From: Streptomyces venezuelae
GTDB taxonomy: Bacteria; Actinomycetota; Actinomycetes; Streptomycetales; Streptomycetaceae
DNA: 64,000 nt
Assembly: GCF_008642335.1 (NCBI RefSeq)
Contig: NZ_CP029191.1
Location: 3,534,001-3,598,000 of the forward strand
Reading direction: 5' to 3'
The notes under the pieces are model-generated. The model saw only the letters and a program-made list of their open reading frames with translations, was not told the origin of the DNA and did not search any database. Of the stretch, positions 1 through 64,000 are shown in pieces; positions within the stretch are counted from its first letter, which is position 1; the number at the start of each line of letters is the position of its first letter. The position numbers and the translations under genes are program-made.

Positions 1-95
1 TCGGTGCCGAGCTCCGCGAGCCGGTCCAGCATGGCCCTGCGGTGCTCGGCGTACTCGGCGCTCGCGGGGTCGAGCGCGGAGGCGAGGACGGTCAC
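1..95 (-). CDS. Acyl-CoA carboxylase carboxyltransferase (beta) subunit, N-terminal fragment
   Basis: Only the first 31 codons lie in the window; the gene runs off the left edge. Translation from the GTG at 95 gives VTVLASALDPASAEYAEHRR and continues into an amphipathic helix, which resembles the N-terminus of biotin-dependent acyl-CoA carboxyltransferases (propionyl/methylcrotonyl type). These transfer carboxyl from biotin to an acyl-CoA in the cytoplasm. A GGGAGG ribosome site sits 7 nt upstream. It is 37 nt downstream of the AtuA-family gene on the same strand, an arrangement expected for a branched-chain or isoprenoid acyl-CoA breakdown operon. Substrate cannot be told from this fragment. 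Confidence 0.7.
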   Translation of the reverse strand, partial: MTVLASALDPASAEYAEHRRAMLDRLAELGT

Positions 96-132
96 AGCGA
101 TACCTCCCGCGTCAGCAGCGGTGCCTCCGGTG

Positions 133-1890
133 TCACAGCAGTACCTCCGGTATGTCGAGGTGGCGGGCGCGCAGCCATTCGCCGAGGCCCTTGGCCTGCG
201 GGTCGAACCGGGCCTGTGCGGCCACGCCCTCGCCGAGCAGTCCCTCGACGACGAAGTTCAGGGCGCGCAGGTTGGGCAGGTCGTGGCGGACGACCCGCAG
301 TCCGGCCGCCTCCGGGAGGAGTTCGCGCAGCCGCTCGACGGTGAGCTCGTGGGCGAGCCACCGCCAGGCGTCGTCGGACCGCACCCATACGCCGACGTTG
401 GCGTCGCCGCCCTTGTCGCCGCTGCGGGCGCCGGCGACGAGGCCGAGGGGGGCGCGGCGGGTGGGGCCGGCGGGGAGGGGCGGGGGCAGGGCCGGGGTGT
501 GCGGGTCTTCGAGTACGCGGGTGTGGGCGCCGGACGGGATGGTGCGACGTTCCCCGTCGGGCAGGACGGCGGTGTGCTCGACGGTGTCGCGCTCGACGTA
601 CGCGGCCTCGAAGACGCCGTACGGGGAGCCCTTGCCGGGCGGGGCCGTGACGTGGAAGCCGGGATAGCTGGCGAGGGCGAGTTCGACGGCGGCGCCGCTG
701 AGGGTGCGGCCGACGGTGTCGGCGTCGGCGTCGCGCACGACGAGCCGCAGCAGGGCGCTGGCGCACTCCTCGGTGGGGGCGTCGGGCCTGTCGGTGCGGA
801 CGAGTTCCCACCGCACGTCGGCGGGGCGGGACTTGGCGCGGTCGAGGGCGTCCTCGATCTGGGCGCGGACGAGGGCGGCCTTGGCCTCGATGTCGAGTCC
901 GGTGAGAACGAACACGACTTCGTTGCGGAAGCCGCCGAGCCGGTTGAGCCCGACCTTGAGGGTCGGGGGCGGTGCCTCACCGCGTACGCCGTCGACGCGG
1001 ACCCGGTCGGGCCCTTCCTGGGTGAGGGCGACGGTGTCGAGGCGAGCGGTCACGTCCGGGCCCGCGTACCGGGCGCCCTGCGTCTCGTAGAGGAGCTGCG
1101 CGGTGACCGTGCCGACGTCGACGAAGCCGCCGGTGCGGTCGTGCTTGGTGATGACGCAGGAGCCGTCGGCGTGGATCTCGGCGAGGGGGTAGCCGGGACG
1201 CCGCAGAAGCTCCACCGTGCGCTTAGCCCCATGCATCGCCCCGTGCATCGCCCCTTGCATCGCCCCTTGCTCGGCGAAGAAGGCGTAATTGCCGCCGGTG
1301 GCCTGTGAGCCGCACTCCAGGACGTGCCCGGCGACGACGGCGCCCGCGAGCCGGTCGTACTCCGTCGGCCCCCATCCGAAGTGCGCGGCGGCGGGCCCGG
1401 TGACGAGGGCGGCGTCGGTGACGCGGCCGGTGAGGACGATGTCGGCGCCCGCGTCGAGACACGCGGCGATGCCGGCGCCGCCGAGGTAGGCGTTGGCGGT
1501 GAGGGCGTGGGGGAAGCGGTCGCGGAGGTCGTCGCCCTCGACGTGCGCGACCCGCACGTCGATCCCCAGCCGCCCGGCGAGCTCCCGCACGGCGTCGGCG
1601 AGGCCCGCCGGGTTGAGCCCGCCCGCGTTGGCGACGATGCGGACGCCACGCTCCCGGGCGAGCCCGAGGCACTCCTCCAGCTGCCGCAGGAAGGTCTTGG
1701 CGTACCCGCGACCGGGGTCCTTGAGCCGGTCGCGCCCGAGGATGAGCATGGTGAGCTCGGCGAGATAGTCCCCGGTGAGCACGTCGAGCTCCCCACCGGC
1801 AAGCATCTCGCGCATGGCATCGAACCGATCCCCGTAAAAACCGGAGGCGTTGCCGATACGGAGGGGTCGGGGGCGGGGGTCCCGGGTCAC
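133..1890 (-). CDS. AtuA-family (acyclic terpene utilization, DUF1446) protein
   Basis: A 585-residue cytoplasmic protein. The N-terminus has the family hallmark RIGNASGFYGDRFDAM, followed by ANAGGLNPAGLADAV and ECGSQATGGNYAFF segments. The C-terminal part, after about residue 470, matches the small extra domain of the family (VAGARSGDKGGDANVGV). AtuA of Pseudomonas belongs to the citronellol/geraniol catabolic cluster; the reaction is not established. The GTG start at 1890 has GGGAGGT ending 5 nt upstream and overlaps the preceding ORF by GTGA, so translation is probably coupled. Next to a carboxyltransferase it likely serves degradation of a branched acyl-CoA. Family call is firm, role inferred. 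Confidence 0.88.
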   Translation of the reverse strand: MTRDPRPRPLRIGNASGFYGDRFDAMREMLAGGELDVLTGDYLAELTMLILGRDRLKDPGRGYAKTFLRQLEECLGLARERGVRIVANAGGLNPAGLADAVRELAGRLGIDVRVAHVEGDDLRDRFPHALTANAYLGGAGIAACLDAGADIVLTGRVTDAALVTGPAAAHFGWGPTEYDRLAGAVVAGHVLECGSQATGGNYAFFAEQGAMQGAMHGAMHGAKRTVELLRRPGYPLAEIHADGSCVITKHDRTGGFVDVGTVTAQLLYETQGARYAGPDVTARLDTVALTQEGPDRVRVDGVRGEAPPPTLKVGLNRLGGFRNEVVFVLTGLDIEAKAALVRAQIEDALDRAKSRPADVRWELVRTDRPDAPTEECASALLRLVVRDADADTVGRTLSGAAVELALASYPGFHVTAPPGKGSPYGVFEAAYVERDTVEHTAVLPDGERRTIPSGAHTRVLEDPHTPALPPPLPAGPTRRAPLGLVAGARSGDKGGDANVGVWVRSDDAWRWLAHELTVERLRELLPEAAGLRVVRHDLPNLRALNFVVEGLLGEGVAAQARFDPQAKGLGEWLRARHLDIPEVLL

Positions 1891-2186
1891 TGTCCACCTC
1901 CCGTCTCCGGAAGCCCGGCGACGGCATGCAGGCCGAGGCGGAGCCGCTGGCCGCGGCCGGGGGGTCCGACTCGCCTGCGGCTGGCCAAGCGGACTCGGGC
2001 ACGGCCGGGAACACCGACTCGGGCACGGCCAGGGAAGCCGACTCGGGCACCGCCCGGGAGCCCGACTCCGGACCGGCCGGGCAGGCCGGCTCGGCTGCGG
2101 GTGGGGGATCCGGATCCGGGCCGGCCGGGCGAGGTGGCTTCGGAGTGGGCGGGCAGGTCTGTGTCGGGTTGGGAGGCGCGGGTCAT
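1887..2186 (-). CDS. Small octapeptide-repeat ORF coupled to both neighbours
   Basis: A 99-residue ORF of unknown function. Its ATG overlaps the stop of the upstream gene (ATGA, 2183-2186) and its TGA overlaps the start of the downstream gene (GTGA, 1887-1890). The middle consists of near-repeats of an eight-residue unit of the type VGxPGRAR, coded by seven 24-bp repeats at 1968-2135. No hydrophobic segment, catalytic motif or known fold is visible; the product would be very basic and rich in Gly, Pro and Arg. It may instead be a spacer created by repeat growth, with the reading frame kept open by chance or by the need for coupling. The ribosome site of the downstream gene lies within its last codons. 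Confidence 0.4.
1968..2135. repeat. Seven tandem 24-bp repeats
   Basis: Units start at 1968, 1992, 2016, 2040, 2064, 2088 and 2112, each 24 bp and beginning GACTC or a variant (GGCTC, GGATC). The four central copies are closest to each other (GACTCGGGCAC followed by GGCC or CGCC). The period of exactly eight codons keeps all six frames periodic, so the repeat alone does not prove coding. Confidence 0.85.
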
Positions 2187-2992
2187 CGGGGGACTCCCGG
2201 GCCGTTCGGCTTCGCTTGGCGGCCGGCGCCCGGTGGGCCCGCGAAGGCCTGGGCGATGTCCAGCCAGCGGGTCGCGTCGGGGCCCTCCGCCCGTACCGCC
2301 AGGTCCGAGCGGTGGGCGCGTTGGGTGACCAGGAGGCAGAAGTCGAGGCCGGGGCCCGTCACTCGTTGGGGGGCGTCCTCGGGGCCGTACGTCCAGAGTT
2401 CGCCCGTCACCGGCGACGTCAGCTCGACCCGGAACTCCTCGTCCGGGACGCTCAGTCCCCGTACCGCGAAGGCGAAGTCACGTGCCCGCACCCCGATCCG
2501 CGCCACGTGCCGCAGCCGGTCCGTCGGCGTGCGCGTCACACCGAGCGCGTCCGCCACGTCCTGGCCGTGCGCCCACGTCTCCATGAGCCGCGCCGTCGCC
2601 ATGGACGGGACGGCCATCGGCGGCCCGTACCAGGGCAGACGCGTGCCCGCCGGGGCCTCCCCCAGGGCCCGCCACAGGTCGCCGCGACCCGCCCGCCAGC
2701 GGGCGAGCAGTTCGGCGGGCGGCAGCGCCGCCCCCTCCGCCGCGCCCTCGTCCACGAACGAGCCGGGCGCCGCGGCCGCCTTCTCGGCCTCGACGGCGAA
2801 CGCGTCCGCGTCCGTGGCGGCGAGCAGAGCCGCCCGGTCCGTCCAGGTGAGGTGCGCGATCTGGTGGGCGATCGTCCAGCCGGGGGCGGGGGTGGGGAGG
2901 GACCAGCCCTCCTGGCTCAACTCCGTCACCAGACCGTCCAACTCCTCGGTCTCGGTGCGCAGATCGTCGAGCACGGGCAAGGCATTGGACAC
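2183..2992 (-). CDS. TIGR03084-like metal-binding protein (MDMPI/DinB-like fold)
   Basis: A 269-residue cytoplasmic protein. The N-terminal four-helix region has the metal-site pattern of mycothiol-dependent maleylpyruvate isomerase and DinB proteins: a [16 protein letters not shown] helix with two histidines and a later [15 protein letters not shown] helix. The C-terminal half corresponds to the wHTH/SCP2-like part of the family. Members of the TIGR03084 group are commonly found with acyl-CoA carboxylase and AtuA genes, as here. The activity is unknown. It is the first gene of the minus-strand operon and overlaps the next ORF by four bases. A palindrome lies 64 nt upstream of its start. Confidence 0.8.
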
Positions 2993-3055
2993 GGAACGCT
3001 CCCATCAGGGCACGGTGCGGTGTGCCTGGGAGCATGGCAGCGGACGTAGAAACAA

Positions 3056-3069
3056 GCAAGCGTGCTTGC
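3056..3069. promoter_or_regulatory. Perfect 6-2-6 palindrome, candidate TetR-type operator
   Basis: GCAAGC, GT, GCTTGC form a perfect inverted repeat, preceded by another AAGCA-like half. It lies between the end of the EamA gene (3071) and the start of the MDMPI-type gene (2992), where the promoter of the catabolic operon should be. Length and symmetry fit TetR-family operators that control acyl-CoA breakdown genes in actinobacteria. The regulator is not in the window. Confidence 0.45.
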
Positions 3070-3070
3070 A

Positions 3071-4147
3071 TTAGTTTCCGGACGGCTCCGGGGCGGGGGT
3101 GCGCTCCGGAGCAGGAGTGCGCTCCGCGGAGGGGGTGCCCTCCGTGTCGACCGCCGCCGCCGGGCCCGCCGCGATCTCCGTCACCGGGTCCTCGCCTCCG
3201 CGAGCTCCGCCGGTACCGCGATCCCCCCGCTTCCCGCCCCGCCCCACCTGCGTCCGCACCGCGCCCATGCTCGCCGCGATGACCAGCGCGATCGCCAGCG
3301 CCTCCGCGAGGGACAGCGCCTGGCTCAGGACCAGGAATCCGGCGACCGACGCGATGGCCGGTTCCAGGCTCATCAGGATCGCGAACGTGTGCGCGGGCAG
3401 CCGCCGCAGCGCGAGGAGTTCGAGGGTGTACGGCAGTACGGACGACATCACCGCGACCGCCGCGCCGAGCGCCAGCGTGCCCGGCTCGATCAGCTTCGGC
3501 CCGGCCACCGTGATCCCGAGCGGCAGGAAGAGCACCGCCGCGACGACCATCGCGAGGGCCAGGCCGTCGGCCTGCGGGAAGCGCCGCCCGGTGCGCGCGC
3601 TGAACAGGATGTACGCCGCCCACATCGCACCGGCGCCGAGCGCGTAGGCGATACCGACCGGGTCGAGGCCGTCGAAGCCGCCCCCGCCGCCGAGCAGGAA
3701 GACACCGCACAGGGCGAGCCCGGCCCAGATCAGGTTCACCGCGCGGCGCGAGGCGAAGACGGAGAGGGCGAGCGGGCCGAGGACTTCGAGGGTGACGGCG
3801 GGGCCCATCGGGATACGGGCGACGGACTGGTAGAAGAGTCCGTTCATGCCGGCCATGGCCACGCCGAACGCGACGACCGTGCCCCAGTCCGCCCGCGCGT
3901 ACCCCCGCACCTTCGGCCGGCAGACCACGACGAGCACGAGCGCGGCGAACAGGAGCCGCAGCGCCACGATGCCGACCGCGCCCACCCTCGGCATCACGCT
4001 CACGGCGATCGCGCCGCCGAACTGCACGGAGATCCCGCCCGCGAGGACGAGCCCGACGGGGCCGAGCGCGCCGAGGCGGCCGCGGACGCCCGTCGTCCCC
4101 CCAGGGGTCGCGGCGGGTGGTGCCTGGTCGCTGCGGGAGACGTTCAC
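3071..4147 (-). CDS. EamA-family (DMT superfamily) exporter, RhtA-like
   Basis: From the GTG at 4147 the product has 358 residues and about ten hydrophobic helices in two repeated EamA halves, ending in a long hydrophilic tail rich in TP and PE. The halves contain the motif-like segments GGISVQFGGAIAVSVMPR and LSVFASRRAVNLIW. Members export amino acids or small metabolites across the cytoplasmic membrane; RhtA exports threonine and homoserine. The start was set at 4147 because GGAAAGG stands 7 nt before it; an open frame continues to 4243 but is proline- and arginine-rich and lacks a ribosome site. It is divergent from a LysR gene, which probably controls it. Confidence 0.82.
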   Translation of the reverse strand: MNVSRSDQAPPAATPGGTTGVRGRLGALGPVGLVLAGGISVQFGGAIAVSVMPRVGAVGIVALRLLFAALVLVVVCRPKVRGYARADWGTVVAFGVAMAGMNGLFYQSVARIPMGPAVTLEVLGPLALSVFASRRAVNLIWAGLALCGVFLLGGGGGFDGLDPVGIAYALGAGAMWAAYILFSARTGRRFPQADGLALAMVVAAVLFLPLGITVAGPKLIEPGTLALGAAVAVMSSVLPYTLELLALRRLPAHTFAILMSLEPAIASVAGFLVLSQALSLAEALAIALVIAASMGAVRTQVGRGGKRGDRGTGGARGGEDPVTEIAAGPAAAVDTEGTPSAERTPAPERTPAPEPSGN

Positions 4148-4214
4148 GGGCGAGCCTTTCCAAATACGGGGGGGCGGTGTGCGTGCGCGGGCGGCGACGG
4201 GCGGCGCGCGGCGC

Positions 4215-4254
4215 GGTTTAGTTTCATGGACTTCATCGTCCAAAGCAGTGCACT
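4215..4254 (-). promoter_or_regulatory. Candidate EamA promoter with adjacent palindrome
   Basis: On the minus strand TTGGAC (4243-4238) and TAAACC (4220-4215) are separated by 17 nt, a plausible housekeeping promoter. The palindrome AGTGCACT (4247-4254) sits just upstream of the -35 box, where a LysR-type activator would bind. No other palindrome of note is seen in the 224-nt divergent region. Confidence 0.35.
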
Positions 4255-4371
4255 AAGACAGGATTGTGAGGGTCCCACGCTGCTGTACGCAACCCACGTC
4301 CACATATCGAAGCTACGGCGCCCCACACAGCTTGTGAAATGCCGATTGCGCTCCCGTTATGCTCCGCGGAC

Positions 4372-5277
4372 ATGACCCGTCCGACGCCCGCCGCCGCCAG
4401 GAACACCGTCGAACTGCGCCACCTGCGCTGTTTCCTCGCCGTCGCCGAGGAAGGCAGCGTCACCCGCGCCGCCGCGCTCCTCCGCGTCACCCAGCCCGCC
4501 GTGTCCCGCACGCTCGCCGCCCTGGAGGACGCGCTCGGCTCACGTCTGGTGGACCGCTCCACGCACCACCTGCGGCTCACCCCCGCGGGCCGCGCCTTCC
4601 GCGACAAGGCAGCCGTCGCCGTCGCCGCCTTCGAGGACGCCCTCGACGCGGGCCGCTCGGCGCACCGCCCGCTGCGGCTCGGGCACGCGTGGTCGGCGGC
4701 GGGCCCGTACACGACGCCCCTCCTGCGCCGCTGGCGCGACACGCACCCCGACGTCCCCCTGGAACTGCTCCGCATCGACGACCGCACGGCGGGCCTCGCC
4801 CGCGGCGCGGTGGACGCCGCGCTGCTCCGCGGGCACGTGGACACTCCCGGCCTGGTCACGGAGCTGCTCCGCACGGAGGCGCGGGTGGCCGCCGTCCCCG
4901 CGGACAGCCCCCTGGCCACCAGCGCCCGCCTGCGCCTCGCCGACCTGACGGACCACACGATCGCCCTCAACACGGTGTCCGGCACCACCACGGCGGACCT
5001 GTGGCCGACCGACGCGCGCCCCACCGCGACGATCACCGTCGCCAACACGGACGACTGGCTGGCGGCGATCGCCGCGTCCCGCGCGGTCGGCGTGACCACG
5101 ACGGCGACGGCGGACCTGCACCCGCACCCCGGCGTCGTATACGTCCCCCTGCCGGACGCCCCGCACGTCCCCGTGCTCCTCGCCCGCCGCGACGGCCCGC
5201 CCGGCCACCCGGCCCTGCGCGACCTGTGCGCCCTGGTCCGCGAGGTCACGGGCCGTGACCCCCGGCACGGTCACTGA
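4372..5277 (+). CDS. LysR-family transcriptional regulator
   Basis: A 301-residue DNA-binding protein. Residues about 15-75 form the winged helix-turn-helix of the family (ELRHLRCFLAVAEEGSVTRA, then LRVTQPAVSRTLAALED). The rest is the periplasmic-binding-like effector domain, including LRLGHAW and a region ending in two beta strands. The start ATG at 4372 places the helix-turn-helix at the usual distance from the N-terminus; no clear ribosome site precedes it. It is divergent from the EamA exporter, the usual position of a local regulator. The effector is unknown. Confidence 0.88.
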   Translation: MTRPTPAAARNTVELRHLRCFLAVAEEGSVTRAAALLRVTQPAVSRTLAALEDALGSRLVDRSTHHLRLTPAGRAFRDKAAVAVAAFEDALDAGRSAHRPLRLGHAWSAAGPYTTPLLRRWRDTHPDVPLELLRIDDRTAGLARGAVDAALLRGHVDTPGLVTELLRTEARVAAVPADSPLATSARLRLADLTDHTIALNTVSGTTTADLWPTDARPTATITVANTDDWLAAIAASRAVGVTTTATADLHPHPGVVYVPLPDAPHVPVLLARRDGPPGHPALRDLCALVREVTGRDPRHGH

Positions 5278-5294
5278 GGCCCGTCCCGCCGGCT

Positions 5295-6227
5295 TCAGCG
5301 CACCCGCCCGTAGAGGTTCGGGGCATACCAGCTGAAGGACGAGACCCGCACGTTCTTGCCGGGCCGCGGCGCCTCCAGGTACTGGCCGTCGCCGAGGTAG
5401 ATCGCCACGTGGTGGACGCCGGACGCGCTGCCGTCGCCGCTCCAGAACACGAGGTCGCCGCGGCGCAGCTGCCCTCGCGAGATCGGCCGCGTGGCGCGGT
5501 ACTGGGCGTCGGCGACGCGGGGCAGGGCGATACCCGCCTGCCGGTACGCCGCCATCACCAGGCCCGAGCAGTCCCACCCGTGCGGGCCGTTGCCGCCCCA
5601 TACGTAGGGGTCGCCGAGGTGGCGCATGGCGTACGAGATCGCGGCCTCGGTGCCGTGGCGGCGGGGGGTGCCGGGGTTGCTGGAGGGGTTGGTGGAGGGA
5701 CGGGTCGAGGGCCGGGGCGAGGTGCCGGGTGCGGTGGTGGTGCCCGTACGCCCCACGTACCGCGCGTACTTGTAGTGGTGGCTGGTCCAGTACCAGTGGC
5801 CGCCCTTCCGGTACCAGTAGACGCGGTCGGTGGCGTCCCAGCCCTGGTGGCCGCGGAAGACGGGCTCGCGGGCGGACGCGGACCTGCGCTTGCCGGTACC
5901 GGCGGACGTGCTCTTCCCCTTCGTGACCGCGGCGCCCTTCCCGCCGCGCGCCACGTACTTGTCGTAGTGCGACGTCCAGCGCCACCAGCCGGTCGCGTCC
6001 TTGTACCAGTACTTGGCGCCGTCCCAGCCCGCACGGCTCGGGGCGGGTTCCGCCGACGCCGTCCCGGAGGCGGCGCCGACCAGGACGGCCGCGCCGACGG
6101 CGGCCACCACGGCACCGCGCACGGTGCCGCAGCGCTGCTGCCCGGCACGGTCCGGGCCGGCCGCGGCCGAGCAGTGCCCGCAGGTGCAGTCGGCGGGGGC
6201 GGCTTCGGTGAATCGGGGAGCCTGCAC
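5295..6227 (-). CDS. Secreted C40 (NlpC/P60) peptidase with duplicated aromatic repeats
   Basis: A 310-residue cell-wall hydrolase. Its N-terminus has an odd CTCGHC cluster (residues 14-19) before a hydrophobic segment (about 36-57) that ends ASA, so it is probably exported or anchored. Two tandem segments follow, GWDGAKYWYKDATGWWRW and GWDATDRVYWYRK, each continuing to a TSHYDKY or TSHHYKY motif; these look like a duplicated wall-binding unit. After a Ser/Pro/Thr linker comes the NlpC/P60 domain with catalytic Cys220 in GWDCSGLV and His in SGVHHVAIYLG. The GTG start at 6227 has AGAGGG 7 nt upstream. It follows the SPFH gene by 44 nt and is probably cotranscribed with it. Confidence 0.85.
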   Translation of the reverse strand: MQAPRFTEAAPADCTCGHCSAAAGPDRAGQQRCGTVRGAVVAAVGAAVLVGAASGTASAEPAPSRAGWDGAKYWYKDATGWWRWTSHYDKYVARGGKGAAVTKGKSTSAGTGKRRSASAREPVFRGHQGWDATDRVYWYRKGGHWYWTSHHYKYARYVGRTGTTTAPGTSPRPSTRPSTNPSSNPGTPRRHGTEAAISYAMRHLGDPYVWGGNGPHGWDCSGLVMAAYRQAGIALPRVADAQYRATRPISRGQLRRGDLVFWSGDGSASGVHHVAIYLGDGQYLEAPRPGKNVRVSSFSWYAPNLYGRVR

Positions 6228-6271
6228 GTGAAAACCCTCTCGTTCCGTTCGGTTCCTGCCGTTCGTTCCGG

Positions 6272-7417
6272 TCAGTGCGTGTCGACGGCGCTCCCCCGCG
6301 CCGTGTAGAAGGCCACGGTCAAGTCCTTGACCAGGGCCTTCCGTTCGTAGTCGTCGAGTGCGACAAGTCCTCGGTCGGTGAGTCTGCGGACGGTGTCGTC
6401 CACGGCGTCGAGGACCGACGTCAGCACGCTGTCCCGGTGCCTGGCGTCGATCGCGGCGATCTGGCGGCGCTGCATGGCCGCGGCCACTTCCGGGGCGTAC
6501 TCCACGCGCGTGGGCCGGGCGGAGAACACCTCGATGCCGACGGCCCTGCACTCCGCGGCCAGCGCCCTGGTGAGCGCGTCGCCGACGGCCTCGGTGTCCC
6601 GCAGGGTCGGTGCGCCGCCGTGGTCGTCGGCGGGGTCCCCGTACGAGTCCGCGGGCAGCCGCGACGCTACGCGCGCGGTCACCGCCTCGACCTGTTCCGC
6701 CAGGTAGGCGGTGTGGTGGTCGACCGTGAGGAGTGCCCGCGCCGTGTCCTTGACCTGCCACACCACCAGGACGACGACCCGCAGCTCCGCGCCCTGCGCG
6801 TCGACGGCGGGCATCGGATCGCTCCGCCAGTGCCGCAGCCGTACGTCGACGCGTCGGCGCAGCATCAGGGGGCTGATCCAGACGAGTCCGGTCCGCCGCA
6901 CGCTGCCCCGGTACCGTCCGAAGAGCGACAGGACCCACGCACTGCCGACCCTCCCCCGGGTGAGCCCGCCGAGCGCGAAGAGCGCGACGGTCCAGCAGCC
7001 GCAGACGGCCGCCCACCGCGCCGCGTCGAACCCGTGCCGCGGCCGCGAGGGTTCGGGCACGTGCAGGAACTCCGTGACCCGCCCCGGCACGAACCCGCTG
7101 TCCCAGGCCAGCCACCCCGCCCCCGCGAGCGCGAGCAGGGCCACGGACACGGCCCACCAACCGGAGCAGGCGGGCCCCCGCCGTTCGACGACGTCCCGGT
7201 CGGGGCGGGGCGGCGCGCCGGCAGGCGGCCGCGCGCTCTCCGGCACGTCATGCGGAGCCTTGGACGGCTCCCGCGGCTCCGGCGGTATCGGCGGTATCGG
7301 CGACTTCAACGGCTTGGGCAGCTCGGCCGTGTCCCCACGGAAGAGGAGATCCATGGGTATGGAGTCGCGCCGGTTGCGCACGGCGAGCTCGCGGGGAGCC
7401 TTCGGTTCTTCCGGCAC
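6272..7417 (-). CDS. SPFH/band-7 domain membrane protein
   Basis: A 381-residue protein. A proline-rich cytoplasmic N-terminus (PPIPPEPREP) precedes two hydrophobic helices at about 88-106 and 132-150. The SPFH core follows (WISPLMLRRRVDVRLR, then WQVKDTARALLTV), and then a helical region with GIEVFSARPTRVEYAPEV and MQRRQIAAIDAR. SPFH proteins form membrane microdomain scaffolds. The GTG at 7417 begins VPEEPKAP. It lies directly upstream of the C40 peptidase, suggesting a role at the membrane or wall, which is inference only. The 108 nt upstream (7418-7525) hold no recognisable signal. Confidence 0.85.
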   Translation of the reverse strand: MPEEPKAPRELAVRNRRDSIPMDLLFRGDTAELPKPLKSPIPPIPPEPREPSKAPHDVPESARPPAGAPPRPDRDVVERRGPACSGWWAVSVALLALAGAGWLAWDSGFVPGRVTEFLHVPEPSRPRHGFDAARWAAVCGCWTVALFALGGLTRGRVGSAWVLSLFGRYRGSVRRTGLVWISPLMLRRRVDVRLRHWRSDPMPAVDAQGAELRVVVLVVWQVKDTARALLTVDHHTAYLAEQVEAVTARVASRLPADSYGDPADDHGGAPTLRDTEAVGDALTRALAAECRAVGIEVFSARPTRVEYAPEVAAAMQRRQIAAIDARHRDSVLTSVLDAVDDTVRRLTDRGLVALDDYERKALVKDLTVAFYTARGSAVDTH

Positions 7418-7525
7418 GGTGGCACACCTGACTTCTCGCGGGCGCAGCGGAGCTGACGCCTCGGCAGATGATCATGAACCATCTCGATCCTGCCGCAACC
7501 GGACATCGCCCCGGGCCCGCAAAGG

Positions 7526-10500
7526 TCACCTGTCGCCGGGACCTTGGTCCCTGCCGGCCGAGGCGCCGCCCACGGGCCCCGCGCCCCTCGCCGCGATGCC
7601 CTCCGCGAGGACCTCCGCCAGGTGCCGTCCCCGTACCCCCGCCAGCTGCTCCAGCTGGGTCCGGCAGGAGAAGCCGTCGGCCAGGACCACCGCGTCCCCG
7701 CCCGCCTCCGCCACCGAGGGCAGCAGCTGCTCCTCGGCACAGGCCTTGGACACCTCGTAGTGACCGCGCTCGAAACCGAAGTTCCCCGCGAGGCCGCAGC
7801 AGCCGCCGCTCAGCTCGCCCGTCAGGCCCGCCTTCGTCCGCAGGCGCCGTTCCGCCGCGTCGCCGAGGACCGCGTGCTGGTGGCAGTGGGTCTGGCCGAC
7901 GGTCGCGCGGCCGATGTACGGGGGCCGCCACCGCGGGGCCAGCTCCTCGACGGCCTGGGCGAACGTGCGGACCGACGCGGCGAGGCGGCCCGCGCGCGGG
8001 TCGTCGCCGAGCAGTTCGGCCAGGTCGGTCCGGAGGGCGGCGGCGCAGCTCGGCTCCAGGACGACGACCGGCGTACCGGCGTCCAGGAGCGGCTCCATGC
8101 GGTCCAGGGTGCCGCGCAGCACCGCGCGGGCCCGGTCGAGCTGGCCCGTCGACACGTATGTCAGTCCGCAGCACACGCCCTTCGGCGGCAGCGCGACGGT
8201 GAGCCCGGCGTCCTCGAATACCGCCACGGCGGCCCGCCCCACCGACGGCGCGAGGTGGTCGGTGAAGGTGTCGGGCCAGAGGACGACGTCAGGGCGCCCC
8301 ACCGGTACGCCCGTCGCCTTCCGCACCCGCCTCTCCCACCACCTCCGAAACGTCCGCGACGCCACCTGCGGCACGTCCCGCTCCGCGGCGATCCCGCCGA
8401 CCCGCTTGCCGAGCGCGGCCAGCGGACGGGCCCGGGCCAGGGCGTTGACGAGGCCGGCCGTGCGGGTCGCCGCGACGGCCCGCAGCCAGCGCGGCAGGCG
8501 GCCCATCGTGTAGTGGGCGGCGGGCCTGCGGCGGCCTTCGTAGTGGTGGTGCAGGAACTCCGCCTTGTACGTGGCCATGTCGACGCCCACCGGGCAGTCC
8601 GAGCGGCAGCCCTTGCAGGACAGGCAGAGGTCGAGGGCGTCCTTGACCTCCGTCGAGCGCCACCCGTCCGTGACCACCTCACCGGCGAGCATCTCGTGCA
8701 GCAGCCGGGCGCGCCCGCGCGTGGAGTGCTCCTCCTCGCCGGTGACGCGAAAGGACGGACACATGACGGCGGAGGGCGAACCCGGCGCCGAGGTCCGGCA
8801 CTTGGCGACCCCCACACAGCGCCTGACCGCCGCCGAGAAGTCGCCGCCGTCGTGCGGGTAGCCGAAGGCGACGTCGACGGGTTCGCGGGGCAGGGGTGCG
8901 AAACGGAGGTCGGCGTCGAGGGGCGCGGGACGTACGAGCATGCCGGGGTTGAGCAGGCCCGCCGGGTCCCAGACGTCCTTCACCCGCTCGAAGAGGGCGA
9001 CGAGAGCGGGACCGTACATCTTCGGCAGGAGCTCGGCGCGCGCCTGCCCGTCGCCGTGTTCGCCGGAGAGCGAGCCGCCGTGCGCGACGACGAGTTCCGC
9101 GAGGTCTTCGGAGAAGGCACGGAAGCGGGCGATGCCCTCGCGGCCGAGGAGGTCGAAGTCGATGCGGACGTGGATGCAGCCGTCCCCGAAGTGCCCGTAC
9201 GGGGTGCCGCGCAGGTCGTGGTCGGCGAGCAGCGCCCTGAAGTCCCGCAAATAAGCCCCCAGCCTGGCAGGAGGCACCGCACAGTCCTCCCAGCCGGGCC
9301 ACGCCTCGCTGCCGTCGGCCATCCGGGTGGCCGTGCCACTGGCGTCCTCGCGCACCCGCCACAGCGCCCGCTGTCCCGCCGGTTCGTCGACGACCTGGGC
9401 GTCCAGCGCGTCGGCGGCCCGCACGATCGTCCCGGCACGCGCGCGAGCCTCGGCGGGACTCTCGCCGCCGGTCTCCACGAAGAGCCAGGCACCGCCCTTC
9501 GGCAGACCGCTCTTCCGCGAGGTCTCGCGCACGAGGTCGGCGGCCATGCCCTCGACGGTGAGGGGCCCGTACGGGAGGAGCCCTGCCGCGGCTTCGGCCG
9601 CCGCGCTCTCGTCGGCGTACCCGAGTACGGCGAGTGCCCGCGCGCGGGGCGCTTCGACCAGGCGTACGTCGGCTTCGGTGAGGACGCCGAGCGTGCCCTC
9701 GGATCCGCAGAAGGCGCGGGCGAGGTCCGCGCCGTTCTCGGGGAGCAGCGCGTCCAGGGCGTATCCGGAGATGCGGCGCGGCAGTTCGGGATAGCCGGTG
9801 CGCAGCAGGGCGAGGTCCCCGTCGACGAGGGGGCGCAGGCCTTCGGGTGCGCCGTCCCAGCCGCGGGCGAGGCGGCGGCGGGCGCCGGTGCCGTCGAGGA
9901 CGGTGAGGGCCGCGACGTTGTCGGCGGTGGTGCCCCAGGCGACCGAGTGCGAGCCGCAGGAGTTGTTGCCGATCATGCCGCCGAGGGTGCAGCGGCTGTG
10001 CGTGGACGGATCGGGACCGAAGGTGAGGCCGTGCGGCGTGGCCGCCGCGCGGAGGTCGTCCAGGACGACGCCCGGCTGGACGACGGCGGTCCGTGCCTCC
10101 GGGTCGAGGGAGACGATGCGGTTCATGTGCCGGGTGAAGTCGAGGACGACGCCGACGCCCGTGGCCTGCCCGGCGATCGAGGTCCCCGCGCCGCGCGGCA
10201 CCACGGGAACGCCGTGCTCACGGCAGACGGCGAGGACGGCGGCCACGTCGTCGGCGTCGCGCGGGGCGACGACGGCGGTGGGGACGCGGCGGTAGTTGGA
10301 GGCGTCCATGGTGTGCAGGGCACGCGCGGTGACGGAGGAATCCACGTCACCGCGGACGACGGCCCGCAGGTCTGCGGCGAGGCCATCCCCGCCGGCGAGG
10401 CCCGGCCCCGGCCGCTGACGCCCCGTCGGCTCCGCGTCCACTCTCCCCTCCCGCTCAACCCGACCACGCCCCACACCGGCGAGGCCGCCACCGAGGTCAC

Positions 10501-10528
10501 CGTCGCTGCCGCCGTCGAGATCGCTCAT
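7526..10528 (-). CDS. FAD-binding and Fe-S oxidoreductase (D-lactate/glycolate dehydrogenase type)
   Basis: About 1000 residues fusing three modules. The N-terminal half is an FAD_binding_4 domain (VPRGAGTSIAGQATG, GNNSCGSHSVAWG) followed by the FAD-oxidase C-terminal cap (HFGDGCIHVRIDFD, SGEHGDGQARAELL). Then comes a 4Fe-4S cluster region (CLSCKGCRSDCPVGVD), and last two CCG domains (GVCCGLTYVSTG and GGCCGLAGNFGFERGHYE). Such fused proteins oxidise D-2-hydroxy acids and pass electrons to the respiratory chain. The ATG at 10528 was chosen because the open frame before it translates poly-C repeats into GGCWGVLGGVG and is unlikely to be protein; the ribosome site is weak. It is apparently monocistronic. 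Confidence 0.85.
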   Translation of the reverse strand: MSDLDGGSDGDLGGGLAGVGRGRVEREGRVDAEPTGRQRPGPGLAGGDGLAADLRAVVRGDVDSSVTARALHTMDASNYRRVPTAVVAPRDADDVAAVLAVCREHGVPVVPRGAGTSIAGQATGVGVVLDFTRHMNRIVSLDPEARTAVVQPGVVLDDLRAAATPHGLTFGPDPSTHSRCTLGGMIGNNSCGSHSVAWGTTADNVAALTVLDGTGARRRLARGWDGAPEGLRPLVDGDLALLRTGYPELPRRISGYALDALLPENGADLARAFCGSEGTLGVLTEADVRLVEAPRARALAVLGYADESAAAEAAAGLLPYGPLTVEGMAADLVRETSRKSGLPKGGAWLFVETGGESPAEARARAGTIVRAADALDAQVVDEPAGQRALWRVREDASGTATRMADGSEAWPGWEDCAVPPARLGAYLRDFRALLADHDLRGTPYGHFGDGCIHVRIDFDLLGREGIARFRAFSEDLAELVVAHGGSLSGEHGDGQARAELLPKMYGPALVALFERVKDVWDPAGLLNPGMLVRPAPLDADLRFAPLPREPVDVAFGYPHDGGDFSAAVRRCVGVAKCRTSAPGSPSAVMCPSFRVTGEEEHSTRGRARLLHEMLAGEVVTDGWRSTEVKDALDLCLSCKGCRSDCPVGVDMATYKAEFLHHHYEGRRRPAAHYTMGRLPRWLRAVAATRTAGLVNALARARPLAALGKRVGGIAAERDVPQVASRTFRRWWERRVRKATGVPVGRPDVVLWPDTFTDHLAPSVGRAAVAVFEDAGLTVALPPKGVCCGLTYVSTGQLDRARAVLRGTLDRMEPLLDAGTPVVVLEPSCAAALRTDLAELLGDDPRAGRLAASVRTFAQAVEELAPRWRPPYIGRATVGQTHCHQHAVLGDAAERRLRTKAGLTGELSGGCCGLAGNFGFERGHYEVSKACAEEQLLPSVAEAGGDAVVLADGFSCRTQLEQLAGVRGRHLAEVLAEGIAARGAGPVGGASAGRDQGPGDR

Positions 10529-10550
10529 GCCGTCCAGGATGCCCCCGCGC

Positions 10551-10600
10551 ACCCCCCAACACCCCCCAACACCCCCCAGCACCCCCCAGCACCCCCCAGC
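10551..10600. repeat. Five 10-bp C-rich tandem repeats upstream of the oxidoreductase
   Basis: Five copies of ACCCCCCARC in a row, followed by looser C-rich copies to about 10635. On the transcript strand of the neighbouring minus-strand gene this becomes runs of six G, a potential G-quadruplex in the leader, 23 nt before the start codon. Confidence 0.85.
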
Positions 10601-10727
10601 ACCCCTCACCAACCCCTCACCCCCCCACCCACTGAACACCCCGCCCGACCCCACCCCACCTGGCCCCGCCCCACCCGTTTTTTCACGATCCGGACGGGAA
10701 GATTCCCACCCCGGTCATTAACTCTCC

Positions 10728-10733
10728 TATAGT
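10728..10733 (+). promoter_or_regulatory. Possible -10 box of the conservon operon
   Basis: TATAGT lies 50 nt upstream of the cvnA start and is the best -10 match in an unusually AT-rich 25-bp patch. No convincing -35 box is seen at the proper distance, so another sigma factor or an activator may be involved. Confidence 0.3.
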
Positions 10734-10782
10734 GATCTCGACTTGAGCAGAGTGTGTCGCTTCCGATCGAGGACCCCGATTG

Positions 10783-12363
10783 ATGACCGCGCCAACCCCC
10801 CTAGCGCGCCCCGGGACGGAGCAACCTCCGCTGCGTCCGTCCGTGTTCGTCCTGCTGGCCAGTGCCCTGGTCACCGCGGCGCTCACCGGAGCCGCCGTCG
10901 CCCTCGCACCCACTTCCATACAGACCCCCCTGGCCTGGGGCGCGGGCGCCGCGTCCCTGGCGCTCACCGCATCGGTGACAGTGGCCTTCCACTCCACCCG
11001 CACCACCGCCCTGCTGCGCCGCCGCCTGGCCGCCGCCCACCAGGACGCCACACGCCTGATCCACGAACAGGCCGCCCGCACCGAGGAGTTCCACCGCGAG
11101 CGCACCGCCCTCACGGAGCACTTCGTCCGTGAGCGCAACGAGCTGACGGTGCGCGCCCGCGCCGCCGAGTCCGAGCGCGCCGCCGCCCTCGCCGCCAGCG
11201 CCAACGCCGCGGGCCGCATGCAGGCCCTGGCCACCGGCATGCTCGCCGACCTCCGCGAGATGGAGGGCAGGCACGCCGACGAGGACGTCCTCACCGACCT
11301 CCTCCACCTCGACCACAGGACCGCGCAGGCCGGCCGCATCGCCGACTCCGTGGCCGTCCTCACCGGCGCCCGCTCGGGCCGCCGCTGGGCCCGCCCCATC
11401 GTCATGGAGTCGATCCTGCGCGGCGCGATGGGCCGCATCGGCGGCTACCAGCGCGTGCGCGTCCACTCGGCCAGCGAGGTCGCCGTGGCGGGCCACGCCG
11501 CCGAGGGCGTCATGCACGCCCTCGCCGAACTCCTCGACAACGCTGCCAACTTCTCGCCGCCCACCTCCGAAGTGCACGTCTACATCGAGGAAGTCGCGGC
11601 CGGCGTCATCATCTCCGTAGAGGACAGCGGCCTGGTGATGGGCCCCGTGCAGCAGCGCCGGGCCGAACAGGCGGTCTCCGGCGAGACCAAGGGCCTCGCC
11701 GGTCTCTCCGGCACGCGACTCGGTCTCGCGGTGGTCGGCAGGCTGGCCCGCAAGCACGGCCTGACGGTGTCGTTCCGCCCCTCGGCGAGAGGCGGCACGG
11801 GCGTACTCCTCCTGATCCCCCAGGAGTTGCTCACCCGCCCCTCGGAGACGACAACGGCCCCGCCCCCGGTCCCGGCATCCCTGACGGCAGCGTCGTCCAC
11901 GACGACAGCGGCACTCCCACCGGCCGCCACCACCGCGTCGCCCGCACCCGCGAACGCACGGGAGGGGACGCGGGGGGATGTGCGCACGGAGCACCGAGCG
12001 GACCCGGGCGTCCAGGAACTTCCGACGCGGCGCAGGGATGGCGAGTACGCACATCCCCCCGTGGCCCCGTCCCCACGGACGGACCCCGGGCGCACGGCCG
12101 AAGCCACCCCCGACGCCCCCCTCCCCAAGCGCCCCCGAGGCCGCACCCTCGCCGCGGCGGAACGCGCCCGCGCGGACAGCGACACGGGAGAGACCCGGCG
12201 CCCCCGCGCCGCCACCGCCGCGGACACCGCGGCCCGCTTCAGCAGCTTCCGCCAGGCAGTCCGCACCACGCCCACGGACCCTTCGGCCCCGTCCGAAGAC
12301 CTGGACGTGAGCCCGGACGCCACCGCAACCCCCTCGCACCCGGAAGGCGACACCCCCCGATGA
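10783..12363 (+). CDS. cvnA: Conservon sensor ATPase CvnA (histidine-kinase-like)
   Basis: A 526-residue membrane protein. Two hydrophobic helices (about 20-42 and 48-70) are followed by a long coiled coil (about 75-150), then a GHKL ATP-binding domain with N box ELLDNAANFSP and G1 region EDSGLVMG. The Pro/Thr-rich tail of over 150 residues is low in complexity. No phosphoacceptor H box is visible, as is usual for CvnA. In conservons CvnA is thought to act as the membrane input of a GTPase switch. ATG at 10783 has GAGGA 9 nt upstream; an in-frame TTG directly precedes it. It overlaps cvnB by ATGA. Confidence 0.92.
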   Translation: MTAPTPLARPGTEQPPLRPSVFVLLASALVTAALTGAAVALAPTSIQTPLAWGAGAASLALTASVTVAFHSTRTTALLRRRLAAAHQDATRLIHEQAARTEEFHRERTALTEHFVRERNELTVRARAAESERAAALAASANAAGRMQALATGMLADLREMEGRHADEDVLTDLLHLDHRTAQAGRIADSVAVLTGARSGRRWARPIVMESILRGAMGRIGGYQRVRVHSASEVAVAGHAAEGVMHALAELLDNAANFSPPTSEVHVYIEEVAAGVIISVEDSGLVMGPVQQRRAEQAVSGETKGLAGLSGTRLGLAVVGRLARKHGLTVSFRPSARGGTGVLLLIPQELLTRPSETTTAPPPVPASLTAASSTTTAALPPAATTASPAPANAREGTRGDVRTEHRADPGVQELPTRRRDGEYAHPPVAPSPRTDPGRTAEATPDAPLPKRPRGRTLAAAERARADSDTGETRRPRAATAADTAARFSSFRQAVRTTPTDPSAPSEDLDVSPDATATPSHPEGDTPR

Positions 12364-12857
12364 CCAACGGCACCACCGGCACCACTGGCACCACCGACAC
12401 CACCACTGGCACCACCCCCGCCGCCACCCCCGGCACCACCACCGACGCCAAGCTCACCTGGCTCCTGCAAGGCCTCCTGGAGCGCACCCCCGGCGCACGC
12501 CACGCCCTGGTGCTCTCCCGTGACGGCCTGAAGCTCTGCCGCACCCCCGAACTCTCCGTCGACCAGGCCGACCAGCTCGCCGCGATAGCCGCCGGCATCC
12601 AGTCCCTGTCGCACGGCGCCTCCGCCGAGTTCGGCGACGGCAGCGGCGGGGTCCGCTCGGCGATGGCCGAGTTCTACGGCGGCATCCTCTTCATCGTCGA
12701 GGCCGGCGAGGGCGCGCACCTCGCGGTCATCGCCGCCGAGGACGCCGACGCGGGACTCGTCGGCCACACCATGGCCGAGCTCGTGGAGCAGCTCGGCGAG
12801 CACCTGCGCGCCGCGCCCCGCGCCGACGGCGGCCCCCACACGCTGCCCGCCTCATGA
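12360..12857 (+). CDS. cvnB: Conservon Roadblock/LC7 protein CvnB
   Basis: A 165-residue cytoplasmic protein. After a low-complexity N-terminus of Thr/Gly repeats (residues 1-28) comes a Roadblock/LC7 fold (LTWLLQGLLERTPGARHALV, LVLSRDGLKLCR, GILFIVEAGEGAHLAVIA). Roadblock proteins in bacteria, such as MglB, regulate small GTPases, and in conservons CvnB is expected to act on CvnD. Its ATG overlaps the cvnA stop and its stop overlaps the cvnC start. The Thr/Gly repeats are absent from the core fold and probably vary between strains. Confidence 0.92.
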   Translation: MTNGTTGTTGTTDTTTGTTPAATPGTTTDAKLTWLLQGLLERTPGARHALVLSRDGLKLCRTPELSVDQADQLAAIAAGIQSLSHGASAEFGDGSGGVRSAMAEFYGGILFIVEAGEGAHLAVIAAEDADAGLVGHTMAELVEQLGEHLRAAPRADGGPHTLPAS

Positions 12858-13210
12858 GCCGCCCCGGCCGGGACGACTCCCCCGACCGGCTGTACACCCT
12901 CACCGGAGGACGCAGCCGGTCGGCGCCCGACGCCCCCTTCGACCTGGTGACCCTCGTCGTCGCCGAGTCCGGCCCGGTGCCGGGCATGCAGTCCGAACAC
13001 GCCGCGATCCTGCGCCTGTGCCACCTGCCGACCGCCACGGTGGAGATCGCCGCAGAGCTCGGCCTGCCGGTGAGCATCACCCGCATCCTGCTGTCCGACC
13101 TGCTCGACGCGGGCCGGATCAGCGCCCGCCACCCGCGCGCGGCCGCCGACCACAGCCTTCCCGACCCCGACATCCTGGAGCAGGTGCTCGTTGGACTCCG
13201 CAACCTCTGA
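12854..13210 (+). CDS. cvnC: Conservon DUF742 protein CvnC
   Basis: A 118-residue DUF742 protein with the family opening RLYTLTGGRS and the winged-helix-like segment ILRLCHLPTATVEIAAELGLP, then VSITRILLSDLLDAGRI. Function is unproven; interaction with CvnD and CvnB has been proposed for the family. It starts in an ATGA overlap with cvnB, and its last 20 bases overlap the start of cvnD, so the four genes are translated as one coupled unit. Confidence 0.92.
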   Translation: MSRPGRDDSPDRLYTLTGGRSRSAPDAPFDLVTLVVAESGPVPGMQSEHAAILRLCHLPTATVEIAAELGLPVSITRILLSDLLDAGRISARHPRAAADHSLPDPDILEQVLVGLRNL

Positions 13211-13850
13211 ACGCAGCGCTACCGGCACCACTCGACCCGGCACCACTCGAACCGAGCTGACCGCGACCGCCGACAACGGTCTGAAGATCGTCGTGGTCGG
13301 CGGCTTCGGCGTCGGCAAGACGACGCTGGTCCGCTCCGTCAGCGAGATCCGTCCCCTCAACACCGAGGAGACGATGACGCAGGCCGGTCGGGGCATCGAC
13401 GAGACGGGCGGCCTCGAAGGCCTCGCCGGCAAGACGTCCACGACCGTCGCCTTCGACTTCGGCCGCATCACGCTCGACGCGCACAACATCCTCTACCTGT
13501 TCGGCGCCCCCGGCCAGGAACGCTTCTGGTTCCTGTGGGACCGCCTCTTCTCCGGCACGCTCGGCGCGGTCGTCCTCGTCGACACCCGCCGCCTGGAGGA
13601 CTCCTGGTACGCGATCGACCGCCTGGAGCACCACGGCACGCCGTTCATCGTGGCCCGCAACGACTTCGGCAACGGCGCGCACACCGCGGAGCAGCTGCGC
13701 GAGGCGCTCGACCTCGACCCGGGCGTGCCGCTCGTCGACTGCGACGCCCGCTCGCGCGAGTCCAGCAAGAACGTGCTGATCACGCTCGTCGAACACCTCC
13801 AGTCGCTGTACGCAGCCCAGCGCAACGCCCTTCAGGAGACCCCCCAGTGA
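13191..13850 (+). CDS. cvnD: Conservon small GTPase CvnD
   Basis: A 219-residue Ras-like GTPase. G1 is GGFGVGKT (37-44), switch II is FGAPGQERF instead of the usual DxxGQ, and the G4 position reads ARNDF rather than NKxD. These departures are typical of conservon GTPases. Start is a TTG at 13191 inside cvnC with GGAG 10 nt upstream; the N-terminal 25 residues are a Thr-rich tail. The stop overlaps the first P450 gene by GTGA. It is expected to cycle between GDP and GTP under control of CvnB, and to signal to the P450s or other partners. Confidence 0.92.
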   Translation: MDSATSERSATGTTRPGTTRTELTATADNGLKIVVVGGFGVGKTTLVRSVSEIRPLNTEETMTQAGRGIDETGGLEGLAGKTSTTVAFDFGRITLDAHNILYLFGAPGQERFWFLWDRLFSGTLGAVVLVDTRRLEDSWYAIDRLEHHGTPFIVARNDFGNGAHTAEQLREALDLDPGVPLVDCDARSRESSKNVLITLVEHLQSLYAAQRNALQETPQ

Positions 13851-15115
13851 CCTGCCCCGTGACCGGCGCCGGTGCCGGCGCCGCGCCCGTACCGCTCTCC
13901 GGACCGCGGTTCGCCACCGAACCCACCCAGCTGTACCGGGAGATGCGCCGCGACCACGGCCCCGTCGCCCCTGTCCTGCTCGACGGCGACATACCGGCCT
14001 GGCTGGTCCTCGGCTACCGCGAACTGCACCAGGTCACCGCCGACCCGGTCCTCTACAGCCGCGACTCCGAGCTGTGGAACCAGTGGCCGAACATCCCCGC
14101 CGACTGGCCGCTGCTCCCGATGATCGGCCACAAGCAGCCGTCGATCCTCTACACCGTCGGCGAGCGGCACACCCGGCGGGCCGCGATGATCGCGCACGCA
14201 CTCGAAGCGGTGGACCCCTTCGAACTCAAGGCACACGCCGAGCAGTTCGCCGACGAGCTCATCGACCGCTTCTGCGGCAAGGGCACCACGGACATCGTCG
14301 CCGAGTACGCGATGCTGCTCCCGGTCCGCGTCCTCGCCCGCATCTACGGCTTCTCCGACGAGCAGGGCCCCGGCCTCGTCACCGCCATGAACGACATGAT
14401 CGACGGCCGCGAGCGGGCCCTGGCGGGCGCGCAGCACCTGGGCGAGTCGATGGCGCGGCTCATCGCCGACAAGCACGTGCGGCCGGGCGCGGACGTCGCC
14501 TCGTACATGCTGGAGACGCAGGCGGCCGACGGCGCCGACGGGTTCACGGATGAGGAGATCGCCCAGGACCTGATGGTGATGATGGCGGCGGGCCACCAGC
14601 CGACCGCCGACTGGATCGGCAACTCGCTGCGCCTGATGCTCACCGACGACCGGTTCGCCGCGTCCCTGTTCGGCGGCCGGCACAGCGTCGCGGAGGCCAT
14701 GAACGAGGTCCTGTGGGAGGACACCCCGACGCAGAACGTCGCCGGGCGCTGGGCGTCGCGCGACACGCAGCTGGGCGGCCGCCGCATCAACTCCGGCGAC
14801 CTGCTGCTCCTCGGCCTGGCCGCGGCCAACGCCGACCCGCAGGTCCGCACCGACGGCTCCGCGCTGACCGGCGGCAACAGCGCCCACTTCTCGTTCGGCC
14901 ACGGAGAGCACCGCTGCCCCTTCCCGGCGCAGGAGGTCGCCGAGGTCATCGCGCGGACCGGCATCGAGGTCATCCTCGACCGGCTGCCCGACCTCGACCT
15001 CGCCGTACCGGCCGACGCCCTGAGCCGCCGCCCTTCGCCCTGGCTGCGCGGCCTGACCGATCTTCCGGTGAGCTTCACCCCGACCCCGACCTCAGCCTTT
15101 GGAGACCCCAGATGA
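13847..15115 (+). CDS. CYP157-like cytochrome P450 lacking the ExxR arginine
   Basis: A 422-residue P450 fold. The I helix reads AAGHQPTADW (AGHQPT at 248-253 in place of AGxxT). The K helix reads AMNEVLWED: Glu287 is kept but the invariant Arg is Trp290. The heme loop is FGHGEHRCPF with Cys357 kept and the usual following Gly replaced by Phe359. These changes match the CYP157 family, known in Streptomyces for lacking ExxR and for sitting beside a CYP154 gene in conservons. It may be a poor oxygenase or a structural partner. GTG at 13847 has AGGAGA 8 nt upstream. It overlaps cvnD and the next P450 by four bases each. Confidence 0.88.
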   Translation: MTCPVTGAGAGAAPVPLSGPRFATEPTQLYREMRRDHGPVAPVLLDGDIPAWLVLGYRELHQVTADPVLYSRDSELWNQWPNIPADWPLLPMIGHKQPSILYTVGERHTRRAAMIAHALEAVDPFELKAHAEQFADELIDRFCGKGTTDIVAEYAMLLPVRVLARIYGFSDEQGPGLVTAMNDMIDGRERALAGAQHLGESMARLIADKHVRPGADVASYMLETQAADGADGFTDEEIAQDLMVMMAAGHQPTADWIGNSLRLMLTDDRFAASLFGGRHSVAEAMNEVLWEDTPTQNVAGRWASRDTQLGGRRINSGDLLLLGLAAANADPQVRTDGSALTGGNSAHFSFGHGEHRCPFPAQEVAEVIARTGIEVILDRLPDLDLAVPADALSRRPSPWLRGLTDLPVSFTPTPTSAFGDPR

Positions 15116-16326
15116 CGCGTATCGCCCTGGATCCGTTCGTCACCGACCTCGACGGCGAGAGCGCACGGCTGCGCGCGGCGGGCCCGCTCGCCGAGGCGGA
15201 GCTGCCGGGCGGCGTACCGGTGTGGGCGGTCACGCACCACGCGGAGGCCCGGCAACTCCTCACCGACAAGCGCCTGGTGAAGGACATCGAGGTCTGGGGC
15301 GCGTGGCAGCGCGGCGAGATACCCGCCGACTGGCCACTGATCGGCCTCGCCAACCCCGGCCGCTCCATGCTGACGGTCGACGGCGAGGAGCACCGCAGGA
15401 TGCGCACGCTGGTGGCGCAGGCGCTGACGCCGCGGCGCGTGGAGCGGATGCGCGACCGCATCGCGGAACTGACGGCGACGCTCCTCGACAAACTCCCCGA
15501 GGGCCCGGACCCCGTCGACCTGAAGGCGGAGTTCGCGTACCCCCTCCCCATGTACGTCATCAGTGACCTGATGGGCATCGACGAGGCGGACCACCCGCGC
15601 CTGAAGGTCCTCTTCGACAAGTTCTTCTCGACGCAGACGCCTCCGGAGGAGGTCGTGGCGACGCTCGGTGAGCTCGCCGAGATGATGGGCAAGGTCGTCG
15701 CGGCGCGCCGCGCGGAGCCCGGCGACGACCTCACCAGCGCGCTGATCCTGGCCTCCGAGGACGGCGACCACCTCACGGACGCGGAGATCCTCTCCACGCT
15801 CCAGCTGATGGTCGCGGCCGGCCACGAGACGACGATCTCCCTGATCGTCAACGCGGTGGTGAACCTCTCCGCCCACCCCGACCAACTCGCTCTGGTCCTC
15901 TCCGGCGAGGTCGGCTGGGACGCGGTCATCGAGGAGACCCTGCGCTACGCGACCCCCACCTCGCACGTCCTGATCCGCTTCGCCGCGGAGGACGTCCCCG
16001 TCGGGGACAAGGTGATCGCCAAGGGTGACGCGCTGATCGTCTCGTACGGCGCGATAGGCCGCGACGAGCGGGCCCACGGTCCCACGGCGGACTCGTTCGA
16101 CATCACGCGCACGTCGCCGACCCGCCACATCTCGTTCGGCCACGGCCCGCACGTGTGCCCCGGCGCGGCGCTCTCCCGCCTGGAGGCGGGCGTGGCCCTC
16201 CCGGCCCTCTACACCCGCTACCCGAACCTGACCCTGGCGGTCCCGCGCGAGGCACTCCGCAACAAGCCGGTGGTGACCCAGAACGATTTGTACGACCTGC
16301 CGGTGCAACTGGGAGCAAAAGCTTGA
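15112..16326 (+). CDS. CYP154-like cytochrome P450
   Basis: A 404-residue P450 with all standard motifs: I helix AAGHETT (235-241), K helix EETLR with E275 and R278, heme loop FGHGPHVCPG with Cys349. Such enzymes oxidise small hydrophobic substrates using ferredoxin electrons; no ferredoxin gene is next to it. Order and overlap (ATGA at 15112-15115) make it the last gene of the conservon. CYP154 members in Streptomyces hydroxylate steroids or macrolides in vitro, but the natural substrate of conservon P450s is not known. A GGAG stands 8 nt before the start. Confidence 0.9.
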   Translation: MTRIALDPFVTDLDGESARLRAAGPLAEAELPGGVPVWAVTHHAEARQLLTDKRLVKDIEVWGAWQRGEIPADWPLIGLANPGRSMLTVDGEEHRRMRTLVAQALTPRRVERMRDRIAELTATLLDKLPEGPDPVDLKAEFAYPLPMYVISDLMGIDEADHPRLKVLFDKFFSTQTPPEEVVATLGELAEMMGKVVAARRAEPGDDLTSALILASEDGDHLTDAEILSTLQLMVAAGHETTISLIVNAVVNLSAHPDQLALVLSGEVGWDAVIEETLRYATPTSHVLIRFAAEDVPVGDKVIAKGDALIVSYGAIGRDERAHGPTADSFDITRTSPTRHISFGHGPHVCPGAALSRLEAGVALPALYTRYPNLTLAVPREALRNKPVVTQNDLYDLPVQLGAKA

Positions 16327-16390
16327 GCCCCTCCGGCACTGGTTCCAGCCCCTCCGGCGTTTGAGGAGCGGGGTCCGGGGCGGAGCCCCG
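16326..16390 (+). terminator. Hairpin and dispersed Streptomyces repeat after the conservon
   Basis: CGGGGC, GGA, GCCCCG form a six-pair hairpin at 16376-16390. Just before it the 12-mer AGCCCCTCCGGC occurs twice (16326-16337 and 16347-16358). I recognise the AGCCCCTCCGGCGTTTGAGG string as a common intergenic repeat of Streptomyces. It probably ends the conservon transcript. Confidence 0.6.
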
Positions 16391-16461
16391 AGTCGTCCAC
16401 GCCGGGTGGGGGGCACGATCTCAGTCGACGGACACCACCGGAACCCCGCGCCCTGAGCCGC

Positions 16462-17592
<1,131 letters not shown>

Positions 17593-17599
17593 GACGCCG

Positions 17600-17669
17600 C
17601 TGCGCGACCGGCCGCAGGTTCGTCGTGGCTGGTCGCGCAGTTCCCCGCGCCCCTAAAAACGGGGCGCGC
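17600..17669 (+). terminator. Double hairpin after serC containing a dispersed element
   Basis: CTGCGCGACC at 17600-17609 pairs with GGTCGCGCAG at 17631-17640, and CGCGCCCC at 17647-17654 pairs with GGGGCGCG at 17662-17669 around TAAAAAC. The core GCGCAGTTCCCCGCGCCCCT is repeated at 59459 and 59548 in this window, marking it as a dispersed repeat used as a terminator. Confidence 0.75.
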
Positions 17670-17685
17670 CCCAAGCCTCAGCGGC

Positions 17686-18522
17686 TCAGCGGCTCAGGCT
17701 CCTGAACCTGCGTACCGCCAGTGGCAGGAACACCAGCGAGATCACCACCGGCCACACCACCGCCATCAGCAGCGCGTGCTGTTCGACCCAGCTCGTGCCG
17801 CCCGCGCCGGGGTTGCCGAAGAGTTCGCGCGTGGCCGTGCCCGTCGACGAGACGGGGTTCCACGCGGCGACCGGGGCCAGCCAGTCCGGCATCAGGGACG
17901 GCGCCACGAAGACGCTGGAGATCATCGTGAGCGGGAACGCCACCGCGTAGAGGCCGCCCGCCGCCTCCGGGGTGGGAACCACCAGGCCCAGGTACACGCC
18001 CACCCAGATCAGGCTGAAGCGCAGGAACAGCAGCAGGCCGAAGGCGAGCAGCGTGTCGACGGTGCCCGCGCTGGAGCGCCAGCCGATGGCGAGTGCCGTC
18101 AGCGCGAGGATGGTCAGCTCGGCGCAGGCCACGATGAGGTCGGCGAGGCCGCGGCCCGACGCGACCGCCGAGGGGGCCATCGGCATCGAGCGGAACCGGT
18201 CGATGACGCCCTTCGTCGAGTCGGTGACGACGCCCATCGCGGTGTTCATGAAGCCGAACGCCATGGTCATCACGAACATGCCGGGCATCAGGAACTGTTT
18301 GTAGTCACCGTCCTCGCCGCCGCCGGGCACCTTCATCGCCTCGCCGAAGACGAAGCCGTACAGCAGCACGCTGATGATGGGGAAGCCGAGCTGCCAGGCG
18401 ATGGTGACGGGCTGGCGCAGGAAGTGCGTCAGGTAGCGGCGGGTGACGTTCCAGCAGTCGGACAGGGCCCAGAAGAGGCGCCCGTGCGGGGCGGCCTGGA
18501 CCGGTGCGAGGGTGACGCTCAT
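17686..18522 (-). CDS. DrrB-type ABC transporter permease
   Basis: A 278-residue membrane protein of the ABC-2 type with about six helices. Family segments include [20 protein letters not shown] near the N-terminus and [27 protein letters not shown] in the middle, as in daunorubicin exporter permeases. It pairs with the ATPase encoded just upstream; the ATG at 18522 overlaps the ATPase stop (ATGA). Together they should export a hydrophobic compound or drug. Expression is likely repressed by the divergent TetR regulator. Confidence 0.9.
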
Positions 18523-19517
18523 GCCGCGACCTCCTGCTTGGTCTTCTCGGTCGTCGTCGCGGACGTCTGGCCGGTGAGCCGCAGGAACACGTCGTCGAGG
18601 CTGGGCCTGCGCAGGCCGATGTCCTCGACCGCGACGCCCTCGTCCCGCAGGGTCCGCGCCACCTCCGTCAGGGCGGCGACGCGGTCCGTCACCGCGCCCT
18701 GCACGCGGCGCTCCACGTCGACGGCGAGCGGTTCGCCGTCGCAGACGCGGGAGACGGCCCGCAGGGCCGCGGGCAGGTCGGCGTGGTCGCGTACGACGAC
18801 GTCGAGGTGGCTGCCGCCCACCGTGTTCTTCAGGCCGTCGGGAGTGTCGTCCGCGATGGCGCGGCCCCGGTCGATGACGGTGATGCGGGAGGCGAGCCGG
18901 TCGGCCTCCTCCAGGTACTGGGTGGTGAGCAGCACGGTCGTCCCGTCCGCCACCAACCCCCGGACCGCGTCCCACACTTCGAGGCGGCTGCGCGGGTCGA
19001 GGCCGGTGGTCGGCTCGTCGAGGAAGAGGACGGCGGGCGCGAGGATCATCGACGCGGCGAGGTCGAGCCTGCGCCGCATGCCGCCGCTGTACTGACCCGC
19101 GCCCTTCTCCGCCGCGTCCTCCAAGTGGAACTGCTCCAGGAGTTCCTGGGCGCGCCGTGCCGCGCGCCGGGCGCCGAGGTGGAAGAGGCGGCCGAACATC
19201 TCCAGGTTCTGCCGGCCGGTGAGGATCTCGTCGACCGCCGCGTACTGACCGGTGAGGCCGATACGGCCGCGGACCAGCGCGGACTCGCGCACCACGTCGG
19301 CGCCCGCGACCTCGGCGCGGCCGCCGTCGAGCCGGACGAGCGTGGAGAGGATGCGCACGGCGGTGGTCTTGCCCGCGCCGTTGGGTCCGAGGAGCCCGTG
19401 CACCGTGCCCTGTTCGACGTGCAGGTCGAAGCCGTCCAGCGCGCGTTTCTCCCCGTAGCGCTTCTCAAGTCCCTCGGCCCGCACCGCGAAGCCGTTCCCG
19501 TTGATCGGGTCCTTCAT
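18519..19517 (-). CDS. DrrA-type ABC transporter ATP-binding protein
   Basis: A 332-residue ATPase. Walker A is GPNGAGKTT, the Q loop is [11 protein letters not shown], the signature is [12 protein letters not shown], and Walker B is [19 protein letters not shown]-terminal accessory region of about 90 residues ends the protein, as in DrrA. ATG at 19517 was chosen because AAGGGGC stands 5 nt upstream. The promoter lies in the 114-nt gap shared with the TetR gene, which carries three matching operators. Confidence 0.93.
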
Positions 19518-19541
19518 CGACTGCCCCTTCCCACACCCTCT

Positions 19542-19600
19542 GGGTACGCCGTACTCAATTGAGGGTACACCGTACCCAGTTCTGCGGGTACACCGTACCC
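19542..19600. promoter_or_regulatory. Three phased operators for the TetR repressor
   Basis: GGGTACACCGTACCC occurs at 19563-19577 and 19586-19600, and the variant GGGTACGCCGTACTC at 19542-19556. Each is a 6-3-6 inverted repeat. Starts are 21 and 23 bp apart, about two helix turns, so three dimers could bind on one face. They occupy the region between the divergent ABC operon and the TetR gene. Confidence 0.8.
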
Positions 19601-19618
19601 AGTTTCTGGGTCTGCGAT

Positions 19619-19624
19619 TAGGCT
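19619..19624 (+). promoter_or_regulatory. -10 box of leaderless TetR gene
   Basis: TAGGCT ends 7 nt before the ATG at 19632; no ribosome site is present. The nearest operator (19586-19600) covers the -35 position, so the regulator should repress itself. Confidence 0.6.
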
Positions 19625-19631
19625 GAGCGCC

Positions 19632-20399
19632 ATGACGAGCACGAACGGCGGCGACGACCGGCGCACCGGCAGCGACATCACCCGCAGCCTGGAGCTGCTC
19701 TGGGGCGAGGGCGGTCGCCCGGCCCGCGGCCCCAAGCCGGGCCTCACGCTGGACCGGATCGTCACCGAGGCGGTGCGGCTCGCGGACGCCGAGGGACTCG
19801 CGGCCGTCAGCATGCGGCGCCTGTCCACGGAGCTCGGCACCGGCACGATGTCCCTGTACCGGTACGTCCCCGGCAAGGGCGACCTCGTCGACCTGATGCT
19901 GGACCGCGTCAACACGCCGCCGGAGGAGGACGAGCCGTTCACCGGCGGGTGGCGCGAGGGCGTCGAGGCGTTCGCGCGCGAGACCCTCGTCCTCTACCGC
20001 CGCCACCCCTGGCTGCTCCACGTCAACCAGGCCCGCCCGGTCCTCGGCCCCGGCGCCGTCGGCGGCCTCGACCGCGTGCTGTCGCGCATCAAGCCGATGG
20101 GCCTGACCGACCCCGAGCTGGTCGGGGTGATCGTCATGACCGAGGGGTACGTCACCGGGGTCGCCCGCACCCAGGTGCACGAGATGGAAGCCGTGACCAG
20201 GAGCGGCCTGTCGGAGCAGGACTTCTGGGCGGCGCAGGCGCCGACCCTCGAACGCATCATGAAGAGCGGCCGCTACCCGACCCTCGCCGGCCTCACCGAC
20301 GACTCGTTCGGCCCGGACTTCGACCACTTCGAGTTCGGCCTGCAGCGCCTCCTGGACGGCCTGGACGCCCTGGTGGCCCGGCGCCGCGCCGAGGCCTGA
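19632..20399 (+). CDS. TetR-family transcriptional repressor
   Basis: A 255-residue regulator. The helix-turn-helix lies at about 55-85 (AVSMRRLSTELGTGTMSLYRYV) after a 35-residue N-terminal extension containing LWGEGGRPARGPKPGL. The C-terminal half matches the TetR_C domain of drug-responsive members. It is divergent from the ABC exporter and three palindromes lie between them, so it probably represses both until an exported compound binds. The ligand is unknown. Confidence 0.92.
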   Translation: MTSTNGGDDRRTGSDITRSLELLWGEGGRPARGPKPGLTLDRIVTEAVRLADAEGLAAVSMRRLSTELGTGTMSLYRYVPGKGDLVDLMLDRVNTPPEEDEPFTGGWREGVEAFARETLVLYRRHPWLLHVNQARPVLGPGAVGGLDRVLSRIKPMGLTDPELVGVIVMTEGYVTGVARTQVHEMEAVTRSGLSEQDFWAAQAPTLERIMKSGRYPTLAGLTDDSFGPDFDHFEFGLQRLLDGLDALVARRRAEA

Positions 20400-20419
20400 G
20401 GGCGCCTGCTCCCGTACGA

Positions 20420-21457
20420 CTACCTGCGGCCGCCCCCGCGCCGCCCCAGCCGCCTCCACCCGAACACGGCGAGCAGCACCGCCCCGACGACGATCACCCC
20501 CGTCTTCAGGCCCCCCTCGGCCCCGGAGCTCCCGCCCCCGTCGTCGGACCCCGCGCCACCGGACGACCCGCCGGAGCCGTCCCCCGACCCGCCGCCCGGC
20601 GCCTCCACGGGCTTGACCTCGCTCCGCTCTCCCTCGGTGCCGTACATGAGGGTCGTCCCGTCGAGCGTGTACGTCACCGACTCGCCCTGCCGCTGCAGCG
20701 GCACGCTCAGCCTGCCCTTGCGCTGCGGCTTCTGTCCGGCGCCCTTCCACGCGTACCAGACGCCGCCGAAGTACCCGCGCAGCGCCAGCTGTTCGCCGTC
20801 GGGCGAGAACGCGCCGTCGGTCACCCACAGGTCGATCTCGGAGATCCGCCGGAAGACGTTCGTGCCGGACGCGGACATCCGCTCCGGGCCCTCGTAGAGA
20901 CCGCCGCCGTCCTCGTTCTTGCTCACGATGTAGACGCGGCCGGTCTTCGGGTGCACCATCAGCGCCTCCGCGTCCCGCGCACCGTCCGCGTACTTCACGA
21001 CGTACTGCGTGGCGCGGACCGTCTGGTCCTTCAGGGTCTTCGGCTCGGGCAGCTTGTAGACCCAGACGTTGGACCAGGTGCCGTTGAGGTTGTCGCCGAT
21101 GTCGCCGACGTAGATGTTGCCGTCGCCGCCGACCGAGATCGCCTCGACGTCGCGCGGCTTGCCCACGCCGGTCATGGTGATCGTGGCGACGGTCTTCCCC
21201 GTCCTCGAGTCGACCGCGTACAGGAAGGCGCCCTTGTCCTGGTCGTTGTGCGTCCAGTAGACGCCGGGGTGGGCGCGGGACGCGGCGAGGCCGCTGGACT
21301 CGACGATGCGCGGGTCCTCGATCGTGAACCCGTCGTGGCCGTCGGCCGCGGCGGGCACGGCCGCGGCCACGGTGAGGACCAACGCGGCGCCGACACCGGC
21401 GAGGACAGACGGAAAAGACCGAAGCGAACGCATGGGCCAAGAGTGCCATCCGGCCAC
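20420..21457 (-). CDS. Secreted, membrane-anchored beta-propeller-like protein
   Basis: A 345-residue protein. A signal peptide (about 9-38, ending AAA) precedes repeated beta motifs such as VYWTHNDQDKGAFLYAVDSR, GNIYVGDIGDNLNGTWSN and RVYIVSKNEDGGGLYEG, which suggest a propeller. A Gly/Ser-rich linker leads to one C-terminal helix and an Arg-rich tail, so the protein is likely anchored outside the cell. The GTG at 21457 was chosen because GGAGGG ends 5 nt before it; an in-frame ATG at 21433 is poorer. Function is unknown. Confidence 0.8.
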   Translation of the reverse strand: MAGWHSWPMRSLRSFPSVLAGVGAALVLTVAAAVPAAADGHDGFTIEDPRIVESSGLAASRAHPGVYWTHNDQDKGAFLYAVDSRTGKTVATITMTGVGKPRDVEAISVGGDGNIYVGDIGDNLNGTWSNVWVYKLPEPKTLKDQTVRATQYVVKYADGARDAEALMVHPKTGRVYIVSKNEDGGGLYEGPERMSASGTNVFRRISEIDLWVTDGAFSPDGEQLALRGYFGGVWYAWKGAGQKPQRKGRLSVPLQRQGESVTYTLDGTTLMYGTEGERSEVKPVEAPGGGSGDGSGGSSGGAGSDDGGGSSGAEGGLKTGVIVVGAVLLAVFGWRRLGRRGGGRR

Positions 21458-21534
21458 GTTCGCCCTCCGTCCGGCCCGAGAGCGTGCGCAGCCTCACATC
21501 GCAGCAGGCCGCCCTCATCCGCGATGATGAGCGG

Positions 21535-22266
21535 ATGCTCAGGTTCATGTTCGTCGGCGACTCGATGACCATCGGAAGCGCCGGGGAACACACCTGGCGC
21601 CACCGGATGTGGCAGCACCTGCGCGGCACCCTCGGCCCCGGGGGCTTCGCCGTGACCGGCCCGCGCACCACGCTCTACGACAAGGCGGCGGGAGAGCCGG
21701 TCTCCCACGACCACCACCCCGCCGCGTCCCCGGACTTCCCCCGCAACCACCTCGCGGGCTGGGGCGAGGGCTGGCTGCACATGGCCCCGCAGATCGCGGG
21801 CGCGCTCGACCGTGACCCCGCCGACGTCCTGCTCGTCTCCCTCGGCCTCATCGACCTCGGCTTCTACACGAACGCGGAGCAGACCGCGGACAACGTCCGC
21901 GCCTTCGTCACGGCGGCCCGCTCGGCGAACCCGCACGTCCGCATGGTCCTGCTCCCCGTCATCCCGAACATCCGCGCCGCGTCGGACGCCCCCTTCGCCG
22001 CCGAGGTCGCCCGCTTCAACGAACTCCTGGCGAAGGCGGCAGCGGACCTGGACACGCCCCGCTCCCCGCTCCTCCTGGCCTCGCCCCCGCCCACGTACGA
22101 CATCCACGCCGACACGTACGACGGCACGCACCCGAACGCGAGCGGCGAGCACAAACTCGCGGCGGCCTTCGCGGACGCGATGTCCCAGGCCTGGGGCATC
22201 GGCGCCCCCTACGACACCCTCAGCCCGACTGGGCGCTCCGGGCCCGTTCGGACATCAACCGGGTGA
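21535..22266 (+). CDS. SGNH/GDSL hydrolase family protein
   Basis: A 243-residue protein with block I FVGDSMTIG carrying the nucleophile Ser, then block-like VSLGLIDLGF, and the C-terminal DGTHPNASGEHK carrying Asp and His of the triad. The block III Asn of classical members reads L-I-D-L here, so the oxyanion hole may differ. It would cleave an ester or acetyl group; no signal peptide is seen. ATG at 21535 is preferred because it begins just before the first strand; the frame is open to 21484. The last 47 nt overlap the convergent gene. Confidence 0.78.
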   Translation: MLRFMFVGDSMTIGSAGEHTWRHRMWQHLRGTLGPGGFAVTGPRTTLYDKAAGEPVSHDHHPAASPDFPRNHLAGWGEGWLHMAPQIAGALDRDPADVLLVSLGLIDLGFYTNAEQTADNVRAFVTAARSANPHVRMVLLPVIPNIRAASDAPFAAEVARFNELLAKAAADLDTPRSPLLLASPPPTYDIHADTYDGTHPNASGEHKLAAAFADAMSQAWGIGAPYDTLSPTGRSGPVRTSTG

Positions 22267-23335
22267 CGAACTGCAGGTCGCCGCTGTCGTAGTGGCGGCT
22301 CTCCGTGTCCTTGCCGCTGACGAAGGTGAGCACGGTGCCGGTGCGGACCATCGTGTGGTTCGTGGTCTCGGTGACGTACCCCTCGCCGCGGCTCTCGGAC
22401 AGGGAGAACGCGATGAGTTCGTCGCCGACCGCCGGCATCGTCATCCGCCGCGCCCCCTCCTCGGCGGCCTCCCGGCTCCGCGCGCGGAAGGCGGCGGAGG
22501 CCTTGTCCGCACTCGGGTACGCGAGGACCCGGAACCGGGTGTCCATGCCGTAGCTCGGCAGGTACTCGGCCTCGCCCTCGTACGTCGAGCCGTCGTCCTG
22601 CGAGGAGACGTCCGCGCTGGGCGGACTGCTCATCGTCCAGCCCGACGCCAGATCGGTCGTGCCGGGGAGGACCTGCTTGACCGCGTCGGCGTCGGCGAGC
22701 GGCTCGGGCTCCCAGTCCCCGCCGCCGTCCCCCGCCTCCACGCCGGACGCGGCCACCCCGCCCTTGCCCGGCGAGTCGTCGCCGCCGAAGGCCTGCGTAC
22801 CGCCGTACACGGCGAGGACCACGAGGGCGGCGAGGACGGCCAGGCATGCGACGAACGCCGTACGCCCGCCCGGGGTGTTGTTGAAGGTCACGGGCCCCAG
22901 CGACAGCGTGCTGCCGCGCACCTTCGCGCCGCCGTCGATGACGATGCCGCCCGTGTACTGCCGCGGAGACCCGGGCGGTTCCCGCGGCGGCTCGGACGGT
23001 GTCGGCGGGCCGGGCGGCGGTGGCGGCTCGGACGGCGGCGGGCCCGCGAGCGCCTGTGCCAGGGCCTGGGCGAGTCCGGCGGCGAACTCCGGGTCCGCGG
23101 CGACCCGTTCCCGCAAGGCCTCCGTCAGCGCGGCGAGCGCCGCCGGGTCCTGCGGCCGCTCGTCCACGACGGCGAGCGCGGCCTGCCCGGACGGGCTGGC
23201 CCCGACGCGCCGCCGCACGAGGTCGGACACGCTCTGCCCCACCTCGGCCCCCACGGCCCCCGCCGCCCCACCGGCGAACCCGGCCACCACGCGCACCGCT
23301 TCAGCAACGACGTCCATGGGCTCATTGTGAGTCAA
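22220..23335 (-). CDS. Single-pass membrane protein of unknown function
   Basis: A 371-residue protein I do not recognise. Residues 1-95 are helical and acidic with a repeated Ala/Gly pattern. A proline-rich stretch (PPPSEPPPPPGPP) follows, then a conserved-looking segment GGIVIDGGAKVRGSTLSLGP. One membrane helix lies at about 160-180. The outside domain (about 215-365) has a fold-like pattern similar to the PknH-type sensor domain (LPGTTDLASGW, YLPSYGMDTRFRVLAYPSADKASAAF), which is a guess. Its 3' end overlaps the convergent SGNH gene by 47 nt. Confidence 0.7.
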   Translation of the reverse strand: MTHNEPMDVVAEAVRVVAGFAGGAAGAVGAEVGQSVSDLVRRRVGASPSGQAALAVVDERPQDPAALAALTEALRERVAADPEFAAGLAQALAQALAGPPPSEPPPPPGPPTPSEPPREPPGSPRQYTGGIVIDGGAKVRGSTLSLGPVTFNNTPGGRTAFVACLAVLAALVVLAVYGGTQAFGGDDSPGKGGVAASGVEAGDGGGDWEPEPLADADAVKQVLPGTTDLASGWTMSSPPSADVSSQDDGSTYEGEAEYLPSYGMDTRFRVLAYPSADKASAAFRARSREAAEEGARRMTMPAVGDELIAFSLSESRGEGYVTETTNHTMVRTGTVLTFVSGKDTESRHYDSGDLQFVTRLMSERARSAQSG

Positions 23336-23379
23336 GTCGCTTGTATTGCAATGGAGTTGACGTACGACGCACGGTGCGG

Positions 23380-23889
23380 TCAGGCCGCCCGCGTCAGCCG
23401 GTTCGCGAGCGTCGACATCGTGTACGCGCCGATTCCGAGGACGACTTCGAGGGCGTTGCGCTCGGTGTGACCGTGGGCGAGGAACGCCTTGAGGTCGTCG
23501 TCAGGGACGCCACCCGCCGTCGCGAGCACGGCGAGCGTGAACCGCCGTACGGCCTCCAGGCGATCGTCGTCCAGGGGGCGCTGCTCGCGCAGGGCGGCCA
23601 CCAGCTCCGGCCCCGCACCGAGCTTGCGCAGCTTGCCGGTGTGCAGGGTGACGCAGATGTGGCAGTCGTTGCGGACGGCGACGGTCATGATGACGACCTC
23701 GCGGGCGACGGGGTCGAGGGTCGTCCGGTCGAAGGCGGCGGACATCTGCAGGAATCCGTTGAGGAGTTCGGGTGACCCGGCGAGCCGCGCGACGGCGTCC
23801 GGCACTTGCCCCCCGAAGGCGGCGGCGGTGCGTTCCATCGCGGGGCGGGAGTCGGGCGGTGCGGTTTCCGGTGTGTGCGCGGTGAACAT
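23380..23889 (-). CDS. Carboxymuconolactone decarboxylase (AhpD-like) family protein
   Basis: A 169-residue all-helical protein. The CMD motif with a redox pair is present as VAVRNDCHICVTLHTGKLRKLG, and EVVLGIGAYTMSTLANRL forms the last helix. Members with CxxC act as alkylhydroperoxidases like AhpD, with an electron donor. The gene starts 26 nt from the divergent MarR start, so one short region controls both. Oxidative or electrophile stress control is inferred from the pairing. Confidence 0.87.
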   Translation of the reverse strand: MFTAHTPETAPPDSRPAMERTAAAFGGQVPDAVARLAGSPELLNGFLQMSAAFDRTTLDPVAREVVIMTVAVRNDCHICVTLHTGKLRKLGAGPELVAALREQRPLDDDRLEAVRRFTLAVLATAGGVPDDDLKAFLAHGHTERNALEVVLGIGAYTMSTLANRLTRAA

Positions 23890-23902
23890 GCGTACAGCCC
23901 CC

Positions 23903-23950
23903 TAAAATCGACAACATGGTTGACGACAAGAAGGTAAACCAGGTTGTCGA
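23903..23950. promoter_or_regulatory. Leaderless MarR promoter and overlapping operators
   Basis: TAAAAT at 23903-23908 ends 7 nt before the MarR ATG (23916). An imperfect palindrome TCGACAAC-ATG-GTTGACGA (23908-23926) covers the start codon, and GTTGTCGA at 23943-23950 repeats the half site in perfect inversion to the first. The regulator probably binds across its own start. Confidence 0.55.
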
Positions 23951-24413
23951 AGCAGGCAAGGGCTACGAGCTGCCCCTCCTCCTCTTCGCCGGATTCCGCA
24001 CCCTCATCGACCGCCTGCACGCCGAACTGGCCCGCCAGGGCCACCCCGACATCCGCCCCGCCCACGGCTTCGCCATGCAGGCCGTCGGGCCGGACGGCGC
24101 CACCGCCAGCGAGGTCGGCCGCCGCCTCGGCGTCTCCAAGCAGGCGGCGGGCAAGACCGTCGACCGTCTGATCGCCCTCGGCTACGCGGCCCGCACCGAC
24201 GACCCCGCCGACGCCCGCCGCAAACTCGTCCGCCTCACCCCGCACGGCATCGACGCCCTCCGCCGCTCGGCGGCCGTCTTCGACGAGCTGCGGGCGGAGT
24301 GGGCGGCGGCCCTGGGCGCGGACCACCTCACCGACCTGGAGTCGTCCCTGCGCACGGTCGTACCGCCGGACGCGTTCCGCCTCGACGCGGCGGGCTGGCT
24401 GGGCGGCTCGTGA
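23916..24413 (+). CDS. MarR-family transcriptional regulator
   Basis: A 165-residue winged-helix regulator. The recognition helix region is ATASEVGRRLGVSKQAAGKTVDRL and the wing contains RTDDPADARRKLVRLTPHG. It is divergent from the CMD gene. Visible palindromes overlap its leaderless start, so it should repress itself and the CMD gene. No cysteine is present in the helix-turn-helix, which argues against an OhrR-type oxidation switch. Confidence 0.9.
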   Translation: MVDDKKVNQVVEAGKGYELPLLLFAGFRTLIDRLHAELARQGHPDIRPAHGFAMQAVGPDGATASEVGRRLGVSKQAAGKTVDRLIALGYAARTDDPADARRKLVRLTPHGIDALRRSAAVFDELRAEWAAALGADHLTDLESSLRTVVPPDAFRLDAAGWLGGS

Positions 24414-24492
24414 CCGGACGTGACCTTGTCACCGTGCGTATCGTTGTACTGCGCGGCCGCACTCACCGGGGAGGCCGGGGAGGAGCGCCACG

Positions 24493-25080
24493 ATGACCGT
24501 TGTGGACGACAGGACCGAGATGGCCGACACCGACAACGAGCGCACTCTCGACGCGATGTTCGCGGCGCTTGAGCAGGGGCCCTTCCTCGATGGATACAAG
24601 ATCGACATCGTCGGGGGAGCCGTCCATATGACGCCACAGCGGTCCAACCACTGGGACATCATCTTCGGTCTACTGGAGCAGCTCAGGTCCAAGTACGAAC
24701 GTCGCCGCCTGCTGTCCGACGTACGCATCGACTACCCCGGGGCGCTCAACGCCTTCTGCAGTGACGTGGCACTGGTCGCCGAAGGGGCCGAGCGCACCAA
24801 GCAGGGTGGCTTCCTGTGCAAGGACGTCGAGTTCGTCGCCGAAGTGATCTCCAGGAGTACCGGCGAGAACGACTACGGCCCCCAGAAGACCGGCTACGCA
24901 ACGGCCGAGGTCGGCGTCTACTTGGTCGTCGACCCCTATCAGGGCAAATGTCATGTCTATACCCAGCCCAAGCTGGGCGATTACCGGGTCGAGACGAAAG
25001 TGGACTTCGGCGAGGAGATCGACCTGACCCACACCTTCCTCGACCTCACCATCGACACCTCGGACTTCTCCCGCGACTGA
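24493..25080 (+). CDS. Uma2-family (DUF820) putative endonuclease
   Basis: A 195-residue protein of the restriction-endonuclease-like Uma2 family. Markers are YKIDIVGGAVHMTPQRSNHW near the N-terminus, the core FCSDVALVAE with Asp, then FVAEVISRSTGENDYGPQKTGYATAEVGVYLVVDP, which carries the E-x-S and K residues of the nuclease-like site. These proteins are common in Streptomyces and cyanobacteria; no biological target has been shown. GGGGAGGAG precedes the ATG by 8 nt. It stands alone, with no toxin-antitoxin partner beside it. Confidence 0.85.
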   Translation: MTVVDDRTEMADTDNERTLDAMFAALEQGPFLDGYKIDIVGGAVHMTPQRSNHWDIIFGLLEQLRSKYERRRLLSDVRIDYPGALNAFCSDVALVAEGAERTKQGGFLCKDVEFVAEVISRSTGENDYGPQKTGYATAEVGVYLVVDPYQGKCHVYTQPKLGDYRVETKVDFGEEIDLTHTFLDLTIDTSDFSRD

Positions 25081-25145
25081 CCCGGCCCCCGCCCCGCCGC
25101 AACCCCCTTGCCTGGAGCCCACTCCACCCCGTTGGCTTGATCCCC

Positions 25146-26138
25146 ATGAAGTACACGCAGCTGGGACGCACAGGGCTCAAGGTCAGCCGGCTCACGCTCG
25201 GGACCATGAACTTCGGGCCGCTCACCAACGAACCCGACAGCCACACGCTCATGGACGCCGCGCTCGACGCGGGCGTCAACTTCTTCGACACCGCCAACAC
25301 CTACGGCCAGAGCGCCGGCAAGGGCCGCACCGAGGAGATCCTCGGCACCTGGTTCACGCAGGGAGGCGGCCGCCGCGACAAGGTCGTACTGGCCACCAAG
25401 GTGTACGGCAGCATGGCCCCGCACGGGGAGGAGACCTGGCCCAACCAGGACCGGCTCTCCGCGCTCAGCATCCGCCGCGCCGTCGATGCCAGCCTCAAGC
25501 GGCTGCAGACCGACCACATCGATCTCTACCAGTTCCATCACATCGACCGGCAGACACCGTTCGAGGAGATCTGGCAGGCCGTCGACGTCCTCGTCGGGCA
25601 GGGCAAGATCCTCTACGCGGGCTCCTCCAACTTCCCCGGCTACAAGATCGCCCAGGCCAACGAGACCGCCCGGCGCCTCGGCGGCTACGGCCTCGTCAGC
25701 GAGCAGTGCCTCTACAACCTCGCCTCCCGCGACGCCGAGATGGAGGTCATCCCGGCCGCCCAGGACTACGGCCTCGGCGTCATCCCCTGGTCGCCGCTGC
25801 ACGGCGGGCTGCTCGGGGGCGTGCTCAAGAAGGAGGGCGAGGGGTCGCGCCGCACCGGTGGCAGGTCCGCCGCCGAGCTCGCGAAGCCGGAGGTCAGGGC
25901 ACGCGTCCAGGCGTACGAGGACCTGCTCGACAAGCACGGTCTGGAACCCGGCGAGGTCGCGCTCGCGTGGCTGCTGACCCGGCCCGGCGTCACCGCGCCG
26001 ATCGTCGGCCCCCGCACGGCCGAGCAGCTCGCATCCGCACTGCGCGCGGTCGAGCTCGAACTGTCCGGCGAGGTCCTCGACGCGCTGGACGAGATCTTCC
26101 CCGGCCCCGGCCCGTCACCGGAGTCCTTCGCCTGGTGA
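25146..26138 (+). CDS. Aldo/keto reductase
   Basis: A 330-residue NADPH-dependent TIM-barrel oxidoreductase. Asp-Thr-Ala-Asn-Thr-Tyr in FFDTANTYGQS supplies the catalytic Asp and Tyr, LATKVYG the Lys, and FHHIDR the His. The C-terminal cofactor segment is VGPRTAEQL. It resembles the YajO/YghZ-like group. ATG at 25146 fits the family start (MKYTQLGRTGLKVSRLTLG); no ribosome site is evident. The substrate cannot be assigned. Confidence 0.92.
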   Translation: MKYTQLGRTGLKVSRLTLGTMNFGPLTNEPDSHTLMDAALDAGVNFFDTANTYGQSAGKGRTEEILGTWFTQGGGRRDKVVLATKVYGSMAPHGEETWPNQDRLSALSIRRAVDASLKRLQTDHIDLYQFHHIDRQTPFEEIWQAVDVLVGQGKILYAGSSNFPGYKIAQANETARRLGGYGLVSEQCLYNLASRDAEMEVIPAAQDYGLGVIPWSPLHGGLLGGVLKKEGEGSRRTGGRSAAELAKPEVRARVQAYEDLLDKHGLEPGEVALAWLLTRPGVTAPIVGPRTAEQLASALRAVELELSGEVLDALDEIFPGPGPSPESFAW

Positions 26139-26157
26139 GGACGGAGTGAAGGTGCCT

Positions 26158-26223
26158 CCCTCGGGGATCCCCGGGGATCCCTCGGAGATCCCTCGGAGAT
26201 CCCTCGGAGATCCCTCGGAGATC
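26158..26223. repeat. 11-bp tandem repeats between aldo/keto reductase and ThpR genes
   Basis: Four perfect copies of CCTCGGAGATC run from 26180 to 26223, preceded by two degenerate copies with GGGGATC. The rest of the 121-nt gap contains no recognised signal. Confidence 0.85.
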
Positions 26224-26259
26224 TCCCGGAGAGGCACGGCGTGGCGGCGCGCGCGTCGG

Positions 26260-26349
26260 CTAACCGCCGACCGCGGCCGCCACCGCCACCACGACGAACA
26301 TCAGCACGAGCACACCGGCCATGATCCGGTTCCTGGTTTTCGGGTCCAC
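26260..26349 (-). CDS. 29-residue hydrophobic peptide downstream of thpR
   Basis: From a GTG at 26349 the frame reads VDPKTRNRIMAGVLVLMFVV and continues for nine mostly hydrophobic residues to a TAG. It has a charged start and one membrane helix. It begins 10 nt after the stop of the 2',3'-cyclic phosphodiesterase gene on the same strand, so it could be translated by reinitiation; no ribosome site is seen. Peptides of this kind are known in Streptomyces, but I cannot name the family securely. Confidence 0.5.
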   Translation of the reverse strand: MDPKTRNRIMAGVLVLMFVVVAVAAAVGG

Positions 26350-26359
26350 GCAGACGAGG

Positions 26360-26950
26360 TTAACCGGCGCCGCCGGACTCCCCCGCGCCGCCTCCCAGTA
26401 CCCAGCGCCCGACCACCTCGTACCGGGGCCGCTCCCCCGCCACCCCGCTCCTCGGCAGATTGCTGCGTACGAGGGTCAGCTCCCGGACCGTCCACGGGGT
26501 GCCCTCGAAGGAGCCGAGCGCGTCCGCGTACGGGGCGAGATCGCCCTCGCCGCGGGTGCGTGCCAGCGTCAGGTGCGGGCGGTAGTGCCGGTGCTCCTCC
26601 ATCGTCACGCCCGCCTTGCGCGCCGCCGCGTCCGCCCGCGCGGCGAGCAGCCTCAGCGCCGCCACGTCCCCCGCGGCGCCCGCCCAGAGCGCCCGGCCCC
26701 CGAAGTGGCCGCCGCCGCGCAGGGCGAGCGGGAACGGCGGCGTGCGGTGCGCGGCACGCTCCAGGCGGGCCATGACGTCCGGCACCGTCGCGCCGTCGAC
26801 CTCGGCCATGAAGGCGAGGGTGAAGTGCCAGTTGTCGCGGGCCGTCCAGCGCAGCCCGTCGGCGCCCGGCAGCTCCTTCAACGCGCGCGTCGCGGCGGCG
26901 AGTTCGGTGGTCGCGGAGTCCGGCGGGAGGACCGCGGCGAAGAGTCTCAT
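26360..26950 (-). CDS. thpR: RNA 2',3'-cyclic phosphodiesterase (2'-5' RNA ligase family)
   Basis: A 196-residue 2H phosphoesterase. The two HxT motifs are NWHFTLAF (His42) and HRHYRPHLTLAR (His about 126). The N-terminus MRLFAAVLPPD is typical. ThpR opens 2',3'-cyclic phosphate ends of RNA; its physiological role is unclear. The start is 22 nt from the divergent GNAT gene. The small hydrophobic peptide follows on the same strand. Confidence 0.9.
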   Translation of the reverse strand: MRLFAAVLPPDSATTELAAATRALKELPGADGLRWTARDNWHFTLAFMAEVDGATVPDVMARLERAAHRTPPFPLALRGGGHFGGRALWAGAAGDVAALRLLAARADAAARKAGVTMEEHRHYRPHLTLARTRGEGDLAPYADALGSFEGTPWTVRELTLVRSNLPRSGVAGERPRYEVVGRWVLGGGAGESGGAG

Positions 26951-26960
26951 GGGGTGACGC

Positions 26961-26966
26961 TAACCT
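26961..26966 (+). promoter_or_regulatory. -10 box of leaderless GNAT gene
   Basis: TAACCT ends 6 nt before the ATG at 26973; no ribosome site is present. Confidence 0.5.
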
Positions 26967-26972
26967 CCCCGC

Positions 26973-27497
26973 ATGAGTGACCCGATAGAGATCAGGCAGG
27001 GCGGGGCCGACGACGTTCCCGCCGTCCTCGCGCTCTTCGACGGGGCCGTGGAGTGGCTCGTGTCGCAGGGCCGTACCGGACAGTGGGGCACCAAGCCCTG
27101 GTCGGAGAACCCGAAGGCCGTCGCCCTCGTCGAGAAGTACCTGACGACGGGCGAACCGTGGATCGCGGAGATCGGCGGCGAGGTGGCGGGCACGGTGACG
27201 CTCACCGACGGGCCCGGCGGCGACATCATCCCGCCGGCCGACGAGCCCGAGCGGTACATCCACCTGCTCGCCGCCGACCGCCGCCGCTTCGCGGGCCGCG
27301 GGGTGGGCCGCGCCCTGCTCGCGCACGCCGTCGAGGAAACCCGCGGACAGGGCGTCCGGCTGTTGCGGGTCGACTGCTACCGGGGCGAGGACCGCGCCCT
27401 CGTCGCGTACTACGAGAGCAACGGCTTCACCGCCACCGAGCCGTTCACGGGCCCGGACGGCAGCTGGCCCGGCCAGGTGCTCGCACAGCACGTCTGA
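26973..27497 (+). CDS. GNAT-family N-acetyltransferase
   Basis: A 174-residue acetyltransferase with the acetyl-CoA site FAGRGVGRALLAHAVEET (the R/Q-x-x-G-x-G/A pattern) and the C-terminal strands LLRVDCYRGEDRALVAYYESNGF. The N-terminal half holds a conserved-looking WGTKPWSENP loop that may bind substrate. The substrate is unknown. The 3' end faces the MFS gene (30-nt gap). Confidence 0.88.
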   Translation: MSDPIEIRQGGADDVPAVLALFDGAVEWLVSQGRTGQWGTKPWSENPKAVALVEKYLTTGEPWIAEIGGEVAGTVTLTDGPGGDIIPPADEPERYIHLLAADRRRFAGRGVGRALLAHAVEETRGQGVRLLRVDCYRGEDRALVAYYESNGFTATEPFTGPDGSWPGQVLAQHV

Positions 27498-27527
27498 CCG
27501 GGCCCTGTACCCGCACACACCGGGCGG

Positions 27528-28874
27528 TTACGCCGCCGTAGCGAGCTCCCGCTCCCTCGGCACGAACCGCACGTGCTGCCGGCCGCGGCGGAGGTCCACC
27601 TTCAGCCGCAGGTTGGCGGCGCGGGCCAGCGCCAGGCCGACACCGACTGCGGCGAGGGCGCAGACGAGACCGCCGACGGCCATGCTGATCCGGACGCCGT
27701 ACGCGTCGGCGAGCCAGCCGAAGAGCGGGCCGCCGAGCGGCGTGCCGCCGGTGAAGACCATCATGAACAGCGACATGACGCGGCCCCGCATCTCCGGGTC
27801 CGTGGCCATCTGGACCGAGGAGTTGGCGGTGACGTTCACCGTCAGGCCGAGGATGCCGATCGGCACGATCAGCGCGACGAACATCCACAGCTCGGGCGCG
27901 AACGCGGCCACGATCTGCAGCACACCGAAGGCGGTGGCCGCCCCGGCGAGGAGCCGCAGCCGCGACGTGCCGCGCCGGGCCGCGAGCAGCGCACCGGCCA
28001 GCGAGCCGATCGCCATGAGGGTGTTGAACAGCCCGTACATCCCCACGCCGCCGTGGAAGATGTCGTCCGCGAAGGCGCTCAGCCAGATCGGGAAGTTGAA
28101 GCCGAAGGTGCCGATGAAGCCGACGAGGACGATCGGCCAGATCAGCTCGGGGTTCTTCGACACGTAGTTCAGGCCCTCCCGCAGCTGCCCCTTGCCGCGC
28201 GGCTTGCGCGGGGTGTGGTGCAGCTCGGCGGTGCGCATCAGCATGAGGCCGGTGAGCGGCGCGAGGAAGGACAGACCGTTGGCGAGGAACGCCCAGCCGG
28301 GTCCCACGGCGGCGGTCAGCGCGCTCGCCACGGCGGGGCCGATGAGGCGGGCGGACTGGAAGTTGGCGGAGTTCAGCGAGACGGCGTTGCGGACCTGGTC
28401 GGGTCCGACCATCTCGGACACGAAGGACTGCCGCGTCGGGTTGTCGACGACGGTGACGAGGCCGGTGAAGAAGGCCGCGAAGTAGACGTGCCAGACCTGG
28501 ACGTGGCCGCTGAGCGTCAGCGCCGCGAGGAAGAGCCCGCTGAGGCTCATCGCGCCCTGCGTGAGGAAGAGCAGGTTGCGCTTGGCGAAGCGGTCGGCGA
28601 TCACGCCGCCGTACAGGCCGAGGAGCAGCATCGGCAGGAACTGCATGGCCGTGGTGATACCGACGGCCGCGGAGGATCCGGTGAGGCTCAGCACCAGCCA
28701 GTCCTGGGTGATGCGGGCCATCCAGGTGCCGGTGTTCGAGACGACCGCGCCGGTCGCGAAGAGCCGGTAGTTGCGGATCCTCAGCGAGCTGAACATCGAG
28801 GTCTTGTGGGGGCGGGCGGGCTTGTCGAGGGCGGTTGGTGCGGGGGCGGAGTCTGCTCCGGATCCCGTACTCAA
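27528..28874 (-). CDS. MFS transporter (EntS-like exporter)
   Basis: A 448-residue membrane protein with twelve expected helices. The first helix block reads FSSLRIRNYRLFATGAVVSNTGTWM, and GVIADRFAKRNLLF is the loop 2-3 motif. It belongs to the MFS_3 group that includes the enterobactin exporter EntS and several drug pumps. The start is TTG at 28874 with AAGGAGG about 10 nt upstream. It follows a MarR gene by 85 nt on the same strand, and the pair is likely one operon responding to an exported toxin. Confidence 0.9.
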   Translation of the reverse strand: MSTGSGADSAPAPTALDKPARPHKTSMFSSLRIRNYRLFATGAVVSNTGTWMARITQDWLVLSLTGSSAAVGITTAMQFLPMLLLGLYGGVIADRFAKRNLLFLTQGAMSLSGLFLAALTLSGHVQVWHVYFAAFFTGLVTVVDNPTRQSFVSEMVGPDQVRNAVSLNSANFQSARLIGPAVASALTAAVGPGWAFLANGLSFLAPLTGLMLMRTAELHHTPRKPRGKGQLREGLNYVSKNPELIWPIVLVGFIGTFGFNFPIWLSAFADDIFHGGVGMYGLFNTLMAIGSLAGALLAARRGTSRLRLLAGAATAFGVLQIVAAFAPELWMFVALIVPIGILGLTVNVTANSSVQMATDPEMRGRVMSLFMMVFTGGTPLGGPLFGWLADAYGVRISMAVGGLVCALAAVGVGLALARAANLRLKVDLRRGRQHVRFVPRERELATAA

Positions 28875-28959
28875 AGCGGGTTCGCCTCCTTGGCGTACGT
28901 ACGGCTCCCGCGGGCGGCGGGAGTGCCCGCGGGGTGCCGCGGGACTGGGGACGAGCCCC

Positions 28960-29397
28960 CTACAGGTGCGCGAGCTTCTCCAGCACGGGAGCGGCGGCGC
29001 GGAGCCGCGCCCACTCGTCTTCGTCGAGGTCCTCCGCCAGACCGGCGAGCCAGGCGTTCCGCTTGCGGCGGCTCTCTTCGAGCATGGCCTCGGCGGTCTC
29101 GGTCTGGGTCACCACCTTCTGGCGGCGGTCCTCGGGGTGCGGCTCAAGCCGGACCAGGCCCTTGGCCTCCAGCAGCGCCACGATACGGGTCATCGACGGC
29201 GGCTGCACGTGCTCCTTGCGGGCGAGCTCGCCCGGGGTGGCGGAGCCGCAGCGGGCGAGGGTGCCGAGCACCGACATCTCGGTGGGGCTCAGCGACTCGT
29301 CGACCCGCTGGTGCTTGAGTCGACGGGACAGGCGCATCACAGCGGAGCGCAAGGCGTTCACGGCGACGGCATCGTCACCATGGGAGAGGTCCGGCAT
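28960..29397 (-). CDS. MarR-family regulator of the MFS operon
   Basis: A 145-residue winged-helix protein. The helix-turn-helix is ATPGELARKEHVQPPSMTRIVALLE and the wing VRLEPHPEDRRQKVV. It is the first gene of a two-gene operon with the MFS transporter. Upstream lies an AT-rich imperfect palindrome overlapping the promoter, so autorepression is likely. The single Cys in the first helical region (TLARCGSAT) could be redox-active, but this is speculative. Confidence 0.92.
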   Translation of the reverse strand: MPDLSHGDDAVAVNALRSAVMRLSRRLKHQRVDESLSPTEMSVLGTLARCGSATPGELARKEHVQPPSMTRIVALLEAKGLVRLEPHPEDRRQKVVTQTETAEAMLEESRRKRNAWLAGLAEDLDEDEWARLRAAAPVLEKLAHL

Positions 29398-29402
29398 GTT
29401 TG

Positions 29403-29428
29403 TTAGCGTAACTCATTACCCTAGCTAA
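29403..29428 (-). promoter_or_regulatory. MarR operator and leaderless promoter
   Basis: TTAGC-GTAA-N4-TTAC-N4-GCTAA makes an imperfect inverted repeat. Inside it, on the minus strand, TACGCT (29410-29405) ends 7 nt before the MarR ATG at 29397, so binding would block the promoter. Confidence 0.55.
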
Positions 29429-29540
29429 AGACCACCTGGATTCCCAGAAGTACGAGACTGAACCATTTCGTCACCCGAACGAGTGAGGTGACTTCGGAAA
29501 GTGACGCGCCGGACTCGCGCGGCCGAGGACCCTGTCAGGC

Positions 29541-29723
29541 ATGGGATCGCCAGTGCTCAGCCTGCGCATAGACGGTGAGCTGCTCGACCGGCTCCGACAG
29601 CACGCGGCCAAAAGAGGAATGAGCGTCCAGGACTATGTGGTCCGGACGCTCATTCGGGACGACTTCGACGAGCGCTTCAAGGCGTCCGTCGAGGAGACAG
29701 AGAAGTTCTACGGGGCCGCGTGA
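29541..29723 (+). CDS. Small ribbon-helix-helix (CopG-like) protein
   Basis: A 60-residue protein of the Arc/MetJ fold: a beta strand VLSLRIDGELL followed by helix A (LDRLRQHAAKRG) and helix B (MSVQDYVVRTLIRDDF). Such proteins bind DNA as dimers. The tail DERFKASVEETEKFYG is helical. No toxin gene follows, so an antitoxin role is not supported. Start ATG at 29541 has AGG 4 nt before it only. Confidence 0.75.
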   Translation: MGSPVLSLRIDGELLDRLRQHAAKRGMSVQDYVVRTLIRDDFDERFKASVEETEKFYGAA

Positions 29724-29737
29724 GACGCACGGCCTCG

Positions 29738-29765
29738 TGACCCGCTACAGCCGCTACAGCCGCTA
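29738..29765. repeat. Short 9-bp repeats between convergent genes
   Basis: The unit CGCTACAGC occurs twice and a degenerate third copy (CGCTACGTC) ends in the stop region of the purine permease. It fills the gap after the ribbon-helix-helix gene; no hairpin is obvious. Confidence 0.5.
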
Positions 29766-31217
29766 CGTCAGGTTCAGCGCCGGCATCAGGTAGTAGAAGG
29801 CGAACACCGCCGACACCGCGTACATCGCGACCGGCACCTCGCGGCCCCGCCCGGACGCGAGCCGCAGCACCGTGAAGGTGATGAAGCCCACGCCGATGCC
29901 GTTCGTGATCGAGTACGTGAACGGCATCATCAGCATCGTCACGAACGCGGGAATGGCGATCGTGTAGTCCGCCCAGTCGATCTGCCCGATGGACCCGGAC
30001 AGGATCAGGAAGCCGACCGCGAGCAGCGCGGGCGTGGCCGCCTGGGACGGGACCATCGTGGCGAGCGGCGTGAGGAAGAGCGCGACGGCGAAGAGGCCGC
30101 CGGTGACGACGTTCGCGAAGCCCGTGCGGGCGCCCTCGCCGACGCCCGCCGTGGACTCCACGAAGCAGGTGGTGGCGGAGGCGGAGGAGGCGCCGCCCGC
30201 GGCGACGGCGATGCCGTCGACGAAGAGGACCTTGTTGATGCCGGGCATGTTGCCGTTGGCGTCGGTGAGCTTGGCCTCGTCGCCGATGCCCATGATCGTG
30301 CCCATCGCGTCGAAGAAGCACGACAGCAGCACGGTGAAGACGAAGAGGATGCCGGTCAGGACGCCGACCTTCTCGAAGCCGCCGAACAGGCTGATCTGGC
30401 CGACGAGCCCGAAGTCCGGTGCCGAGACGGGGTTGCCGGGCCACTCCGGGCTGGTCAGGCCCCAGGACTGGCCCTTGAGCCCGGCGACGGCGTGGATGAT
30501 CATCGCGACGACCGTCATGACGACGATGCTGAGCAGGATCGCGCCCGGCACCTTGCGCACGAGGAGCACGAGGGTGAGCAGCACGCCGAGCACGAAGACG
30601 AGGACGGGCCAGCCGTTGAGGTGCCCGTCGCCGCCGAGCTGGAGCGGGACAGTGGTGTGCGCGGCGTCCGGGATGCGCGAGACGAAGCCCGCGTCGACGA
30701 GGCCGATCAGCATGATGAACAGGCCGATGCCGATCGCGATGCCCTTGCGCAGCCCCAGCGGCACGGCGCTCATCACGCGCTCCCGAAGACCGGTGGCGAC
30801 GAGCAGCATCACGACGAAGCCCGCGAGGACGACCATGCCCATGGCGTCGGGCCACGACATGCGGGGCGCGAGCTGGAGGGCGACGACGGTGTTGACGCCG
30901 AGTCCGGCGGCCAGCGCGATGGGCACGTTGCCGATGACGCCCATGAGGAGCGTGGTGAAGGCGGCGGTCAGCACGGTCGCGGTGACGAGCTGCTTGTTGT
31001 CGAGCTGGTGCCCGTACATGTCCTTCGCGCTGCCGAGGATGATCGGGTTCAGCACGACGATGTAAGCCATCGCGAAGAAGGTGGCGAAGCCGCCGCGGAC
31101 TTCCCTGGCGAGGGTCGAGCCGCGCTCGGTGATCTTGAAGTATTTGTCGATGCCGCCCTGCGGGGGCTGCGGCTGCGGCGTTTTGGCGTCGACCGGGGCG
31201 CTGGCCGAGGGAGACAT
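29763..31217 (-). CDS. NCS2-family purine permease (AzgA-like)
   Basis: A 484-residue membrane protein with about 12-14 helices. The N-terminus shows the AzgA pattern EVRGGFATFFAMAYIVVLNP. Other family segments are AAGLGVNTVVALQL and CFFDAMGTIMGIGDEAKL, and TTCFVESTAGVGEGARTGF marks the substrate region. AzgA proteins take up adenine, guanine or hypoxanthine with protons. The ATG at 31217 is chosen because GAGGT stands 5 nt before it; an earlier in-frame start at 31304 would add an unlikely hydrophilic tail. Confidence 0.9.
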   Translation of the reverse strand: MSPSASAPVDAKTPQPQPPQGGIDKYFKITERGSTLAREVRGGFATFFAMAYIVVLNPIILGSAKDMYGHQLDNKQLVTATVLTAAFTTLLMGVIGNVPIALAAGLGVNTVVALQLAPRMSWPDAMGMVVLAGFVVMLLVATGLRERVMSAVPLGLRKGIAIGIGLFIMLIGLVDAGFVSRIPDAAHTTVPLQLGGDGHLNGWPVLVFVLGVLLTLVLLVRKVPGAILLSIVVMTVVAMIIHAVAGLKGQSWGLTSPEWPGNPVSAPDFGLVGQISLFGGFEKVGVLTGILFVFTVLLSCFFDAMGTIMGIGDEAKLTDANGNMPGINKVLFVDGIAVAAGGASSASATTCFVESTAGVGEGARTGFANVVTGGLFAVALFLTPLATMVPSQAATPALLAVGFLILSGSIGQIDWADYTIAIPAFVTMLMMPFTYSITNGIGVGFITFTVLRLASGRGREVPVAMYAVSAVFAFYYLMPALNLT

Positions 31218-31281
31218 GCGTGACCTCATGAGCTCAGAGAAGGGGAAGATCGTTAACAGCGAATCTTGAGTGCTTTGTTTC

Positions 31282-31326
31282 TTCATACGAAAGCAATCGG
31301 CCATTAACGAGCCGTTTCAGTATGAA
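31282..31326. promoter_or_regulatory. Inverted repeat upstream of the purine permease
   Basis: TTCATAC (31282-31288) and GTATGAA (31320-31326) are perfect inverted copies 31 nt apart in an AT-rich patch (31250-31330) that should hold the permease promoter. The rest of 31218-31404 shows nothing clear. Confidence 0.3.
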
Positions 31327-31404
31327 TACATGAAGCCGAAATCGCTATCTCCGCGCGTAGACCCCTCCAGGGCAACGCGTGCACGAGCCGACGGACCCGC
31401 CTCG

Positions 31405-31410
31405 TAAGCT
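31405..31410 (+). promoter_or_regulatory. -10 box of leaderless DUF2530 gene
   Basis: TAAGCT ends 6 nt before the ATG at 31417. Confidence 0.5.
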
Positions 31411-31416
31411 GTACCC

Positions 31417-31674
31417 ATGGCGAAGTGGACCCCCAAGCACGAGGCGCCGGAGCCCCTGGAGGGCCCCGTGGTCTCCACCATCACCGGTGGCACGATCCTC
31501 TGGTTCGTCCTCTTCCTCGTCCAGCTGCCGTTCTACGGCTGGTTCGACGACCGCGACGCGACGTGGTGGGTGTGGACCTGCCTGGCCGGCGCGGGCCTCG
31601 GCCTCATCGGCATCTGGTACGTACGCAAGCGCGACGCCGCGATCAAGAGGTCGAAGGTCACACAGCCCCAGTAG
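31417..31674 (+). CDS. DUF2530 small membrane protein
   Basis: An 85-residue protein with two hydrophobic helices (GGTILWFVLFLVQLPFYGW and TWWVWTCLAGAGLGLIGIWY) separated by an acidic loop. It matches the actinobacterial family DUF2530, whose role is unknown. The tail is basic, which places both ends inside the cell. It is monocistronic with a leaderless-type promoter and precedes a divalent-cation ATPase gene by 95 nt on the same strand. Confidence 0.85.
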   Translation: MAKWTPKHEAPEPLEGPVVSTITGGTILWFVLFLVQLPFYGWFDDRDATWWVWTCLAGAGLGLIGIWYVRKRDAAIKRSKVTQPQ

Positions 31675-31756
31675 TCCGTACAACCAGGGGACGGCACGCG
31701 TCCTACCCTGGTCGGATCTTTGGGGCATTCAAGGGGTGAAGCCGCAAGACCCCCCT

Positions 31757-31762
31757 TACCGT
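31757..31762 (+). promoter_or_regulatory. -10 box of leaderless P-type ATPase gene
   Basis: TACCGT ends 7 nt before the ATG at 31770; no ribosome site precedes the gene. Confidence 0.5.
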
Positions 31763-31769
31763 CGAATGC

Positions 31770-34172
31770 ATGACGCATATCGACGCGGGCGCCGAGCTCG
31801 ACCCGGTCCACCCGGTGCCACCCCCCAAGGGGCGGGCCACCGGCCTGACCTCCGCGGAAGTGGCCGAGCGGGTCGCGCGCGGCGAGGTCAACGACGTACC
31901 GGTACGGAGTTCGCGCTCCCTGGGCGAGATCGTCCGGGCCAACGTCTTCACCCGCTTCAACGCGATCATCGGCGTGCTCTGGGTGATCATGCTGTTCGTC
32001 GCGCCGATCCAGGACAGCCTCTTCGGCTTCGTGATCGTCGCGAACACCGGCATCGGCATCATCCAGGAGTGGCGCGCCAAGAAGACGCTGGACAGCCTGG
32101 CCGTCATCGGCGAGGCCAAACCCACCGTGCGCCGCGACGGACAGGCCGCCGAGATCTCCGCCTCCGAGATCGTCCTCGGCGACCTCGTGGAGCTCGGCCC
32201 CGGCGACAAGATCCCCGTCGACGGCGAGGCCGTCGAGACCGACAGCCTCGAAGTCGACGAGTCGCTGCTCACGGGTGAGGCCGACCCCGTCATCAAGAAA
32301 CCCGGCGACAAGATGATGTCGGGCTCGTTCGTGGTCGCGGGCGGCGGCGCGTTCAAGGCCACCAAGGTCGGCCGCGAGGCCTACGCGGCCCAGCTCGCCG
32401 AGGAGGCGAGCCGCTTCACCCTCGTCCACTCCGAACTGCGCACCGGCATCTCCACGATCCTCAAGTACGTGACGTGGCTGATGGTGCCGACCTCCATCGG
32501 CCTGGTCATCTCCCAGCTCGTCGTCAAGGACGACAACTTCAAGGAGTCCATCGCCTACACGGTCGGCGGGATCGTCCCCATGATCCCGGAGGGGCTCGTC
32601 CTCCTCACCTCCGTGGCCTTCGCGATCGGCGTCATCCGGCTCGGCCGCAAACAGTGCCTGGTGCAGGAGCTCCCCGCCATCGAGGGCCTCGCCCGCGTCG
32701 ACACGGTCTGCCTCGACAAGACCGGCACCCTCACCGAGGGCGGCATGGACGTCACCGAGCTGCGCCCGCTGGACGGCGCCGACGAGACGTACGTACGCAA
32801 GGTCCTCGGCGCCCTCGGCGAGTCCGACCCGCGCCCCAACGCCTCACTCCAGGCGATCATCGACGCCTACCCCGACAGCGAGGAGTGGCGCTGCACGGAG
32901 TCGCTGCCCTTTTCCTCCGCCCGCAAGTACAGCGGCGCCTCCTTCAGCGAGGGCGACGGCACCACGTCGACGTGGCTCCTCGGCGCCCCGGACGTGCTCC
33001 TGCCCGACGGTGACGCCTCGCTCGCCGAGATCGAGGACCTCAACGAGCAGGGCCTGCGCGTGCTGCTCCTCGCCCGCGCGGACAAGGACCTGGACGCCCC
33101 CGACGTGGCATCCGGCACCAAAGCCACCGCCCTCGTCGTCCTGGAACAGCGGCTGCGGCCAGACGCCGCCGACACCCTGCGCTACTTCGAGGAGCAGGAC
33201 GTCTCCGCGAAGGTCATCTCCGGCGACAACGCCGTCTCGGTGAGCGCCGTCGCGGGCAAGCTCGGCCTGCCCGGCGCCGAGAACACCGTGGACGCGCGCA
33301 AGCTGCCCGCCGAGCGGGACGAGATGGGGCAGGCCCTCGACGACAACTCCGTCTTCGGCCGCGTCACCCCGCAGCAGAAGCGCGACATGGTCGGCGCCCT
33401 CCAGTCCCGCGGCCACACCGTCGCGATGACGGGCGACGGCGTGAACGACGTCCTGGCCCTCAAGGACGCCGACATCGGCGTCTCGATGGGCTCGGGCTCC
33501 GAGGCGACCCGAGCGGTCGCGCAGATCGTGCTCCTCAACAACAGCTTCGCGACGCTGCCGTCCGTCGTCGCCGAGGGCCGCCGCGTCATCGGCAACATCA
33601 CGCGCGTCGCCACGCTGTTCCTGGTGAAGACCGTCTACTCGGTGATCATCGCGCTGCTCGTCGTCTGCTCGCAGGTCGAGTACATCTTCCTGCCCCGCCA
33701 CCTGACGCTGCTCTCCACGCTGACGATCGGCGTCCCGGCCTTCTTCCTCGCCCTGGCCCCCAACAAGGAGCGCGCGAAGCCGCACTTCGTCCGCAGGGTC
33801 ATGCGGTACGCGATTCCGGGCGGCGTCGTCGCGGGTGTCGCCACGTTCGTGACGTATCTGCTGGCCCGGCACCACTACGACGGCGCGGGTGCGCGGGAAG
33901 CCGAGACCAGCGCGGCCACGCTGGCGCTGTTCCTGATCGCCATGTGGGTCCTCGCCATCATCGCCCGCCCCTACACGTGGTGGCGGATCGGCCTGATCGG
34001 CGCGATGGGTCTCGGCTTCCTGCTCGTGCTGACCGTGCCCTGGCTCCAGGACTTCTTCCAGCTGAAGCTGGTGGGCACGACGATGCCGTGGGCGGCGGTC
34101 GCGATCGCGGCGGTGGCCTCACTGGTCATCGAGGTCGTCTACCGCTGGGTGGACCGCCGCTTTCCGGCGTAG
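31770..34172 (+). CDS. CtpE-like cation-transporting P-type ATPase
   Basis: An 800-residue membrane pump. TGEADPV is the actuator-domain motif, IPEGL the fourth-helix motif that replaces CPC of heavy-metal pumps, DKTGTLT the phosphorylation site, and TGDGVNDVLALKDADIG the hinge motif. This helix-4 sequence and the order of domains fit CtpE of mycobacteria, a calcium uptake ATPase. No N-terminal metal-binding domain is present. The six C-terminal helices end in a short basic tail. It is likely monocistronic. Confidence 0.92.
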   Translation: MTHIDAGAELDPVHPVPPPKGRATGLTSAEVAERVARGEVNDVPVRSSRSLGEIVRANVFTRFNAIIGVLWVIMLFVAPIQDSLFGFVIVANTGIGIIQEWRAKKTLDSLAVIGEAKPTVRRDGQAAEISASEIVLGDLVELGPGDKIPVDGEAVETDSLEVDESLLTGEADPVIKKPGDKMMSGSFVVAGGGAFKATKVGREAYAAQLAEEASRFTLVHSELRTGISTILKYVTWLMVPTSIGLVISQLVVKDDNFKESIAYTVGGIVPMIPEGLVLLTSVAFAIGVIRLGRKQCLVQELPAIEGLARVDTVCLDKTGTLTEGGMDVTELRPLDGADETYVRKVLGALGESDPRPNASLQAIIDAYPDSEEWRCTESLPFSSARKYSGASFSEGDGTTSTWLLGAPDVLLPDGDASLAEIEDLNEQGLRVLLLARADKDLDAPDVASGTKATALVVLEQRLRPDAADTLRYFEEQDVSAKVISGDNAVSVSAVAGKLGLPGAENTVDARKLPAERDEMGQALDDNSVFGRVTPQQKRDMVGALQSRGHTVAMTGDGVNDVLALKDADIGVSMGSGSEATRAVAQIVLLNNSFATLPSVVAEGRRVIGNITRVATLFLVKTVYSVIIALLVVCSQVEYIFLPRHLTLLSTLTIGVPAFFLALAPNKERAKPHFVRRVMRYAIPGGVVAGVATFVTYLLARHHYDGAGAREAETSAATLALFLIAMWVLAIIARPYTWWRIGLIGAMGLGFLLVLTVPWLQDFFQLKLVGTTMPWAAVAIAAVASLVIEVVYRWVDRRFPA

Positions 34173-34190
34173 GGGGTGGTGCGGCGGCTG

Positions 34191-35036
34191 CTACTGGACG
34201 TCGACGAAGTCGGCGGTCGACGTCACCGACGGGGTCGTCGACGTACCGGCGAAGACGTAACGGAAGTAGCCGTCGGCCGACGCCTTCACCGTGGTCTTCA
34301 GGTTGCCCTTGGTGTCGGACTTGACCGTCTTGAGGGTGGTGTAGCTGCTGGCACCCTTCTTCTTGTACTGGAGCTTGACGTCCTGCTTGGTGTAACCGGC
34401 GTACTTCGACGTCTCCCAGTTGGCTCGGGTGAGGGCGCCGGTGACCGTCAGGGTCTTGCCCTTCTTGATGGGCTCAGGGGAAGCGTTGGTCGTGAGGCGG
34501 GCGGCGCGCTGGACGCGGAGGTCCGTCTTGGCTCCCTCAACGGTGGCCTCGCCCATGCCGCCGGTGCCCACGGTGGCGAAGGCCTTCCAGCCGCCGCCGG
34601 CTGCGTCGTTCGAGAAGAGGTCCACCTTCGGGTCGGCGACGACCGTGACGGTGCAGGTCGAGGTGGTCGCGTTCACGACCACGCACTTGCCCTCGAAGTT
34701 ATCGGGCGAGATGACGCCGTCGGCGTGGTCCTTGTCGGGACCGTGCCAGAGAAAGGCACTGCCCGCGACGATGCCCTCCGGGTCCGTCGCGGTGACGGCG
34801 ACGGTGAACTTCTTCTTTTCGGTCGTGCCCAGCACGACGTCCTTGCCACCATTGACGGTGATCTTGGTGATCTTGGTGTCGCCGGCGTTGGCGCCGTTGC
34901 TGACCTTGGCGGCCTTGGCGACGGAGACGGCGAGCTTCGGGGTGCTAGGGCCGTCGACGGCCGTCGCGGCCGGAACGGCGAGTGCGGAAAGGGCCAGGGT
35001 GCCGGACAGTGCGGCCACGGTGGCACGGATGCGCAT
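34191..35036 (-). CDS. Secreted protein with Ig-like repeats
   Basis: A 281-residue exported protein. A clear signal peptide (1-26, cleavage after ATA) is followed by beta-rich domains: residues 30-170 with two Cys (GKCVVVNATTSTCTVTV) that may form a disulfide, and residues 185-281 with KKGKTLTVTGALTRANWE and VKLQYKKKGASSYTTLKTVKSDTKGN, a pattern of bacterial Ig-like folds. Role unknown. GGGG ends 6 nt before the ATG. Similar secreted proteins are common in Streptomyces. Confidence 0.85.
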   Translation of the reverse strand: MRIRATVAALSGTLALSALAVPAATAVDGPSTPKLAVSVAKAAKVSNGANAGDTKITKITVNGGKDVVLGTTEKKKFTVAVTATDPEGIVAGSAFLWHGPDKDHADGVISPDNFEGKCVVVNATTSTCTVTVVADPKVDLFSNDAAGGGWKAFATVGTGGMGEATVEGAKTDLRVQRAARLTTNASPEPIKKGKTLTVTGALTRANWETSKYAGYTKQDVKLQYKKKGASSYTTLKTVKSDTKGNLKTTVKASADGYFRYVFAGTSTTPSVTSTADFVDVQ

Positions 35037-35105
35037 GTGTTTCCCCAGGTGGAGAAGGGCACCCGCGGAGCGCGAGGCGCGTCACGCGGGTACCGAGTGA
35101 TCTAG

Positions 35106-35133
35106 GAGTCTGTTGACTCGGAAGATCAGACTC
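35106..35133. promoter_or_regulatory. Inverted repeat upstream of the secreted Ig-like protein gene
   Basis: GAGTCTG (35106-35112) and CAGACTC (35127-35133) are 7-bp inverted copies, 70 nt before the start. It could be an operator or leader hairpin. The rest of 35037-35285 contains AT-rich promoter-like sequence but no clear gene. Confidence 0.35.
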
Positions 35134-35285
35134 TCGACAGGGGTGGCTGGTTGTACGCGATGTGAAGAAAATATGACCGCGTTCCGGAATACCACATTCC
35201 CCCCACTGACACGGAGGCATCTCGCGGCGGCCACGAAGTCCCTGGCAGCCGCCGTCCCCCAATGGATGGAACTTCCACCACTGAG

Positions 35286-35320
35286 CAATGCCCTCTTCCT
35301 TGATACGAAAGAGGGCATTG
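35286..35320 (-). terminator. Strong 12-bp stem-loop ending the AT-rich operon
   Basis: CAATGCCCTCTT (35286-35297) pairs perfectly with AAGAGGGCATTG (35309-35320) around an 11-nt loop. It begins 32 nt after the stop of the small membrane gene. There is no U-run, as usual in Streptomyces. Confidence 0.75.
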
Positions 35321-35352
35321 ACGATGGGTGACAAGACGTGCACATCACTCGG

Positions 35353-35529
35353 TCAGGAAGAGTTCCCGTTACGAGTGCGCCGGTATCGCAGAACAACCAG
35401 GACGATGAGAATTACCTGAGCAATCCCCCAAATGCCCAGTTCGACCGTACCGAATCCAGTCCCGAGAGCGAACAGCAGGATATAGAAAACTGCGAGAATC
35501 GCAACTACCTGCAATATTAGAGACTTCAC
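35353..35529 (-). CDS. 58-residue membrane protein in the AT-rich island
   Basis: From the GTG at 35529 the frame gives two hydrophobic helices: VVAILAVFYILLFALGTGF and IWGIAQVILIVLVVLRY, followed by a basic tail RRTRNGNSS. Start is 15 nt after the stop of the upstream secreted-protein gene, so the two form an operon that ends at the stem-loop at 35286-35320. Early codons CTA and ATA are rare in Streptomyces, which points to foreign origin. The sequence is not one I recognise; it could be an anchor or immunity-like partner of the secreted protein, but nothing shows that. Confidence 0.65.
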   Translation of the reverse strand: MKSLILQVVAILAVFYILLFALGTGFGTVELGIWGIAQVILIVLVVLRYRRTRNGNSS

Positions 35530-35544
35530 CAGGAATCCCGTGTG

Positions 35545-36408
35545 TTAGGCACCAGAGCCAGCGATCTTCGTCCTGCCGGTTCCGTAAACCTTCACCTTGG
35601 CCCAAGGATAGACGGTGGCGTACTCTCCGTACACGGGAACCTTCAAGTAAACTTTCCGCTTCATCTTAGACGTAGCGGAGGAAGCTGGAACCTTCGACTT
35701 AACGTTCGTGACCATCAAATCGGTGTCGACCCCGGACTGTTCATGACTAAAGTCGTCGTAACGCTGACCCCAGGCACGCACCTTGCCGCCCTTGTAATTG
35801 AATCTCGCATACGTGTGATACTTGAATATCACGTTATGGAAATAGCTTCGATGGGTGTAAGTGATATGTGTCATCTTCCACCTGCCGCCCGAGACGCGAG
35901 CGGCTGACATCCCAGCCCCGCTTGCCGGCTCTTTAGCTCTGCTCGCCGCAAGGGCGTCGGGGTCGACCTCCGTCTCTTCCGGCGTTTCTTGCTCCTCGGC
36001 AGGATTACTTTCCTGGGCCCCAGCAGGAGGCTCGATTGCCGCAAGTTCAGCCGCACTGAGCGGCTTACCGGTGACAGGAGATACGGCCTGGCCGTCCTCG
36101 GTGATCACCGCTTCCTCAGTCAGCACTTGCATTTGACGAGGATCGGAAACCTCCTTCGCCTGCTCAGGAAATTCTTTCTGCAAGGCATCGAGAAGGTTGT
36201 AGTGACGCTTGACTACGGCTTCATTTTCCTCATCAAGATTACTACCCGTCACCGAGATAGCCTTCAGCAATGAAGCAAGACGCGCTTTCTTTACCGGGTC
36301 AACGGCCGGCCCGTCGTCCGCAATAGCCGGAGTAAGCGTCACCAAAAGTGCGACGGAAGCCATTGCCGCACCTATGATCGACTTCCGCCCATGACGCATT
36401 GAACGCAT
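35545..36408 (-). CDS. Secreted protein of unknown function in an AT-rich island
   Basis: A 287-residue protein with a signal peptide (about 1-30, ending AIA-DD). Residues 31-175 are helical and acidic with segments such as LSAAELAAIEPP and PAEEQETPEETEVDPD. The C-terminal 110 residues are basic and aromatic: MTHITYTHRSYFHNVIFKYH and VYLKVPVYGEYATVYPWAKV, probably beta-rich. I do not recognise a family. Base composition is clearly lower in GC than the neighbours. AGGGGG stands 4 nt before the ATG at 36408. A small membrane protein gene follows after 15 nt. Confidence 0.78.
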   Translation of the reverse strand: MRSMRHGRKSIIGAAMASVALLVTLTPAIADDGPAVDPVKKARLASLLKAISVTGSNLDEENEAVVKRHYNLLDALQKEFPEQAKEVSDPRQMQVLTEEAVITEDGQAVSPVTGKPLSAAELAAIEPPAGAQESNPAEEQETPEETEVDPDALAASRAKEPASGAGMSAARVSGGRWKMTHITYTHRSYFHNVIFKYHTYARFNYKGGKVRAWGQRYDDFSHEQSGVDTDLMVTNVKSKVPASSATSKMKRKVYLKVPVYGEYATVYPWAKVKVYGTGRTKIAGSGA

Positions 36409-36429
36409 TGTCCCCCCTATGAAACTTTA

Positions 36430-36452
36430 TTTCGGGTGGTCATCTCCCGAAA
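36430..36452. promoter_or_regulatory. Inverted repeat in front of the AT-rich operon
   Basis: TTTCGGG (36430-36436) and CCCGAAA (36446-36452) are perfect inverted copies with a 9-nt gap, 22 nt upstream of the secreted-protein start. The remaining 36453-36775, over 300 nt, contains no ORF I can support and no hairpin of note; it is AT-richer than average up to about 36720. Confidence 0.4.
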
Positions 36453-36775
36453 CCCCGAATGGACCATAAGGCAATGATCGTGGAGTTGCAACTGGCATCA
36501 ACAACTCGGTCCCGCCGCCAGGTCGGGCTTGAAGGGGAAAACTAGACTGTCGTCGAACGCGTGGATTGTACACACAGGAGTCTGACAGGCATCTCAGGTG
36601 TCTATTTCACGCCACGATGGTCAGGCCTTGCCGAAGCAGGAGAACCCGACGTGCCACGGACACGCGCTGCCCGCCTGCACCAAGTCATCCCCGAGAGGAA
36701 AAATGGTCGGTTGAGTCAGTTGACCGGCCTGCAGAAGAGACGGAGACATGGTGCGGCACGTGGCAAGACGTGCGC

Positions 36776-39700
36776 TCAGTCGAACCAGCGGTCCCGCGCC
36801 AGTTCCTCCGTGCGGGACGGGTCCTCCAGGAGGGCCGCCACCTCGAAGCGGCGCGGCCACTGGCCCGCCGCCCAGGCCAGGCCCGCCGCGACGCCCTCAA
36901 GCGTCGCCGCGTGCACCGCGCCGTCCGGCGTGCGGCGCCAGTCCAGCTCCACGCCCCCGGCGACCAGCTCGTCGTACTCGACGTACGTCTCCGGGGTCCC
37001 GTCGCCCAGCAGGATCCGCACCGGCTCGGGAACGTCGTGCTCGACGCCCTCCCCCGACGGCTCCACGGCCGCCGTCTCGCTGAGCCGCCGCACCTGGAAC
37101 AGCTCCGCCAGGTCCGCCGCCCGGCGCGGCTGCACCGGAAGCAGCGGCACCCCGCCCGCCAGCGGCAGCAGGTCGGGCGCGTCGGCGACCACCGCGTCCG
37201 CCGCGTCGACCACCACGACCTCACCGTCCACCACCGCACGCAGCTCGTCCGGGAGCGTGACCTGCTCCGGGTCGAGGTCGGCCAGCGCCCCGTACAGCGC
37301 GTGGAGCTGAGCCGCCGAAACGGTCCGCTCCGGGTCCGCGAGCCGGTCGAGCAGCTCGGCCGCGCCGCCCGGCTCCGCCAGCAGGGCGCTCACCGACGTC
37401 CGCACACCCAGCGCCCGAAGGACCTGCTCGTCCTCGAACCCGGACGCGTCCGCCGCGTCGTACAGCCCGACGAGCAGCGGATCGCCGCCCTCCGCACGCA
37501 GCCCGGCGGGCCTGCGGCCGCCGAGGACCGGGTGCCCGCGCAGCCACCACGCCGTGTACGAACGGACCGTCTCCGTCGTCCCGTCCGGCAGCAGCACCCG
37601 CAACGGCTGCGTCAGCGCGTCCCGCAGCGGCGGACGCGACAGCATCGCCAGGGCCTGCGGCCAGCAGTCGTCGTCGACCAGGTCGAGGTCCCGCACGGCG
37701 ACGATCTCGGTCGCCACGGGCGGCACCGGCGTGTCGGGCAGCCGGTCGAGGACGTCCTCGCACCACACGTCCACGGCGTCCAGCAGACCCGCGTCGTCCG
37801 GCTCGGGGAAGTCCCCGTCGCGGGGCTCCAGTTCATCGGGGTCGAGGACGACGTCCGTGGCGCGTACGAGCGCGAACCCGGCGAGCACACCGCACGCGGC
37901 GAGCGGCTGCTCGCCCCACCGGTCGGCCAGCTCCTGGTCGGCGAGCGCCAGTTCGTCGTCGCGCATGACCTGCGCGAAGTCGCTGCCGGGCAGCACGAGT
38001 TCACCGGCGGGGGCGAGCTCGCCGTCCTCGTCGGGCAGCGCGAGCGCGGCCAGCCACGGCTCGTCGCCGGGCGCGAGGTTCGCGTCCCGTACGAGCGCGA
38101 GCACGACGTCCGCCACCTCCTCGGCGTCCAGCGCCTCCTCGTCCCACGTGTCGTCGTCGAGCGAGGCGGCCACGGCGGCACGGACCTGCGGCGTCGTGAG
38201 GACGGCGCGGGGTGTGGCGGGCAGCGCGCCCAGCTTCTCCAACAAGGGGTGAGCGGCGTCCGGGTGGGCGATCTTCAGGCCGAGCCGGGCGAGGACGGCG
38301 GGGTCCGTGTCAGCACCGAGCCCGCCGTCGACAGGGGTGGGAAGGAGCACCTGACGGGGCCCGATGGTCGTGCGCGCGGCACGCCCGCCGGAGTCCCCCG
38401 CGCCGTCCTCGTACCCGTGCTGCGCGGGCGTCGGGCCGCCCGCCAGCGGCACCGGAAGCCCCGAGAGCCGGTCCGGGTCGACCCCGGCGAGCGTGTCGTA
38501 CAGCCGCCGCCACCAGCCGGGCTCCCGCTCCAGACCCGCGAGCCGGTCCACCGCCTCCGTCAGCGCGATCCGCGCCACGCCCAGCGTGCGCAGTTCGGCG
38601 CGGCGCTCCAGACCCGCGGGCAGCAGGCACGGCAGCACCTCGGCGAGGACGCGGACCGTCTCGGCACCGGCGCCCTCGACGACCTCGGCGTCCCGCGGAC
38701 GCAGCGCCTCGGGCAGCTCGGCCTCGTCGCCCTCCGCACGGGGAAGGGCCGGGGGCAGGAAGGCGGCACGGGGCAGCCGGTCCAGGATGCCCTGGCGCAG
38801 CGCGCCGTCCAGCTCGCTCCTGCCGAGCGGCCCCGGCACGAGCGAGATGATGCCCTCGGTGACCGGCCGCCAGTCGGCGAGCAGTTCGACGTACGCGTCC
38901 GCGGCCCGCTCCACCAGGAAGTCGGTGAGCGGCCCCGGAGCGGCGTGCCGCCGCGCGGTGTCCAGCGGGAACGAGGCGATGAGCAGCGCCGGTACGCCCA
39001 GCGGCTCGTCGCTCGGCGTCGGCGCGTGCACGACGGGGCTGGTGACCGGCCGCTCCGGGGCGCCGTCGGCACCCGTGGGCACGGCCCATGTCACCGACCA
39101 GTGCGGGCGCAGCCGCTCCTCGACGGGCCGGTCCTTGAGGAGCCCGGCCTCGATCGGCCCCTGCCTGCTGACGGTGCGCCAGCGGGTCGTGCCGTCGCGG
39201 CTGTCCTCGATGACGGTGTACGGGGCCTCGGTGCGGCGGCGCAGTGTGCGCGTCGTCCCGTCCGGGGTCTCGACGCAGACCTCCGCGAGCCCCGGCAGGG
39301 CGAGGAGCAGCGCGTCGTCGACGCCGTCGAGCAGGCGCGCCACGAGGTCCTCGGCGGCGGCGTCGCGCAGCGGCAGGATGACGACGGTGTCGTAGCCGTC
39401 GGGGGCGGAGCCCTCGGCGGCGAAGGGGAGGCGGAGCAGCGGCACGTGGCCGTCGCGGCGCCGCACCTCGTCCCCGAGCCCCGGGCTGAACCGGGAGGTC
39501 TCGGCGGCCAGCGCCCGCGCCTCGGACAGCGACCAGCGGACGCCGCCGGTGCGGCCGACGACGGCGGGCTCGTCGGAGACGGCGAGCACGGCGGCGAAGC
39601 CGACGCCGAAGCGGCCGACGGAGCCGGCGGCGGTGCCGGCCTCCTCGGGCGCCCGCTTCGCGGAGGCGCGGAGGGTGGAGAGGGACTCGACGCCCGTGGC

Positions 39701-39982
39701 GTCGAGGGGGGCGCCGCTGTTGGCCGCGGCGAGGACCCCGCCGCGCAGCGTCAACGCGAGCCGCCCGGGGACGCCCGCGCGGGCGGCGGCGTCCGAGGCG
39801 TTCTGCGCGAGCTCGACGACGAGGCGGTCGCGGTAGCCGCCGAGGGCGAGGTCCTCCTCGGCGTTGGCGTCCTCACGGAAACGGGCCGGGGCCGCCGCCC
39901 ATGCGTCGAGTACTCCGCGGCGGAGGCGGGCGGTGCCGAAGGGATCCGTACCCTCGGCCGCCGGCCGCACGGTCTTGCTCAC
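36776..39982 (-). CDS. Sacsin-type GHKL ATPase (Hsp90-like N-terminal domain)
   Basis: A 1068-residue protein whose first 200 residues form an Hsp90/sacsin-type nucleotide-binding domain: N box VVELAQNASDAAARAG (Glu57, Asn61, Asp64), a Leu/Thr-rich lid, and the Gly-rich box GSVGRFGVGFAAVLAVSD. The remaining 850 residues have no motif I recognise and are acidic and Leu/Ala-rich, probably helical repeats. Streptomyces genomes usually hold one such gene; its client is unknown. GTG at 39982 has GGAGA 9 nt upstream; the open frame before it is not protein-like. Confidence 0.85.
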   Translation of the reverse strand: MSKTVRPAAEGTDPFGTARLRRGVLDAWAAAPARFREDANAEEDLALGGYRDRLVVELAQNASDAAARAGVPGRLALTLRGGVLAAANSGAPLDATGVESLSTLRASAKRAPEEAGTAAGSVGRFGVGFAAVLAVSDEPAVVGRTGGVRWSLSEARALAAETSRFSPGLGDEVRRRDGHVPLLRLPFAAEGSAPDGYDTVVILPLRDAAAEDLVARLLDGVDDALLLALPGLAEVCVETPDGTTRTLRRRTEAPYTVIEDSRDGTTRWRTVSRQGPIEAGLLKDRPVEERLRPHWSVTWAVPTGADGAPERPVTSPVVHAPTPSDEPLGVPALLIASFPLDTARRHAAPGPLTDFLVERAADAYVELLADWRPVTEGIISLVPGPLGRSELDGALRQGILDRLPRAAFLPPALPRAEGDEAELPEALRPRDAEVVEGAGAETVRVLAEVLPCLLPAGLERRAELRTLGVARIALTEAVDRLAGLEREPGWWRRLYDTLAGVDPDRLSGLPVPLAGGPTPAQHGYEDGAGDSGGRAARTTIGPRQVLLPTPVDGGLGADTDPAVLARLGLKIAHPDAAHPLLEKLGALPATPRAVLTTPQVRAAVAASLDDDTWDEEALDAEEVADVVLALVRDANLAPGDEPWLAALALPDEDGELAPAGELVLPGSDFAQVMRDDELALADQELADRWGEQPLAACGVLAGFALVRATDVVLDPDELEPRDGDFPEPDDAGLLDAVDVWCEDVLDRLPDTPVPPVATEIVAVRDLDLVDDDCWPQALAMLSRPPLRDALTQPLRVLLPDGTTETVRSYTAWWLRGHPVLGGRRPAGLRAEGGDPLLVGLYDAADASGFEDEQVLRALGVRTSVSALLAEPGGAAELLDRLADPERTVSAAQLHALYGALADLDPEQVTLPDELRAVVDGEVVVVDAADAVVADAPDLLPLAGGVPLLPVQPRRAADLAELFQVRRLSETAAVEPSGEGVEHDVPEPVRILLGDGTPETYVEYDELVAGGVELDWRRTPDGAVHAATLEGVAAGLAWAAGQWPRRFEVAALLEDPSRTEELARDRWFD

Positions 39983-40143
39983 GGTCGACTGTCTCCTCTG
40001 GGGGAAGGGGTGTTGCGGGTCGGGCTGGGCTGGGCGACGTGCTTGCGGGCGAACGCTACCGCGTCCGGGGAGGGGGACCGGGGCGCGGACGGCCCCGGCG
40101 AAACCCGCTGTCGACGGGCCCATCAGGTGAGATAGAAAGCGAT

Positions 40144-40620
40144 ATGGACACCGCTCAACTCGAACAGCAGCTGGAAGAGACGTTCGACCACGCCGTCGTG
40201 CACCACGGCTACGCCAACTACATGCGCGACTACGAGCTCATCATCTACGCGACGGCCGACCCCCGCACCGGCGTGCCCCCGGCCTACCTGCGCCACCTCT
40301 TCCAGTACTGCGTCGAGGCCCGCTGCGAGACGTCCGTACTCCCCGAGACCTGGCAGAGATCGCTGGACGACCGTCTCCTGGACCACGAGAACGCCGACCC
40401 GGATCTCGGCGGGTACGTCTGGGGCGTGAAGTGCCACGCGATGTACCCGGGAGCGACGCTGGTCCGGGACTCGAAGGCGGCCGAGCGCTGGTCGAAGGAG
40501 ATCGGGATCGACTTCCACGAGGTGCGCATCGAGACCAACGCGCACGACCTGACCCTGGTCTTCTCCGACCTGGAGGTCAGCGAGGTCCCGGTGGGTTACG
40601 CGCCGTTCGTGACGGACTAG
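40144..40620 (+). CDS. Conserved hypothetical protein (YxiG-like)
   Basis: A 158-residue cytoplasmic protein. It has the segments MRDYELIIYATADPRTGVPP and LFQYCVEARCETSVLPETW and ends in a beta-rich half (ELHVRIETNAHDL-type strand, VFSDLEVSEVPVGYAPFV). It is similar to proteins called YxiG-like; I hold that name only loosely. It is divergent from the sacsin-type gene (161-nt gap) and convergent with DUF3027. A stem-loop contains its stop codon. Confidence 0.75.
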   Translation: MDTAQLEQQLEETFDHAVVHHGYANYMRDYELIIYATADPRTGVPPAYLRHLFQYCVEARCETSVLPETWQRSLDDRLLDHENADPDLGGYVWGVKCHAMYPGATLVRDSKAAERWSKEIGIDFHEVRIETNAHDLTLVFSDLEVSEVPVGYAPFVTD

Positions 40621-40647
40621 CGGGCGGCGGGCTTCTCCGCCCGCTAG
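40617..40647. terminator. Bidirectional terminator embedding both stop codons
   Basis: CTAGCGGGCGG (40617-40627) pairs perfectly with CCGCCCGCTAG (40637-40647) around a 9-nt loop. The TAG stop of the left gene (40618-40620) and the stop of the right gene (40644-40646) both lie in the stem. Confidence 0.85.
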
Positions 40648-41582
40648 GAGTGGCCGAGATCCTCGCCGGGGCCCTCCGCCATGACGGAGCCGGAGTCGGC
40701 GCCGGGGCGCAGCGGCAGCACGTCGATACGGGTCTCGTCGAGGACGGGCGGCGCCGGACGCGGCGGCTTCGGCATGACCGCGGCCTCCGAGTGGCCGCCG
40801 CAGCCGTACGACAGCGACACGACATGCCCGTCGGCGGGCCCGAACTCATTGCCGCAGATACCGAACGCCTGCCCGAGCGAGCCGCCGATCCGCACGAGGA
40901 ACCCACAGCTGACGCACGCCGCGGGCGCGGCCTGCGCCATCGGGGTCTTCGCGCCGTACGCCTCGTCCCAGCGGTCCGCCGCGACATGCAGCCCGTACCG
41001 CGAAAGGACCCTCGCCCTGCGCATGCCGAGCTCCTCGGCGACCGCGGCGATGGAGCCGCGGGCGGGCGGGACGGGCAGCTCGGCGGGCGGCCCCGCCGTC
41101 ACCTCGGCGTCCTCCGCCTCGACGAGCTCGGCCATCTCCTGCGACACGATGGAGTTCGGCGGCGGCTCCTCCTCGCCGGAGTACCCGGGCTCGAGCCGCA
41201 GGTCCTCCGCGTCGGTCGGCAGCAGGTCGCCGGGACCCATGTCGCCGGGCCGGAGCCGCTCGCTCCACGGCACCCACTCGGGGGCGAGGAGCGCGTCGGG
41301 GCCCGGCAGCAGCACGGTCTCGTCGAGGGTGACGACCTTCGCCCGCGAGGCGCGGGCCACGGTCACGGCCCAGCGCCAGCCCCGGTAGCCGAATTCCTTG
41401 CACTCGAACAAGTGCGTGACGACGCGGTCGCCCTCGACGACGACCTCGACATGCTCACCGACCACACCGGGCGCGGCGGCCTCCTCGGCCGCGGCACGTG
41501 CCAGGCCCACCGCCTCGGCGCAGAGGCGGTCGGGGGTACGCGGGGTGCGCGGGGTACGGCTTCGCGTTGTCGCTGCGCTCAC
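40644..41582 (-). CDS. DUF3027 protein
   Basis: A 312-residue actinobacterial protein of unknown function. The N-terminal part has FECKEFGYRGWRWAVTVARAS, and a helical stretch RGSIAAVAEELGMRRARVLSRYG resembles a helix-turn-helix. The Cys-rich C-terminus CVSCGFLVRIGGSLGQAFG then ICGNEFGPADG and YGCGGHSE suggests a metal site like a zinc ribbon. Start set at GTG 41582 with AGAAG 8 nt upstream; the frame is open to 41696 but Arg-rich. It stands alone, convergent with the YxiG-like gene. Confidence 0.8.
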   Translation of the reverse strand: MSAATTRSRTPRTPRTPDRLCAEAVGLARAAAEEAAAPGVVGEHVEVVVEGDRVVTHLFECKEFGYRGWRWAVTVARASRAKVVTLDETVLLPGPDALLAPEWVPWSERLRPGDMGPGDLLPTDAEDLRLEPGYSGEEEPPPNSIVSQEMAELVEAEDAEVTAGPPAELPVPPARGSIAAVAEELGMRRARVLSRYGLHVAADRWDEAYGAKTPMAQAAPAACVSCGFLVRIGGSLGQAFGICGNEFGPADGHVVSLSYGCGGHSEAAVMPKPPRPAPPVLDETRIDVLPLRPGADSGSVMAEGPGEDLGHS

Positions 41583-42259
41583 AAGTATCGCTTCTCTCCT
41601 ACGCCGTCTCACGAGTGCGCCCCCTTCACGCGGGGGTGCGGACGGAGCGGACCAGAGGGCCGCGTCAACGTCCGCGCCCGACGTTCCGGGGCGCACCTAC
41701 GTCATCCATTCTGCGGGATGACCGAGAGGCGCGCGGCCAAGAACAACCGCTGCAGGCGCGCTACGCACGCTACCTTCTCCTGGCCCCTGGGCCTACACCG
41801 ACGTACGCCACCGGGCCCCGAGCCGCCTCCGCACCCCACGCCCATACCCCGCCCGGCGCCCCACCGACACCCCCCAAAACCCCCGGCAGGGCCTCCCCGC
41901 ACGGCGGCACCCGACACGCGGCACCCGGCACCACATCCCTCCCCCGTCGCCGCTCCGCGGCGTTTCCCCCACCCACCCACCCAACGGCGCGAGGCAAACG
42001 GGTGGACGGGCGGGGCCCCTGCCTTCGCCTAACGGCGCGGGGTAAACGGGTGGGCGGGCGGGGCCCCTGCCTTCGCCTATCGGTGCGGGGTAAACGGGTG
42101 GGTGGGTGGGAAACCCGCCGCGGAGCGGCGAAGCACTCCCACCCGGCGGTGCGGGGCGAGCAACACCTACCCCCCGCCGCGGAGCGGCGGAGAGGGAGCG
42201 CCACGGGCTCACAGCCAGGATCCGTACTAGTACAGGCAACAACAGGGCACTATGACGAC
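41583..42259. other. 677-nt intergenic region with repeats
   Basis: No gene is supported here. The left part (41583-41940) holds the DUF3027 promoter and a C-rich stretch. The right part holds the 48-bp tandem repeat and 15-bp inverted repeats described separately. Long open frames across it are low in complexity and show no protein-like bias. Confidence 0.7.
41948..42189. repeat. 48-bp tandem array bracketed by 15-bp inverted repeats
   Basis: Two 48-bp units (41983-42030, 42031-42078) and a partial third (42079 on) share GGCGGGGCCCCTGCCTTCGC. CGCCGCTCCGCGGCG at 41948-41962 is the exact inverse of CGCCGCGGAGCGGCG at 42116-42130 and 42175-42189. The sequences just inside (TTTCCCCCACCC and GGGTGGGTGGGAAA) extend the inverted match. 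Confidence 0.8.
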
Positions 42260-43675
42260 GTGGCCCCCACCAGGTCGATGTCCGCAGGAACAGAAACCGT
42301 CTCGCCGGGCCCGGCGAGACGGACCGCCCGCGCGCTCGGCCGCGCACTCCACTTCCCCTTCACCGGCACCGCCCGCGGCATCCGCAAGGCCACGCACGCC
42401 CACGGAGCGGGCGAGTCGGGCCTCGGCAAGCTGATCGAGCTGCACGCCGTGAACGGCGCCGGCGACGTCATGATCACCGTCGCGCTCGCCTCGACCGTGT
42501 TCTTCTCCGTGCCGACGGACGAGGCCCGCGGCCGCGTCGCGCTGTACCTGGCGATCACGATGGCGCCGTTCACACTCCTCGCCCCCGTCATCGGCCCGCT
42601 CCTGGACCGCCTGCCGCACGGCCGCCGCGCCGCGATGGCGGGCGCGATGCTCGCGCGGGCACTGCTCGCGCTGGTCCTTTCGGGCGCGGTCGTGTCGGGC
42701 AGCGTGGAGCTGTACCCGGCGGCGCTGGGCGTGCTGGTCGCATCGAAGGCGTACGGGGTGGTGAGAAGCGCGGTCGTGCCACGCCTTCTGCCGCCGGGGT
42801 TCTCCCTGGTCAAGGCGAATTCACGGGTGACACTCGGTGGGCTGCTCGCCACGGCCGTCGCGGCGCCGATGGGGGCCGGGCTACAGGCGGTCGGGCCGCG
42901 ATGGCCGCTGTTCGGCGCGTTCGTGATCTTCGTCTCGGGGATGTTCCTGTCGTTCTCGCTGCCGCGCAAGGTCGACTCGTCGAAGGGCGAGAGCAAGGCG
43001 CTGCTGGCCGCGGACGAGGAGCACCTGCATCTGCACGCCCGCGCGGAGGCGGCGTCCGACACGTCCCGCAAACGGCGCCTCGGCCTGCGTACGGTCGGCC
43101 CCGCCGTCACCCACGCCCTGGCCGCGAACGCGTCGCTGCGCTGTCTGTCCGGCTTCCTCATCTTCTTCCTGGCGTTCCTGCTGCGGGAGCATCCGCTCGC
43201 GGGGCAGAGCGCGGCGGTGTCGCTCGGCATCGTGGGCGTGTCGGCGGGCGCGGGCAACGCGCTGGGCACGGCCGTCGGCGCCTGGCTGAAGTCGCGGGCC
43301 CCGGAACTGATCATCGTGACGGTCGTCGGGGTGGTGCTCGGCGTGGCGATCACGTCCGCGCTGTTCTTCGGTGCGGTGGGCGTCGCGTGTCTCGGCGCGT
43401 GCGCGGGCTTCGCGCAGGCGCTCTCCAAACTGTCGCTGGACGCGCTGCTGCAGCGGGACGTCCCGGAGCAGATCCGCACGTCGGCGTTCGCCCGTTCCGA
43501 GACGTTGCTCCAGATGGCCTGGGTGGTCGGCGGCGGCATCGGTATCGCGCTGCCGCTGATCGGAACCCTGGGGCTCTCGGTGGCCGCGGGGATCGTCGCG
43601 GTGGGCTGGCTGTCGACCGTACGAGGCCTGCTCGCATCGTCCCGCCGAACGGGCCCCCGCCCCCGGGTCCTCTGA
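42260..43675 (+). CDS. MFS-type membrane transporter
   Basis: A 471-residue protein with about eleven or twelve helices. Helix blocks such as LIELHAVNGAGDVMITVALASTVFF, then FTLLAPVIGPLLDRLPHGRRAAM with the MFS loop motif, support MFS_1 membership; a hydrophilic central loop (residues about 230-275) contains a His/Leu-rich LHLHAR. Substrate unknown. GTG at 42260 is preferred; CACTAT ends 6 nt before it as a weak leaderless-type -10. ATG at 42278 is an alternative. Confidence 0.82.
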   Translation: MAPTRSMSAGTETVSPGPARRTARALGRALHFPFTGTARGIRKATHAHGAGESGLGKLIELHAVNGAGDVMITVALASTVFFSVPTDEARGRVALYLAITMAPFTLLAPVIGPLLDRLPHGRRAAMAGAMLARALLALVLSGAVVSGSVELYPAALGVLVASKAYGVVRSAVVPRLLPPGFSLVKANSRVTLGGLLATAVAAPMGAGLQAVGPRWPLFGAFVIFVSGMFLSFSLPRKVDSSKGESKALLAADEEHLHLHARAEAASDTSRKRRLGLRTVGPAVTHALAANASLRCLSGFLIFFLAFLLREHPLAGQSAAVSLGIVGVSAGAGNALGTAVGAWLKSRAPELIIVTVVGVVLGVAITSALFFGAVGVACLGACAGFAQALSKLSLDALLQRDVPEQIRTSAFARSETLLQMAWVVGGGIGIALPLIGTLGLSVAAGIVAVGWLSTVRGLLASSRRTGPRPRVL

Positions 43676-43739
43676 CCCCGCCCCACCGCGAACGGCACGC
43701 CCATGCCCCCCGCGTAACAGCACCCCCCGGCACGCCCGA

Positions 43740-43745
43740 TAGCCT
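43740..43745 (+). promoter_or_regulatory. -10 box of leaderless DUF2771 gene
   Basis: TAGCCT ends 6 nt before the ATG at 43752. The operon of DUF2771, mqnB and mqnD may begin here. Confidence 0.5.
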
Positions 43746-43751
43746 TCGGCC

Positions 43752-44261
43752 ATGACCTCCCTGCTCCGCGGCGGAGCCGCGAATGTGAACAGCGCGGCGC
43801 GCCGCCGCCGCACCGCGGCCGCTCTTGGCGCCGTCTCCGCCGGACTCCTCGTCCTCTCGGCCTGTGACAAGCCGACGCCGCTCGCCACCGTCACCGTCGG
43901 CAGCGACTCGGTGAACACCGAGGCCTCCTGCTACAACGACGGCAAGGAGCTGGAGGAGGCACAGATCAAGTCCTGCCTCCAGGACAAGGACGTGAAGTCC
44001 GTGAAGATCGACCCGGACGAGAAGGTCCGCTTCGGTGTCGACCCGGAGGTGGCCGAGAAGGGCTGGACGCTGCTGATGAACGGTCAGCCGCTGACCGAGG
44101 CCAGCAAGAAGACGTACGTCGTCATCCCGGGCAGCGTCTTCTTCAACCAGCAGTACGGCGGCGGCGGCAAGAAGTCGACCGTCAGCCTCCTCGAGGGCGG
44201 CAAGGGCTCGGCGTCCAAGGCGACGGGCTTGTGGTCGTTCAAGTTCGAGAAGGACTCCTGA
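43752..44261 (+). CDS. DUF2771 lipoprotein
   Basis: A 169-residue actinobacterial lipoprotein. The lipobox LVLSAC places the lipidated Cys at about residue 38, after an Arg-rich N-region and a hydrophobic core. The mature part has a beta-rich pattern with two further Cys (ASCYNDGKELEE and IKSCLQDKDV) that could pair. It precedes mqnB by few bases and is probably cotranscribed; whether it relates to menaquinone synthesis is unknown. Confidence 0.85.
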   Translation: MTSLLRGGAANVNSAARRRRTAAALGAVSAGLLVLSACDKPTPLATVTVGSDSVNTEASCYNDGKELEEAQIKSCLQDKDVKSVKIDPDEKVRFGVDPEVAEKGWTLLMNGQPLTEASKKTYVVIPGSVFFNQQYGGGGKKSTVSLLEGGKGSASKATGLWSFKFEKDS

Positions 44262-44298
44262 CCTGACCCCGCACGCCGCGCCCGCCCCGCGCGTCCTC

Positions 44299-44958
44299 GT
44301 GGCCACCGCCGTCCCCGCCGAGCGGGACGCGGTGGCCGGAGCACTGACGGAGACGGCGACCGGGGCGTCTGCCGACGTCCTCGCCGTCGGCGTCGGCCCC
44401 GCCGCCGCGGCGGCCGGCACGGCGACCGCGCTCGCCCGCGCCGCCGCCGAGGGGCGGCCCTACACCCTCGTCGTGTCGGCCGGCATCGGCGGCGGCTTCC
44501 AGCCGGACGCCCCCGTCGGCTCCCTCGTCGTCGCCGACGAGATCACCGTCGCCGACCTGGGCGCCGAGACCCCGGAAGGGTTCGCGCCCGTCACCGAGCT
44601 GGGCTTCGGCGCCGTCACCCACCGTCCGCCGGCCTCCCTCGTACGGGAGCTGGCCGACGTCTCCGGTGCCGCGACCGGCACCGTCCTCACCGTCTCCACC
44701 GTGACCGGCTCCGCCGAGCGCGCCGCCGCCCTGCGGCTGCGGCACCCCCGCGCGCTGGCCGAGGCGATGGAGGGGTTCGGCGTCGCCGAGGCCGCCGTAC
44801 TGCACGGCCTGCCCGTCCTCGAGATCCGCGCCGTCTCCAATCCCGTCGGCCCGCGCGACCGCGCCGCCTGGCGGATCGGCGACGCGCTGTCCGCGCTGAG
44901 CGACGCGTTCGGGAAGTTCGCGCCGGTACTGAGGAGTTGCACCACACATGACCGATAG
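44299..44958 (+). CDS. mqnB: Futalosine hydrolase
   Basis: It removes hypoxanthine from futalosine in the alternative menaquinone pathway, in the cytoplasm. The nucleosidase fold shows VLAVGVGPAAAAAGTA, VVSAGIGGGFQP, the substrate segment AMEGFGVAEAAVLHG with catalytic Glu, and VSNPVGPRDRAAWRI. From GTG 44299 it has 219 residues, but the first beta strand RVLVATAV would be cut. A CTG at 44263, in frame and preceded by AAGGA at 8 nt, would restore it with LTPHAAPAPRVLV; that is probably the real start. It overlaps mqnD by 11 nt. Confidence 0.9.
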   Translation: MATAVPAERDAVAGALTETATGASADVLAVGVGPAAAAAGTATALARAAAEGRPYTLVVSAGIGGGFQPDAPVGSLVVADEITVADLGAETPEGFAPVTELGFGAVTHRPPASLVRELADVSGAATGTVLTVSTVTGSAERAAALRLRHPRALAEAMEGFGVAEAAVLHGLPVLEIRAVSNPVGPRDRAAWRIGDALSALSDAFGKFAPVLRSCTTHDR

Positions 44959-45847
44959 CCCCGCCGGCGCCGAGACCCCCGCCGCCCCCCTGCGCATCGC
45001 GTACTCGCCCTGCCCCAACGACACGTTCGTCTTCGACGCGTGGGCGCACGGCCGGGTGCCCGGCGCGCCCGCCCTCGACGTCACGTTCGCCGACATCGAC
45101 ATCACGAACGGCATCGCGGAGCGCGCCGCGTCCGCCTCCGAGACGTCCGACCTGGACGTCCTGAAGGTGTCGTACGCCGTGCTCCCGTACGTCCTCGACG
45201 CGTACGCGCTGCTGCCCTGCGGCGGCGCGCTCGGGCGTGGCTGCGGGCCGCTCGTCCTGACGCGCGAGCCGGGCGTCGACCTGACCGGCAGGACCGTCGC
45301 CGTGCCGAGCGAGAAGTCGACGGCATATCTGCTCTTCCGCCTCTGGGCCGCGGACACGCTGTCCGGCGGCGGTGTCGGCGAGATCGTGGTGCTGCCCTTC
45401 GACCAGATCATGCCCGCGGTGCGCGACGGCAGGGTCGACGCGGGCCTGGTCATCCACGAGGCGCGCTTCACGTACCAGAACTACGGTCTGCACTGCCTCG
45501 CCGACATGGGCGAGCACTGGGAGTCCACCACGGGGCTGCCGATCCCGCTCGGCGCGATCATCGCGAAGCGGTCGCTGGGCGCGGAGCGGCTGCGCGCCCT
45601 CGCCGACGCGGCCCGCACCTCGGTGCGGATGGCGTGGGACGACCCGGAGGCGTCGCGCCCGTACGTCCTGGAGCACGCCCAGGAGATGGACCCGGCCGTG
45701 GCGGACCAGCACATCGGGTTGTACGTGAACGAGTTCACCGCCGACCTCGGCGAGAGCGGCTACGCGGCGGTCCGCGGGCTGCTGACCCGCGCCGCGGCCG
45801 AGGGACTCGTGCCGCCCCTCGGCCCGGACGCTCTGTCGTTTCCCTAG
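44948..45847 (+). CDS. mqnD: 1,4-dihydroxy-6-naphthoate synthase
   Basis: A 299-residue enzyme that converts cyclic de-hypoxanthine futalosine to 1,4-dihydroxy-6-naphthoate, a menaquinone precursor. The MqnA/MqnD fold is recognised by IAYSPCPNDTFVFDAWAHG at the start, LDVLKVSYAVLPYVLDAY and VIHEARFTYQNYGLHCL with the catalytic His. Its gene follows mqnB as in S. coelicolor (SCO4327 and SCO4326). It faces the cold-shock gene; the gap 45848-45890 shows no strong hairpin. Confidence 0.96.
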   Translation: MTDSPAGAETPAAPLRIAYSPCPNDTFVFDAWAHGRVPGAPALDVTFADIDITNGIAERAASASETSDLDVLKVSYAVLPYVLDAYALLPCGGALGRGCGPLVLTREPGVDLTGRTVAVPSEKSTAYLLFRLWAADTLSGGGVGEIVVLPFDQIMPAVRDGRVDAGLVIHEARFTYQNYGLHCLADMGEHWESTTGLPIPLGAIIAKRSLGAERLRALADAARTSVRMAWDDPEASRPYVLEHAQEMDPAVADQHIGLYVNEFTADLGESGYAAVRGLLTRAAAEGLVPPLGPDALSFP

Positions 45848-45890
45848 CGGATCTTGAGCCGCCGCCGGGGAACACGGGCGCTGCCCCGCT

Positions 45891-46274
45891 CTACACGTCC
45901 AGCTGGTCCGCCACCGCCCGCAGCAGGCCCGCGATCTTCGCGCCGGACGCCTTGTCGGGGTAGCGGCCCTTTTCCAGCATGGGTGTGATGTTCTCGAGCA
46001 GGGTCGTCAAATCCTGGACGATCGACGCCAGTTCATCGGGTTTCCGTCGCTGCGCGGCCGCGACCGATGGCGTGGGGTCGAGAATCGCCACGGAAAGGGC
46101 CTGGTCACCGCGTTGTCCCGCGACCACGCCGAATTCGACGCGCTGGCCTGGCTTGAGTGTGTCGACGCCGGCGGGCAGTACTGAGGAATGCACGAAGACG
46201 TCGCCGCCGTCGTCGCGGGAGAGAAAGCCGAAGCCCTTCTCGCTGTTGAACCACTTGACCTTGCCGGTAGGCAC
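45891..46274 (-). CDS. Cold-shock-domain protein with C-terminal extension
   Basis: A 127-residue protein. Residues 1-66 are a cold-shock domain with RNP1 KGFGFLSRD and RNP2 DVFVHSSVL, which bind single-stranded nucleic acid. Unlike the 67-residue Csp proteins it carries a helical extension of about 55 residues (LASIVQDLTTLLENITPML), possibly for dimerisation. GTG at 46274 has GAGGAC 5 nt upstream. The 194-nt leader/divergent region upstream contains short TCGTAC repeats but no known thermosensor. Confidence 0.92.
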   Translation of the reverse strand: MPTGKVKWFNSEKGFGFLSRDDGGDVFVHSSVLPAGVDTLKPGQRVEFGVVAGQRGDQALSVAILDPTPSVAAAQRRKPDELASIVQDLTTLLENITPMLEKGRYPDKASGAKIAGLLRAVADQLDV

Positions 46275-46456
46275 GTGAAGTCCTCGTCCTCGTACTCGTC
46301 GTACTCGTCTGTGCCGGGCCCGCCCGCCTGGGAACGACGGGGCGAAAACGGCTCTGGATAGCACTACAGCGGGTCGCCCGACCCGCCAGGAACCAAGACT
46401 ATTGGTCCGTGGGCCGGTGACAAGACGTCCCTGGATTCTTCCTTCGGGCTGGGAAC

Positions 46457-46462
46457 TACCCT
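46457..46462 (+). promoter_or_regulatory. -10 box of leaderless small membrane gene
   Basis: TACCCT ends 6 nt before the GTG at 46469. Confidence 0.5.
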
Positions 46463-46468
46463 GGTCGG

Positions 46469-46720
46469 GTGCGTGACAAAACCCAAGCGAATTCCACCGG
46501 GCCGGGCGACGGAATGGTCCGGACCGGAGCAATCGTCTTCTTCGTCGGAGCCGTGGCCACACTGGTCACGGTGGCCCCGCTGTTCCTGGGCACCGATCCC
46601 TTTCCGTCCATCGCGTACGCGGTGTGCATGCTGATGGGCATCGGCTTCCTCATCGCCGGGGCCGGGGTGCTGCGTGGCATCGCCTTCCAGCGTCGGCAGG
46701 CCAGGTCCGGCACCGGCTGA
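46469..46720 (+). CDS. Small membrane protein of unknown function
   Basis: An 83-residue protein with two helices, MVRTGAIVFFVGAVATLVTV and PSIAYAVCMLMGIGFLIAGAGV, and a basic tail. It is divergent from the cold-shock gene. Similar small proteins occur at this position in other Streptomyces as far as I recall. It starts with GTG directly downstream of a TACCCT box. No partner suggests a function. Confidence 0.75.
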   Translation: MRDKTQANSTGPGDGMVRTGAIVFFVGAVATLVTVAPLFLGTDPFPSIAYAVCMLMGIGFLIAGAGVLRGIAFQRRQARSGTG

Positions 46721-46747
46721 CGTCGCCCGGCACCGGCTCGTCCCGCG

Positions 46748-47377
46748 CTAGCCGACGGCGTTCCCCGCCACCTGCGCATCGAGCCACGCCGGGAACTCCG
46801 CGAGGCCGCCGAGGACGACGTCGGCGCCCGCCGCGCGCAGTTCCGCTGCGTCGCACGGTCCGGTCGCCACCGCCACGGAGAGCGCGCCCGCCGTACGCGC
46901 GCCGCGTACATCGCCGGTGTGGTCCCCGACGTACACCGTCGCGCCGTGCTCGCGCAGCGCCTCGGCCTTCGCCTCCGCCCACAGCCAGCCGATGACCGCG
47001 TCGGCGTCGATGCCGAGGTGCGCCAGGTGCAGCTTCGCGTTGGGCTCGTGCTTGGCGGTCACCACGATCGCGCGGCCGCCGTGCGCGTGCACCGCGGCGA
47101 TGGCCTCACGGGCGCCCGCCATCGCGAGGGTCGGCTCGATGGCGTGTGTGGTGTAGATCTCGCGGTAGAGGTCGGCCGTCTCCGCGATCTCCTCCTCGGG
47201 GAACCAGTTCCGCAGCTCCTGCTCCAGCGGCGGGCCGAGCCGCGTGACCGCCAGGTCGGCGTCGATGTACGTCCCCGTCCTCGCGGTGAGCGCCTGATAG
47301 GCGGCCTTGATGCCGGGCCGGGAGTCGATCAGGGTCATGTCGAGGTCGAAGCCGACGGTCAGGGTGTGTGCAGTCAT
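46748..47377 (-). CDS. HAD-family hydrolase
   Basis: A 209-residue phosphatase-type protein. Motif I is FDLDMTLIDSRPG, where the second Asp is the acid and the first the nucleophile, motif II is VVTAKHE, and motif IV is VGDHTGDVRGARTAGA. The cap domain lies at about 25-85. It resembles phosphoglycolate phosphatase-like enzymes; substrate unknown. ATG at 47377 is chosen over the in-frame ATG 9 nt upstream, though neither has a clear ribosome site. Confidence 0.88.
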   Translation of the reverse strand: MTAHTLTVGFDLDMTLIDSRPGIKAAYQALTARTGTYIDADLAVTRLGPPLEQELRNWFPEEEIAETADLYREIYTTHAIEPTLAMAGAREAIAAVHAHGGRAIVVTAKHEPNAKLHLAHLGIDADAVIGWLWAEAKAEALREHGATVYVGDHTGDVRGARTAGALSVAVATGPCDAAELRAAGADVVLGGLAEFPAWLDAQVAGNAVG

Positions 47378-47421
47378 GCGCCCCATTGTGCCGAGGGCGG
47401 CGACCCGGCCCGCCCCTACAC

Positions 47422-47440
47422 TTAGCCCACCCTTACCTCC
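47422..47440 (+). promoter_or_regulatory. Degenerate iron box before the siderophore importer
   Basis: TTAGCCCACCCTTACCTCC keeps the TTAG and ACCT half sites of the IdeR/DmdR1 box (TTAGGTTAGGCTAACCTAA) at the right spacing, 11 of 19 positions in all. It lies 21 nt before the first permease gene, where an iron repressor would act. Confidence 0.4.
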
Positions 47441-47460
47441 CGGTGAAACGAGCCCAGCCG

Positions 47461-48495
47461 ATGTCTGTGCCCGGCCAACCGCCTGCGCCTGTCCGACTGT
47501 CTGTGCCCGTCCGACGCGTCACCGTCCTCACGGCGGCCGTCGTGGCCCTGCTCCTCGCCATCCTGCTCAGCCTCGCCGTCGGGGCCCGCGCCATCGCGCC
47601 GTCCGCCGTCTTCGACGCGCTGCTGCACGGCGGGCACGGCGACGCCGCCGAGGTCATACGCGAGATGCGGGTCCCCCGCACCGTGACCGGCGTGCTCGTC
47701 GGCGCCTCCCTCGCGCTGGCCGGCACCGTCCTGCAGGGCATCACCCGCAACCCCATCGCCGACCCCGGCATCCTCGGCATCAGCCAGGGCGCCTCCGTCG
47801 CCGTGGTCCTCGCCATCGCCTACGCCGGAGTGCACACCCTCACCGGCTACGTCTGGTGGGCGTTCGTGGGCGCCGGGCTCGCGTCCGTCGCCGTCCACGC
47901 CATCGCGTCCGGCGGCCGGGGCGGCGCGACGCCCGTGAAACTCGCGCTCGGCGGCGCCGCCGTCAACGCACTGCTCGTCTCCGTCACCACCGGCGTCCTC
48001 ACCACCAAGGCGTCCGCGCTCGACGAGTTCCGGTTCTGGCAGGTCGGCTCGCTCTCCGGCCGCGACGCCGACATCGTCGGCCGGATCTGGCCGTTCCTGC
48101 TCGTGGGTCTCCTGCTCGTCCTCGCGGTCGCCCGCGGCCTGGACGCGCTCGCGCTGGGCGAGGACGTCGCGAAGGGCATCGGCCAGAACGTCGCCGCGGT
48201 ACGGATCGTCGGCGGGCTCGGCGCGACCGTCCTCACCGCCGCGGGCGTGGCCGCCGCGGGCCCCCTCGCGTTCATCGGCCTCGCCGTCCCGCACATCGCC
48301 CGCGCGCTCATCGGCGGCGACCACCGCTGGGTGCTGCCGCTCGCCGCCCTCATCGGGCCCGTGATGCTGCTGGTCTCCGACACCGTCGGGCGCATCGTCT
48401 TCCCGCCGAGCGAGGTGCCCGCCGGGGTGATGACCGCGCTCATCGGGGTGCCGTTCCTCGTGACGCTCGTCCGCAGGAAGGCGGTGGCCGCGTGA
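47461..48495 (+). CDS. FecCD-type iron-siderophore ABC permease
   Basis: A 344-residue membrane protein of the BtuC/FecCD family with about ten helices. Family segments include [19 protein letters not shown], then [19 protein letters not shown], and [15 protein letters not shown] near the ATPase contact. It forms the pore with the next permease. It is the first of four coupled genes for uptake of a ferric siderophore. No biosynthetic gene is adjacent, so the ligand may be its own or a foreign siderophore. Confidence 0.94.
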
Positions 48496-49562
48496 GTACG
48501 GTCGCGTCGGCCCGGGTCCGGCCCGCCGGGTACGCGGTGCTGCGGGTGCGCCGCGCCGCCTTCCTCGTGCATCGGAGGGCCACCGCGGTCGGGGCCGTGC
48601 TCACCGTGCTGCTCGCGGCGGGCTGTCTCGCGTACCTCTGTGTCGGAGAGTCCTTCGTCCACCCCGTCGAGGCCCTGAAGGTCGTCCTCGGGCAGCCCTC
48701 CCCCGACGAGCTGGTCGTCGGCACGCTCCGCGAACCCCGCATGGTGGTGGGCCTGTTGGTCGGCGCCGCGTTCGGGGTGGCGGGCGCGCTCATCCAGACC
48801 GTCGCCCGCAACCCCCTCGCCAGCCCCGACATCATCGGCATCAGCCACGGCGCGAGCGCGCTGACCGTCGGCGCGCTGACCCTCGGCGTCACCTCGTACA
48901 CCGTCCTGCCCTACCTGTCCGTGCTCGGCGGGATCACCGCGGCCGCCCTCGTGTACGTCTTCGCGTGGCGCGGCGGACTGCACGCCGCCCGCTTCGTCCT
49001 CATCGGCATCGGCTTCGCCGTCGCCCTGCGCTCCGTGACGACGCTGTTCATGACCAAGGGCGACTACCTCGTCGCCCAGCAGGCGCAGATCTGGATGACG
49101 GGCTCCCTCAACGGCCGCGGCTGGGCCGAGGCGAACCCGCTCGCCCTGACCCTGCTCGTCCTGCTGCCCTTCGTCCTGTGGGCGGCCCGCGCCCAGCGCG
49201 CGGTCGGCCTGGACGACGACACGACGACGGCCCTCGGGACGCGCCTCGGCCACGTACGCCTCGGGCTCGTCCTCCTCGGCGTCGTCCTCGCCTCGGTGGC
49301 GACCGGCGCCGCGGGCCCCGTGGACTTCGTGGCGCTCCTCGCCCCGCAGACCGCCCGCAGGCTGACCCGCACCGCGCAGCTCCCCCTGCTGTGCTCGGCG
49401 CTGCTCGGCGCCCTCATCGTCGTCCTCGCCGACCTCCTCGCCCGGCGGCTCTTCTCCCCCACCGAGCTGCCCGTCGGCGTCCTCACCGCGGCCGTCGGAG
49501 CGCCCTGTCTGATCTGGCTCATCGTCCGCAGCCGAACCGTCCGCCCTGGAGGCACGCCGTGA
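48492..49562 (+). CDS. FecCD-type iron-siderophore ABC permease, second subunit
   Basis: A 356-residue membrane protein of the same family as its neighbour, with [20 protein letters not shown], then [20 protein letters not shown], and [15 protein letters not shown]. Starts in a GTGA overlap with the upstream permease and ends in a GTGA overlap with the ATPase. The two permeases are different enough to form a heterodimer as in FepD/FepG. Confidence 0.94.
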
Positions 49563-50380
49563 CCGCCGCCCGACTGACGGCCCGCGAACTGACCCTCGCC
49601 TACGAGGACCGCACGGTCGTCGAGAACCTCGACCTCACCGTCCCCGACGGAAAGGTCACCGTGATCGTCGGCCCCAACGCCTGCGGCAAGTCCACGACCC
49701 TGCGGGCCCTCGGCCGGCTTCTCAAGCCGCGGAGCGGCGCCGTCCTCCTCGACGGCGCGTCCCTCGCCACGCTCCCCACCAAGAAGATCGCCCAGCAGAT
49801 CGGGCTGCTCCCGCAGACACCCGTCGCACCCGAGGCGATCACCGTCGCCGACCTCGTGGCGCGCGGCCGCCAGCCGCACCAGCGCTGGTGGCAGCAGTGG
49901 TCGGACGCGGACGAGAAGGCGGTGACGGAGGCGATGGAACGCACCGACGTCGTCCCGCTCGCCGAGCGGCCCGTCGACGAGCTGTCGGGCGGCCAGCGCC
50001 AGCGCGTGTGGATCGCGATGGCCCTCGCCCAGGACACCGGCCTGCTCCTCCTCGACGAGCCGACCACCTACCTCGACATCTCCCACCAGGTCGAAGTCCT
50101 CGACCTGGTACGCCAGTTGAACCACGAACGCGGCCGCACGGTCGTGGTCGTCCTGCACGACCTGAACCAGGCCGCGCGCTACGCCGACCACCTCGTCGCC
50201 ATGAAGGACGGCGAGGTCGTCGCGGAGGGCGCGCCCGGCAAGACCGTCACCGAAGAGCTCGTGCGCGAGGTCTTCGGCCTGGAGTGCGTGGTGGTCCCCG
50301 ACCCCGTGACCGGCTCCCCGCTGGTCGTCCCCGGGGCGCCGTGGACGGCGACCGCAGCCCTCCCCTCCCATCCCGCCTGA
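49559..50380 (+). CDS. Iron-siderophore ABC transporter ATP-binding protein
   Basis: A 273-residue ATPase of the FepC type. Walker A is [10 protein letters not shown] loop [10 protein letters not shown], signature [13 protein letters not shown], Walker [13 protein letters not shown], followed by the switch His in [14 protein letters not shown]. It powers the two permeases encoded upstream. GTG start overlaps the preceding stop. Confidence 0.95.
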
Positions 50381-50416
50381 CCCCTCCCGCCTGACCCCAT
50401 GAAAGGCGTCCCCACC

Positions 50417-51397
50417 ATGCCCCGTCTCCGCTCCCCCCTCCGCCGCCGCGCGCTCCGCACCGGCTCCCTCGCCCTCACCGGCGCGCTCGCGCTGGCCGCC
50501 TGCGGCTCGTCCGACTCCGACGGCACCGCGGCGGGCTCCGGCGAGACCCACACCGTCAAGACGGCCATGGGCGACGTGAACGTGCCCGTGGACCCGCGCC
50601 GCGTCGTCGTCCTCGACACCGCCGAACTGGACTCCGCGATCACCCTCGGCGTGAAACCGGTCGGCTCCACACACGTCGAGGCGTCGTCCGGGTTCCCCGG
50701 TTACCTGCCGAAGGACGAGGTCAGCGGCATCAAGGACGTCGGCGAGATGATGACGCCCAACATGGAGGCCATCGCCGCCCTGAAGCCCGACCTCATCCTG
50801 ACGTCGAAGATCCGGCACGCCGCCAAGTACGACCAGCTCAAGGCGATCGCGCCGACCGTCATGACGGAGACGACCGGCTACCCCTGGAAGGAGAACTTCC
50901 AGGTGCACGCCGACGCACTCGGCAGGCGGGCCGAGGCGAAGAAGGTCGTCGCCGACTACCGCGCCCACACGCGGAAGGTCACCAAGGCCATCGGCGGCCC
51001 CGCCAAGGCCGAGCAGACGAAGGTCAACGTCCTGCGCTTCATCGAGGGCGCCGACATCCGCCTCTACGGCGACCGGAGCTACATCGCCACCCTCCTCAAG
51101 GACGTCGGCCTCGGCCGCGCCCCGATCTCCGCGAAGGCCAAGGACGGCTTCTCCTACGACCTCTCCCCCGAGAAGATCGACCTCGCGGACACGGACGTCA
51201 TCTTCCGCTCCACGTACGGCGATCCGAAGAAGTCCAAGGAGACGCAGACCGTGGGCAGCGGCCTGTGGAAGAACATGAGGGCGGTGAAGTCCGGCAACGT
51301 CCACACCGTCGACGACGAGCTGTGGATCCAGGGCATCGGCTACACCGCGGCGGACCGGATCCTGGCCGAGATGCAGGCCGACCTCACGGAGAAGTAG
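50417..51397 (+). CDS. Iron-siderophore ABC transporter substrate-binding lipoprotein
   Basis: A 326-residue lipoprotein of the FepB/FhuD fold. The Arg-rich N-region and hydrophobic core end in lipobox LALAAC. The mature part contains VDPRRVVVLDTAELDSAITLG and LKPDLILTSKIRH, typical of helical-backbone siderophore binders. ATG at 50417 has AAAGG about 10 nt upstream; an ATG 18 nt earlier has no ribosome site. Last gene of the four-gene operon, 36 nt after the ATPase. Confidence 0.93.
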   Translation: MPRLRSPLRRRALRTGSLALTGALALAACGSSDSDGTAAGSGETHTVKTAMGDVNVPVDPRRVVVLDTAELDSAITLGVKPVGSTHVEASSGFPGYLPKDEVSGIKDVGEMMTPNMEAIAALKPDLILTSKIRHAAKYDQLKAIAPTVMTETTGYPWKENFQVHADALGRRAEAKKVVADYRAHTRKVTKAIGGPAKAEQTKVNVLRFIEGADIRLYGDRSYIATLLKDVGLGRAPISAKAKDGFSYDLSPEKIDLADTDVIFRSTYGDPKKSKETQTVGSGLWKNMRAVKSGNVHTVDDELWIQGIGYTAADRILAEMQADLTEK

Positions 51398-51409
51398 GGA
51401 CCCGTCCGC

Positions 51410-52489
51410 TCAGGGCCGTTGCCGCTGCGACCTCCACAGCAGGAACAGCGCGGAGGCGACGGCCGCCCCCCGCACCACCCACGGCCAGGTGTCGGCGATG
51501 GCGTCGCTCATGTGCCCGTCCCTGATCGGGTCGCCCCAGCGCCCGTCGCCGCGCCCCCACAACCAGGTGATCCCCGCGGCCACCGCGAGGGTCGGCAGCC
51601 CGATCACGGCGAACTTCACCTCGGCGCGGGTGAGCCTGCGGGAGGCGTAGGCGATGAGCCAGCCGACGCCGAGGACCACGAGGTTGCCGAGGACCGCGCC
51701 GACGGCGAGGAGCGCGGCGGCGAGCAGGAGCAGCGGGTTGCTGAACGTCGGCCCCGTGCCGACGGCGGCCCGCGGCAGCCGCCACCGGCGCCGGCCCGGC
51801 TCCTCGACGGCTTCCTCGTACGCGGCCTCCTCCGCGCCCTCTTCCTCCTCCTCTGCCTCCTCCTCGGCCTCGCGCGCCTTCTTGGCGCCCGCCTTGGCCG
51901 GGGGCTTGAGGAGTTCGGGGATCTCGATGCCACCGACGAAGCCGGGGACGCTGTCGGCGTGCCCGAACGGGCTGCTGTCCACGCGCCACCAGTCGGGCTG
52001 CGCGTCGCTGGGCCCCAGTTCGTCGATGCCCGCGAGGTGGGGTGGCGCGGCGCCCTCGAAGAGGTCGGGCGGGCGGCGTGGGTCGGGGATCCGCGACGCG
52101 TCGGGGGGCTCGGGGGCGGCCGGAGCCTCCGGGGTCCTCTTCGTGGTGCGGCGGGGCTTCGGTACGCGGAGGGCGCGCGGTTTCGCCGGTGCGTCGCCGG
52201 GCGCGGCCTCGGGGGCCCGGCCCGGCGTGTGTCCCGGTACGTCGCTCTGTACGTCCCCGGAGGCGCCGCCCGCCGCCTCCACGACCTCTTCCGGGGTGCC
52301 GAGGCGGGCGAGGATGCGGCGGACGGACGCGGGGCTGTCGCCGGTGGCCCCTTCCCTGCCCCGGTCGATCCGATTCCGCAGGTCGGCGACCAGCCGCATC
52401 CGGTCGCCGGACGGCAACTGCCGCTGCTGGGCCAGGTCTCCGACCCGGCTCAGATAGTCGTAGACCAGCTGATCGCTCTCGATCCCCAC
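51410..52489 (-). CDS. Membrane protein with N-terminal HAAS-like domain
   Basis: A 359-residue protein. The first 70 residues (DQLVYDYLSRVGDLAQQRQL, then RMRLVADLRNRIDRGR and RRILARLGTPEEVV) resemble the HAAS/DUF1700 domain found in bacterial signalling proteins. A long Pro/Ala and Glu-rich linker (70-235) includes an acidic run EEEAEEEEEG. Four hydrophobic helices end the protein. Function unknown; a sensor or regulator of membrane state is possible. GTG at 52489 has GGGG 5 nt upstream. It is convergent with the siderophore operon. Confidence 0.75.
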   Translation of the reverse strand: MGIESDQLVYDYLSRVGDLAQQRQLPSGDRMRLVADLRNRIDRGREGATGDSPASVRRILARLGTPEEVVEAAGGASGDVQSDVPGHTPGRAPEAAPGDAPAKPRALRVPKPRRTTKRTPEAPAAPEPPDASRIPDPRRPPDLFEGAAPPHLAGIDELGPSDAQPDWWRVDSSPFGHADSVPGFVGGIEIPELLKPPAKAGAKKAREAEEEAEEEEEGAEEAAYEEAVEEPGRRRWRLPRAAVGTGPTFSNPLLLLAAALLAVGAVLGNLVVLGVGWLIAYASRRLTRAEVKFAVIGLPTLAVAAGITWLWGRGDGRWGDPIRDGHMSDAIADTWPWVVRGAAVASALFLLWRSQRQRP

Positions 52490-52688
52490 GAAGTCCCCTC
52501 CGGGGCGGCTGCTTTGACGCGCCGCTGTTGTACCACCCAGCGCTCTCGACGGTACCTTCTCCGGAGACCCTAGGGGTCGGCCTCCGTCTCAAGGTGTAGG
52601 GGCTCCGCCACAGGTTGCACCCCAGGCCGAGGGGCGGGTTGCACCGCAGGCCGATGTGCGGGGGACGCGCGGAAACCATCATGGACAC
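52490..52688. other. Intergenic stretch
   Basis: The 199 nt between the HAAS-like gene and the small gene at 52689 contain a GC-poor patch near 52560 but no ORF. A direct repeat (GGTTGCACC and GGTTGCACCGCAGGCCGAT-like) is visible at about 52612-52655. Nothing else is supported. Confidence 0.5.
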
Positions 52689-52877
52689 ATGAGCGCAACC
52701 ACCTTCACCCCCGCGTCCGCCCAGTCGTCCGCCGACCCCGGCGCCGTGCCGCACGGCGCCCCGCACCCGCGCGGCATCGGCGGTGCCCTGCGCGCCGCCA
52801 AGGTCCTCGTGAGCGCCGCGTTCGGCGTCGTCGTACTCGGCGAGTTCGCCGAGGAAGCGGGCGTACGACCCCGCTGA
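52689..52877 (+). CDS. Small protein with one hydrophobic helix
   Basis: A 62-residue product whose C-terminal half has a short membrane-like helix (ALRAAKVLVSAAFGVVVLGEF) followed by AEEAGVRPR. N-terminal half is low in complexity. CATCAT ends 6 nt before the ATG, a weak leaderless-type -10. Such small proteins are common in Streptomyces; function unknown. Confidence 0.55.
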   Translation: MSATTFTPASAQSSADPGAVPHGAPHPRGIGGALRAAKVLVSAAFGVVVLGEFAEEAGVRPR

Positions 52878-52935
52878 CGTCCCGACGGCCGGGGCACGCC
52901 CGCCCGTTCTCCGCCGCCCACCGATCTCGGTCCAC

Positions 52936-52941
52936 TAAAGT
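52936..52941 (+). promoter_or_regulatory. -10 box of leaderless GT87 gene
   Basis: TAAAGT ends 6 nt before the GTG at 52948. Confidence 0.5.
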
Positions 52942-52947
52942 CACGCC

Positions 52948-54144
52948 GTGAAAGCACGGATCGTGACGACTCGTTCACTCCCCGCAGCCTGCGCGCTGCT
53001 CGCGGTCTCCCTGACCGCTCTCGCCGCTCTCTGCGCCGTCCAGCACGTCCCGATGGCCGACACCCTGGTCTACCGTGCCGAGGGCGCCGCCGTCGCCAAC
53101 GGCAGCGACCTGTACGGGTTCACCGTCACCGAGTGGGAACTGCCCGCCACCTACCCGCCGTTCGCCGCGATCCTCTTCGTACCGACGACCTGGCTCCCCC
53201 TGGGCGCCCTGAAGACCGTCTTCCTGATCGGCAACGTCGCCCTCCTTCTCCTCCTGGTCCGCCTCTCCTGCGAGCTGGCCGGCCTCCGCGTCCGCGCGCC
53301 GGTCCTCTGCGCCGCGACCGCCCTCGCCCTGTGGCTCGAACCCGTCTTCCAGACCGTCCTGTTCGGCCAGATCAACCTCGCGCTCGCCTGCCTGGTCCTG
53401 TGGGACCTGACCCGGCCGCCGGGCGCCGTCGGCAAGGGGTTCGCGGTCGGTGTCGCGGCCGGGATCAAGCTGACGCCCGCCGTGTTCGTCATCTACCTGC
53501 TGCTGCGGGGGCGCGTGCGCGAGGCGGCCGTCGCGTGCGCCGGGTTCGTCGGCACCGTGCTGCTCGGCGCGCTGGTGCTCCCCGCGGCGAGTGTCGACTT
53601 CTGGACGCGGCGGGTCTTCGAGACAGGCCGGGTCGGCAAGGCGTGGATCGTCGACAACCAGTCGCTGCAGGGCCTGATCGCGCGGCTCCTGCACGACGCG
53701 GAGCCGGGCGCGGCCTGGGCCGTCCCGGCGGCGGTGACGGCCGTCGTCGGCCTCTGGCTGGTCCGCCGCGCGCCCGACGAACCGCGCGCGCTGCTCCTGG
53801 CCGCGTGCACGGCGCTGCTGGTCTCCCCGATCAGCTGGTCGCACCACTGGGTGTGGTGCGTACCGCTCCTGGCCGTCCTGATCGCGCGGGGCCGCCCGCG
53901 CCTGGCGGCGACGGTGGCGGCCCTCTTCACGGCCCGTACGTTCTGGCTGCTCCCGCACGAGGGCGCCCTGGACCTCCACCTGCCGTGGTGGCAGCAGGTG
54001 TTGGCGTCCCCGTACGCACTGCTCGCACTGGCGGTCTGGCCGGTGCTCGGACGCACGGATCCGTGTGTCCCTCAGCCCCCGGCCAGCAGCTCGTCCGCGT
54101 CCACGATGCGGTACGCGTACCCCTGCTCGGCGAGGAACCGCTGA
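52948..54144 (+). CDS. GT87-family (DUF2029) membrane glycosyltransferase
   Basis: A 398-residue polytopic protein with about nine or ten helices. GT87 markers are the first-loop Asp region MADTLVYRAEGAAVANGSDLYG, then ATYPPFAA and the GIKLTPAVF segment. Actinobacterial members transfer mannose from polyprenyl-phosphate to cell-wall glycolipids outside the membrane. The C-terminal 24 codons (from 54072) are antisense to the end of the convergent helicase, so the tail after WPVLGRTD is probably not conserved. Confidence 0.85.
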   Translation: MKARIVTTRSLPAACALLAVSLTALAALCAVQHVPMADTLVYRAEGAAVANGSDLYGFTVTEWELPATYPPFAAILFVPTTWLPLGALKTVFLIGNVALLLLLVRLSCELAGLRVRAPVLCAATALALWLEPVFQTVLFGQINLALACLVLWDLTRPPGAVGKGFAVGVAAGIKLTPAVFVIYLLLRGRVREAAVACAGFVGTVLLGALVLPAASVDFWTRRVFETGRVGKAWIVDNQSLQGLIARLLHDAEPGAAWAVPAAVTAVVGLWLVRRAPDEPRALLLAACTALLVSPISWSHHWVWCVPLLAVLIARGRPRLAATVAALFTARTFWLLPHEGALDLHLPWWQQVLASPYALLALAVWPVLGRTDPCVPQPPASSSSASTMRYAYPCSARNR

Positions 54145-55715
54145 CGGTGGGCGGCGAAGTCCTGGTCGATGGTGTCGCGCGCGACGACGGAGTAGAAGCG
54201 CGCCTCGTGCCCATCGGCCTTGGGCCGCAGCACGCGCCCGAGCCGCTGCGCCTCCTCCTGCCGCGACCCGAACGTGCCGGACACCTGGATGGCGACGGTC
54301 GCCTCGGGCAGGTCGATGGAGAAGTTGGCGACCTTGGAGACGACGAGGACGGAGATCTCGCCCTCGCGGAACGCGTCGAAGAGCTTCTCGCGCTGCGCGT
54401 TGGTCGTCTCGCCCTTGATGACGGGCGCGTCGAGGTGTTCGCCGAGCTCGTCGAGCTGGTCGATGTACTGCCCGATGACGAGCGTCTGCTCGCCCGCGTG
54501 CTTCTTGACCAGCGCCTCCGTCACCTTGCGCTTGGTGGCGGTGGTGGCGCAGAAGCGGTACTTCTCCTCGGCCTCCGCCGTGGCGTACGCGAGCCGCTCG
54601 CTGTCGGTGAGGTTGACGCGCACCTCGACGCAGTCGGCGGGCGCGATGTAGCCCTGCGCCTCGATCTCCTTCCACGGCGCGTCGAACCGCTTGGGCCCGA
54701 TGAGCGAGAACACGTCGGACTCGCGCCCGTCCTCGCGCACGAGGGTCGCGGTCAGCCCGAGACGGCGCCGTGCCTGGAGGTCGGCGGTGAACTTGAAGAC
54801 CGGCGCGGGCAGCAGGTGCACCTCGTCGTAGATGACGAGGCCCCAGTCGCGCGAGTCGAAGAGTTCGAGGTGCGGGTAGATGCCCTTCCGCTTCGTCGTG
54901 AGCACCTGGTACGTGGCGATCGTGACGGGCCGGATCTCCTTGCGCGTCCCGCTGTACTCGCCGATCTCGTCCTCCGTCAGGGAGGTCCGCTTCACCAGTT
55001 CGTGCTTCCACTGGCGGGCGGAGACCGTGTTGGTGACGAGGATGAGCGTGGTGGCCTTGGCCTGCGCCATGGCCCCGGCACCGACGAGGGTCTTCCCCGC
55101 ACCGCAGGGCAGGACGACGACACCGCTGCCGCCGTGCCAGAAGCCCTCGACGGCCTGCTGCTGGTAGGGGCGGAGCGACCAGCCCGCCTCGTCCAGGTCG
55201 ATCTTGTGCGCCTCGCCGTCGACGTAACCGGCGAGGTCCTCGGCGGGCCAGCCCAGCTTCAGCAGCGTCTGCTTGATCTGGCCGCGCTCGGAGGGGTGCA
55301 CGGCGACGGTGTCCGGGTCGAGACGGGCGCCGACGAGCGGCTGGACCTTCTTCGACCGCAGGATCTCCTCCAGGACCGGCCGGTCGGTGGTGGTGAGGAC
55401 GAGACCGTGGGTGGGGTGCTTGGAGAGCGTGAGGCGTCCGTACCGCGCCATCGTCTCGGCGACGTCGACGAGCAGCGCGTGCGGCACGGGGTACCGCGAG
55501 AACTCCACGAGCGCGTCGACGACCTGCTCCGCGTCGTGCCCGGCGGCCCGCGCGTTCCACAGCCCGAGCGGGGTGACCCGGTAGGTGTGGATGTGCTCGG
55601 GCGCGCGCTCCAGCTCCGCGAACGGCGCGATGGCACGACGGCAGGCCTCCGCCTGCTCGTGGTCGACCTCGAGCAGGAGAGTCTTGTCCGACTGGACGAT
55701 GAGGGGACCGTTCAC
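54072..55715 (-). CDS. XPB-type DNA repair helicase (Ercc3 homologue)
   Basis: A 547-residue superfamily 2 helicase. The N-terminal XPB damage-recognition region precedes motif I LPCGAGKTLVG, motif II VIYDEVHLLP, motif III LTATLVREDG and motif VI EEAQRLGRVLRPK. Mycobacterial XPB unwinds 3' to 5'; its cellular role in bacteria is uncertain. GTG at 55715 has AAAGGG 7 nt upstream; an open frame before it is Arg-rich. Its gene lies near the helicase-associated protein at 56.7 kb, a pairing also seen in mycobacteria (Rv0861c and Rv0862c as I recall). Confidence 0.94.
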   Translation of the reverse strand: MNGPLIVQSDKTLLLEVDHEQAEACRRAIAPFAELERAPEHIHTYRVTPLGLWNARAAGHDAEQVVDALVEFSRYPVPHALLVDVAETMARYGRLTLSKHPTHGLVLTTTDRPVLEEILRSKKVQPLVGARLDPDTVAVHPSERGQIKQTLLKLGWPAEDLAGYVDGEAHKIDLDEAGWSLRPYQQQAVEGFWHGGSGVVVLPCGAGKTLVGAGAMAQAKATTLILVTNTVSARQWKHELVKRTSLTEDEIGEYSGTRKEIRPVTIATYQVLTTKRKGIYPHLELFDSRDWGLVIYDEVHLLPAPVFKFTADLQARRRLGLTATLVREDGRESDVFSLIGPKRFDAPWKEIEAQGYIAPADCVEVRVNLTDSERLAYATAEAEEKYRFCATTATKRKVTEALVKKHAGEQTLVIGQYIDQLDELGEHLDAPVIKGETTNAQREKLFDAFREGEISVLVVSKVANFSIDLPEATVAIQVSGTFGSRQEEAQRLGRVLRPKADGHEARFYSVVARDTIDQDFAAHRQRFLAEQGYAYRIVDADELLAGG

Positions 55716-55846
55716 GCGAGCGCCCTTTCCGTAGGCCAAACGTCCAGTGTGCCGCACCGGCGGCGGTACGCGGGGAGCGCGCGGGCGGTACGCGGGGAGC
55801 GAAAGCGGCTGTACCGGGACGCGGCCGCCGCCCCATATTGGTGATC

Positions 55847-56602
55847 ATGCTGACCCGAGTGGCCGTCCTCTCCGACATCCATGGCGTCCTGCCCGCCCTC
55901 GAAGCCGTCCTCGCGGAACCCGAGGTGCGGGCGGCGGACCGGGTGGTGCTGACCGGTGACATCACGGCGGGACCACAGCCCGCCGAAGTCCTCGACCTGC
56001 TCGCGGGGCTCGGCGACCGCGCCGTCCTCATCAGCGGCAACGCCGACCGCGAGCTGCTCGAATACCGCCGCGGCGACCGCGACACCATCCCCGACCCCAT
56101 CGGCCCCTGGGCGGCCGACCAGCTCCGCGCGGACCACCTCGACCTCCTCGCGCGGCTCCCGAAGTCGGCGCGCCTCACCCTCGCCGGCCTCGGCGACGTC
56201 CTGTTCTGCCACGCCACGCCCCGCGACGACGAGGAGATCGTCCTCGTCGACTCCCGCCCCGAACGGTGGGCGGAGGTCCTCGACGGCGTCGACCCCGCCG
56301 TGCGCACGGTGGTGTGCGGCCACACCCACATGCCGTTCGTCCGCCTCGCCCACGGCCGCACGGTCGTCAACCCCGGCAGCGTCGGCATGCCCTACGGCCG
56401 CGCGGGCGCCCACTGGGCGCTCCTGGGCCCCGGCATCGACCTGCGCACGACCCCGTACGACATCGACGCGGCCGTCACCCGCCTGACCCGCGAGTGCGCC
56501 TACCCCGGCATCGCGGAGTGGGCGGACCACTACCTGCAGGCCCGCGACAGCGACGCGGAGGCGCTCGCGGTGTTCGGACCGCTGGACGGACGGCGGGGGT
56601 AG
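55847..56602 (+). CDS. Calcineurin-like metallophosphoesterase
   Basis: A 251-residue phosphoesterase. Motifs are SDIHG (D-x-H), GDITAG, GNADRE (G-N-x-D/E), CHATPRDD and GHTHMP (G-H-x-H). It belongs to the group of YfcE/MJ0936-like enzymes. Natural substrate unknown. ATG at 55847 is preceded at 7 nt by CATATT. TTG and GTG start codons 9 and 6 nt upstream are alternatives. It sits between the XPB helicase and the helicase-associated gene. Confidence 0.9.
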   Translation: MLTRVAVLSDIHGVLPALEAVLAEPEVRAADRVVLTGDITAGPQPAEVLDLLAGLGDRAVLISGNADRELLEYRRGDRDTIPDPIGPWAADQLRADHLDLLARLPKSARLTLAGLGDVLFCHATPRDDEEIVLVDSRPERWAEVLDGVDPAVRTVVCGHTHMPFVRLAHGRTVVNPGSVGMPYGRAGAHWALLGPGIDLRTTPYDIDAAVTRLTRECAYPGIAEWADHYLQARDSDAEALAVFGPLDGRRG

Positions 56603-56675
56603 GACGCGTGGGGGCAGGACGCATGGGGGCGGGCTCGCACGGGCGTCAGCACACCGGGGACACGGCCCGACCCGC

Positions 56676-56681
56676 TAACGT
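56676..56681 (+). promoter_or_regulatory. -10 box of leaderless helicase-associated gene
   Basis: TAACGT ends 7 nt before the ATG at 56689. Confidence 0.5.
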
Positions 56682-56688
56682 GAACCGG

Positions 56689-59409
56689 ATGAGCCCCGAC
56701 GAGCCGCAGACCACGGACAGCGCCGACGCGAGCGTCACCGCGCGGGTCACCGCACCGCCGCGTGCGGCGGACGTGCCGCGATCCCTCGCCGAAGCGCTCC
56801 GGTCGCGTGGGGACGACGCGCTCGCCGACCTGCTGCGGGCCCGCCCCGACCTCCTCAACCCCGTGCCGAACGACCTCACCCAGCTCGCCACCCGCGCCGG
56901 GACCCGGGCGTCCGTGGTACGTGCGCTGGAGCGGCTCGACCGGTTCGCGCAGCAGGTCGCCGAGGCGCTCGCCGTGGCGTCGGAGCCCGCCTCGTACGAC
57001 GAGGTGCGCAGGCTGCTCGCGGGCGACGACGGGGACGCCGCCGTCGAGGCCGCCCTGCCGCGCGCCCTCGCCACGCTCCACGAGCAGGCGCTGGTGTGGG
57101 GGCCCGACGACCGCCTGCGTCTGGTGCGCACGGCCCGCGAACTCCTCGCCCCCACCCCGCAGCACCCGTCCCCGACCGGTCTCGGCCCCACCGTCGCCGA
57201 GGCCACGGCCGGGATGTCGCCGACCCGCATCCAGGACATCGTCACGGCGGCGGGCCTGCCGACGACGCACGACCCGGTGTCGGCCGTGCGCTCGCTGACC
57301 GCGCTTTTCACAGACCGTACGCGGATGTCGGCGCTGCTCGACGAGGCGCCCGCGGAGTCCGTCGAGGTGCTGTCCCGGCTCGTGTGGGGCCCTCCCTACG
57401 GCCAGGTCACCGCCGACCCGGCACGCCACCTGCGCTGGCTCCTCGACCGCGGCCTGCTCCTCCCCACCGCGCCCGGCACGGTCGTGCTGCCCCGCGAGGC
57501 GGCCCTGCACCTGCGCGCGGGCCGCGCCCACCGCACGCCCGAGCCGGTGCCGCCGCCCGTCGAGGCGGCCCGCGAATACCGTCCACAGGTTGTGGACGCG
57601 GCCGCCGCCGGCCAGGCGTACACCGCGCTCGCCACCGTCGAGGAACTCCTCAAGGACTGGGACGAGGGCGGCCCCGCGGTGCTGCGCGCGGGCGGTCTCA
57701 GCGTCCGCGACCTGAAGCGGACCGCGGTCGCCCTCGACACGTCCGAGCCGCTCGCCGCGTTCTGGGTCGAACTGGCCTACGCGGCGGGGCTGCTCGCCTC
57801 CGACGGCGAGGCCGACGAGCGGTACGCCGCGACGCCCGCGTACGACACGTGGCAGGAGCTGCCCGCGGCCGAGCGGTGGTCGGCGCTCGCCACGGCGTGG
57901 CTCGCGGCCACGCGCACGGCGGGGCTCGTGGGCGGCCGCGACGGCAAGGACCGCACGCTGTCCGCGCTCGGCCCGCACCTGGACCGGTCGACGGCCCCCG
58001 AGGTACGGCACCGGGTGCTCGCGCTCGCCGCCGCGCTGCCCGAGGGCACGGCGCCCACCCCCGACTCCCTCCTGTCCCGCCTCCGCTGGGAGCGCCCCTC
58101 CGCCTCCCGCGGCCGCCCCGGCCAGGACGGCACGCCGACCCCGTCCGACGCCCCGCCCCCACAGGACCTCCGCTCCCGCATCGCCCAGTGGACGCTGAAC
58201 GAGGCGGAGTTGCTGGGGGTGACGGGGAGGGGGGCGCTCTCCTCGCATGGGCGGGCGCTGCTGTCCGGGTTCGCGGCGGGTTCCGTGACCGGGGCGGGCT
58301 CCGGGGCCGGGGCCGGTGCGGGTTCCGGGTTCGGCGCGGGCTCCGGGGCCGAGGCCGGCTCAGGTGCCCGGTCCGGCGCGGGTTCCGGGTCCGGCGCGGG
58401 CTCCGTCTCGGGTTACGGGTTCGGCGCCGGGAGCTTGGTCGCCGACGCGACCGCCGAGCGGGATCTCGCCGCCGCCCATGCCGCGCGGCTTCTCGCGCCC
58501 CTCCTTCCCGAGCCCCTCGACCACGTCCTGCTCCAGGCCGACCTCACCGCCGTGGCCCCCGGCCCGTTGGAGCGGCCGCTCGGCGACGCGCTCGCCGTCC
58601 TCGCCGACGTGGAGTCCAAGGGCGGCGCCACGGTCTACCGCTTCACGCCCGGTTCCGTACGCCGCGCCCTCGACGCCGGGCAGTCCGCGTCCGACCTGCA
58701 CGCCTTCCTCGCCGCGCACTCCCGTACGCCCGTCCCGCAGCCCCTCGCCTACCTCATCGACGACGTGGCGCGGAAACACGGCCACCTGCGGATCGGCGCC
58801 GCCTCCGCGTACGTCCGCTGCGACGACGAGGCCCTCCTCAACGAGATCCTCGCCGACAAGCGCGCCCAGAGCCTGCGGCTGCGCCGCCTCGCGCCCACCG
58901 TGCTCGCCGCCCAGGCGGACCCCGGCACGCTCCTCGACGGGCTGCGCGCGATGGGGTTCGCGCCGGCGGCGGAGAGCGCGGAGGGCGACGTCCTGATCAC
59001 CCGCGCGCATGCCCACCGCACGCCTCCCCGTTCCGCCCCCGAGCCGGTGCCGGACGGGCCGCCGCTGCCCGGCGACACGCTCATCGGGGCGGCCGTGCGG
59101 GCGATCCGGGCGGGGGACCTGGCGTCGACGGCGCCGCGCAAGGAGACGCCGACGTCCGCGTCGCCGTCGGACGGCCGACTCCCCCGGACCACGGCCGCGG
59201 AGACCCTCGCCACGATGCAGGCGGCGGTCCTCACGGGGGAGGCGCTGTGGATCGGTTACGTGAACGCGGAGGGGACGGCGAGTCAGCGGGTCATCGCGCC
59301 GGTTCGGGTCGAGGGCGGGTTCGTGACGGCGTACGACCACACGGCGGATGAGGTCCGTACGTATCCCTTGCACAGGGTCACGGGGGTGGCGGAACTCGCG
59401 GACGACTGA
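56689..59409 (+). CDS. Helicase-associated domain protein (XPB partner)
   Basis: A 906-residue protein of the actinobacterial helicase-associated family. The N-terminal 350 residues are winged-helix and helical repeats (LRSRGDDALADLLRARPDLL, RASVVRALERLDRFAQQVAEAL). The C-terminal part has LLQADLTAVAPGPLERPLG and LIDDVARKHGHLRIGAASAYVR, as in Helicase_C_3, and ends with a WYL-like WIGYVNAEGTASQRVIAPVRVEGGFVTAYDH. No ATPase motif is present. A Gly/Ala/Ser tract of about 55 residues (about 527-582) splits the conserved halves. Likely works with the nearby XPB helicase. Confidence 0.86.
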   Translation: MSPDEPQTTDSADASVTARVTAPPRAADVPRSLAEALRSRGDDALADLLRARPDLLNPVPNDLTQLATRAGTRASVVRALERLDRFAQQVAEALAVASEPASYDEVRRLLAGDDGDAAVEAALPRALATLHEQALVWGPDDRLRLVRTARELLAPTPQHPSPTGLGPTVAEATAGMSPTRIQDIVTAAGLPTTHDPVSAVRSLTALFTDRTRMSALLDEAPAESVEVLSRLVWGPPYGQVTADPARHLRWLLDRGLLLPTAPGTVVLPREAALHLRAGRAHRTPEPVPPPVEAAREYRPQVVDAAAAGQAYTALATVEELLKDWDEGGPAVLRAGGLSVRDLKRTAVALDTSEPLAAFWVELAYAAGLLASDGEADERYAATPAYDTWQELPAAERWSALATAWLAATRTAGLVGGRDGKDRTLSALGPHLDRSTAPEVRHRVLALAAALPEGTAPTPDSLLSRLRWERPSASRGRPGQDGTPTPSDAPPPQDLRSRIAQWTLNEAELLGVTGRGALSSHGRALLSGFAAGSVTGAGSGAGAGAGSGFGAGSGAEAGSGARSGAGSGSGAGSVSGYGFGAGSLVADATAERDLAAAHAARLLAPLLPEPLDHVLLQADLTAVAPGPLERPLGDALAVLADVESKGGATVYRFTPGSVRRALDAGQSASDLHAFLAAHSRTPVPQPLAYLIDDVARKHGHLRIGAASAYVRCDDEALLNEILADKRAQSLRLRRLAPTVLAAQADPGTLLDGLRAMGFAPAAESAEGDVLITRAHAHRTPPRSAPEPVPDGPPLPGDTLIGAAVRAIRAGDLASTAPRKETPTSASPSDGRLPRTTAAETLATMQAAVLTGEALWIGYVNAEGTASQRVIAPVRVEGGFVTAYDHTADEVRTYPLHRVTGVAELADD
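58266..58437. repeat. Imperfect Gly/Ala/Ser-coding repeats inside the helicase-associated gene
   Basis: Repeats built on GGTTCCGGG and GGCGCGGGCTCCGG encode alternating Gly, Ala and Ser, interrupted by Phe and Arg. They code for a flexible linker within the gene and show no frame break. Confidence 0.75.
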
Positions 59410-59448
59410 ACGGGATCGGGCGTCCCGCCTTGCGGGTGCGGGTCCGTG

Positions 59449-59622
59449 GTGGTCGCTCGCGCAGTTCCCCGCGCCCCTGCCCCCGAAAACCCCCCGCGCC
59501 GCGGCAGGACAGCCCGCCTTCCCGGTGCGGGCCCGTCGTGGTCGCTCGCGCAGTTCCCCGCGCCCCTAAAAGGCACCCCGCACCGCAGCGTGCCGGCCCA
59601 CCCTGCGCGACCAGCCACGACG
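59449..59622. repeat. Dispersed element: two direct 30-bp copies and an inverted part
   Basis: Identical 30-bp copies lie at 59449-59478 and 59538-59567, each containing GCGCAGTTCCCCGCGCCCCT. CTGCGCGACCAGCCACGACG at 59603-59622 is the inverse of part of the copy at 17.6 kb. They fill most of the 377-nt gap after the helicase-associated gene and could end its transcript. The remainder (59623-59786) holds the next promoter region. Confidence 0.8.
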
Positions 59623-59719
59623 AAGCCGCGCCCGGACGTCCGCCCCGGCTAATTCGTTGGCCCCCGCAGGTACCCGCCGCCTAGGATGCCTCCTTCCCGC
59701 CTCCCCCGCGGAGCGCCGT

Positions 59720-59740
59720 CGACCGGACGGAAACCGGTCG
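59720..59740. promoter_or_regulatory. Inverted repeat in the leader of the HelD/HelR-like gene
   Basis: CGACCGG (59720-59726) and CCGGTCG (59734-59740) are perfect inverted copies with a 7-nt gap, 46 nt before the start. Could be an operator or leader stem-loop. It does not match the rifamycin-associated element known before helR. Confidence 0.4.
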
Positions 59741-59786
59741 GCCACAGGTCCGCACAACCACCACGCGAAACCGCCGGAGGCACCCC

Positions 59787-61883
59787 GTGCACGTCCAAGA
59801 CGGCCAGCAGGACCAGGACGGCCGCCCCGACCCCCTCTCCAGGGAGCGCCGGCACCTCGCCGCCTCCCGCGCCGCCCTCCGCGCCATGCGCGAGGACGCC
59901 GAGGCCCTCGACATCCGTGACGTCACCGCCAACTGGGTGAACGCCGCGGTCCTGTCGCGGCAGCTGGAGGAGCGGATCAAGTCCCTTGCCGATCTCGCGC
60001 ACACCCCGCTGTTCTTCGGGCGGCTCGACTACCTGCACGCCCCCGGCGCCGAACAGGCCGAGGGCGCCGAGGGGGAGCAGTTCTACATCGGGCGGCGGCA
60101 CGTGCACGACGCCGACGGGGACCCGATGGTCATCGACTGGCGCGCACCCGTCTCGCAGCCGTTCTACCGCGCCTCGAAGAAGGACCCGATGGACATCGCG
60201 CTGCGGCGCCGCTTCGGGTACACGGGCGGCGACCTCACCGCGTACGAGGACGAGCACCTCAGCGACCCGGCCGAGGCCGAGCGGACCAGCGAGCTGCTCC
60301 AGCGGGAGATCGAGCGGCCGCGCGTCGGACCGATGCGGGACATCGTCGCCACCATCCAGCCGGAGCAGGACGAGATCGTCCGGAGCGGGCTGGGAGGGAG
60401 CGTGTGCGTGCAAGGGGGCCCCGGGACCGGGAAGACCGCCGTCGGGCTGCACCGGGTCGCCTATCTGCTGTACGCCCACCGCGAGCGCCTCGCCCGCACC
60501 GGCACCCTCGTCATCGGGCCCAACGCCTCCTTCCTGCACTACATCGAGCAGGTGCTGCCCGCCCTCGGCGAGCTGGAGGTCAAGCAGGCCACCGTCGACG
60601 ACCTCGTCGCCCACGTGGAGGTGCGCGGCACGGACGACGCCGCGGCCGCCCTCGTCAAGGGCGACGCCCGCATGGCCGAGGTGCTGCGCAACGCCGTGCG
60701 CTCGCACGTCACCCTGCCCACGGAGCCCGTCGTGGTCGTGCGCGGTTCGCGCAGGTGGCGGATTCCGTCGTACGAGTTGGAGGAGATCGTCCGCGAGCTG
60801 CTCGCGCGGGACATTCGGTATGGCGCCGCGCGCGAGGCCCTGCCGCAGCGCATCGCGCACGCCGTGCTCGTCCGCATGGAACAGGCGGGCGAGGCGCCGG
60901 ACGACCGCGTGCAGGACGCCGTGGCCCGCAACGCCGCGGTGAAGGCGGCCGTGAAGGCGGTGTGGCCGGCCGTCGAGCCCGCGAAGCTCGTGCTGCGGCT
61001 GCTGTCCGACGCCGAGTTCCTCGCCGCGCACGCGGAGGGGGTGCTGAGTGCCGGGGAGCAGAAGGCCATCCTCTGGACCAAGCCCGCCCGGAGCGTGAAG
61101 TCCGCCAAGTGGTCCGCCGCGGACGCCGTCCTCATCGACGAGGCCGCCGACCTCGTCGCCCGCACCCACTCCCTGGGCCACGTGGTGCTCGACGAGGCGC
61201 AGGACCTGTCACCGATGCAGTACCGCGCGGTGGGCCGCCGCTGCACGACCGGCTCGGCGACCGTGCTGGGCGACCTCGCGCAGGGCACCACCCCGTGGGC
61301 GACCCGGAGTTGGGACGAGGCGCTGGCGCACCTCGGCAAGGACGGCGCCGTGGTGGAGGAGCTGACGGCCGGTTTCCGCGTACCGCGCGAGGTCATCGCG
61401 TACGCCTCGCGGCTGCTGCCGGACATCGCGCCCGGACTCACGGCGGTCGACTCGGTGCGCGAGTCGCCGGGGTCGCTCGCGGTGCGCCGGGTGACAACCA
61501 CCACGGACGACGCCCTCGATGCCGGGCGTCTCGACGCCGAGTGTGTCGACGCCTGCGTCGAGTCGCTGCGGCAGGAGGGTTCCGTCGGTCTCATCGCCGC
61601 CGACGCGCGCGTTCCCGCCCTCGCCGACGCGCTGACAGCGGCCGGGATCACGTATCTCGACCCCGGTCAGGAGACGACGCCCGACACCCGGCTCACGCTC
61701 GTGCCCGCGTCCCTCGCGAAGGGTCTGGAGTACGACTACGTGGTGCTCGACGAGCCGTCGGCCGTCGTGGCCGGTGAGCCCGACGAGCGCACGGGCCTGC
61801 GCCGTCTGTACGTGGCGCTGACCCGTGCCGTGTCGGGCCTGATCGTCGTCCACGCGGACGACCTGCCGGAGCAGTTGGCATAG
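59787..61883 (+). CDS. HelD/HelR-family RNA polymerase recycling ATPase
   Basis: A 698-residue UvrD/Rep-like ATPase. An N-terminal coiled coil (about 18-70) precedes YIGRRHVHDADGDPMVIDWRAPVS, a strand set typical of HelD. Walker A is GGPGTGKT (about 211), and Walker B with motif II is VVLDEAQDLSPMQYRAVGRR. Motif VI is LYVALTRAVSGLIVVH. HelD proteins pry open stalled RNA polymerase; HelR versions also displace rifampicin. GTG at 59787 has GGAGG 6 nt upstream. No rifamycin-associated element is seen upstream, so a rifampicin-induced role is not supported. Confidence 0.85.
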   Translation: MHVQDGQQDQDGRPDPLSRERRHLAASRAALRAMREDAEALDIRDVTANWVNAAVLSRQLEERIKSLADLAHTPLFFGRLDYLHAPGAEQAEGAEGEQFYIGRRHVHDADGDPMVIDWRAPVSQPFYRASKKDPMDIALRRRFGYTGGDLTAYEDEHLSDPAEAERTSELLQREIERPRVGPMRDIVATIQPEQDEIVRSGLGGSVCVQGGPGTGKTAVGLHRVAYLLYAHRERLARTGTLVIGPNASFLHYIEQVLPALGELEVKQATVDDLVAHVEVRGTDDAAAALVKGDARMAEVLRNAVRSHVTLPTEPVVVVRGSRRWRIPSYELEEIVRELLARDIRYGAAREALPQRIAHAVLVRMEQAGEAPDDRVQDAVARNAAVKAAVKAVWPAVEPAKLVLRLLSDAEFLAAHAEGVLSAGEQKAILWTKPARSVKSAKWSAADAVLIDEAADLVARTHSLGHVVLDEAQDLSPMQYRAVGRRCTTGSATVLGDLAQGTTPWATRSWDEALAHLGKDGAVVEELTAGFRVPREVIAYASRLLPDIAPGLTAVDSVRESPGSLAVRRVTTTTDDALDAGRLDAECVDACVESLRQEGSVGLIAADARVPALADALTAAGITYLDPGQETTPDTRLTLVPASLAKGLEYDYVVLDEPSAVVAGEPDERTGLRRLYVALTRAVSGLIVVHADDLPEQLA

Positions 61884-61918
61884 AGCCGGTTGGCTTGGAG
61901 CCGGTTGGCTTGGAGCCA
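61884..61918. repeat. 15-bp tandem repeat after the HelD/HelR-like gene
   Basis: GAGCCGGTTGGCTTG occurs twice in tandem with a partial third copy, between the HelD/HelR-like stop and the convergent DUF2165 stop. Confidence 0.75.
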
Positions 61919-61922
61919 GCCC

Positions 61923-62495
61923 TTAAGGTCTGCCCTTGGGGTCTCCGGCCTCCTCGCGGCCGCCCGTCGCCGCCGGCAAGTGCGTGACGATCAGCACGAT
62001 GCCCGCGAACGTGATCATGCGGATGGCCGCGTCGAGCCCGTTCCAGGCGTCCGACTGCCACATGGCGAACCATTCGCCGCCGATCCCGATGAAGCCGACT
62101 CCGAAGAGGAGCAGGATCATCAGCAGGCCTATGCTGCCGGTCAGTTGGGCGCGCCGAAGCCTCTCGGGCCGCCGCAGGGCCCGCGCCCACAGGACCGTCG
62201 CCGTGCCGAGGATCAGCGCGGCGAGGGTCTCCCAGGCGATGATCGCGACGTACGCCGCGTCCTGGAGCGCGGTGGACTCCACCGCGCGCCACTTCAGCCC
62301 GTTGTCCTTGAAGGTCGTGTCCATCGCGAGGACATGGCGTACGAACTGCTGGTTGGTCTCGAAGTCGGTGATGTTCCCGAACGCGACGAGCGCGATGTAG
62401 AGCGCGATCGTTCCGGTGAGCAGTGTCGCGGCCACGGGCAGCGTTCCGGCGGCGAGCGCCCGCTCCGCGGGACGCGTGTTCTCTGGTGTCGGCAT
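61923..62495 (-). CDS. DUF2165 membrane protein
   Basis: A 190-residue integral membrane protein with four helices: GTLPVAATLLTGTIALYIALVAF, AAYVAIIAWETLAALILGTATVL, LTGSIGLLMILLLFGVGFIG and AIRMITFAGIVLIVTHL. The first outside loop holds NITDFETNQQFVRHVLAMDTTF, a DUF2165 hallmark, and GGEWFAMWQS lies in the second. Function unknown. GAGGGG stands 5 nt before the ATG at 62495. Confidence 0.88.
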   Translation of the reverse strand: MPTPENTRPAERALAAGTLPVAATLLTGTIALYIALVAFGNITDFETNQQFVRHVLAMDTTFKDNGLKWRAVESTALQDAAYVAIIAWETLAALILGTATVLWARALRRPERLRRAQLTGSIGLLMILLLFGVGFIGIGGEWFAMWQSDAWNGLDAAIRMITFAGIVLIVTHLPAATGGREEAGDPKGRP

Positions 62496-62582
62496 GAAGT
62501 CCCCTCAGTGTCGACCCAGTTCTATCGCGTCCCGCGGAGGAACGATCACGCGGGAAAGCGGAACGACCACACGGGGGAACGC

Positions 62583-63281
62583 TCAGCCGTCGAGCGCGGC
62601 CCGCCACTGGGCGACGGCGGCGGCGCAGACGGGTGCCGACCAGCCGTCAGGGCGTGCGGCCCCGCCGATGTGGAACGCGTCGACACCGGCGGCCCGCAGC
62701 TTCGGCAGGTGGTCGAGGCGCAGGCCGCCGCCGATGAGGAGCTGCGGTTCGTACCCGGGTTCGCCGCGCCGGGCCGCCTCGGCGAGCAGCGTCGGCAGGC
62801 CGTCGTCGACGCCGTCGGCGGAGCCCGCCGTGAGGTAGGTGTCCAGGCCGGGCAGGTCGGCGAGCTGCTTGCGCAGGGCGTCGCGGTCGGCGGCGCGGTC
62901 GATGGCCCGGTGGAAGGTCCAGCGGCACCCGTCGAGGGCGTCCACCAGCGCTTCGACGGCGGGCATGTCGGCGCCGCCCGCCTCGTCGAGGAAGCCGAGC
63001 ACGAATTCCTCGGCGCCCTCGTCGCGGAGTTCGCGGGTGCGGCGCAGCAGCGCGTCCACGTCGTCCGCGTCGCCCGCGGCGAATCCGTCGGTCAGCCGGA
63101 GCATGACGCGCAGCGAGATGTCGACGGCGGAGCGGATGCCGGCGAAGGTCTCGCGGGACGGGGTGAGGCCGTCCGCGGCCATGTCGGTCACCAGCTCGAG
63201 GCGGTCAGCTCCGCCGGCCTGGGCGGCGACGGCGTCCTCGGCGTCGAGGGCGATCACCTCCAGGACTGCACGCTTGCTCAT
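62583..63281 (-). CDS. cutC: CutC-family protein
   Basis: A 232-residue TIM-barrel protein. Family signatures are LEVIALDAEDAVAAQAGGADRLELV at the N-terminus and VEALVDALDGCRWTFHRAIDRAAD, LLIGGGLRLDHLP, then AFHIGGAARP. CutC was named for copper tolerance in E. coli, but that effect has been traced to a small RNA in the cutC transcript, so its reaction is uncertain. A P-type ATPase of copper type lies downstream in orientation on the same strand but upstream by 92 nt. ATG at 63281 has GGAAGA 7 nt upstream. A DasR-like site lies 45 nt ahead of the start. Confidence 0.9.
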   Translation of the reverse strand: MSKRAVLEVIALDAEDAVAAQAGGADRLELVTDMAADGLTPSRETFAGIRSAVDISLRVMLRLTDGFAAGDADDVDALLRRTRELRDEGAEEFVLGFLDEAGGADMPAVEALVDALDGCRWTFHRAIDRAADRDALRKQLADLPGLDTYLTAGSADGVDDGLPTLLAEAARRGEPGYEPQLLIGGGLRLDHLPKLRAAGVDAFHIGGAARPDGWSAPVCAAAVAQWRAALDG

Positions 63282-63323
63282 GGATGTCTCTTCCTTCTGC
63301 TCGCTGCTCACGATCCCGGGCAC

Positions 63324-63339
63324 ATAGGTCTAGTCCAAT
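63324..63339. promoter_or_regulatory. DasR-responsive-element-like palindrome before cutC
   Basis: ATAGGTCTAGTCCAAT resembles the dre consensus ASTGGTCTAGACCACT; the core AGGTCTAGTCCA differs from TGGTCTAGACCA at two of twelve positions. It lies in the promoter region of cutC on the minus strand. DasR is the GntR regulator of chitin and amino-sugar use. Confidence 0.45.
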
Positions 63340-63372
63340 TAACAGCCTACGCGCAGAACACCCCCGCGCGTG

Positions 63373-64000
63373 TCAGGACAGCGGCTTGAAGCCCCGCAGC
63401 CGCAAGCTGTTCCCGACCACGAAGACCGACGAGAACGCCATCGCCGCGCCCGCGATCATCGGGTTGAGCAGCCCCGCGGCGGCCAGCGGCAGCGCGCCGA
63501 CGTTGTAGGCGAACGCCCAGAACAGGTTCGACCTGATCGTGCCGAGGGTGCGACGCGACAGCCTGATCGCGTCGGCCGCCGCCCGCAGATCACCCCGTAC
63601 GAGCGTCAGGTCGCCCGCCTCGATCGCCGCGTCCGTGCCCGTCCCCATGGCGAGCCCCAGATCCGCCTGGGCCAGCGCGGCCGCGTCGTTGACGCCGTCG
63701 CCGACCATCGCCACGCTGCGCCCCTCCGCCTGCAGCCGCTTCACCACGTCGACCTTGTCCTGCGGCATGACCTCGGCGATCACGTCCCGCGGAGCGATGC
63801 CGACCTCGGCGGCGACCGACGCGGCGACCGCCTTGTTGTCGCCGGTCAGCAGGATCGGGGTGAGACCGAGCGCACGCAGCCGCTCGATGGCCTCGGCACT
63901 GGTGTCCTTCACCGCGTCGGCGACCTCGAGGACCGCCCGCGCCTCGCCGTCCCAGGCGACCGCGATGGCGGTACGTCCCGCCGCCTCGGCCTCGGACTTG
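63373..64000 (-). CDS. Heavy-metal (copper-type) P-type ATPase, C-terminal part
   Basis: Only the last 208 codons are in the window; the gene continues past the right edge. It contains VADAVKDTSAEAI, LTGDNKAVAASVAAEVGI, MPQDKVDVVKRLQ and the hinge MVGDGVNDAAALAQADLGLAMGTGTDAAIEA, then the two last membrane helices with AFAYNVGALPLAAAG and MIAGAAMAFSSVFVVGNSLRL. The YN and MxxSS residues in these helices are those of the Cu(I) site in CopA-type (PIB-1) pumps. It should export copper. It precedes cutC on the same strand. Confidence 0.92.
   Translation of the reverse strand, partial: KSEAEAAGRTAIAVAWDGEARAVLEVADAVKDTSAEAIERLRALGLTPILLTGDNKAVAASVAAEVGIAPRDVIAEVMPQDKVDVVKRLQAEGRSVAMVGDGVNDAAALAQADLGLAMGTGTDAAIEAGDLTLVRGDLRAAADAIRLSRRTLGTIRSNLFWAFAYNVGALPLAAAGLLNPMIAGAAMAFSSVFVVGNSLRLRGFKPLS

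Follow-up and report, generated by a model that had tools for sequence, protein, structure and literature searches.

The analysed window (the whole stretch of DNA, 64,000 nucleotides) carries at positions 10783-16326 a conservon with the genes cvnA-B-C-D and, directly behind it, two genes for P450s (Table 1). CvnD is presumably a GTPase, a call made from its position in the locus and from knowledge of the family. Its gene overlaps cvnC by 20 bases. The four-base overlaps described in the sequence-only reading are present: the cvnD and P450-1 genes have GTGA in common at 13847, and the P450-1 and P450-2 genes ATGA at 15112. Among the named loci, 77 of 78 keep GTGA or ATGA at the CvnD stop, but only 53 of 79 have ATGA where the P450-1 gene ends. 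The proposal that the P450s are made in a fixed ratio had been drawn from the gene overlaps alone and is not supported. A hydropathy scan gives one membrane helix in CvnA, and a second one nearby was read by eye.

Table 1. Genes and P450-1 features of the conservon locus, in window positions.
Feature	Position	Strand	Remark
cvnA, histidine-kinase-like protein with HATPase_c	10783..12363	+	NIT sensor domain absent
cvnB, Roadblock/LC7 protein	12360..12857	+	
cvnC, DUF742 protein	12854..13210	+	
cvnD, small GTPase of the conservon (presumed)	13191..13850	+	TTG start; Pfam match ATP_bind_1
P450-1 (cvnE), CYP157-class P450 without EXXR	13847..15115	+	GTG start, 422 aa
P450-1 I-helix AAGHQPTA, residues 247-254	14585..14608	+	Q-P in place of the acid-alcohol pair
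P450-1 K-helix E287-V-L-W290	14705..14716	+	Trp at the usual P450 Arg; codons GAG GTC CTG TGG
P450-1 meander, shortened, residues 330-350	14834..14896	+	FDxxR arginine absent
P450-1 haem loop C357-P-F359	14915..14923	+	Cys retained; bulky residue for the usual Gly
P450-2, canonical CYP154C-type P450	15112..16326	+	404 aa

The first P450 had been read as ExxW (Glu287...Trp290) and the second as having normal motifs, and both readings hold. Trp in the arginine column and CPF in the haem loop are found in 79 of 79 close named relatives with a readable gene; in the 80th, L298, the gene is cut by a contig end. Among the P450s directly behind a conservon gene, the same column holds Trp in 156 of 161, Lys in three, Tyr in one and Phe in one. 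The ExxW of P450-1 is therefore no error. P450-1 is under purifying selection, with dN/dS of 0.13-0.28 against six relatives, a range similar to that of CYP154. Together with the open frame and the identical residues in many separate genomes, this rules out a sequencing error or frame shift. That P450-1 is a decaying or misread gene is thus extremely improbable; besides the unusual residues themselves nothing points that way, except the relative L198, which has Arg in the column and an extra fragment and may be decaying. The replacement of Gly by Phe359 had been placed after the haem Cys; the residue is confirmed, and its exact place is Cys+2.

Of the ERR triad, P450-1 retains Glu287 but neither the K-helix nor the meander arginine, and its I-helix proton-delivery pair is gone as well. 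The haem Cys and other haem-anchoring residues are retained under purifying selection. The meander motif FDxxR (F[D/N]xxR) is present in none of 205 CYP157-class proteins, compared with 110 of 114 canonical P450s, and the haem Cys is invariant in the class (205/205; 161/161 of the conservon-linked members). Cluster-weighted conservation in the class reaches 1.00 for C357 and for G353, 0.96 for H108 and 0.91 for H355; with the same weighting it is 0.27 for E251, 0.26 for T252 and near zero for Arg at 290. Most members lack the I-helix acid and the Gly at Cys+2, and the haem-propionate residues are retained. Among the 161 conservon-linked members, Cys+2 is F, Y, H or W in 116 and still Gly in 26, the K-helix Glu is retained in 115, and an ETT I-helix is found in 11. 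A sister lineage has His (28/30) or Arg (2/30) in the arginine column. An absolute rule of no arginine is contradicted by L486/L487 (longer pieces L489/L490) and by L198. P450s starting with an N-terminal Cys-Pro are common in bacteria. This start was considered as a haem-regulatory motif and rejected, since Cys occupies the column in 95 of 205 CYP157-class rows, which is too patchy.

The Foldseek matches listed for P450-1 are P450 structures, with 1gwi first, indicating a P450 fold; the haem loop of its AlphaFold model is of low confidence. Assignment to CYP157 by identity would call for more than 40% to a named member; the name CYP157 does not occur among the 60 solved-structure matches listed. 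In the K-helix, the family has EVLW or EQxLW in place of EXXR. P450-1 resembles CYP157A and CYP157C of Streptomyces in its haem Cys and its place behind a conservon, and it shares the EVLW motif reported for CYP157A in the available part of PMC3599690. No feature was seen to set it apart from the CYP157 family, and the subfamily call is by motif only. The CYP157/CYP154 pairing in Streptomyces conservons had been named correctly by the sequence-only reading. That conservon-linked CYP157s lack EXXR has been in print since 2006 (via the same excerpts of PMC3599690), and the accessible sections of PMC13343842 describe CvnE P450s accompanying CvnA kinases without a sensor domain, so that the headline observation is not new. 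Added here are the further absence of the meander arginine, the frequent loss of the I-helix acid and of Gly at Cys+2 beside retained haem anchors, the optional canonical partner and the lack of CvnD in seven loci retaining CYP157. The window shares the cvnA-B-C-D order, the P450 next to it and a CvnA without sensor domain with the CvnE-containing conservons of S. coelicolor (cvn9-12 type; PMC13343842 and PMC8510531, in the parts available); it differs in having two P450s, whereas a fifth accessory gene is described in those sections of PMC13343842. The CvnF proteins are also fifth genes of conservons whose CvnA has no sensor domain, but they have a GAF fold, not a P450 fold.

By nomenclature, membership in CYP154C starts at an identity of at least 55%. 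P450-2 is 82.5% identical to CYP154C1 (PDB 1gwi; 330/400 residues), well over 55%, and its motifs are canonical (EETLR, CPG and AAGHETT). It shares EXXR, CXG and ETT with CYP154C1, and nothing notable was found to differ. The CYP154C P450 is an optional, exchangeable kind of neighbour. A canonical P450 is missing from the surroundings of 62 of the 161 conservon-linked CYP157s; in 17 it is oriented convergently, and in 8 another CYP157 takes its place. This speaks against reading the two-P450 unit suggested earlier as obligate. All 30 loci of the His/Arg sister lineage have a canonical P450 downstream.

Each of the 161 P450s that immediately follow a conservon gene belongs to the CYP157 class (154 behind CvnD, 6 behind CvnC and 1 behind CvnB). 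Within a sample of 104 loci from 11 genomes, picked by the CvnC domain and not by P450, a CYP157-class P450 is right behind CvnD in 25, and a canonical P450 in none. Seven loci have no CvnD and still keep CYP157, directly behind CvnA-B-C (five), B-C (L120, where B-C sits at the contig start) or A-B (L135); in four of the seven, serC follows, as in the window. This comparison with relatives supports the earlier suggestion that the first P450 is a conserved, possibly regulatory, part of the conservon. CYP157 is not absolutely tied to it, because ten CYP157-CYP154 pairs have no conservon in the about 5 kb examined upstream (an eleventh, L151, is cut by a contig end), and the region examined, 3 kb or more upstream, is also free of one for 13 lone CYP157s and for 4 that are arranged in other ways. 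For the lone CYP157s L200 and L206 a conservon is found 2.9 kb upstream.

The NIT sensor domain occurs in none of the three CvnAs beside a CYP157 in the window's own genome, compared with five of the six without CYP157; the exception, L433, has neither NIT nor an adjoining P450. The window's CvnA has no NIT domain, and the earlier description of a membrane sensor is therefore doubtful. Two or more membrane helices are predicted in 114 of 157 CvnAs beside CYP157, with loops of 0-20 residues in 113 of the 114. With a CvnA lacking NIT, the P450 is more likely to be the sensing part, as the accessible text of PMC13343842 suggests for CvnE.

Sequence comparison suggests that CYP157 is CvnE, a haem-keeping and probably non-catalytic sensor or adaptor of the signalling switch and no ordinary enzyme, with CYP154 as its exchangeable enzyme partner. 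A more specific model, which we put forward tentatively and at slightly less than an even chance, describes a P450-type conservon with CYP157 as the input subunit, working through CvnA-B-C, and a CYP154 partner handling the sensed molecule. CYP157 would bind haem and a small molecule without ordinary monooxygenase turnover. Occupation of its haem or pocket would alter the output of CvnA, and the CYP154 partner would make or remove either the molecule being sensed or its antagonist. We favour the input-subunit model because CYP157, and not the canonical P450, is directly behind the conservon genes, its haem anchors are conserved under purifying selection and the CvnA has no NIT domain. Furthermore, CYP157 stays in loci without CvnD, the canonical P450 is often absent, and there is precedent in the available part of PMC13343842, where CvnF8 binds and stimulates CvnA8 and CvnE11 is modelled on the HATPase domains of CvnA11. 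The CYP157s lacking an upstream conservon count against the model, as do the His or Arg of the sister lineage, the Arg of L198, the members that keep Glu, Gly at Cys+2 or an ETT I-helix, the NIT-less CvnA of L433 and the low confidence of the modelled haem loop. A broader, rather unlikely generalisation is that conservon P450s are haem-thiolate pseudoenzymes turned receptors, in which a non-turnover pocket would read a small molecule, or its redox or gas state, and drive CvnA, while an interchangeable canonical P450 would tune how much of that molecule is present; loss of both triad arginines would mark the switch from enzyme to receptor, and the His/Arg lineage would record intermediates. Conservons are signalling systems with poorly known inputs, and in the loci sampled it is the arginine-less P450 that directly follows the core, the canonical one being present in some and absent from others. 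If CYP157 holds haem, binds CvnA, CvnB or CvnC and senses a CYP154 substrate or product, it would represent a receptor role for the bacterial P450 fold.

CYP157 could instead be a working monooxygenase or peroxygenase with unusual K-helix packing and Trp in place of Arg, which we consider unlikely. The P450 fold, the invariant haem Cys, the retained haem-propionate residues, the Arg in two of 30 sister-lineage members and the 11 ETT I-helices are consistent with turnover, but the acid-alcohol pair is mostly gone, Cys+2 is usually F, Y, H or W, and the meander motif is missing in the whole class. EryCII is known to stabilise or activate the glycosyltransferase EryCIII. In the same way CYP157 might be a helper subunit of CYP154, the dead member of a heterodimer stabilising or activating the live one. 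We regard such a role as equally unlikely, even though the two P450 genes overlap, ten pairs occur without a conservon in the about 5 kb upstream and all 30 His/Arg-lineage loci have a canonical P450. An obligate heterodimer is weakened by the 62 CYP157s without a canonical P450 nearby and by the 8 with another CYP157. The activators EryCII and DesVIII (TIGR04515) are similar to CYP157 in having a P450 fold, lost catalytic residues and a place beside an enzyme; they differ in the absence of the haem Cys, according to the accessible part of PMC3391682. P450-1 itself was rejected as a glycosyltransferase activator, with a TIGR04515 score of 82.3 bits against a cut-off of 343 and with C357 present.

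Tree-distance coupling bears on both the helper role and the input-subunit model. When all 150 operons are taken, CYP157 has a partial r of 0.25 with CvnB, 0.22 with CvnD, 0.19 with CvnC and 0.11 with CvnA, the last with an interval that reaches zero. Among the 73 operons that contain CYP154, the corresponding values are 0.46 (0.32-0.66) for CYP154 and 0.26 (0.11-0.49) for CvnA. The strongest coupling is thus that between the two P450s, as a helper would predict, but for neighbouring genes it may merely reflect linkage. The coupling does not single out CvnA as the input-subunit partner, and it is weak evidence, since adjacent genes share their history and the all-operon values do not favour CvnA. 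In residues 73-93, the BC loop, the likeness between CYP157 and CYP154 is 0.36 compared with 0.11 for other P450s; N-terminal window aside, no other stretch sets the two families so far above other P450s. The loop (substrate site 1) was rejected as a sign of one common ligand, as its likeness is no higher in cognate than in swapped pairs (permutation 0.26). With the BC loop left out, the likeness of cognate pairs exceeds that of swapped pairs by a very small margin (0.280 vs 0.276, permutation 0.0245), which agrees with a helper role.

The conservon of the window runs cvnA-cvnB-cvnC-cvnD and is followed by P450-1 and P450-2 on the same strand. The sequence-only reading had noted a first P450 without the ExxR arginine beside an intact neighbour, and this observation is sound: P450-1 carries AAGHQPT, E287VLW290 and C357PF359, and P450-2 carries the normal motifs AAGHETT, EETLR and CPG. 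P450-2 is identical to CYP154C1 (PDB entry 1gwi) at 330 of 400 positions. Modelled by AlphaFold (mean pLDDT 75.6, with a poor haem loop), P450-1 resembles P450 structures, with 1gwi as top match. About eight tandem copies of a C-rich 10-base unit are found upstream of cvnA (10550-10627), and the start of cvnB (12363-12450) is repetitive and codes for Thr/Gly.

Coordinates of the conservon, the two P450 genes and the next gene in the window
Feature	Position	Strand	Remark
cvnA	10783-12363	+	Pfam HATPase_c
cvnB	12360-12857	+	Pfam Robl_LC7
cvnC	12854-13210	+	Pfam DUF742
cvnD	13191-13850	+	Pfam ATP_bind_1
P450-1	13847-15115	+	weak Pfam p450 match, 20.3 bits vs cut-off 22.8
P450-2	15112-16326	+	strong Pfam p450 match
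serC-like gene	starts 16474, next after P450-2	+	presumed identity, named from sequence by eye

The main point, a CYP157 without EXXR at conservons, is already known. CYP157A carries EVLW and CYP157C carries EQ(S/I)LW, and CYP157 genes are linked to conservons upstream of them (PMC3599690, citing Rupasinghe et al. 2006, FEBS Lett 580:6338). P450 (cvnE) genes are present in S. coelicolor conservons 9-12 (PMC8510531), and CYP157 occurs in 48 of 48 Streptomyces studied (PMC6408508) and in the majority of 203 (PMC7369989). CvnE and CvnF overwhelmingly accompany CvnA proteins without sensory domains, CvnA8 is stimulated by CvnF8, and CvnE11 was modelled on the HATPase domains of CvnA11 (PMC13343842); the same paper describes a fifth accessory gene, and 'CYP' is absent from its main text as available. 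Conservon P450s are mentioned, with no role given in the accessible passages, in PMC9739842 and PMC2374992. Across the accessible parts of the open-licence literature on CYP157 and conservon P450s, the role of the CYP157/CYP154 pair was found settled nowhere. The family is a known one, and the interest lies in comparative evidence on its role.

Matches to P450-1 were found in 288 of 293 genomes of the order at E<=1e-40, a level that also catches CYP154s, as in the own genome, and in 92 of 394 genomes drawn from the class at E<=1e-45. We studied 201 regions (180 around such matches, 20 more and the window) and aligned 319 P450s, with 205 CYP157-class and 114 canonical-class rows. All 161 P450s directly behind a conservon gene (154 behind CvnD, 6 behind CvnC, 1 behind CvnB) are CYP157-class. 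Their Arg column, W290 in the window, holds W in 156, K in 3, Y in 1 and F in 1. The Glu column holds E115, Q29, D8, L4, R3, A1 and T1, counts which depend on the alignment, EQxLW members having Glu one residue earlier; the Glu is often retained in the class, window included. A FastTree tree built without these columns puts the number of changes at 4 in the Arg column and at 15 in the Glu column. The meander Arg (FDxxR), third member of the triad, is missing in 205/205 CYP157-class rows and present in 110/114 canonical ones, and none of the CYP157-class rows tested combines the K-helix Arg with the meander motif. The haem Cys is kept in all 161 and in all 205 CYP157-class rows, and the haem-holding residues C357, G353, H108 and H355 are retained in the class. 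Canonical-class rows have E and R in 114/114, ETT in 114/114 and Cys in 113/114 (one gap), and the K-helix Arg is present in 78/78 full-length canonical P450s of named loci. Compared with six relatives, P450-1 gives dN/dS values of 0.13-0.28 and P450-2 values of 0.16-0.28.

Because regions chosen by a CYP157 match contain CYP157 by construction, conservons were also picked by DUF742 (11 genomes, themselves drawn from genomes with a P450-1 match; 104 loci, 1.5 kb each side). A CYP157-class P450 stands right behind CvnD in 25 of these loci, most of them also among the 161, and a canonical P450 in none of the 104. CvnD without an adjoining P450 is seen in 65 and in 3 others, CvnC alone was recognised in 7, no CvnC was recognised in 3, and one (L416) shows a short canonical-type remnant and no CvnD. 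In the own genome a CYP157-class gene adjoins 3 of 10 DUF742 loci. Sixteen of the 25 CYP157s reach the Arg column, with 12 W, 1 F, 1 Y and 2 R. The two Arg-bearing loci, L486 and L487, led to a sister CvnE lineage (L489-L518), whose 30 best-matching loci have His in 28 and Arg in 2. Arg loss is thus usual at the CvnE position but has exceptions. In all 30, CvnB-C-D precede the CvnE gene and a canonical P450 follows it, and the haem motifs resemble WSAGPHACPVKQ; the meander-motif pattern, run there without a canonical control, matched 0/30. At L198 (3986-6005), a CYP157 relative with EVLR adjoins a second CYP157 fragment, with no conservon recognised, and is possibly decaying.

Among 157 CvnAs adjoining CYP157, 114 have at least two predicted membrane helices, 113 of these with loops of 0-20 residues, and 43, the window CvnA included, have fewer than two. 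Loops of 278-300 residues are found in 6/8 two-helix CvnAs without CYP157. Pfam NIT agrees with the loop lengths, occurring in 0/3 own-genome CvnAs with CYP157 and 5/6 without. The own-genome conservon L433 has a CvnA without NIT and no adjoining P450; its next gene may be a GAF accessory. Taken together, a kinase that has no sensor domain itself, a P450 fold that keeps its haem ligand and lacks the arginine lock, and a canonical P450 as an optional part fit an input module, the probable way in which the system works.

Seven loci have no recognisable CvnD (L116, L120, L123, L124, L125, L130, L135), and there CYP157 directly follows A-B in L135, B-C in L120, where the contig begins, and A-B-C in the other five. 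In 6/7 the CYP157 is under purifying selection (pairwise dN/dS 0.19-0.35). As CYP157 is still found behind CvnA-B-C in loci that lack CvnD, gene order speaks against CvnD as the partner it requires and would leave CvnA, B or C, much as CvnF8 acts on CvnA8. At that position, these GTPase systems lack the GTPase itself. The tree-distance couplings are mixed across two operon sets, and adjacent genes also share history: in 73 operons with both P450s the partial correlation of CYP157 is 0.46 with CYP154, then 0.26 with CvnA, and in all 150 operons it is 0.25 with CvnB, 0.22 with CvnD, 0.19 with CvnC and 0.11 with CvnA, the last with an interval reaching zero. Haem binding, ligand, partner and catalysis of CYP157 are all what we infer. 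Our best explanation, to which we give slightly less than an even chance, is that CYP157 is CvnE, a haem-keeping and probably non-catalytic input subunit, with CYP154 as exchangeable enzyme partner. The couplings over all operons, in which CvnA is not favoured, count somewhat against it and make two rivals slightly more likely.

The canonical partner varies. Behind the 161 conservon CYP157s, a same-strand canonical P450 follows in 74, a convergent one in 17 and a second CYP157 in 8; 62 have no canonical P450 close by (59 none in the studied region, 3 farther off). Convergent P450s (L160, L170, L172, L174, L176, L177, L179, L184-L187, L191, L195-L197, L204) lie 14-139 bases behind CYP157, matched part to matched part, replace the same-strand CYP154 and are perhaps one family (profile scores 380-397). 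Tandem CYP157-class genes stand behind one conservon at L203, L209, L212, L214, L215, L217, L218 and L219, with a canonical P450 in none of these studied regions.

serC is found in 40/201 regions, always behind CYP157 on the same strand; both P450s are present in 31 of these, CYP157 is the sole P450 in 5, and 4 have CYP157 but lack CvnD. In 28 of 30 genomes chosen as lacking a close CYP157, no conservon gene lies within 1.5 kb of serC; the other two (L441, L443) have a same-strand CvnD within that distance, with DUF742 not found near. At that place, other genomes have a whole conservon.

For ten CYP157-CYP154 pairs, about 5 kb of upstream sequence contains no conservon; an eleventh pair is truncated by a contig end. 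A conservon is also missing from the studied region (at least 3 kb upstream) of 13 lone CYP157s and of 4 arranged otherwise. Two further lone CYP157s have one 2.9 kb upstream. Two conservon-less pairs are flanked by a glycogen phosphorylase-like gene on one side and glgE on the other, that of L143 (from 4770) according to Pfam and that of L141 (2730-5449, - strand) as read by eye; the pairs of L132 and L148 have other surroundings.
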